A stretch of DNA of 23,925 nt, taken from positions 1 through 23,925 of IMG/VR virus record IMGVR_UViG_3300037963_002073; one strand, written 5' to 3'. This stretch comes from a virus. A program made the position numbers and the translations under genes. Of the stretch, positions 1 through 23,925 are shown one piece after another (within the stretch, counting starts at the first letter, position 1; every line of letters begins with the position of its first letter). The notes beneath the pieces were generated by a model. It did not search any database, was not told the DNA's origin, and saw nothing but the letters and a program-made list of their open reading frames with translations.

Positions 1-2
1 AG

Positions 3-2876
3 AAAACAGGACTTAAACCCGAAGATTTTAAACCTGGAAAAAAGGTTGAAGAGTCTGACAGTATGTTTCTCGACACTGAATCTAAAAGTTATCAAAAAGT
101 TAAATCCGATATTAAAAAACGTTTTGACGAAATACAGACTCAGCATCCATATAGAAGTGGAGGAAAACAGGCAGTTCTTAGAAGCGTTCTTAGAGGTGTA
201 AAACGTAAATCAGATTTAGAGTCTATTACAGATGAATACGCATTAACTCCTGCAATAAAAGCTGAAGTTGAAGAGATATCTAAAGAAGGTTTTGAAGGAC
301 TTTATGAACAAGCTGCTAAATTGGATTTTGTATCTGGTGCAGATGGTCAAACTTTAGACTCAATTGAGAGACTTATTAAAAAAGGGGATGATGCTTCTTT
401 ACATGAAAAGTGGCTCCAACAAAACATGGCAAGCTATGCGGTGTTAAGAGAGGTCGGTGAGATGGCTGTAGGATCTGCCAAGAGATGGGCAGATACTGGA
501 TTTGATGATCAAAATTTATATAAAGAATTTGTAGATACTGTAGCTCTTTATGGGACAGCTATAAACGTGAACTCTTTTAGAGCTAGGAGAGATTCTATGG
601 GGCTTTTGGGACGTAAGTTTCTTAAAAACAAATTTAAAAATTCAGAAATAAATCCTTTAGACGGGCCAGAAAGGGCTGCTGATGCGGATTACGCAAAGTT
701 CTTACAAGAACGTTTAGGAACTAAAGATCCTATTGAATTGGCTAAAAAGTTTTCAATGATGGACTCAATGGATAACCTTGAAGATTTTGCTTTAGGTACA
801 AAGTTGGCTGAGAAATCCGCAGGTAGAAAGTTGTTAGATATCACTCAAGAATATTGGGTAAATAGTATCCTTAGTGGCCCTGCAACGCAGCTTGTAAACA
901 TTATGGGAAACATTCTTACAGGCACTATGCTTACTATGGAAAGAACTATGGGAGCTTTACTTACAGGAAATAAAGATATGCTTAAAGCTACTTTAAATTT
1001 TCATTATACAGTTGAAAGTTTTAAAGAATCTTTAGGAGCAGCAGTAAGATCTTTTAAGGCTGATGATTCAATACTCATCAAAGGCAGTAAACAATTCGAC
1101 GATTCTTCTGGAGTAGATAATAGAGCTTTTACAGCAGACACTTTTGGAGCAGCCGAAACAAGTCCTACAGGAGCAGCTTTAAACTTCTTAGGAAAAGCTA
1201 CTCGTTTCCCTTCCAGACTTCTAACAACAGGAGACGAATTCTTTAAAAACTTAGCTTACAGAAAATTTATAAGAACCGAATTAGCTATGGAAGCTATGGG
1301 CAAAATTAGAAAAGGTGAAGACTTAGGAATTAATCCTAACGTCCAATCTGTAGGAAGAGACATGGGGGAAGTAGCTAAATATGTTGAAAAGAATTTGAAT
1401 AATTACATAACTGCATCAGGACACTATTATAGTGAAAAGGGTATATTATTAGAAGCTAAAAAAGCAGCAGACAAAGCCGGAAAAACTTTTGGGGAAGGAC
1501 AAGAGAAGTTTATTAAAGATTATATAGCTGACGAAAGAAACAAATTTTCAAAAAATAAAAGTCTTTTTAGGTTAATTAAAGACCGAGCAGAAGAAGGTGT
1601 TGACCAAGCAAAACTTGCAACACATACAACTGACATAGAAAAGAACTCTACTATGATGCTGATGTCTTCGATGTTGAATAAGCATCCTACCCTAAAGTTC
1701 CTTGTACCATTCTTACGTACACCTTGGAACATTCTTAAATTTGGAGTTTCAAGGTCACCTGTAGGTCTTATAGCTTCAGTAAGAAAAGATTTTAGATCAA
1801 AACTTAGAAGTAAAGATCCTAATGTTAGAGCAGCAGCTAGAGGTCAACTTGCAATGGGGTCAATGACAACTGTTGCTTCTTTGTATTTCTTAATGAATAA
1901 AGAAGAACACATTACAGGAGGTGGGCCGAGAAACAGAAACGAACTAGACGCTTTAAAAGCTACTGGATGGCAACCTTATTCCTTTAAATTCGGAGACAAA
2001 TACGTAAGTTACCAACGTCTTGATCCTCTTGCAACGATGGTTCAAATGTCTGCTGACTTTAGAGATTACATTAAGTACGAGCAACCGGATGATGATGACA
2101 GAACAGCTTTTGAACTCTTTAGTAGTATGGCATTAGTTCATGCTGTCAATTTGACGGACAAAACGTTTCTTAAAGGTGTCAACAATATGCTTAACGTATT
2201 CAGAGATCCTGAGTACTACGGCCCTAAAATATTTAAAGACATTGCAGGAGGTTTTGTTCCCAACCTTGCTAACCAAGCTAAAAATTATCAAGCCGTATCT
2301 ATGGTTAGAGAAGCTAAAGGTTTGTCTGACAGTATGCTTAAAAGACTTCCAGGTTTAGAAGATAAAGTGGCTCCTAAACGTACAATATTAGGAGAAGAAG
2401 TTTACAGACAAAACCCTTTAGGAGCAGGTGGAATTGTCTGGCCCTTATATTTATCTAAAGATAAAAACGATGCTGTAGCTAATGAACTTGCAAAAACAGG
2501 ACACGGTTACTCGCTGCCTTCAAAGTATTTGTATGGAATTAAAGATATAAACCTAGAAGAAATTGAAGCTGCTAAAGGTAAGTATGATGCTTATGACAGA
2601 CTTCAAGAACTTACAGGAACTTTAAAAATAGGAGGAAAGAATTTAAGGCAAAGTATAAAAGAGCTTATAGATACAGATTTTTACAAAAGTCTATCGAACG
2701 AAGATCTTTGGGAAAGCACTGGATCTAAATCTCCTAGAGTTAATCTTATAAATAAAATTATAAGTTCTTACAGATCTTTAGCTAAATACGAACTTATACA
2801 AGAAAACCCAAAAATTTTTGAAATGTATAAAGAAGCTTTAAAATCGAGAGCAAGGCTATTAACACCTCAACAATAA
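3..2876 (+). CDS. Large internal virion (ejection) protein, 5' end outside window
   Basis: The reading frame is open from the first bases of the window, so the ATG at 63 is internal or unproven and the gene is cut at its 5' end. At least 950 residues are visible. The product is hydrophilic and lysine-rich with helical, coiled-coil-like stretches. Around nucleotides 870-960 it has a hydrophobic segment (SGPATQLVNIMGNILTG) of the kind I associate with large phage virion-associated proteins. It lies directly upstream of a gp17-like fibre, the place of T7 gene 16, whose product is ejected into the cell and spans the envelope. I see no lysozyme or transglycosylase motif in the visible part; in T7 gp16 that domain is N-terminal and would lie outside the window. 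The role comes mainly from synteny, size and the hydrophobic segment. Confidence 0.65.
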   Translation, partial: KTGLKPEDFKPGKKVEESDSMFLDTESKSYQKVKSDIKKRFDEIQTQHPYRSGGKQAVLRSVLRGVKRKSDLESITDEYALTPAIKAEVEEISKEGFEGLYEQAAKLDFVSGADGQTLDSIERLIKKGDDASLHEKWLQQNMASYAVLREVGEMAVGSAKRWADTGFDDQNLYKEFVDTVALYGTAINVNSFRARRDSMGLLGRKFLKNKFKNSEINPLDGPERAADADYAKFLQERLGTKDPIELAKKFSMMDSMDNLEDFALGTKLAEKSAGRKLLDITQEYWVNSILSGPATQLVNIMGNILTGTMLTMERTMGALLTGNKDMLKATLNFHYTVESFKESLGAAVRSFKADDSILIKGSKQFDDSSGVDNRAFTADTFGAAETSPTGAALNFLGKATRFPSRLLTTGDEFFKNLAYRKFIRTELAMEAMGKIRKGEDLGINPNVQSVGRDMGEVAKYVEKNLNNYITASGHYYSEKGILLEAKKAADKAGKTFGEGQEKFIKDYIADERNKFSKNKSLFRLIKDRAEEGVDQAKLATHTTDIEKNSTMMLMSSMLNKHPTLKFLVPFLRTPWNILKFGVSRSPVGLIASVRKDFRSKLRSKDPNVRAAARGQLAMGSMTTVASLYFLMNKEEHITGGGPRNRNELDALKATGWQPYSFKFGDKYVSYQRLDPLATMVQMSADFRDYIKYEQPDDDDRTAFELFSSMALVHAVNLTDKTFLKGVNNMLNVFRDPEYYGPKIFKDIAGGFVPNLANQAKNYQAVSMVREAKGLSDSMLKRLPGLEDKVAPKRTILGEEVYRQNPLGAGGIVWPLYLSKDKNDAVANELAKTGHGYSLPSKYLYGIKDINLEEIEAAKGKYDAYDRLQELTGTLKIGGKNLRQSIKELIDTDFYKSLSNEDLWESTGSKSPRVNLINKIISSYRSLAKYELIQENPKIFEMYKEALKSRARLLTPQQ

Positions 2877-2897
2877 ATTTTAACAACACAATTACTT

Positions 2898-3737
2898 ATG
2901 GCAAAATCATTTATAGATTACACAACGGCAGGTACAGGCACTAATGGCTTGGGCCAAACAACGTTTAGTTATGCAGGGCTAGAAGTTCTAAACGACAACG
3001 ATATAAAGGTCTTTGGCGAAATGGCTAACGGAACACAAGATGTCCTGACAATATCTTCAAGAGACACTGCTGCAAAAACAGTGACATTGTCGGCCACGCC
3101 TACCTCTGGTTATTATACTGCAAAAGTTAGAGTCTACCGATCGACAACAGCAAACGCACTTGTGGACTTTGTAGATGGCGCACGACTGACAGAGAGTGAC
3201 CTTGACACTGCTTACCGACAGGGACTCTTTGTGGCTCAAGAGGTTGCAGAAAACGCTTCTGGTGATGGAGCTTCTGGTGTTGCAGGGCTGACTGAAAACA
3301 ACCTTGCAGAATCTTTTTATAAAGAGGGAACCTTTACAGTTACAGCAACTCCTACTGGTTCTGGGACAGTAACCCTAGACACTGGTTTTAATACATTAAG
3401 TTACACTAAGATTGGTAATAGAGTGTTTGTATCTGGAACTTTAAAAGTTGCTTCGGTAAGTAATCCAGTGGGAGCTTTAAATCTTACAACGCTTCCTTAT
3501 ACTTCTTCAGACATTACTGATAAAGCAGGAGCTTCAATATCTATTTTAAACGCACAGAATCCTTCTGGCTCAAACATTGATGACTTTACAGGTTGGATAG
3601 GCGAGGCAAGTACGACGTTGTCCATATATTATGTTGAAACATCTGATGCTGCTAATAGCACTGGAAATTCTTCTGCTAATAAAATGCAAGCAAACACACA
3701 GCTTCATATTAATCTTAATTACATTACATCTTCCTAA
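2898..3737 (+). CDS. Short tail fibre with T7 gp17-type N-terminal anchor
   Basis: This 279-aa protein is a probable tail fibre or fibre adaptor. Residues 1 to about 120 follow the T7 gp17 N-terminal pattern: an FSYAGLEVL-type strand, then VRVYRSTTANALVDFVDGARL and TESDLDTAYRQGLFVAQEVAE, matching the gp17 region with 'LVDFTDGSILRAYDLN' and 'HVAEEA'. In T7 that region binds the tail. T7 gp17 is 553 aa, so this one lacks most of the shaft. Residues from about 145 (YTKIGNRVFVSGTLKV, LNLTTLPYTSS) look like a compact beta-rich C-terminal domain common in marine phage fibres, probably the receptor-facing or trimerising tip. It follows the internal virion gene by 21 bases and precedes the holin-like gene. 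There is no Shine-Dalgarno before the ATG. Confidence 0.8.
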   Translation: MAKSFIDYTTAGTGTNGLGQTTFSYAGLEVLNDNDIKVFGEMANGTQDVLTISSRDTAAKTVTLSATPTSGYYTAKVRVYRSTTANALVDFVDGARLTESDLDTAYRQGLFVAQEVAENASGDGASGVAGLTENNLAESFYKEGTFTVTATPTGSGTVTLDTGFNTLSYTKIGNRVFVSGTLKVASVSNPVGALNLTTLPYTSSDITDKAGASISILNAQNPSGSNIDDFTGWIGEASTTLSIYYVETSDAANSTGNSSANKMQANTQLHINLNYITSS

Positions 3738-3755
3738 ATAAGTTTTAAATAAGAC

Positions 3756-3917
3756 ATGAACAATCAATTCACGACTCCAACAGTAGGAGTTTTAGGTCTT
3801 CTCGCAAATATAACTCTCAATGATGTAAATGAGCTTCTTGCAGTGCTTGTAGGTGCTGCAACGCTTATTTATATGACTTTAAAAATAATAAAAGAACTAC
3901 GCAAAAAGGATAAATAG
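3756..3917 (+). CDS. Small holin-like membrane protein
   Basis: The ATG at 3756 opens a 53-codon frame ending in TAG. The protein has a polar N-terminus (MNNQFTTPTVG), a hydrophobic stretch around residues 27-41 (LLAVLVGAATLIYM) and a basic tail (KIIKELRKKDK). This is the layout of a small class II or III phage holin. It lies between the tail fibre and the small terminase, exactly where T7 gene 17.5 (holin, 67 aa) lies. The likely role is membrane permeabilisation at lysis, letting the amidase encoded at 5955 reach the cell wall. The assignment rests on size, one membrane segment, charge and synteny, because holins have no conserved catalytic motif. No Shine-Dalgarno is seen. Confidence 0.65.
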   Translation: MNNQFTTPTVGVLGLLANITLNDVNELLAVLVGAATLIYMTLKIIKELRKKDK

Positions 3918-3921
3918 ATTT

Positions 3922-4176
3922 ATGGACGATAACGAAAATAGTAACTTACAGAAGATGCACATTCTCCAGGATCTTCTAACATCAGAGTTTATTGAAAGAA
4001 TAAAACTTGGAGACGCAGAACCTTCACTTCTAAACGCTGCTAGACAGTTTTTAAAAGACAACGGAGTGCATTCTTCTTTACAGCAAGATACTAAAATACA
4101 AGACCTTGTAAGTGTGTTACCTTTTAAAGAAGAGGAAGGAATAGATAGAGTAGCGGTTGCAAGTGGTGGAGAGTAA
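3922..4176 (+). CDS. terS: Small terminase subunit (DNA maturation protein A-like)
   Basis: This 84-aa acidic, helical protein (MDDNENSNLQKMHILQDLLTSEFIERIK, then LGDAEPSLLNAARQFLKDNGV) starts four bases after the holin stop and ends 18 bases before the large terminase. The helical pattern followed by 'PSLLNAARQFLKDNGV' is typical of small terminase subunits of T7-like and marine podoviruses; T7 gp18 is 89 aa. It would bind the concatemer and deliver it to the packaging motor. A weak AAGGA lies about 10 bases upstream. The call rests on size, composition, this motif and its position next to TerL. Confidence 0.75.
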   Translation: MDDNENSNLQKMHILQDLLTSEFIERIKLGDAEPSLLNAARQFLKDNGVHSSLQQDTKIQDLVSVLPFKEEEGIDRVAVASGGE

Positions 4177-4194
4177 ATATATATTATACGTAAA

Positions 4195-5877
4195 ATGTCT
4201 TCTAAAGATTCTTTACCCGAAGAGCTTAAAGACTTTCGCAACTTTCTATATCTCGTCTGGAAGCATTTAAATCTTCCTAACCCCACAGACATACAATATG
4301 AAATAGCCGACTGGATGCAGAATGGTTCTCGAAGAACTATCATCCAAGGCTTTAGAGGAGTTGGTAAGTCGTGGATATGTTCCGCTTACGTCGTTCATCA
4401 GTTACTTTTAGATCCTACAAAAAACATTCTAGTATGCTCTGCTAGTAAAACCAGAGCAGATGATTTCTCTACGTTTACCCTTCGGTTAATTCACGAGATG
4501 CCGTTGTTGGTAGACTTAATCCCTTCGCCTAATCAAAGATTTAGTAAGATAAGTTTTGATGTTGGTCTTGCTCCTGCAAGTCATGCTCCGAGCGTCAAGT
4601 CGCTAGGCATCTCCTCCCAACTTACAGGTAGCAGGGCTGACATCATAGTTGCGGACGATGTGGAGGTTCCCAACAACTCAGCCACGCAGGGTATGAGAGA
4701 CAAATTGGGGGAGCAGGTTAAGGAGTTCGAGTCCATATTAAAACCTGACGAGGAATCCAAAATTGTCTTTCTTGGTACACCACAGTGTGAAGACTCTCTT
4801 TACAACAAGCTAATGGAGAGAGATTACACCTCAAGTATATGGACTTGCAAATATATTACTCCCGAAAAAAATGAAAAAACATACTATGGGAGAGTGAGTC
4901 CTCTCTGCGTGTCTGAGAAAAAAGTAGGCAAATCTACAGAACCTTTAAGATTTAGCGACTTAGATTTAACAGAACGTGAGGTTAGTTATGGCAAGGCAGG
5001 ATTTGCTATGCAGTTTATGTTGGATAGTAGGCTGTCTGACCTTGATAGATATCCTCTCAAAGTTAACGACCTTGTAGTCATGGACATAGACGATGAAGTT
5101 GCTCCTGAGAAAGTAGTGTGGGCGCAATCTCCTGACTTAATATGGGGAGGTGATGTGCCAAACGTAGGCTTTACTGGAGACAGGTTCTACAGACCTATGA
5201 AGCAGGTAGGAGACATGGTAGAATATACTGGATCAGTGATGTCCATTGACCCTTCTGGAAGAGGACGAGATGAAACATCTTGGGCTATTGTAAAGATGCT
5301 TAACGGATATCTATACGTTCCCGATGCAGGAGGTATGCAAGGTGGTTATGGTGAAGACGTTCTAAAAGTTCTCGCCATGAAAGCCAAGAAGCACAAGGTC
5401 AACTACATCATTGTTGAAAGTAACTTTGGTGATGGTATGTTTAGTGAGTTGTTTAAACCTTTCCTAAACAAGATACACCCCTGTACAATAGAAGAAGTAC
5501 GCCACAGCATTCAGAAAGAGAAGAGGATCATTGACACCCTTGAGCCAGTAATGAGCCAACACAAGCTAGTAGTAGATCCAGAAGTAATTCGTAGCGACTT
5601 TAACTCAGCCCAAAACTACCCTCTTGAATCACAACTAAAATACCAACTTATCTACCAACTATCACGAATAACAAGAGACAGAGGAGCTATAACACACGAT
5701 GATAGACTTGATGCTCTTGCAATGGCTGTAAGCTACTGGGCAGAACAAATGTCCCAAGACGCAGAGAAAAAGATAAAAGATAGAAAAGAAGATTTACTGG
5801 ATCAGGAGCTTCAAAAGCTTGCTGACAACTACTACGGGAACAAACAACACCATAGAAATAGCCCTAACTGGCTTTAG
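4195..5877 (+). CDS. terL: Terminase large subunit (packaging ATPase and nuclease)
   Basis: This 560-aa product (T7 gp19 is 586 aa) is the packaging motor. A Walker A motif reads GFRGVGKS with K58. The Walker B region reads IIVADDVEVP, with D154-D155 followed by E. 'IVFLGTPQ' is a coupling-motif-like strand. The C-terminal nuclease domain shows SIDPSGRGRDE (D352), IIVESNFGDGMF, and THDDRLDALAMA (D502, D503, D506), the acidic metal-binding residues of the RNase H-like fold. It would hydrolyse ATP to pump DNA into the prohead and cut the concatemer at genome ends. It forms a cassette with the small terminase 18 bases upstream. The nearest Shine-Dalgarno-like GGAG is about 20 bases upstream, too far to be effective. 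Confidence 0.95.
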   Translation: MSSKDSLPEELKDFRNFLYLVWKHLNLPNPTDIQYEIADWMQNGSRRTIIQGFRGVGKSWICSAYVVHQLLLDPTKNILVCSASKTRADDFSTFTLRLIHEMPLLVDLIPSPNQRFSKISFDVGLAPASHAPSVKSLGISSQLTGSRADIIVADDVEVPNNSATQGMRDKLGEQVKEFESILKPDEESKIVFLGTPQCEDSLYNKLMERDYTSSIWTCKYITPEKNEKTYYGRVSPLCVSEKKVGKSTEPLRFSDLDLTEREVSYGKAGFAMQFMLDSRLSDLDRYPLKVNDLVVMDIDDEVAPEKVVWAQSPDLIWGGDVPNVGFTGDRFYRPMKQVGDMVEYTGSVMSIDPSGRGRDETSWAIVKMLNGYLYVPDAGGMQGGYGEDVLKVLAMKAKKHKVNYIIVESNFGDGMFSELFKPFLNKIHPCTIEEVRHSIQKEKRIIDTLEPVMSQHKLVVDPEVIRSDFNSAQNYPLESQLKYQLIYQLSRITRDRGAITHDDRLDALAMAVSYWAEQMSQDAEKKIKDRKEDLLDQELQKLADNYYGNKQHHRNSPNWL

Positions 5878-5954
5878 GATTGACGAGGTGGGCTTAGAAA
5901 TACCTTTGACTCACATTATACCATTTTTAATTAACGACGATTTGTAAAGGAAAT

Positions 5955-6665
5955 ATGAAGGATATTAAAGAAGACCTGTTCAAAGCTCAAGAACACATTA
6001 GCAGCGCAATAGAACACCTCAACGAACTGGAGAAGCTAAAGGAACAACCAAAAGCTATCCCCTTTCCAACTAACAGCATTCCTAGAGAAGACCTTAATGT
6101 AGGCATTTGTGTTGGACACAGCCGAAAAGGAGATACTGGTGCTGTTAGTTGTGGTCAGGTAAATGAATGGACATATAACAAAAAAGTTGCTGAATACCTC
6201 AAGAGCGACCTACAGGAGTTCGGGATTAGTAGCTTTGTTGTAGATACCTACGGAGGAACCTACGGATCTTATGTGTCTTCCATGAACTGGCTCACAAAAC
6301 ACCTAAAGGAACAAAAAGCTTCCGTAGCCATCGAGCTTCACTTCAACGCTGCTGCCAACCAAGATGCAAATGGCATGGAAATGCTACACTGGCACACCTC
6401 AAGGATAGGTCTAAGCCTTGCAGAGTATGTTCTACAAGGATGCAAAAAATACTTTCCACTAGCAAGAAACAGAGGAGTTAAAGGAATTGGTAAGGGGTCA
6501 CGAGGAGCAACCTTCCTCAGAACCACACACTGCCCTGCAATCATCACAGAACCTTTCTTTGGTTCCAACTGGCAAGACTGGATAATGTTTGCAGACCAGG
6601 AAGCAACACTAAGCCAAGCAATCGCTCTTGGCGTTAAACAATGGGCAGATGAACACATCCTATAA
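5955..6665 (+). CDS. N-acetylmuramoyl-L-alanine amidase (endolysin)
   Basis: This 236-aa protein has the Amidase_3 (AmiA/AmiC) zinc-site pattern. VGHSRKGDTGA supplies the first histidine, a glutamate follows in QVNEWTYN, IELHFNAA supplies the second histidine, and IITEPFFGS supplies the catalytic glutamate. It would cleave the bond between N-acetylmuramic acid and L-alanine in peptidoglycan. The first 45 or so residues form a charged helix (LFKAQEHISSAIEHLNELEKL) before the catalytic domain. There is no signal peptide, so release would depend on a holin. T7 gp3.5 is also an amidase but of another fold and with an early location; here the lysin sits after TerL. A good Shine-Dalgarno (AAAGGA) precedes the ATG, one of the few in the window. 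Confidence 0.88.
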   Translation: MKDIKEDLFKAQEHISSAIEHLNELEKLKEQPKAIPFPTNSIPREDLNVGICVGHSRKGDTGAVSCGQVNEWTYNKKVAEYLKSDLQEFGISSFVVDTYGGTYGSYVSSMNWLTKHLKEQKASVAIELHFNAAANQDANGMEMLHWHTSRIGLSLAEYVLQGCKKYFPLARNRGVKGIGKGSRGATFLRTTHCPAIITEPFFGSNWQDWIMFADQEATLSQAIALGVKQWADEHIL

Positions 6666-6954
6666 ACCAAAACAAATCACCATAGGTGGTCAAAAGTATA
6701 AGGTAGTTTACCAGAAAAACTTAGAGGACTTCGGAAACGTCGATATAGATAAAAAAATTATAACAATCAGAGAAAGCTTAAAACCACAAGAAAGACTCGA
6801 TACAATCCTCCACGAAGCCTTTCACGCTTGTTTAGCTATCTCTGGACTCAGCTACCTGCTCGATGATGAGAATAAAGAAGAAGCCTTTGTTAGAGCCTTT
6901 GATGGGCTTTTACTTCCTGTTATTAAGAAAGAACTCAAAAAGTCTATGAAATAG
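6649..6954 (+). CDS. Small HExxH zinc metallopeptidase-like protein
   Basis: From the ATG at 6649 the product is 101 aa and overlaps the amidase stop by 17 bases. A TTG at 6628 would add seven residues but is less likely. The core is LDTILHEAFHACLAISGL, an HEAFH zinc motif, followed by an acidic helix (ENKEEAFVRAFDGLL) that could supply the third ligand. This layout is seen in many small phage zincins of unknown substrate and is loosely like ImmA/IrrE peptidases that cleave lysogeny repressors. It has no HTH domain. The overlap suggests coupling to the amidase and a late role, perhaps in wall degradation or protein processing. The substrate cannot be inferred. Confidence 0.7.
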   Translation: MNTSYKPKQITIGGQKYKVVYQKNLEDFGNVDIDKKIITIRESLKPQERLDTILHEAFHACLAISGLSYLLDDENKEEAFVRAFDGLLLPVIKKELKKSMK

Positions 6955-6963
6955 GGAGTTTTG

Positions 6964-6985
6964 AGTTTGTTCGGGTATATAATAA
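6964..6985 (+). promoter_or_regulatory. Probable phage promoter, copy 1 of a 22-bp repeat
   Basis: Twenty-two bases starting AGTTTGTTCGGG and ending TATATAATAA recur exactly at 20057-20078. Both copies lie right behind a stop codon on the same strand and just ahead of a new gene block (early region here, structural module there). This is the distribution expected for promoters of the phage RNA polymerase encoded at 11275. The element also contains TATAAT, so a host sigma70 -10 is an alternative, but neither copy has a convincing -35. Confidence 0.6.
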
Positions 6986-6993
6986 CCCTATGA

Positions 6994-7010
6994 GGGGGGA
7001 TAAAGGGGGG
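6994..7010 (+). repeat. Paired G6 tracts
   Basis: Two runs of six G, at 6994-6999 and 7005-7010, are separated by ATAAA, nine bases downstream of promoter repeat copy 1. Such runs are rare in this AT-rich DNA. With the C6 tracts at 7270-7338 they could pair across about 270 bases or mark a packaging or end structure. Two runs alone are too few for an intramolecular G-quadruplex. Confidence 0.6.
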
Positions 7011-7103
7011 AGAACATCCTTACTTAGTATTAATTAGATAACCTATAAAATAGAGTTATAATTTGTTTTTAAGTAGTAGTTGTAGGTTGTATTATAAGAT
7101 AAG

Positions 7104-7124
7104 CTTTAAGTTAACTTTAAGTTA
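7104..7124 (+). repeat. Tandem CTTTAAGTTA repeat
   Basis: CTTTAAGTTA occurs at 7104-7113 and again at 7115-7124, giving an 11-base period. Related sequences (ACTTATAGGTA, CACTTAAC) follow directly. The cluster could be an iteron-like or protein-binding array in the junction region, or simple AT-rich drift. Confidence 0.5.
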
Positions 7125-7179
7125 CTTATAGGTACACTTAACAACAGGTTAAATGTGAACTTTAGGTTGTGTTAAGGTT

Positions 7180-7204
7180 CAACCACCACAAGCAACCACC
7201 ACAA
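7180..7204 (+). repeat. Tandem CAACCACCACAA repeat
   Basis: CAACCACCACAA is repeated exactly at 7180-7191 and 7193-7204 with one base between. It is purine/pyrimidine-skewed and lies in the noncoding junction region. Function is unknown. Confidence 0.6.
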
Positions 7205-7269
7205 CACACCCTCCTTGGTTTAGTTGCAAAAATTTGAAGGGGTATACGTTAATACGAGCCGATCAAAAA

Positions 7270-7338
7270 CCCCCCAAGCCACCCCCCTTTTTAAAAATCC
7301 GCTGCTAATTGTCACCACTAACGACAAAGCAACCCCCC
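7270..7338 (+). repeat. Three C6 tracts
   Basis: Runs of exactly six C occur at 7270-7275, 7282-7287 and 7333-7338, the reverse of the G6 tracts at 6994-7010. They are dispersed in otherwise AT-rich noncoding sequence. The arrangement suggests a structural or packaging signal rather than coding DNA. Confidence 0.6.
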
Positions 7339-7375
7339 TATTAAATAAAAGCAGCTTAAAACATTTAATTAGTCA

Positions 7376-7392
7376 CCAGATGTTTAGTCTGG
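7376..7392. promoter_or_regulatory. CCAGA/TCTGG inverted repeat
   Basis: CCAGA (7376-7380) and TCTGG (7388-7392) are perfect inverted 5-mers around TGTTTAG. It lies immediately before the TGTTCA cluster and could be part of the same operator, or chance. Confidence 0.35.
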
Positions 7393-7400
7393 CGGTATGA

Positions 7401-7444
7401 TGTTCGATAGGTGTTCAAACGTACACCAGGTGTTCAAGTGAACA
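7401..7444. promoter_or_regulatory. TGTTCA operator-like cluster
   Basis: The segment holds TGTTCG at 7401, AGGTGTTCAA at 7409-7418, the same AGGTGTTCAA at 7428-7437, and a perfect palindrome TGTTCA-AG-TGAACA at 7431-7444. GGTGT (7410-7414) and ACACC (7423-7427) form another inverted pair. Repeated half-sites and a two-fold symmetric site suggest binding by a dimeric regulator, or integrase arm-type sites. It lies about 130 bases upstream of the early sigma70 promoter. Confidence 0.5.
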
Positions 7445-7576
7445 GCATTCGTATTTTTTTATTATTCCGTGTTTTTGTTTTCTTATGTATTCACTTTGTA
7501 AATACAAGCTCAAAGCTACTTATAACCAACCCAAAGCAAGCCCAAAAAACACCTTTAAAATTTTTTATACTTTTTT

Positions 7577-7604
7577 TTGCAATGCTCTTTAATTATGCTA
7601 TAAA
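7577..7604 (+). promoter_or_regulatory. Extended -10 sigma70 promoter for the early operon
   Basis: TTGCAA at 7577-7582 (4/6 match to TTGACA) is followed after 16 bases by TATAAA at 7599-7604 (5/6), with TG one base before the -10 (extended -10). It ends 50 bases upstream of the first early start codon at 7655. Host RNA polymerase would be needed to start the early genes before the phage polymerase is made. Confidence 0.6.
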
Positions 7605-7644
7605 TTAATTCACACATTAATTAAAACTAACCATTAAAAAAAAT

Positions 7645-7654
7645 AACTACTATT
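7645..7654 (+). promoter_or_regulatory. ACTACT leader element before 7655 gene
   Basis: AACTACTATT lies directly before the ATG at 7655, with no Shine-Dalgarno. It is the most degenerate member of the early-region ACTACC family (see 8081, 8422, 8651, 10240). Confidence 0.4.
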
Positions 7655-7960
7655 ATGAAAACTAACTTACTTGAAACAATCGTGGATAAAATCGAATACT
7701 TTGGAGGGATAGCCGTTAGAATTGCTACAATGATAATTGCAAATATTCTTTTCCTTGCCGTTAGTGGCTTTTTAATTTTCTTGGCTGCTTATGGTCTTGG
7801 AAACTTTGAAGGTATTACTTGGTATGGGTATATAATTGCTTTTAGTTTTGGCTTGTTTGGCTTTGGTGCAATGACTTGGGGTTTGTTTGCTTTCACTAAA
7901 ATGTGGATAGAAGAAATTAAAGATCTTAGAAAAGGCGAGAGTTTTATGTTTAACGCTTAA
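7655..7960 (+). CDS. Early two-span membrane protein, unknown function
   Basis: This 101-aa protein is not recognised by family. It shows two clear membrane segments: about residues 23-48 (IATMIIANILFLAVSGFLIFLAAYGL) and about 57-84 (YGYIIAFSFGLFGFGAMTWGLFAFTKM). A short acidic/basic N-terminus (LLETIVDKIEYFGG) and a charged C-terminus (WIEEIKDLRKGE) flank them. As the first gene after the host-type promoter it is likely expressed at once on infection or in the lysogen. Roles such as superinfection exclusion or membrane modification fit a two-span early protein but nothing in the sequence proves them. The start follows the SD-less AACTACTATT leader. Confidence 0.75.
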   Translation: MKTNLLETIVDKIEYFGGIAVRIATMIIANILFLAVSGFLIFLAAYGLGNFEGITWYGYIIAFSFGLFGFGAMTWGLFAFTKMWIEEIKDLRKGESFMFNA

Positions 7961-7981
7961 AAAAACTTAAATAAAATTATT

Positions 7982-8062
7982 ATGATATTTTTACTTGCAT
8001 TAATTGCTATTACTTCTATTTTTCTTTGTATCATCGGTTTAATTGAAAAATTTACCGATTAA
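7982..8062 (+). CDS. 26-aa single-span membrane microprotein
   Basis: The short frame MIFLLALIAITSIFLCIIGLIEKFTD starts 21 bases after the previous stop and ends 32 bases before the next gene. It is almost one hydrophobic helix of 21 residues plus a short charged tail. It fills an otherwise empty gap between two early genes, and a similar microprotein sits at 9961. The evidence is its composition and placement; there is no Shine-Dalgarno and no homologue I recognise. Confidence 0.5.
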   Translation: MIFLLALIAITSIFLCIIGLIEKFTD

Positions 8063-8080
8063 ATAATAATAATAATAAAC

Positions 8081-8094
8081 AAACTACCAAAAAA
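8081..8094 (+). promoter_or_regulatory. ACTACC leader element before 8095 gene
   Basis: AAACTACCAAAAAA ends at the ATG at 8095. The first ten bases (AAACTACCAA) are perfectly complementary to bases 10143-10152 in the loop of the predicted small RNA. No Shine-Dalgarno is present. Confidence 0.5.
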
Positions 8095-8394
8095 ATGACC
8101 TTAAAAGACCAAGTACTCTATCAAGTAAAAGAACTAGAAACCGAGCATCATCATGAGGATCAGCCGACAGCTTATGATTGGATTAATAATGCTCTGGATA
8201 TTCAATACATAATAAACGAAAAAAAAGAATATTTAGGAGCTAGGATTCTTGTAACCTTTGGAGGCCCGAACATTTGGGTAAATACTCAATATGATCAAGT
8301 GGAAGGTTATTGGGGGACTGATCAAGAGACATGGACTTACAAAGACATTCTTGGAATCGATGAGGCTTGTCGTGATTTGTTCGAGTGTTGCTAA
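8095..8394 (+). CDS. Conserved phage hypothetical (LGARILVTFGGPNIWV type)
   Basis: This 99-aa acidic protein has the core YLGARILVTFGGPNIWVNTQYDQVEGYWGTDQ and an upstream PTAYDWINNALDIQY stretch. I associate this pattern with small early proteins in many phages and prophages, of unknown function. The predicted fold is a small alpha/beta unit with an acidic C-terminal helix (IDEACRDLFECC). The ATG follows an AAACTACCAA leader. It has no membrane segment and no known catalytic motif. Confidence 0.8.
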   Translation: MTLKDQVLYQVKELETEHHHEDQPTAYDWINNALDIQYIINEKKEYLGARILVTFGGPNIWVNTQYDQVEGYWGTDQETWTYKDILGIDEACRDLFECC

Positions 8395-8421
8395 TAATTA
8401 CCTTTATAATATTAAATAAAT

Positions 8422-8436
8422 AACTACCAAAAAAAA
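8422..8436 (+). promoter_or_regulatory. ACTACC leader element before 8437 gene
   Basis: AACTACCAAAAAAAA directly precedes the ATG at 8437. Nine bases (AACTACCAA) are complementary to 10143-10151. No Shine-Dalgarno is present. Confidence 0.5.
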
Positions 8437-8649
8437 ATGAGCTACCACTTCAAAACTGAGCAAGAAATTATTGAAGCCTTTTGGGTGGGTTTAGAGAAAT
8501 TTAAACCCGATTTTATGAAACGGAAAAAAGAAGCTGAGTATGGTGATGTTATATTAAATGAATGGTTTGATTTTCTGGATATGATATCAAATGACAACCA
8601 CGCTTCTTTTATTGTCATAGATAAAGCTAATAAACTTTTTTTAAACTAA
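8437..8649 (+). CDS. Small acidic early protein, unknown
   Basis: This 70-aa product begins MSYHFKTEQEIIEAFWVGLEKFKPDFMKRKKEAEYGD and ends in a beta-strand-like ASFIVIDKANKLFLN. It is amphipathic and soluble. No family is recognised. It is co-oriented within the early cluster and uses the ACTACC leader, so it is probably co-regulated with 8095, 8677 and the integrase. Confidence 0.7.
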   Translation: MSYHFKTEQEIIEAFWVGLEKFKPDFMKRKKEAEYGDVILNEWFDFLDMISNDNHASFIVIDKANKLFLN

Positions 8650-8650
8650 C

Positions 8651-8676
8651 AAAAACTACTAACCAAAGAAAACAAA
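8651..8676 (+). promoter_or_regulatory. ACTAC leader element before 8677 gene
   Basis: AAAAACTACTAA at 8651-8662 can pair over 12 positions (one G-U) with TTGGTAGTTTTT at 10143-10154. It lies 15 bases before the GTG at 8677; no Shine-Dalgarno is present. Confidence 0.45.
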
Positions 8677-9003
8677 GTGAACAAAAAACTAATATTAAGC
8701 CAAACGCAAAAAGTGGGAAGTAATTCTAGAATTTGCTTGTGGAATAGAAAACTAAATGAGGCAGGGTTTCAAAGCGGAACCCCGATAAAAATAAAAGCCG
8801 TTAATGGTGTTATAAAAATAACAAAAGACCCAAACGCAAAACGCAAGGTTTCAAAAGTTATTAATCATGGTAATGAGTTGCCAGTTATTGATCTTAAAAA
8901 TACAAAAGCCCTTCCACTTGTTGAGATGTTCTCACAGGGTGACAAAGTGAGTGTTAACATTGCAAGCGATTTTATTGAGATTAAAAGAAAGGAGGAGGCT
9001 TAA
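8677..9003 (+). CDS. Duplicated AbrB/SymE-like DNA- or RNA-binding protein
   Basis: This 108-aa protein starts with GTG. It appears to contain two copies of a swapped-hairpin-like unit. The first, about residues 17-49, is SRICLWNRKLNEAGFQSGTP followed by IKIKAVNGVIKIT. The second, about residues 68-104, is LPVIDLKNTKALPLVEMF, then SQGDKVSVNIASDFIEIKRK. The pattern 'strand, Leu, helix-AGF, G, strand, strand' resembles SymE toxins and AbrB/SpoVT transcription factors. The basic linker NAKRKVSKVINHGN joins the units. In an early region next to an integrase, a regulator of lysogeny or an RNA-acting toxin-like protein is plausible. Family assignment is from pattern only. Confidence 0.55.
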   Translation: MNKKLILSQTQKVGSNSRICLWNRKLNEAGFQSGTPIKIKAVNGVIKITKDPNAKRKVSKVINHGNELPVIDLKNTKALPLVEMFSQGDKVSVNIASDFIEIKRKEEA

Positions 9004-9005
9004 TA

Positions 9006-9197
9006 ATGAGAGATCTAAAAGACGATAATTTAGTTCATATTTTAGACCTTAAAGAAGAAAAGGTCTTAGCTGTAAATAATTTAGAGCTTTGTTGTTTTGT
9101 GAATGAGGAAATATTTAGCGAAGAAAAGCGATTTATTCTAGTTCCAAATGCTCATGTAGCGGAGCAAGTAATGAGAGGGGAGGAAGTAAAAGTATGA
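9006..9197 (+). CDS. Small acidic early protein, unknown
   Basis: A 63-aa product, MRDLKDDNLVHILDLKEEKV..., mostly beta-like and acidic. It has no recognisable family. It has a strong Shine-Dalgarno (GGAGGAGG, 8991-8998) inside the end of the upstream gene, in contrast to the SD-less leaders of 8095, 8437 and 8677. It overlaps the next gene by four bases (ATGA), so 9006, 9194 and 9399 form a coupled trio. Confidence 0.65.
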   Translation: MRDLKDDNLVHILDLKEEKVLAVNNLELCCFVNEEIFSEEKRFILVPNAHVAEQVMRGEEVKV

Positions 9198-9415
9198 CAA
9201 AAGAGGTTATCGAATTACAAGAGTTATCAGATTATTTTTCTGACTGGTTAAGAGACATTGAGCATTCTATTGATTACGATATTTTTGATGCAGTGATGGC
9301 TAGTCTTATTAAAGACTTATGCGATAGGGGCAAGATAAAGTCGTATACATGGAATGAAAAAGATGGTTTAACTTTTGAAATGAAAGGGGGGTGGAAAGAT
9401 GTCATTAGTTATTGA
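9194..9415 (+). CDS. Small early protein, unknown
   Basis: A 73-aa product beginning MTKEVIELQELSDYFSDWL. It has an acidic helical first half (IEHSIDYDIFDAVMASLIKDLCDRG) and a strand-like end (IKSYTWNEKDGLTFEMKGG). The start overlaps the previous stop as ATGA and has an SD (GAGGGGAGGA) about 10 bases upstream. No family is recognised. It overlaps the next gene by 17 bases. Confidence 0.65.
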   Translation: MTKEVIELQELSDYFSDWLRDIEHSIDYDIFDAVMASLIKDLCDRGKIKSYTWNEKDGLTFEMKGGWKDVISY

Positions 9416-9605
9416 GAATCTTAAAGACGTTGGCGGTAACTTAATAGATGCTGATTGGAGTGTTGAAGATCCAGAGCAAAGGGGGGACTTGTATCTTATT
9501 GCAGAGAATCTCGGCTATAAAATTGTAAACATTTACAACCAACAAGGGGGATTAGCTATGGACGATTGTACGTTTGGCACTTTGTTTCTTGAACCTATTA
9601 ATTAA
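9399..9605 (+). CDS. Small acidic early protein, unknown
   Basis: A 68-aa acidic product (MSLVIENLKDVGGNLIDADW, then SVEDPEQRGDLYLIAENLGY) with two short strand-like ends. The SD GGGGGGTGGA lies inside the upstream gene and the start overlaps its last 17 bases. No family is recognised. Small size and strong acidity would suit an early protein that binds a host factor, but this is only a possibility. Confidence 0.65.
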   Translation: MSLVIENLKDVGGNLIDADWSVEDPEQRGDLYLIAENLGYKIVNIYNQQGGLAMDDCTFGTLFLEPIN

Positions 9606-9616
9606 TTAAACTATTT

Positions 9617-9955
9617 ATGAAAACTAAAAAAAGAACACGACCTGTAATTGCTCTAGATAATAGAGACGATCTTGTAGAAAAAATATTAGCGACCTTAGCG
9701 GTTCATTCTGGCTATAGTCCTGATAGAATAAAAAATGATGGCGATCATCATACAGTGGGATGGAGAAGGATAGCCATGTATATTTTATCCATTCATTTTG
9801 ATTGGACTATGAAAAGCGTCGCTGAAGTATTTAATCAATCTACAGCGAGCGTTTACGCTTCATTAAAAAAAGTTGAAAGTGTTTTAAATGATGAAGAACA
9901 AAAACATTTCATTGAACCTTTTCTTAAAAAAGTTATTGAAGATTTAGAAATGTAA
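9617..9955 (+). CDS. DnaA domain IV-like DNA-binding protein
   Basis: The 112-aa product has a basic N-terminus (MKTKKRTRP). Residues 46-88, TVGWRRIAMYILSIHFDWTM then KSVAEVFNQSTASVYASLKKVE, match the layout of the DnaA C-terminal domain IV: an R-IAMYL helix, then 'sl.eIg..F.....TVl.a..Kie' containing the HTH. DnaA domain IV binds DnaA boxes. A free-standing copy lacking the AAA+ domain cannot act as an initiator ATPase but could occupy DnaA boxes, recruit host replication factors, or act as a transcription regulator. The pairing helix differs from the canonical DHTTV (here QSTASV), so box specificity may differ. It has no SD and is the penultimate gene before the regulatory segment. Confidence 0.65.
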   Translation: MKTKKRTRPVIALDNRDDLVEKILATLAVHSGYSPDRIKNDGDHHTVGWRRIAMYILSIHFDWTMKSVAEVFNQSTASVYASLKKVESVLNDEEQKHFIEPFLKKVIEDLEM

Positions 9956-9960
9956 TAACA

Positions 9961-10050
9961 ATGATTGTTTTATCCTGGATTATAGCGTGGATAGTTTTAT
10001 GTTATTTAATACTACGATTTTTCGCTGTAAATGATCTTGACGATAATTAA
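9961..10050 (+). CDS. 29-aa single-span membrane microprotein
   Basis: The frame MIVLSWIIAWIVLCYLILRF followed by FAVNDLDDN starts five bases after the stop of the DnaA-IV-like gene. It has one hydrophobic helix of about 18 residues and an acidic tail. Its end overlaps a possible -35 (10037) for the downstream small RNA. Its similarity in build to the 7982 microprotein and its tight spacing support it as a real gene. Confidence 0.45.
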   Translation: MIVLSWIIAWIVLCYLILRFFAVNDLDDN

Positions 10051-10065
10051 AACTACCATTAAATT
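10037..10065 (+). promoter_or_regulatory. Possible sigma70 promoter for the 10072 small RNA
   Basis: TTGACG at 10037-10042 (5/6) is followed after 17 bases by TAAATT at 10060-10065 (4/6). Transcription would start near 10072, about 40 bases before the hairpin. The -35 lies inside the last codons of the 9961 microprotein. Confidence 0.4.
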
Positions 10066-10071
10066 TTATTA

Positions 10072-10180
10072 AGTATATGAATCATAGGTAATGGGGGTTA
10101 TCTAAATATTAGAGGGCATTAGGGCTTTCTTGCAGGTTTTACTTGGTAGTTTTTCCTGTTTCCTAATGTCCTCTTTTTTA
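10072..10180 (+). ncRNA. Predicted small RNA or attenuator leader upstream of int-RNAP
   Basis: The segment between a possible promoter (10037-10065) and a T-tract (from 10174) has no gene. A first small hairpin pairs GGTAA (10087-10091) with TTATC (10098-10102, one G-U) and exposes five Gs in its loop. The second is the long hairpin at 10111-10174. Its upper part pairs CAGG (10133-10136) with CCTG (10155-10158), leaving an 18-base apical loop that contains TTGGTAGTTTTT (10143-10154). That loop is complementary over 9-12 bases to the ACTACC leaders at 8081, 8422, 8651, 10049 and 10240. It may be a trans-acting sRNA, a cis attenuator of the integrase and RNA polymerase genes, or both. A plain terminator is the simplest alternative. 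Confidence 0.45.
10111..10180 (+). terminator. Rho-independent terminator-like hairpin
   Basis: AGAGGGCATTAGG (10111-10123) pairs with CCTAATGTCCTCT (10162-10174) over 13 positions with one G-U; a further G-U is possible. The 3' arm runs into a long T-rich tract, 10175-10189. The 38-base insert between arms is unusually long and structured for a terminator. It would end early-operon transcription before the integrase. Confidence 0.65.
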
Positions 10181-10187
10181 TTTTTTT

Positions 10188-10218
10188 TTGACAGGGGTTA
10201 TATTGTAACATTTATTAT
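10188..10218 (+). promoter_or_regulatory. Possible sigma70 promoter for int-RNAP
   Basis: A perfect TTGACA lies at 10188-10193, directly after the terminator T-tract. The -10 is weaker: TTTATT at 10211-10216 (17-base spacer) or TATTAT at 10213-10218 (19-base spacer). It would start transcription about 30 bases ahead of the integrase ATG. Confidence 0.45.
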
Positions 10219-10239
10219 AAACATTAATTAAATAAAATT

Positions 10240-10253
10240 AAAAACTACCGACA
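10240..10253 (+). promoter_or_regulatory. ACTACC leader element before integrase
   Basis: AAAAACTACC at 10240-10249 is perfectly complementary to 10145-10154 in the hairpin loop about 90 bases upstream, four bases before the integrase ATG. Pairing would hide the start region. No Shine-Dalgarno is present. Confidence 0.5.
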
Positions 10254-11267
10254 ATGGCTATACGAACAAAAGGCAGAAAATATTTAGCGGATTTTATGGT
10301 GAAAGGGGAACGCTATCGAAAACAATTTGAATCTAAAATTGAGGCAGAAGAGTATGAGGTTGGCATAAGAGCGAGATTGCATAGGGGTGAAAGGGTTGAT
10401 GCAGCGGTTATTTGTAAAGAACAGTTAACAGTTTCAGATTTGTTCGATAAAGTTATCTTGAATGTTTGGAAGGATACCCCTAACGAACCAACAGCAACGC
10501 ACCACTGTAACTTATTTAAAAGATTTTTTGGTGAGAATACTTTAGCGAGTGAGATAGATATTAATTACCTGGACAAGTTTGTTTTACATTGCAGGGAAAG
10601 GGGGAACGCACCTGCAACTATTAAATTAAAGCTTGCTACGTTTTCAAGGGCTTATTCTTTTGCTCTTAGTAGAAAGTGGATTGAGGAAAAACCTGCAATT
10701 CCAGAAGTAAAGCTAGGTGATAACAAAAGAAACGCATTTTTTAGTGAGCAAGATGAAAGTGATATATTAGATTGCCTTGAACATCTTGGTGAGGATTATT
10801 TTTCTGATTTTTTTAAGTGGCAAATAGACACTGGTATGCGACCAAGCGAGGCGAGAGCTATCTATTGCGGACAAGTGCAGTCAGATCCTATTCTCGGTTA
10901 CGTTGTTAATCTTCTGGAAACTAAGAACAGCAAACATAGAACAGTACCGCTAACCAAAAGAGCCTATGAAGCTTTTTTAAAACATAAAGACAAGGGTAGA
11001 GTCTGGGGTTATTGGACTAAGGAAAGGGTTAGGGCTGTTTGGAATAAAGTTAGAGCGTATTTAGGGCGTAAGGGAGATAAAGATTTTATTTTTTATTTAT
11101 GTAGGCACACTTGCGGTTCTCGTTTGGTTCAAAGAACAGGTAACATTAAACTAGCTCAAGAGTGGCTAGGTCATAAGAACATTGAACAAACAATGCGTTA
11201 CGCTTATCTTGATGGCAGTTCTTATTTAGGGGGGCTTGAGGCTTTACAGCAGCAGCACGACAAATAA
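10254..11267 (+). CDS. int: Tyrosine integrase
   Basis: This 337-aa tyrosine recombinase would integrate the phage DNA at a host attachment site. The N-terminus (KGRKYLADFMVKGERYRKQF, then ESKIEAEEYEVGIRARLHRG) looks like an arm-binding domain, followed by a core-binding domain to about residue 150. Catalytic residues: R196 in TGMRPSEAR, K224 in LETKNSKHRTVPLT, R284-H285 in YLCRHTCGS, H307 in WLGHKN, and nucleophile Y316 in TMRYAYL. The first histidine of the usual HxxR box is a tyrosine here (Y281-L-C-R). It is seven bases upstream of the RNA polymerase gene, so the two are co-transcribed. No tRNA 3' end is visible nearby, so the attP core is unidentified. Confidence 0.93.
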   Translation: MAIRTKGRKYLADFMVKGERYRKQFESKIEAEEYEVGIRARLHRGERVDAAVICKEQLTVSDLFDKVILNVWKDTPNEPTATHHCNLFKRFFGENTLASEIDINYLDKFVLHCRERGNAPATIKLKLATFSRAYSFALSRKWIEEKPAIPEVKLGDNKRNAFFSEQDESDILDCLEHLGEDYFSDFFKWQIDTGMRPSEARAIYCGQVQSDPILGYVVNLLETKNSKHRTVPLTKRAYEAFLKHKDKGRVWGYWTKERVRAVWNKVRAYLGRKGDKDFIFYLCRHTCGSRLVQRTGNIKLAQEWLGHKNIEQTMRYAYLDGSSYLGGLEALQQQHDK

Positions 11268-11274
11268 TTAAAGA

Positions 11275-13683
11275 ATGATTGAGCAAGACGATCTTAATGC
11301 AGAGATGACCGAGCTAGGTTTAGGGAGGTATAATGCGCAGGTTGAGAGTGCAAGAAAGTACGAGCAAAATGCTAGGAGTAAAGCAGGTCAGCGGTTAATG
11401 CGTGAGTTGCTTCCAAAGTTTTACGAGCGTGTAGAGGAAATGATTGCGAGAACAGAAGGCAGACCAACCAGGTGGCTTAACGATCTTAAAAATTATAGCG
11501 CAAAAAAGACTGCATTTATTGCTTTTAAAAATATTCTTAACTGCATTCCTTACAAAAAAACATTTACATCTACTGCATACAGCGTAGGTAAAGCGATTGA
11601 GTTAGAGATAAGATGTTCTTACCTTGTTAGGACAAATGAAAAGGGTGAGGGAATTATTTTGGGAGCCAAGCGAAGGGCAACGTCATCCCAAGAAAGGCAC
11701 ATAAAACTTTCAATGAGGCATGAGCAAGAGAAAGAAGGTAAAGAAGATTTTGAAGATTGGACTAGGAGAGATAGAATTTCTTGTGGTACAAATTTAATTG
11801 AGTTATTGCGGTGTTCTACAGGATTAATTGAGTACGTTTATATTCGAGAGAAGGGACGCAAACATCCAACAAGATTTGTGACACCAACAAAAGAAACTTT
11901 GGACTGGATAGAAAACTTTAACAACCATAGGTCACTATTAGATCCCTTTTGGTTGCCTATGGTAGAACCTCCTGATGACTGGACAAATGTTTGGGAGGGT
12001 GGTTATAGAACAGAAGGGACTAGCTTACCCAAGTTACCTTTTGTCAAAACTCCTGATGCTGAGTTCTTGCGTTCTTTAAAACCAAAGCAGCTTGCTGTAG
12101 CGATGGAAGCAGCCAACTTAATACAGCGTACACCTTGGGAAATAAATAACAGGGTGCTTGACGTTGTTCTTTGGGCTTGGGACAACAACGTGCCTGTAGG
12201 GACTACTGTAGTTAGTAAAGAAGACGAACCAGTACCACCTTTCCCTATCGATGGGGATGAAAACAAAGATATTAGAAATGCTTGGGCGCAGATAGCTGCA
12301 GGAGTACACAAGAGAAATACAGCAACCCGATCTAAACGCTTGTTATGTGCAAAGATAATACATTTAGCAGAGAAGTTTAGAAATGAAAGGTTTTGGACAC
12401 CAGTTAATGCAGATTTTAGAGGCAGAATTTATAGCATTCCAAGTTTTTTAAACGTACAAGGTTCTGATCTTTCTAGGAGTTTGTTGCAGTTTGAGAGATC
12501 AGAAAGGGTTAGGAATGACAGCGAAGCAAGGTGGCTGTTAATACATGGAGCAAACACTTGGGGATATGACAAGGTCACTTTAGACGAACGAGTGCAATGG
12601 GTACATGACAACGCTGAAATGATTCATAGGGTTGCTTTAGATCCTACAAGAAACACCGAATGGATGGATGCGGATAAACCTTGGCAGTTCCTTGCGGTTT
12701 GTTTTGAATTAAGTGAGTATCTGAAAGTAGGTAAGATAAAAACAAAGTTGCCTTGCTCTATGGACGCAACCAACAATGGCTTACAAATACTTTCTATTCT
12801 TACAAGATGTGATTATGGGTGTGTTGCTACTAACGTCATACCGACTACAAAACCTGCAGACATTTATGACGTTGTTAGGTTGAGAGTTGAAAGTTATATG
12901 AGGGAAGATGCGGAAAAGAATCATCCTTTTGCACAGGCTTGGATCGATTATGGGCTTACCAGGAGTACCTGCAAAAGACCAGTTATGTGTTACAGCTACG
13001 GACTTACACGCTACAGCAACAGGCAATATATTTTAGACTGGTTTGAAGAAAAGATTCATGCAGATAGTTGTCCTTCACCTTTTGATTTAAAGGAATACTA
13101 TAAAGCGGTACATTATTTAGCTGAAACAGTTTGGAAAGCTATTGAGGAGATTCTTGATTTACCTAAAAGATGTATGCACTGGTTCCAACAGGTTGCTAGG
13201 ATTGTCAGTAACGAACAACGACATCTAACTTGGGTGACTCCATCGGGGTTTGTTGTGAAGCAAGATTATAGAAAGTTAAAGGATACAAAAGTTTCTACAT
13301 GGATTACAGGGGAAGCTATTCATGTAAATTTTAATGAAGCTACGGAAAAGGTGTCACCACGTTCAATGTCGAATGGCGTGAGTCCTAACACAGTTCACAG
13401 TCTTGATTCATCTTTGTTGCATAAGGTAGTTGTAGCAGCAAACAAGAGAGGGATTTATGATTTCTCAATGATCCATGACTCGTTTGGAACACACAGTAAA
13501 AATTCAAATATACTTGCTGAAGTTATTAGAGAGCAAGCGGTAGAGATGTTCTCAAAAGATTTATTAAAGGATTGGCTTGAGCAAATCAAAGAGCAGAATC
13601 CTGATTTAGAATTTCCTGATCCACCAGAGTATGGACAGGCAGACATTTCTTTATTAAAAGATAGTCTGTATTTCTTTTCCTAA
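11275..13683 (+). CDS. T7-type single-subunit DNA-directed RNA polymerase
   Basis: This 802-aa enzyme (T7: 883 aa) would transcribe middle and late phage genes from its own promoters, probably the repeat at 6964 and 20057. Motif A contains D497 (CSMDATNNGLQILSIL), motif B has K567 and Y575 (RSTCKRPVMCYSYG), and motif C has D735 (MIHDSFGTHSKN); these match T7 D537, K631, Y639 and D812. A specificity-loop-like hairpin is near WVTPSGFVVKQDYRKLKDTK. Motif A departs from the usual DGSCSGIQHFSA, with NNG in place of CSG and I in place of the histidine. The ATG seven bases after the integrase stop has no SD, so translation may depend on the integrase ribosome. Confidence 0.95.
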   Translation: MIEQDDLNAEMTELGLGRYNAQVESARKYEQNARSKAGQRLMRELLPKFYERVEEMIARTEGRPTRWLNDLKNYSAKKTAFIAFKNILNCIPYKKTFTSTAYSVGKAIELEIRCSYLVRTNEKGEGIILGAKRRATSSQERHIKLSMRHEQEKEGKEDFEDWTRRDRISCGTNLIELLRCSTGLIEYVYIREKGRKHPTRFVTPTKETLDWIENFNNHRSLLDPFWLPMVEPPDDWTNVWEGGYRTEGTSLPKLPFVKTPDAEFLRSLKPKQLAVAMEAANLIQRTPWEINNRVLDVVLWAWDNNVPVGTTVVSKEDEPVPPFPIDGDENKDIRNAWAQIAAGVHKRNTATRSKRLLCAKIIHLAEKFRNERFWTPVNADFRGRIYSIPSFLNVQGSDLSRSLLQFERSERVRNDSEARWLLIHGANTWGYDKVTLDERVQWVHDNAEMIHRVALDPTRNTEWMDADKPWQFLAVCFELSEYLKVGKIKTKLPCSMDATNNGLQILSILTRCDYGCVATNVIPTTKPADIYDVVRLRVESYMREDAEKNHPFAQAWIDYGLTRSTCKRPVMCYSYGLTRYSNRQYILDWFEEKIHADSCPSPFDLKEYYKAVHYLAETVWKAIEEILDLPKRCMHWFQQVARIVSNEQRHLTWVTPSGFVVKQDYRKLKDTKVSTWITGEAIHVNFNEATEKVSPRSMSNGVSPNTVHSLDSSLLHKVVVAANKRGIYDFSMIHDSFGTHSKNSNILAEVIREQAVEMFSKDLLKDWLEQIKEQNPDLEFPDPPEYGQADISLLKDSLYFFS

Positions 13684-13717
13684 CAAAAGGAAAAATCAAA
13701 AATAAATATAAGTAAAA

Positions 13718-14329
13718 ATGAGTACAACAAAACTAACAACCCCTATAGGGACTGCAATCTATCCTAAGTTTCAGCCAGACTATAAGTTTGATGACAACGG
13801 AGTGTATAGTTGCAAGCTCCACGTAAGCGAAAAGGACTTTAACAAGTTTTCCGCTGAAGTAAATGAACACGTAGAAAGAGCTTACCAAGCTGAATGTCAA
13901 AAGCAAGGCAAGCAAAAACTAAGAAGAGCAACAGCTACTCCGCTTCTAATAACTGAAGAGGGAGAGTTTGAAATTAGAACAAAACAATCTGCAAAGAAGA
14001 ACACATCAAAAGGTGTGCTTGAGTTTTCTGTAGGCATCTATGATAGCCAAGGAAAAAAATTACCTGCAGATACAAATGTTGGTTCTGGTTCCAAGGTTCG
14101 TTTAAGTGTTGAACTTGCACCTTGGTTTGTAGCTTCTCTTGGGTTTGGTTATACGCTGCGATTAAAAGCAGGACAAATAATAGAACTCAAAGAGTACAGT
14201 GGATCTGAAAGTGCTTCGTCACTTGGCTTTGGTGCTGTTGACGGAGGTTATATCAGTGAAGAAATAGAAATCAAAGATGAAGAGAGCGCAGAAAATAACG
14301 AAGCATCGGCATCAGCGGTTCCGTTCTAA
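13718..14329 (+). CDS. Single-stranded DNA-binding protein, T7 gp2.5 type
   Basis: This 203-aa protein starts with strands and a charged helix of gp2.5-like form (MSTTKLTTPIGTAIYPKFQP), has an OB-fold-like middle (LEFSVGIYDSQGKKLPADT, LAPWFVASLGFGYTLRLKAGQIIELKEY) and ends in a strongly acidic tail finishing in PF. In T7 gp2.5 (232 aa) the acidic tail with C-terminal Phe contacts DNA polymerase and helicase. It would coat single strands during replication and recombination. Its coding end overlaps the endonuclease gene by 53 bases. No SD lies near the ATG; AAGGA is about 30 bases upstream. Confidence 0.85.
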   Translation: MSTTKLTTPIGTAIYPKFQPDYKFDDNGVYSCKLHVSEKDFNKFSAEVNEHVERAYQAECQKQGKQKLRRATATPLLITEEGEFEIRTKQSAKKNTSKGVLEFSVGIYDSQGKKLPADTNVGSGSKVRLSVELAPWFVASLGFGYTLRLKAGQIIELKEYSGSESASSLGFGAVDGGYISEEIEIKDEESAENNEASASAVPF

Positions 14330-14669
14330 GTTTGAAAAGAACATAGCCCTCTCCCTAAAAAGGGAGGGGGTTGACTACGAGTATGAAACTTTAAAAATTA
14401 AGTACACAAAACTCGCAGTCTACACTCCAGACTTTATTTTTCCCAATGGTGTAATCATTGAGGCAAAAGGATTTTTCAAACCTAGCGATAGAACAAAACA
14501 TATTTTAATCCAACAACAACATCCAGAATACGACATTAGATTTTTATTTCAGAACGCTCACAACAGGCTAACAAAAAAGAGTAATACAACTTATGCAGCT
14601 TGGTGTGATCGTCATGGATTCAAATGGTGTCACCAAAAAATACCAAGATCATGGACACAGAATTTGTAG
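14277..14669 (+). CDS. Endonuclease I (Holliday junction resolvase), T7 gp3 type
   Basis: This 130-aa product (T7 gp3: 149 aa) would cleave four-way and branched DNA during packaging and break down host DNA. Active-site residues are E20 (RSKFEKN), D52 (YTPDFIFPNG), E62 and K64 (IIEAKGFF), corresponding to T7 E20, D55, E65 and K67. The block 'DRTKHILIQQQHPEYDIRFLFQNAHNRL' follows the T7 sequence closely. The gene starts inside the SSB gene (53-base overlap) and its end overlaps the primase-helicase start, so all three are translationally linked. Confidence 0.93.
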   Translation: MKRAQKITKHRHQRFRSKFEKNIALSLKREGVDYEYETLKIKYTKLAVYTPDFIFPNGVIIEAKGFFKPSDRTKHILIQQQHPEYDIRFLFQNAHNRLTKKSNTTYAAWCDRHGFKWCHQKIPRSWTQNL

Positions 14670-16252
14670 AAACAAACTTACCCTGCCCTAGTTGTGGTAG
14701 TAGTGATGCGCTTGCTTTAAACGCTGATGGAAGTACCAAGTGTTTTAGCTGCGATGAATTTATACCAAAAAAACACAACCAACCTATGCCAACAAACGCA
14801 ACAAAAAAAACTACCAACAATACTAATTTCTTAAAAGGACAAGTGTTACCTATCGCTCCTAGAGGGATACATAAGGACACCTGTAAAAAGTACAGTTATG
14901 AAATAGGAGAAAACGAAAAGGGAGAAATAGTACACATCGCCAATTACAAAGACAGCAACGGAAAGGTAGTTGGACAGAAGATTAGAGGAGCTAACAAAGA
15001 TTTTACAATAAGAGGAAAGATAAACGATACTTTTTATGGGCAGCACCTTTGGAAAAACGGAGGCAATAAACTTCTTGTAGTAGAGGGCGAACTAGACGCT
15101 TTAACAGCTTCACAGTTGCAAGCAAACAAATACCCTGTTGTGTCTATAAGCCAAGGCAGTAAGTCAGCAAAGAATCTTTTCAAAAAGAACCTAAAGTGGC
15201 TTGAAAGTTTTAACGAAGTCATTCTGATGTTTGACGAAGATAAAGCAGGTAGACAAGCGGTTGCTGATGTAGTTAACATTCTACCTCCTGGTAAAGCTTA
15301 CGTTGCTAAATTATCTGGCAAAGATCCTAACGCTTTACTCATGGATGGTAAGGGGGATGAAGTTGTTAAGGCTATGTGGGAAGCAAAGCAATGGAGTCCT
15401 GCTAACATCATCGATGGTGCTGATTTATTTGATAGGGTTTCTACAGCAAAGGTAAACGATTCTATTCCCTACCCCTTTGAAGGTTTGAATGAGAAGACTA
15501 AAGGACTTCGCAAGGGTGAGATCAGTTTGTTTTGTGCAGGTAGTGGAGTTGGTAAGTCACAGGTATGTAGGCAGATAGCTCACCACCTACTTACAACAAC
15601 AGATAAAAAAATTGGTTACATAGCTCTTGAAGAAAACATAGAACGATCAGCGCAGGGTGTTCTTGGTTTGGAGTTAGGCAAGCTTTTACATTTAGAGCCT
15701 TTTGAAATAGATGATAAGTATCTTGACGCTTACTATAAGACTGTTGGTTCTGGTAGATTTTTTCTCTACGACCATTGGGGGAGCCTCAACACTGACTTAC
15801 TGTTGTCTCATGTAAGATATATGGTACAAGCAATGGGTGTTGAGTACGTCGTGTTAGATCACATTAGCATTGTTGTCAGTGGCATGAATGAATCAGAGAT
15901 GGGTAATGAGAGAAGAGCCATCGATGTTCTTATGACAAAGTTAAGAGCTTTGGTTGAAGAAAGTAATTTTGCTTTATTGTTAGTCAGTCACCTTAAAAGA
16001 CCAGAAGGTAATCGAGGATATGAAGACGGACTAGCACCTAACTTATCAGCACTTAGAGGATCGGCAGCACTTAGTCAGTTGTCTGATATTGTTTGCGCAC
16101 TTTCTAGGAACTTACAGGGAGAGGACAAACACACCACTACTCTTAGTGTTCTTAAAAATAGATTTAGCGGAGACACAGGTGTGGCTTCACAACTCGAATA
16201 CTGCATACAAACAGGCAGACTAACTGAAACAGAACTCCCAGAAGAATTTTAG
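14651..16252 (+). CDS. Primase-helicase, T7 gp4 type
   Basis: From the ATG at 14651 the product is 533 aa (T7 gp4A: 566 aa); an in-frame ATG at 14624 would add nine residues, but 14651 gives the T7-like distance to the zinc site. Zinc ribbon: C12, C15, C31, C34. TOPRIM primase: E145 (VVEGELDAL), D195 and D197 (MFDEDKAG). RecA-type helicase: Walker A GSGVGKS (K302), VLDHISIVVSG, and GSAALSQLSDIVCALSRN. It would unwind DNA ahead of the polymerase and make primers. An in-frame Met46 just after the zinc ribbon mimics T7's internal gp4B start, but no SD precedes it. It ends in TAG immediately followed by the starts of the methyltransferase locus. Confidence 0.93.
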   Translation: MDTEFVETNLPCPSCGSSDALALNADGSTKCFSCDEFIPKKHNQPMPTNATKKTTNNTNFLKGQVLPIAPRGIHKDTCKKYSYEIGENEKGEIVHIANYKDSNGKVVGQKIRGANKDFTIRGKINDTFYGQHLWKNGGNKLLVVEGELDALTASQLQANKYPVVSISQGSKSAKNLFKKNLKWLESFNEVILMFDEDKAGRQAVADVVNILPPGKAYVAKLSGKDPNALLMDGKGDEVVKAMWEAKQWSPANIIDGADLFDRVSTAKVNDSIPYPFEGLNEKTKGLRKGEISLFCAGSGVGKSQVCRQIAHHLLTTTDKKIGYIALEENIERSAQGVLGLELGKLLHLEPFEIDDKYLDAYYKTVGSGRFFLYDHWGSLNTDLLLSHVRYMVQAMGVEYVVLDHISIVVSGMNESEMGNERRAIDVLMTKLRALVEESNFALLLVSHLKRPEGNRGYEDGLAPNLSALRGSAALSQLSDIVCALSRNLQGEDKHTTTLSVLKNRFSGDTGVASQLEYCIQTGRLTETELPEEF

Positions 16253-16254
16253 AT

Positions 16255-17124
16255 GTGGATACTTCCAAAACAATTATTAACCACCTTTCGCTCTGCTCTG
16301 GATACGAAGGTATCGGACTCGGCCTTAGAAGAATCTTCCCAAATGTTCGAGAGATATGTATGGTGGAGAGGGAAGCTTTCAACATCGGCAACTTGGTTGA
16401 CAAGATGCAAGAGGGAAAACTGGATCAAGCACCTCTTTGGACTGATCTTAGAACATTCCCTTTTAGAAAGTTTCGTGGATTGGTGGACATCCTCTCTGGA
16501 GGTTTCCCCTGTCAACCCTTTAGCTCTAATTCAAAGCGCAAGTCAGACAGAGATGAGCGACACCTGTATCCCTTCATCGAAAATGGAATTAGAGAATGTA
16601 GACCTTCCATTGTTTTCTTGGAAAACGTCGAAGGAATTATCAGTACAAAAACAAGTGAAGGCGAGCCTGTTCTCAGATATGTCCTCAGAAGCTTGGAGTC
16701 GTTGGGTTACATCGTTGAGGCAGGAATATTCTCTGCGTCTGAAGTTGGAGCATCCCACCACAGAAGGAGAGTATTTATTCTTTCCTACTCCAGACGTAGC
16801 ACAAGCTCAGAAAGTATCGAACAGACCAAACTACGGACAACTGGGACTAGCAAATCATCCTTATGTTCATGGCTCTTTTGTTCAGAGGGAGAAATCCAAG
16901 AAGGACAGAAAGGGGGAAGAGAAACCTTTCCATCCTCACCACGAAGCCCTCAAAAGAAATGGGAAAGACTACGAACTCTTGAACGCAGATTGGGTAGAGC
17001 AAATGATGGGACTTCCAACAGGGTGGACAGACTTCGGACTCTTGGGGCAGGAGTTGTCCCTCAAACAGCAGAACGAGCCTTCAGAATCCTCTCAAAAAAA
17101 TTAATAGAAAGAATAGAAAGATGA
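16255..17124 (+). CDS. DNA (cytosine-5) methyltransferase
   Basis: Starting at GTG 16255 (289 aa), the protein shows the family's ordered motifs: I, residues 11-24 (LSLCSGYEGIGLGL); IV, residues 82-90 (GGFPCQPFS, catalytic C86); VI, ENVEG (123-127); VIII, HHRRRVFIL (168-176); X, RVDRLRTLGAGVVPQTAERAF (about 256-276). It would methylate cytosine C5, probably to protect phage DNA from host restriction, as no partner endonuclease is present. The stretch between VIII and X (about 180-250), where the target-recognition domain should be, is short, Ser/Arg/Gly-rich and low complexity, and is overlapped by a well-formed protein in the +1-offset frame. The stop overlaps the DNA polymerase ATG (ATGA). 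Confidence 0.9.
   Translation: MDTSKTIINHLSLCSGYEGIGLGLRRIFPNVREICMVEREAFNIGNLVDKMQEGKLDQAPLWTDLRTFPFRKFRGLVDILSGGFPCQPFSSNSKRKSDRDERHLYPFIENGIRECRPSIVFLENVEGIISTKTSEGEPVLRYVLRSLESLGYIVEAGIFSASEVGASHHRRRVFILSYSRRSTSSESIEQTKLRTTGTSKSSLCSWLFCSEGEIQEGQKGGRETFPSSPRSPQKKWERLRTLERRLGRANDGTSNRVDRLRTLGAGVVPQTAERAFRILSKKLIERIER
16553..17104 (+). CDS. Overlapping second-frame protein within the methyltransferase gene
   Basis: In the frame offset from the methyltransferase, an uninterrupted frame runs 16253-17104 (283 codons). The first third looks like a by-product, but from about Met at 16553 or 16583 it reads as a real protein of 183 or 173 aa: LFSWKTSKELSVQKQ, SSEAWSRWVTSLRQEYSLRL, EYLFFPTPDV, then LLNADWVEQMMGLPTGWTDF. 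I associate this W-T-S-K, RQEYS, PTP and LN-WVE-MG-P-GWT series with phage cytosine-methyltransferase-linked proteins, from memory rather than a search. It may be a separate protein made from an internal start, a product of the ATG at 16253 that abuts the primase stop, or a frameshift partner supplying the missing target-recognition domain. The chosen start is provisional. Confidence 0.55.
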   Translation: MSDTCIPSSKMELENVDLPLFSWKTSKELSVQKQVKASLFSDMSSEAWSRWVTSLRQEYSLRLKLEHPTTEGEYLFFPTPDVAQAQKVSNRPNYGQLGLANHPYVHGSFVQREKSKKDRKGEEKPFHPHHEALKRNGKDYELLNADWVEQMMGLPTGWTDFGLLGQELSLKQQNEPSESSQKN

Positions 17125-18968
17125 AATACAAATACAATATACTTATTAGCGACATAGAAACGAACGCTATCAAAAACTGGCAGACACTTGAAGGACTTGA
17201 CAGGCTTCACTGCTTTACAGTTATAGATCCAACAAACAGCAACCTCTACGAGTTTAATACAACAAAGGAAAACATAGAAGAGGGGTTAAAAATGTTACAG
17301 GAGTCTGAGTATATTTGCTTTCACAACGGCATAGGCTTTGATGCTCCTGCTCTTTACAAATTGTATGGCATTAAGTTTAACAAGATTGTAGACACAATGT
17401 TGATGGCAAAGGTTCTCTTTCCAGACATAGCTACTAGCGATCACAAAAGAGAAAACTTTCCTAAAAAACTTATAGGTTCTCATTCGCTAAAAGCTTGGGG
17501 GATTAGAATAGGAGTACATAAAGACTCGCATGGCGAAAGCGAAGACTGGGAAACTTTTAGTCCAGAGATGCAAAGATATTGTAATCAAGATGTAAGAACT
17601 ACTTTTTCTTTATATAAACATTTGTTGGCTCACAGTGTTTCTCCTAAGTCTCTTGTTCTGGAGCATGAGTTTGCAAAACTTATTCGAGTGCAGGAAATGA
17701 ATGGCTTCCCTTTCGCTGTAGATAAAGCAAAGGATTTAGCAAAGAAACTTATGATGCGCAGAGTTCAGATAGAGCAAGAGATGCAAGAAGTTTTTCCTCC
17801 GAAGGTAGAACAAATGAAGAGTGTTACTGGTTGGAAGGTTGAGGTAGACGGCATCGAGTACACAGGTAAAACTAAGGTTGCACTGAAGGGTCAGCTAAAG
17901 AAGGCAGGACTAAAACAAAACATTAGTGATCTTGCAGAGAAGATGGGAAACAAAACTAAGACCATTCCTTTTAACCCTGGAAGCAGAGATCAAATAGCTG
18001 AAAGACTTATGGAGGCAGGATGGGAACCTGCAGCTTATGAAGGTAAGCGACCAGAAATAAATGAAACAGTTTTAAGAAACATTGGCACAAAGGAATCTCT
18101 TAAACTTCTTGAGTATCTTTTAGTGCAGAAGAGACTTGGAATGTTAGCAGAAGGTAAGCACGCTTGGCTTAGTGTTGTGACTGACGAAGGAAGGATTCAT
18201 GGTAGCGTTAACACAGCAGGAACTATCTCTGGAAGGTGCAGCCACAACTCTCCAAACCTTGGACAAATTCCTGCAACAAGATCAGAGTATGGAAAGGAAT
18301 GTCGTGAGTTGTTCATTGCTCCAGAAGGAAAGGTTCTTGTAGGTTCTGATGCTTCACAGCTTGAGCTTAGATGTCTTGCACATTACCTTTTTGCTTATGA
18401 CTCTGGTAAATATGTTCGGGAGATTCTTGAAGGAGACATTCACACAGTCAACCAGAATGCCGCAGGTCTACCAACCAGGGACTCAGCAAAAACCTTCATC
18501 TACTCACTTATATACGGAGCTTCTAATTCTAGGTTAGGAGAGTCAGTTGGTAAGGGCATGAAAGAAGGAGCAAGACTTAGGAAATCTTTTATGACCAAGA
18601 TGCCCGCTTTTAAAAAACTTTTAACTGACGTTGAAAGATCAGCAGAAAAGAACGGACACCTAACTGGGATAGATGGAAGAAAGATAAACGTAAGATCAAA
18701 ACATTCGTTACTTAACTTTCTCTTACAAAGTTGTGGTGCTATAGTGATGAAGCAGAGTCTTATTGAATTTGCTTTGATGGCTAAACATCCTTACGAAATG
18801 CACGCCAATGTCCACGACGAAGTTCAGTTTTCCTGTCTTGAAGAACACGCACAGGATCTTGGAAGAACTTTTGTAGCTGCTATAGAGAAAGCAGGGAAAA
18901 CACTTAACATGAAATGTCCTCTCGATGGGGACTACAAGATAGGAAATAACTGGGCAGAGACACATTAA
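17121..18968 (+). CDS. DNA polymerase, PolA family, T7 gp5 type
   Basis: This 615-aa replicative polymerase (T7 gp5: 704 aa) has a 3'-5' exonuclease domain with D11 and E13 (ISDIETNA), CFHNGIGFDAPAL and YCNQDVRTTFSLYKHL. The polymerase domain shows motif A with D410 (GSDASQLELRC), motif B with R453, K457 and Y461 (RDSAKTFIYSLIYG), and motif C with D566 (NVHDEVQFSC). Tyr occupies the position of E. coli Pol I F762 (T7 Y526). It starts in a four-base overlap with the methyltransferase stop, with purine-rich GAAAG just upstream. It works with the gp4-type helicase and gp2.5-type SSB in this cluster. Confidence 0.95.
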   Translation: MKYKYNILISDIETNAIKNWQTLEGLDRLHCFTVIDPTNSNLYEFNTTKENIEEGLKMLQESEYICFHNGIGFDAPALYKLYGIKFNKIVDTMLMAKVLFPDIATSDHKRENFPKKLIGSHSLKAWGIRIGVHKDSHGESEDWETFSPEMQRYCNQDVRTTFSLYKHLLAHSVSPKSLVLEHEFAKLIRVQEMNGFPFAVDKAKDLAKKLMMRRVQIEQEMQEVFPPKVEQMKSVTGWKVEVDGIEYTGKTKVALKGQLKKAGLKQNISDLAEKMGNKTKTIPFNPGSRDQIAERLMEAGWEPAAYEGKRPEINETVLRNIGTKESLKLLEYLLVQKRLGMLAEGKHAWLSVVTDEGRIHGSVNTAGTISGRCSHNSPNLGQIPATRSEYGKECRELFIAPEGKVLVGSDASQLELRCLAHYLFAYDSGKYVREILEGDIHTVNQNAAGLPTRDSAKTFIYSLIYGASNSRLGESVGKGMKEGARLRKSFMTKMPAFKKLLTDVERSAEKNGHLTGIDGRKINVRSKHSLLNFLLQSCGAIVMKQSLIEFALMAKHPYEMHANVHDEVQFSCLEEHAQDLGRTFVAAIEKAGKTLNMKCPLDGDYKIGNNWAETH

Positions 18969-18973
18969 GACTT

Positions 18974-19711
18974 ATGAAAAAAAGAATAGCAGCAATCGAT
19001 GGAGACATGGTGGTTTACCGAGCAGGGTTTGCCAGTGAGACAGAAATAAAATGGGAGGACGATATATGGACTTTACAAAGCTCTGAACCTGAGATGAAGG
19101 TTATTGTAGATGACATGATAGAGTATGCGGTAGACCAGACACAAGCTGATGACTACCTTATGGTTTTTTCAGATAAAAGAAACTTCCGCTACAATATCTA
19201 CTCAGAATACAAAGCCAATAGGAAAAACAAAAGAAAACCTCTTGGTCTTCAATCGATAACTGATTGGGCTTTTGAGACACACAATGGAGTTCGTAAAAAC
19301 AACCTAGAAGCTGATGATGTCATTGGAATGCTTTGTTGTTCGCAAGATAATTATGTAGCTGTTAGTGGTGACAAGGATTTTGGCACGCTTAACTGCGAAT
19401 GGTTTAATTTTTTAAAAGCAGAAACTAGCCACACCACTGAAGAAGAAGCGGACTACAACCACCTAGTACAAACATTATCAGGTGATTCAGTTGATGGTTT
19501 CTCAGGAGCCAAGGGGATTGGAGCAGTGACGGCAATGAAACTTTTGGATAAGCATGGAGCTACTTGGAGTACAGTAGTTGATGCTTATGAATCAAAAGGA
19601 CAAACCGAAGAGGACGCTTTGTTAAATGCAAGGTTATCCTACATTTTAAGAAGCCCAAAAGAGTATAACGAAAAAGAAGGAGAAATAACATTATGGAAGC
19701 CGAAGTCGTAG
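18974..19711 (+). CDS. 5'-3' exonuclease, T7 gp6-like (FEN family)
   Basis: This 245-aa protein carries FEN/53EXO acidic motifs: AIDGDMVVYRAGF at the N-terminus, the arch-region YKANRKNKRKPLGL, NNLEADDVIGML, and VAVSGDKDFGTL. Downstream is the helix-hairpin-helix-like SGDSVDGFSGAKGIGAVTAMKLL, which binds DNA. T7 gp6 is 300 aa. It would degrade host DNA and remove RNA primers and 5' flaps. It starts five bases after the polymerase stop with no SD and overlaps the next gene by 19 bases. Confidence 0.9.
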   Translation: MKKRIAAIDGDMVVYRAGFASETEIKWEDDIWTLQSSEPEMKVIVDDMIEYAVDQTQADDYLMVFSDKRNFRYNIYSEYKANRKNKRKPLGLQSITDWAFETHNGVRKNNLEADDVIGMLCCSQDNYVAVSGDKDFGTLNCEWFNFLKAETSHTTEEEADYNHLVQTLSGDSVDGFSGAKGIGAVTAMKLLDKHGATWSTVVDAYESKGQTEEDALLNARLSYILRSPKEYNEKEGEITLWKPKS

Positions 19712-20058
19712 AAAGAAAACCACTACCTGATAGCGGAGGAAGAACTGAGTTTAAAACAGGATCGGTAAGAGATTCTATGGAAGGGAAAGGTTGTCCAAAC
19801 CAACTTCCCATAGCCAGTCTGAAGGCTGTCAGTCGCAGGTTTGAAGAAGGGGCGAACAAGTATGGTGTACGCAACTGGGAGAAGGGTCAGTGTTTTAGTA
19901 GATACATTGATGCAATCTACCGACACCTATGGGGTTTTATGGAAGGTTGTGAAGAAGAAGATCACCTCAGTGCGGTTATATGGAACGCCATGTGTTTGTA
20001 TCAAACTAACGAATGGATAAAGGAGGGTAAATTACCTAGTGAATTAAGGGATATTTAG
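19693..20058 (+). CDS. dATP/dGTP pyrophosphohydrolase-like protein (DUF5664/MazZ-type)
   Basis: The 121-aa product has the layout of the DUF5664 family: a phage N-terminal stretch rich in G/S, then SRRFEEGANKYGVRNWEKG, a helix SRYIDAIYRHLWGFMEG, acidic CEEEDHLSAVIWNAMCLYQ. These E/H/D residues resemble the MazG-fold metal-binding site. The family includes MazZ of cyanophage S-2L, a dATP/dGTP pyrophosphohydrolase used in making 2-aminoadenine DNA; other members are uncharacterised. No PurZ-like gene is in this window, so simple nucleotide-pool control is the safer reading. GAAGGAG about 12 bases upstream is a usable SD. The stop codon overlaps the promoter repeat. Confidence 0.78.
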   Translation: MEAEVVERKPLPDSGGRTEFKTGSVRDSMEGKGCPNQLPIASLKAVSRRFEEGANKYGVRNWEKGQCFSRYIDAIYRHLWGFMEGCEEEDHLSAVIWNAMCLYQTNEWIKEGKLPSELRDI

Positions 20059-20078
20059 TTTGTTCGGGTATATAATAA
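20057..20078 (+). promoter_or_regulatory. Probable phage promoter, copy 2 of a 22-bp repeat
   Basis: The same 22 bases as 6964-6985 (AGTTTGTTCGGG through TATATAATAA), starting inside the stop codon of the upstream gene and ending 15 bases before the ATG at 20094. It would drive the structural module, with a very short leader. Confidence 0.65.
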
Positions 20079-20093
20079 AACTTGAACATTTTA

Positions 20094-20366
20094 ATGGCAC
20101 GCAAAAGAATCAAACTTACTAGCAAACACAAAGACCCAAAAGGTGGTTTGAACGCAGCAGGAAGACGAGCAGCCAGAAGGCAGGGGAGTAATCTTAAACC
20201 TCCTGTTTCTGCAAAGCAAGCTAAAAGAAGTCCTAAAGCAGCAGGTAGACGTAGGTCGTTTTGTGCTAGAATGAGCGGAGTAAAGGGTCCGATGAAAGAC
20301 AAAAAAGGAAGACCAACTAGAAAAGCTTTGGCTCTTCGTAAATGGGACTGCTCAAGTTTAGCTTAA
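20094..20366 (+). CDS. Highly basic small protein (DUF6321-like)
   Basis: The ATG at 20094 gives 90 aa; a TTG at 20082 would add four residues but lies too close to the promoter. The protein is very rich in Lys and Arg, with conserved-looking KGGLNAAGRRAARRQGSNLK, then RRRSFCARMSGVKGPM and GRPTRKALALRKW. I associate this with DUF6321, widespread in marine myo- and podoviruses. The role is unknown; basic composition and place at the head of the structural module suit a DNA-binding or virion-associated protein. Confidence 0.75.
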   Translation: MARKRIKLTSKHKDPKGGLNAAGRRAARRQGSNLKPPVSAKQAKRSPKAAGRRRSFCARMSGVKGPMKDKKGRPTRKALALRKWDCSSLA

Positions 20367-20376
20367 TTACAGAATT

Positions 20377-20556
20377 ATGAAAAAAGGATTATGGGCAAAC
20401 ATCCATGCCAAACGTGAACGAATAAAAAAAGGAAGCGGAGAAAAGATGAGAAAACCAGGAACTAAAGGCGCACCAACAGCTAAGAATTTTAAAGACTCTA
20501 AGAAGACTGCCAAGAAAAGAGGCAAGCTTCGTATCAATAAAAAGAAATCATATTAA
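20377..20556 (+). CDS. Small basic conserved protein, unknown
   Basis: The 59-aa product starts MKKGLWANIHAKRERIKKGS and continues GEKMRKPGTKGAPTAKNF; it is over one third Lys/Arg. The block 'GLWANIHAKRERI-GSGEKMRKPG-KGAPTA' is familiar from marine phages, with no known role. Its last base overlaps the A of the next ATG (TAATG), so translation is probably coupled. No SD is present. Confidence 0.7.
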   Translation: MKKGLWANIHAKRERIKKGSGEKMRKPGTKGAPTAKNFKDSKKTAKKRGKLRINKKKSY

Positions 20557-20747
20557 TGGAAGAGCCTTTTCCAGTCGTTTCAAGTGAGTTAGTAAAAAGA
20601 CTCAATGAAGTTTTTCCACCAAAAGAATTTAGTCCAAAGGATGATTTAAGAGACATGGATTATTACTTTGGACAACGAAACATAGTAAACTTTTTGCGTG
20701 CTAAAAACGCAGAACAAACTGAAAACATATTAACTAAAGAACAATAA
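20556..20747 (+). CDS. Small conserved hypothetical protein
   Basis: A 63-aa protein (MEEPFPVVSSELVKRLNEVF, PPKEFSPKDDLRDMDYYFGQ, RNIVNFLRAKNAEQ). It is mildly acidic with one amphipathic helix at each end. No catalytic motif is seen. It sits in the block of small genes behind the phage promoter, so it is probably late and virion-related. Its start overlaps the previous stop. Confidence 0.65.
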   Translation: MEEPFPVVSSELVKRLNEVFPPKEFSPKDDLRDMDYYFGQRNIVNFLRAKNAEQTENILTKEQ

Positions 20748-20752
20748 AACCA

Positions 20753-20956
20753 ATGTGCTTATCAAGCCCTAAAATGCCTAAACCAACTGCAGCACCTTTA
20801 CCGCCTCCACCTCCAACAGAGATGGCAGAAGTAGTGAAAAACAAAGCAGATGATAACAGGCGAATGAAAAAACGCAGAGGCACAAGTTCTTTAACCATAT
20901 CAAGAAACTCTGTATCTACTCCTACAAGTGGTTACGGAGCTAATGTCCCCTCTTAA
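20753..20956 (+). CDS. Proline-rich small phage protein (MCLSSPKMPKP type)
   Basis: A 67-aa protein starting MCLSSPKMPKPTAAPLPPPP followed by PTEMAEVVKNKADDNRRMKKRRG and a Ser/Thr-rich tail. The 'MC-SSPK-PKP...PPPPP' start with a basic arginine-lysine segment is common in podoviruses close to head and tail genes, where it is usually hypothetical. Cys2 could suggest lipid modification, but there is no signal peptide. Structural or assembly role is an inference from context. Confidence 0.7.
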   Translation: MCLSSPKMPKPTAAPLPPPPPTEMAEVVKNKADDNRRMKKRRGTSSLTISRNSVSTPTSGYGANVPS

Positions 20957-20980
20957 AATTTACAACCATAGATAAAACAA

Positions 20981-21316
20981 ATGTCATCATACACAACAAA
21001 CGTAAACATCGCCAGTTCGGGTGCTTTAGACAGTAACGGAAACGGAGTGCTAAACTCAACAACTACTCCTAAGATCAACAAACTCAAAGGAGGTACGTAT
21101 TGTTTCTTGGCTTCTGGAGCTATCCCTGCTTCGGGCTGTACAATTACTTTGCAGCAGAAAGTAGGAGGAAACTATGTGGATGTTGGAGACGATGCAGTGC
21201 TTACAGGACCAGGAGGTTGTGTGTTTACTACATCACAGTCCGATGTTCAAGTAGTTATTGCAGGAAACAACGCATCAGCTAACAGTATCGATATCGTTAT
21301 CGCACCAGTTCAGTAA
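20981..21316 (+). CDS. Small beta-rich structural-type protein
   Basis: The 111-aa product (MSSYTTNVNIASSGALDSNG, KGGTYCFLASGAIPASGCTITLQQ, VGDDAVLTGPGGCVFTTSQSDVQVVI, NSIDIVIAPVQ) is Gly/Ser/Asn/Thr-rich and beta-strand-like throughout, similar in style to small marine virion decoration or tail-associated proteins that carry 'G.Y.f.asG.f.g.t.tLq...g..w..' repeats. It lies directly upstream of the large adhesin and may decorate the same structure. No SD precedes it. Confidence 0.65.
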   Translation: MSSYTTNVNIASSGALDSNGNGVLNSTTTPKINKLKGGTYCFLASGAIPASGCTITLQQKVGGNYVDVGDDAVLTGPGGCVFTTSQSDVQVVIAGNNASANSIDIVIAPVQ

Positions 21317-21324
21317 AAATAAAC

Positions 21325-23925
21325 ATGGCTAGAAAACTAGTATCAAACCAAGACAACACCTCGACGAGTAGTCAAACGGAACCACTTACGAGAGCAGTAG
21401 CTAGACCTATTTTTGGTGAGAATGTTCTAGCCATAGACTATAACTTTGCTGAGAAAGGAATCCTCGATGATGATATAACTTTCAGCAGGGCTTCGGGAGC
21501 TACCCAAACGAACAGCGAGGGCAAGGTGGCTTTTGCTCCTCATAACGAAGTTCCTTATACAACTGACGTTGGAGGAACAGGATGGACGAATAATTTATCT
21601 GTCGGTATAACCGCAAATCAAGCTGACCCTTTTGGTGGAAATGAAGCAACTCGACTACAGGCTCCAAACGATCAGCAATGGTCGAACACACGCTTAAACT
21701 TGCCAGTTAACTTAGTTGCTAACCAACCTTATGTTTATTCTGTTTACATAAAACAAGACCAAACAGCAGCTACTACAACACAAGTGCGTTTAGGGATTCA
21801 ACAGGGATCTACTTGGATAGTTTCTCAGTATGCCACGATGACCAATGGTAGTTTTGAATTTAATTCGCTCCAATCGAGAATAACAGATACGAAAATAGAA
21901 ACATTAGATGATGGTTGGTTTAGGGTTAGTTACAGTTACACTACGAATATTGCAGGAACGCACAAATTTGCAATTTATCCTGATACACAAAGCGTGTCGG
22001 GAACAGGAGCAGTCTGGGTTTATGGACCACAACACGAAAAGACATTAACACCTGAGAATGGTCCTACCTCCTATTATCGCAATGAAACTTCGGGCAACAA
22101 ACAAGCACCTCGATTTGACTACGACAAAGACGGAAACAGCAAGGGACTCTTGATTGAAGAGGCGAGGACGAATCTTGATGCTAATAGCTTTGCGGTTGGT
22201 ACTTTAAATCAATCAACATCTTTTGCAGCTTCAAATGAAATAGATCCTTCTGGTGGTACAAGTTCTTACAAAGTGGTTCCTGACACTTCTAGTGGTTTTC
22301 ATTACAAATACCGAACATATACTGTTACAGATGCAACTGTTTACACGTATTCCGTTTATGTAAAACCAGATGGGATTTACAAACACTTACTGTTGAACGC
22401 CCCTTCTGGTAACGCAGCAGGAAACGCAGGACCAATATTTAATTTAGAAACAGGACAACAAGAAAGTTTTTTAACGGCAGATCACCCAACGACTGTAACA
22501 GAATGCGGTAATGGGTGGTACAGAATATCCGTTCAGTACACAACATCTGGTACTCTTCTAAGAATAGATCATAACATTTTACCTACGACCGCAACAAGTA
22601 GCTACTCAGGAGATGGATCTTCTGGTATGCTGTTCTGGGGAAGTCAACTTGAGCTAGGTTCCTTCCCAACATCGCTCATACCAACCTACGGAGCTACTGC
22701 AAGTCGTGCTGCGGATATAGCGAGTGTCTCTGGTACAAACTTCAGTCGATTCTTTAAGGATACTGAGGGGACTTTTGTAGTCGATGCTCAAATGCAGAGA
22801 GGATTTGTAAGTGGTAATCAGTCATTATTTGCTGTATCTGATAGTTCAGCAAGTGATCATATTCGTATGTATTTAAGCACTAGTGAAAAACCAGTAGCAA
22901 GTGTGAGAACTTTAAATTCAGGCGAAGCGTCAGTATCAACAAATGTTGATGTTAGTTCTGGAGAAATATTCACAAGTTCTTTTGGATACAAAACAAACAA
23001 CACCAGAGCTTTTACTGATAATGCAACTAGCAACTTAGATACTGACGTTGATCTTCCTACAAATATAATTGAATTAACTATTGGTCACAGATACAACAAC
23101 CTAAAACAACTCAATGGTTGGATAAGAAGACTACGATACTTCAACAAGAGAAAGAGTGATTCTCAGTTACAAAAGCTAACGAGTCAGGATAAATTACTAC
23201 AGCGATTCAAGGGAGCCAAAGCAGCCCACAGTCTTAGAAGTTTGAGAGATGGTAGGGATAACTCAGCCGTCACACGCATCAGGCGTTCTTATGACTCTCA
23301 TGAAGCAGACTACACAGCAGCCCAAGTTTCCAATGGCGAACTAGAGAATGATTTTAAATCCGAGAAGCAAACCACATTACCACTCGATGTAAGTGTCGAA
23401 GCTGATGAGATGGTTGTTAATGGAACCTTTGATTCAACCACAGCACCTTGGGGAATAAGCGCAGGAGGTCAAACTGTTGAGTTAAGTGGAGGAGGGATGA
23501 GAATATCCACAGATGGAACTTTAGCCTACATTGCTCAAGGTCTTCCTGTAGTCAAAGGGAAAACTTATAGGGTTACTGGAGACATAAAAGTAACTTCTGG
23601 TTCTGGATCTTTCTCATTCTTAGGTCAGCAATTTAATTACAATTCCACGCAATCTTTTAGTGAAGATCTAGTTGCTACTGCGACCACATCGAGTACAACC
23701 TTCATGCTTAAAAGAACAAGTGGAGGGTCCGCATCAGATTTTATTTTCGACAACATCTCAGTCAAAGAGGTCAACCCAATAGCAACTGGCTTCAGCACTC
23801 GTAAGATCAATTCGAGTTACACTGGAAAGGCAATGCGTTGCAGGAATCAGGGAAATGTTGAGGTCGAGGTAGGCTTCGACTCTAACAATGAGATAAGCCT
23901 GAGTAGTCCTGTTACAAATACAAGT
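21325..23925 (+). CDS. Very large multidomain tail/adhesin protein, 3' end outside window
   Basis: The frame is open from ATG 21325 to the last base (867 codons, no stop). After an N-terminal phage stretch (VLAIDYNFAEKGILDDDITF, FSRASGATQTNSEGKV) there are two related carbohydrate-binding-like units, near residues 75-257 and 285-470. They share 'VYSVYIK/TYSVYVK', 'DDGWFRVSYSYTT/GNGWYRISVQYTT' and 'VWVYGPQHE/MLFWGSQLE', about 205 residues apart. A LamG/ConA-like module follows (about 475-610: GTFVVDAQM, LNGWIRRLRYFNKRKSDSQL), then a CBM-like module (about 695-815: VNGTFDSTTAPW, FDNISVKEV). The likely role is surface-glycan binding on the virion. Position ahead of the portal region is unusual for a T7 fibre. 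Confidence 0.75.
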   Translation, partial: MARKLVSNQDNTSTSSQTEPLTRAVARPIFGENVLAIDYNFAEKGILDDDITFSRASGATQTNSEGKVAFAPHNEVPYTTDVGGTGWTNNLSVGITANQADPFGGNEATRLQAPNDQQWSNTRLNLPVNLVANQPYVYSVYIKQDQTAATTTQVRLGIQQGSTWIVSQYATMTNGSFEFNSLQSRITDTKIETLDDGWFRVSYSYTTNIAGTHKFAIYPDTQSVSGTGAVWVYGPQHEKTLTPENGPTSYYRNETSGNKQAPRFDYDKDGNSKGLLIEEARTNLDANSFAVGTLNQSTSFAASNEIDPSGGTSSYKVVPDTSSGFHYKYRTYTVTDATVYTYSVYVKPDGIYKHLLLNAPSGNAAGNAGPIFNLETGQQESFLTADHPTTVTECGNGWYRISVQYTTSGTLLRIDHNILPTTATSSYSGDGSSGMLFWGSQLELGSFPTSLIPTYGATASRAADIASVSGTNFSRFFKDTEGTFVVDAQMQRGFVSGNQSLFAVSDSSASDHIRMYLSTSEKPVASVRTLNSGEASVSTNVDVSSGEIFTSSFGYKTNNTRAFTDNATSNLDTDVDLPTNIIELTIGHRYNNLKQLNGWIRRLRYFNKRKSDSQLQKLTSQDKLLQRFKGAKAAHSLRSLRDGRDNSAVTRIRRSYDSHEADYTAAQVSNGELENDFKSEKQTTLPLDVSVEADEMVVNGTFDSTTAPWGISAGGQTVELSGGGMRISTDGTLAYIAQGLPVVKGKTYRVTGDIKVTSGSGSFSFLGQQFNYNSTQSFSEDLVATATTSSTTFMLKRTSGGSASDFIFDNISVKEVNPIATGFSTRKINSSYTGKAMRCRNQGNVEVEVGFDSNNEISLSSPVTNTS

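Follow-up and report, generated by a model that had tools for sequence, protein, structure and literature searches.

Does a stretch of phage DNA that encodes a cytosine-5 DNA methyltransferase also encode, in a second frame of the same strand, another protein, and is that protein part of the same enzyme? The question is raised by a locus in IMG/VR virus record IMGVR_UViG_3300037963_002073, of which positions 1 to 23,925 were analysed (23,925 nucleotides, hereafter the window). A preliminary description, made from the sequence alone, had reported a methyltransferase frame (here alpha) overlapped by a second frame (here beta) that is open for 283 codons in the +1 register, and both open reading frames were found to be as it described. 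The analysis makes it very likely that two frames of one strand, covering nearly the same DNA, encode the alpha and beta subunits of a single cytosine-5 DNA methyltransferase. The heterodimer, its activity, the start site and the specificity are inferred, and there are no expression, activity, peptide or complex data.

The phage is a T7-like podophage, with genes for RNA polymerase, endonuclease I, primase-helicase, DNA polymerase and integrase in the window. Both frames are read on the forward strand: beta from an ATG at 16253 to 17104 (283 aa, +1 relative to alpha) and alpha from a GTG at 16255 to 17124 (289 aa), the two starts lying two bases apart. The stop codon of the upstream helicase gene abuts beta (TAGATGTG) and the TGA of alpha shares bases with the DNA polymerase ATG; the pair is therefore tightly packed in the replication cluster. 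The tyrosine integrase gene (10254-11264) adjoins the T7-like RNA polymerase gene (11275-13680), which suggests a temperate T7-like phage. The features of the locus, all on the forward strand, are as follows.

16240-16246, forward: candidate ribosome-binding site AGAAGAA, common to both starts (seen as sequence; function inferred)
16253-16257, forward: overlapping start codons ATGTG, ATG for beta and GTG for alpha (identical ATGTG in 40 viral loci)
16253-17104, forward: beta, putative recognition subunit, +1 frame, 283 aa
16253-16507, forward: N-terminal part of beta, sharing its DNA with alpha motifs I-IV (residues 21-60 at pLDDT 84-93)
16255-17124, forward: alpha, C5 methyltransferase catalytic subunit with motifs I-VIII and X, 289 aa (PF00145, 8.9e-28; HhaI fold, E 6.6e-14)
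16285-16326, forward: alpha motif I (LSLCSGYEGIGLGL)
16498-16524, forward: alpha motif IV, GGFPCQPFS, with the catalytic Cys
16621-16629, forward: alpha motif VI, ENV
16745-16978, forward: beta variable region, presumed target-recognition domain (hypervariable in relatives, substitutions dominated by beta, probably exchanged in locus L007)
16756-16782, forward: alpha motif VIII region, HHRRRVFIL
16979-17035, forward: beta motif IX (LNADWVEQMMGLPTGWTDF), by sequence pattern
17032-17091, forward: alpha motif X (LRTLGAGVVPQTAERAFRIL), a confident helix in the model

Alpha meets the criteria for a C5 methyltransferase through a profile match, in which the Pfam C5 methylase family PF00145 covers motifs I-VIII (8.9e-28), and through the presence of motifs I, IV (PCQ), VI (ENV), VIII and X. 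In the AlphaFold model of alpha, motifs I-VIII are confident and match the HhaI fold (E 6.6e-14), most of the segment between motifs VIII and X has very low confidence (residues 183-188, 194-221 and 241-258 are below pLDDT 50), and motif X is confident again. Motif IX is absent from alpha, which thus does not combine a recognition domain and motif IX in one chain; a segment with the sequence pattern of motif IX was found in beta. Several claims of the preliminary description can be judged from these data. The assignment of motifs I, IV, VI, VIII and X to one frame held, and most of the VIII-X segment of this frame, described there as low-complexity and too short for a normal recognition domain, is the part modelled with very low confidence. 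The AT-rich setting held in part (GC is 38.6% in the window versus 44.5% at the methyltransferase locus). The claim that motif X and MGLPTGWTD share DNA failed, since MGLPTGWTD (17006-17032), which is part of beta motif IX, and motif X (17032-17091) abut.

The length of the open +1 frame was not reproduced by synonymous shuffling. Across 20,000 such shuffles of alpha, the open +1 run averaged 103 codons and reached at most 278, always short of the 282 seen in the phage, and shuffles with the phage's own codon usage gave a mean open run of 66 codons and a maximum of 190. Amongst the other large genes of the window, the longest wrong-frame open run was 141 codons, and the earlier statement that no other wrong-frame ORF exceeds 148 codons held for the listed ORFs. 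The 148-codon ORF itself is antisense (3897-4343, minus strand) and lies between a tail-fibre-like gene ending at 3737 and a terminase gene starting at 4195.

More than 200 related loci, viral and microbial, show the two-frame layout. For the viruses, 141 different alpha loci were gathered, taken from IMG/VR and from named phages; nearly all of the scorable ones have a long +1 ORF, and most have a recognisable motif IX. Over alpha residues 76-255 of these loci, 6 stops were observed in the +1 frame versus approximately 430 expected from synonymous shuffles, and over residues 16-75 the ratio of observed to expected stops was 0.16-0.31; stops in the +2 frame were near expectation. Public bacterial and archaeal genomes contributed 72 loci with beta, every one (72/72) reading it in +1 relative to alpha, and the plasmid beta loci likewise overlap alpha in +1 (3/3). 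The cellular loci were retrieved via beta motif IX and show that beta accompanies alpha, not the fraction of C5 enzymes that are split. In each of fifteen NgoMIV-type single-chain enzymes, the +1 frame is interrupted by 4-17 stops. Alpha and beta are each conserved and selected at the protein level, with the motifs divided between them. Stops in the second frame of relatives, or the lack of independent homologues of its protein, had been named beforehand as grounds for refutation, and neither occurred.

The third codon position of alpha is the second codon position of beta. In independent pairs of loci, fourfold-degenerate alpha sites differed at 3.5% under beta motif IX, at 29% in the N-terminal region, at 24-37% in the middle and at 47% (95% interval 30-62%) in the alpha-only tail, where beta has ended. 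In single-chain C5 enzymes (15 of NgoMIV type, pairs of 60-90% identity), 67-71% of fourfold sites differed. At loci where beta starts internally, the N-terminal fourfold sites were less constrained (42-54% different, with few sites). Synonymous constraint extends throughout the overlap, and the emphasis previously placed on the second half of beta held only in part, since the first half is constrained too.

When the window was compared with the two distinct relatives closest to it, substitutions were divided unevenly along the overlap. In the recognition region and motif IX, 17 changes altered alpha and were silent in beta versus 2 of the reverse kind, and upstream of it the counts were 21 versus 52 (Fisher p 1.9e-6). 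Thus, alpha dominates the first part of the overlap and beta the second. Per-site tests are inflated by shared ancestry. The recognition segment is hypervariable, with an identity of 0.23-0.30 between alphas that are 60-80% identical overall. When locus L007 was compared with the window over 15250-17600, the flanking helicase and polymerase genes were 92-100% identical, and identity fell to 44-92% in the methyltransferase locus (16290-17050), with the lowest values in the recognition region. This divergence is likely to represent a recent cassette exchange, as expected of a swapped specificity domain. The variable segment evolves as beta and not as alpha; the recognition role of beta is itself an inference.

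Searches with beta were largely uninformative. No Pfam or NCBIfam family was found for it, neither a sequence search of the PDB nor a PADLOC search gave a significant match, and Foldseek comparison of its model with the PDB returned noise; against BFVD, Foldseek matched one uncharacterised phage protein (3.7e-7). PHROGs connect beta with unnamed families and with phrog_1008 (DNA methyltransferase), which was matched by all of the beta proteins scanned (63/63). The C-terminal LNADWVEQMMGLPTGWTDF is near-invariant among relatives and similar to motif IX of C5 enzymes, and a direct profile comparison of beta with a single-chain family picked out the motif IX-X region weakly (E 0.03). The AlphaFold model of beta reaches pLDDT 84-93 at residues 21-60, about 92 in a helix at approximately residues 145-160 and 74-79 at motif IX, with low values elsewhere; residues other than 21-60, 141-165 and motif IX are poorly modelled. 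The confident N-terminal model could possibly reflect, in part, conservation imposed by alpha. Part of the conservation of beta does follow from alpha, as where SWKT lies opposite ENV, and it is due to such alpha-derived conservation that the single-chain enzyme L244 weakly matches the beta profile. Separately, in phage C75C1 (L008, 1474-2916) a beta of about 460 aa is fully open opposite a 480-aa alpha, and its recognition region contains several repeated W-x-TP segments, perhaps multiple recognition modules.

A connection between the two frames is provided by motif X. In six lineages (L009, L039, L042, L043, L117 and L123) motif X is in beta instead of alpha, in the same frame 3' of motif IX; therefore alpha and beta behave as parts of one enzyme. 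Composites of alpha up to motif VIII followed by beta matched PF00145 at positions 4-318 of 324 for L123 (4-170 for alpha alone) and up to 315 of 324 for L117 (up to 163 for alpha alone). The match of the alpha/beta composite from the window was no longer than that of alpha alone.

In the proposed enzyme, SAM would be bound by alpha, which would also contribute motif X and the PCQ/ENV catalytic centre; motif IX and the target-recognition region would come from beta, read in +1. Between them, the two chains would match the domain set of a one-chain enzyme like HhaI, with the order of motifs along the DNA unchanged (I-VIII, recognition region, IX, X). One ribosome-binding site is predicted to serve both chains, with a choice between the overlapping ATG (beta) and GTG (alpha), and such shared initiation would keep alpha and beta in matched amounts. 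The enzyme would most likely methylate phage DNA and protect it against host restriction; this anti-restriction role is inferred because the methyltransferase is an orphan located within the replication cluster of a phage and no restriction enzyme was found among the neighbouring genes scanned. The preliminary description had offered, amongst other meanings, a true overlapping pair whose second frame supplies target recognition in trans, and this reading is supported by the conservation of the open +1 frame, the suppression of synonymous change, the dominance of beta in recognition-region substitutions and the shifting location of motif X.

Similar divisions are known from characterized enzymes. 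M.EcoHK31I (YGGCCR; Lee, Kam and Shaw 1995), a biochemically known and similarly split enzyme that the preliminary description had missed, consists of a large polypeptide with motifs I-VIII and X and a small one with motif IX (PMC3404938). The coding sequence of its small polypeptide likewise lies within that of the large one, in a different frame. The window shares with it both this division of motifs (motif IX being assigned to beta by sequence pattern) and the location of beta in an alternative frame of alpha. The window differs in that beta is nearly co-extensive with alpha, with starts that overlap (ATGTG) or lie 4 nt apart in relatives, and in that the recognition region is apparently in beta, whereas the recognition domain of M.EcoHK31I was predicted in the large subunit (PMC3404938). 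By analogy, and without any claim of common descent, the window pair may work as M.EcoHK31I does. M.AquI (CYCGRG) is likewise a C5 enzyme in two chains divided after motif VIII, with IX and X in its small subunit (PMC3404938). That last criterion is unmet in the window, where motif X is in alpha, and is met in the six lineages with motif X in beta. Complementation occurs between fragments when the break falls after motif VIII and before the recognition domain (PMC3404938, PMC5944983). Single-chain enzymes (HhaI; the NgoMIV type, e.g. L165) share the catalytic domain fold and motif order of the pair, but hold the recognition region, IX and X in one frame and have the interrupted +1 frame noted above.

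The arrangement of the starts bears on how much of beta is translated. ATGTGGATA, in which ATG is the beta start and the overlapping GTG the alpha start, is strongly kept in the clade of the window. Amongst viral loci, 40 have ATGTG and a further 40 have NTGAATG, where the beta ATG follows the alpha start by four bases, and the beta ATG persists at loci where the alpha start has moved. A Shine-Dalgarno-like word lies 5' of the beta start in 80 of the 115 viral loci with full-length beta. Considering viral and cellular loci together, the beta start is on or beside the alpha start in 175/212, and an internal beta start is forced in 35/212. On a quickly built tree, 9 changes are needed between full-length and internal forms of beta, and the window falls within a clade of 36 rows that are all full-length. 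A bolder reading takes these observations as one joint claim: that one ribosome-binding site serves overlapping starts (ATGTG or NTGAATG) for two subunits of one enzyme, which are co-extensive over nearly their full length, that the first approximately 75 residues of beta form a folded domain sharing its DNA with the catalytic core, and that the start arrangement sets the subunit ratio. We lean towards this claim, by a narrow margin.

The alternative that survives best retains the two-subunit enzyme as proposed, with a shorter beta made from an internal codon (e.g. ATG 16553 or 16583) and the upstream open frame untranslated. In its favor are the forced internal starts, the annotation of beta from an internal start in Paenibacillus phage Bloom and the small size of the second subunit of M.EcoHK31I (PMC3404938). 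We consider it unlikely, however, as the beta ATG is on or beside the alpha start at most loci and is retained where that start has shifted, the N-terminal fourfold sites are constrained (29% versus 47% in the tail, and 42-54% at the few sites of internal-start loci), and beta residues 21-60 are modelled confidently.

A second alternative, also raised in the preliminary description, is a frameshifted enzyme, in which a +1 ribosome shift after motif VIII joins the catalytic half of alpha to the recognition region of beta in one chain. The single-chain motif order along the DNA and the filler-like appearance of the matching alpha segment speak for it, but two shifts in opposite directions would be needed to reach motif X in most loci, and beta's own conserved start and its open, constrained frame across the whole catalytic half would be left unexplained. 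The option is unsupported and very unlikely. It is similarly improbable that beta is genuine but separate in function (e.g. a counter-defence protein) and no part of the methyltransferase; the absence of interaction data and of a Pfam or NCBIfam family for beta would allow this, but alpha has neither motif IX nor a plausible recognition domain, beta seems to have both and is always found with alpha, and motif X moves between the two. Finally, short genes can keep overlapping frames open by chance, but a by-product of alpha codon usage or composition, or an assembly artefact, is all but excluded by the failure of all 20,000 shuffles, the more than 200 independent loci, the synonymous constraint and the missing open +1 frame in single-chain relatives.

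For the two-subunit enzyme, existing annotation is uneven. Both overlapping ORFs are annotated as genes in phage Bloom (BLOOM_56/BLOOM_57), but phrog_1008 and the Bloom genes are named just 'DNA methyltransferase' with no subunit relation given, and the Bloom beta is called from its internal start. Two Synechococcus phages have different frames called at the corresponding locus (L014 1478-2593 and L239 1471-2610): Ssp-JY39 (PP438429) lists beta, as a hypothetical protein, and Yong-M2-251 (OM868082) lists alpha, as a methyltransferase. A Sphingomonas plasmid record lists beta alone, in a gene table known to be incomplete. Nothing relevant on overlapping methyltransferase genes of phages was found in the literature searched, the coverage of which was partial, and absence is unproven. 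A split C5 enzyme was already known from M.EcoHK31I; what differs here is the near co-extensive beta, the coincident or adjacent starts, the recognition region apparently in beta, and an occurrence that is widespread yet poorly annotated.

These results indicate that gene callers often retain one frame, leaving the catalytic or the recognition subunit missing from annotation, and predictions of methylation or anti-restriction made from alpha alone would mislead. The likely recognition domain shifts from alpha to beta, a question that work on M.EcoHK31I had left as a prediction. The locus also offers a natural, testable example of long same-strand dual coding with co-located starts. The two-polypeptide layout, known from few enzymes (M.EcoHK31I, M.AquI), is a common form in a large methyltransferase family of phages, bacteria and archaea, and, if the bolder reading is true, it would represent a deeply conserved, widespread and little-recognised type of prokaryotic gene overlap.
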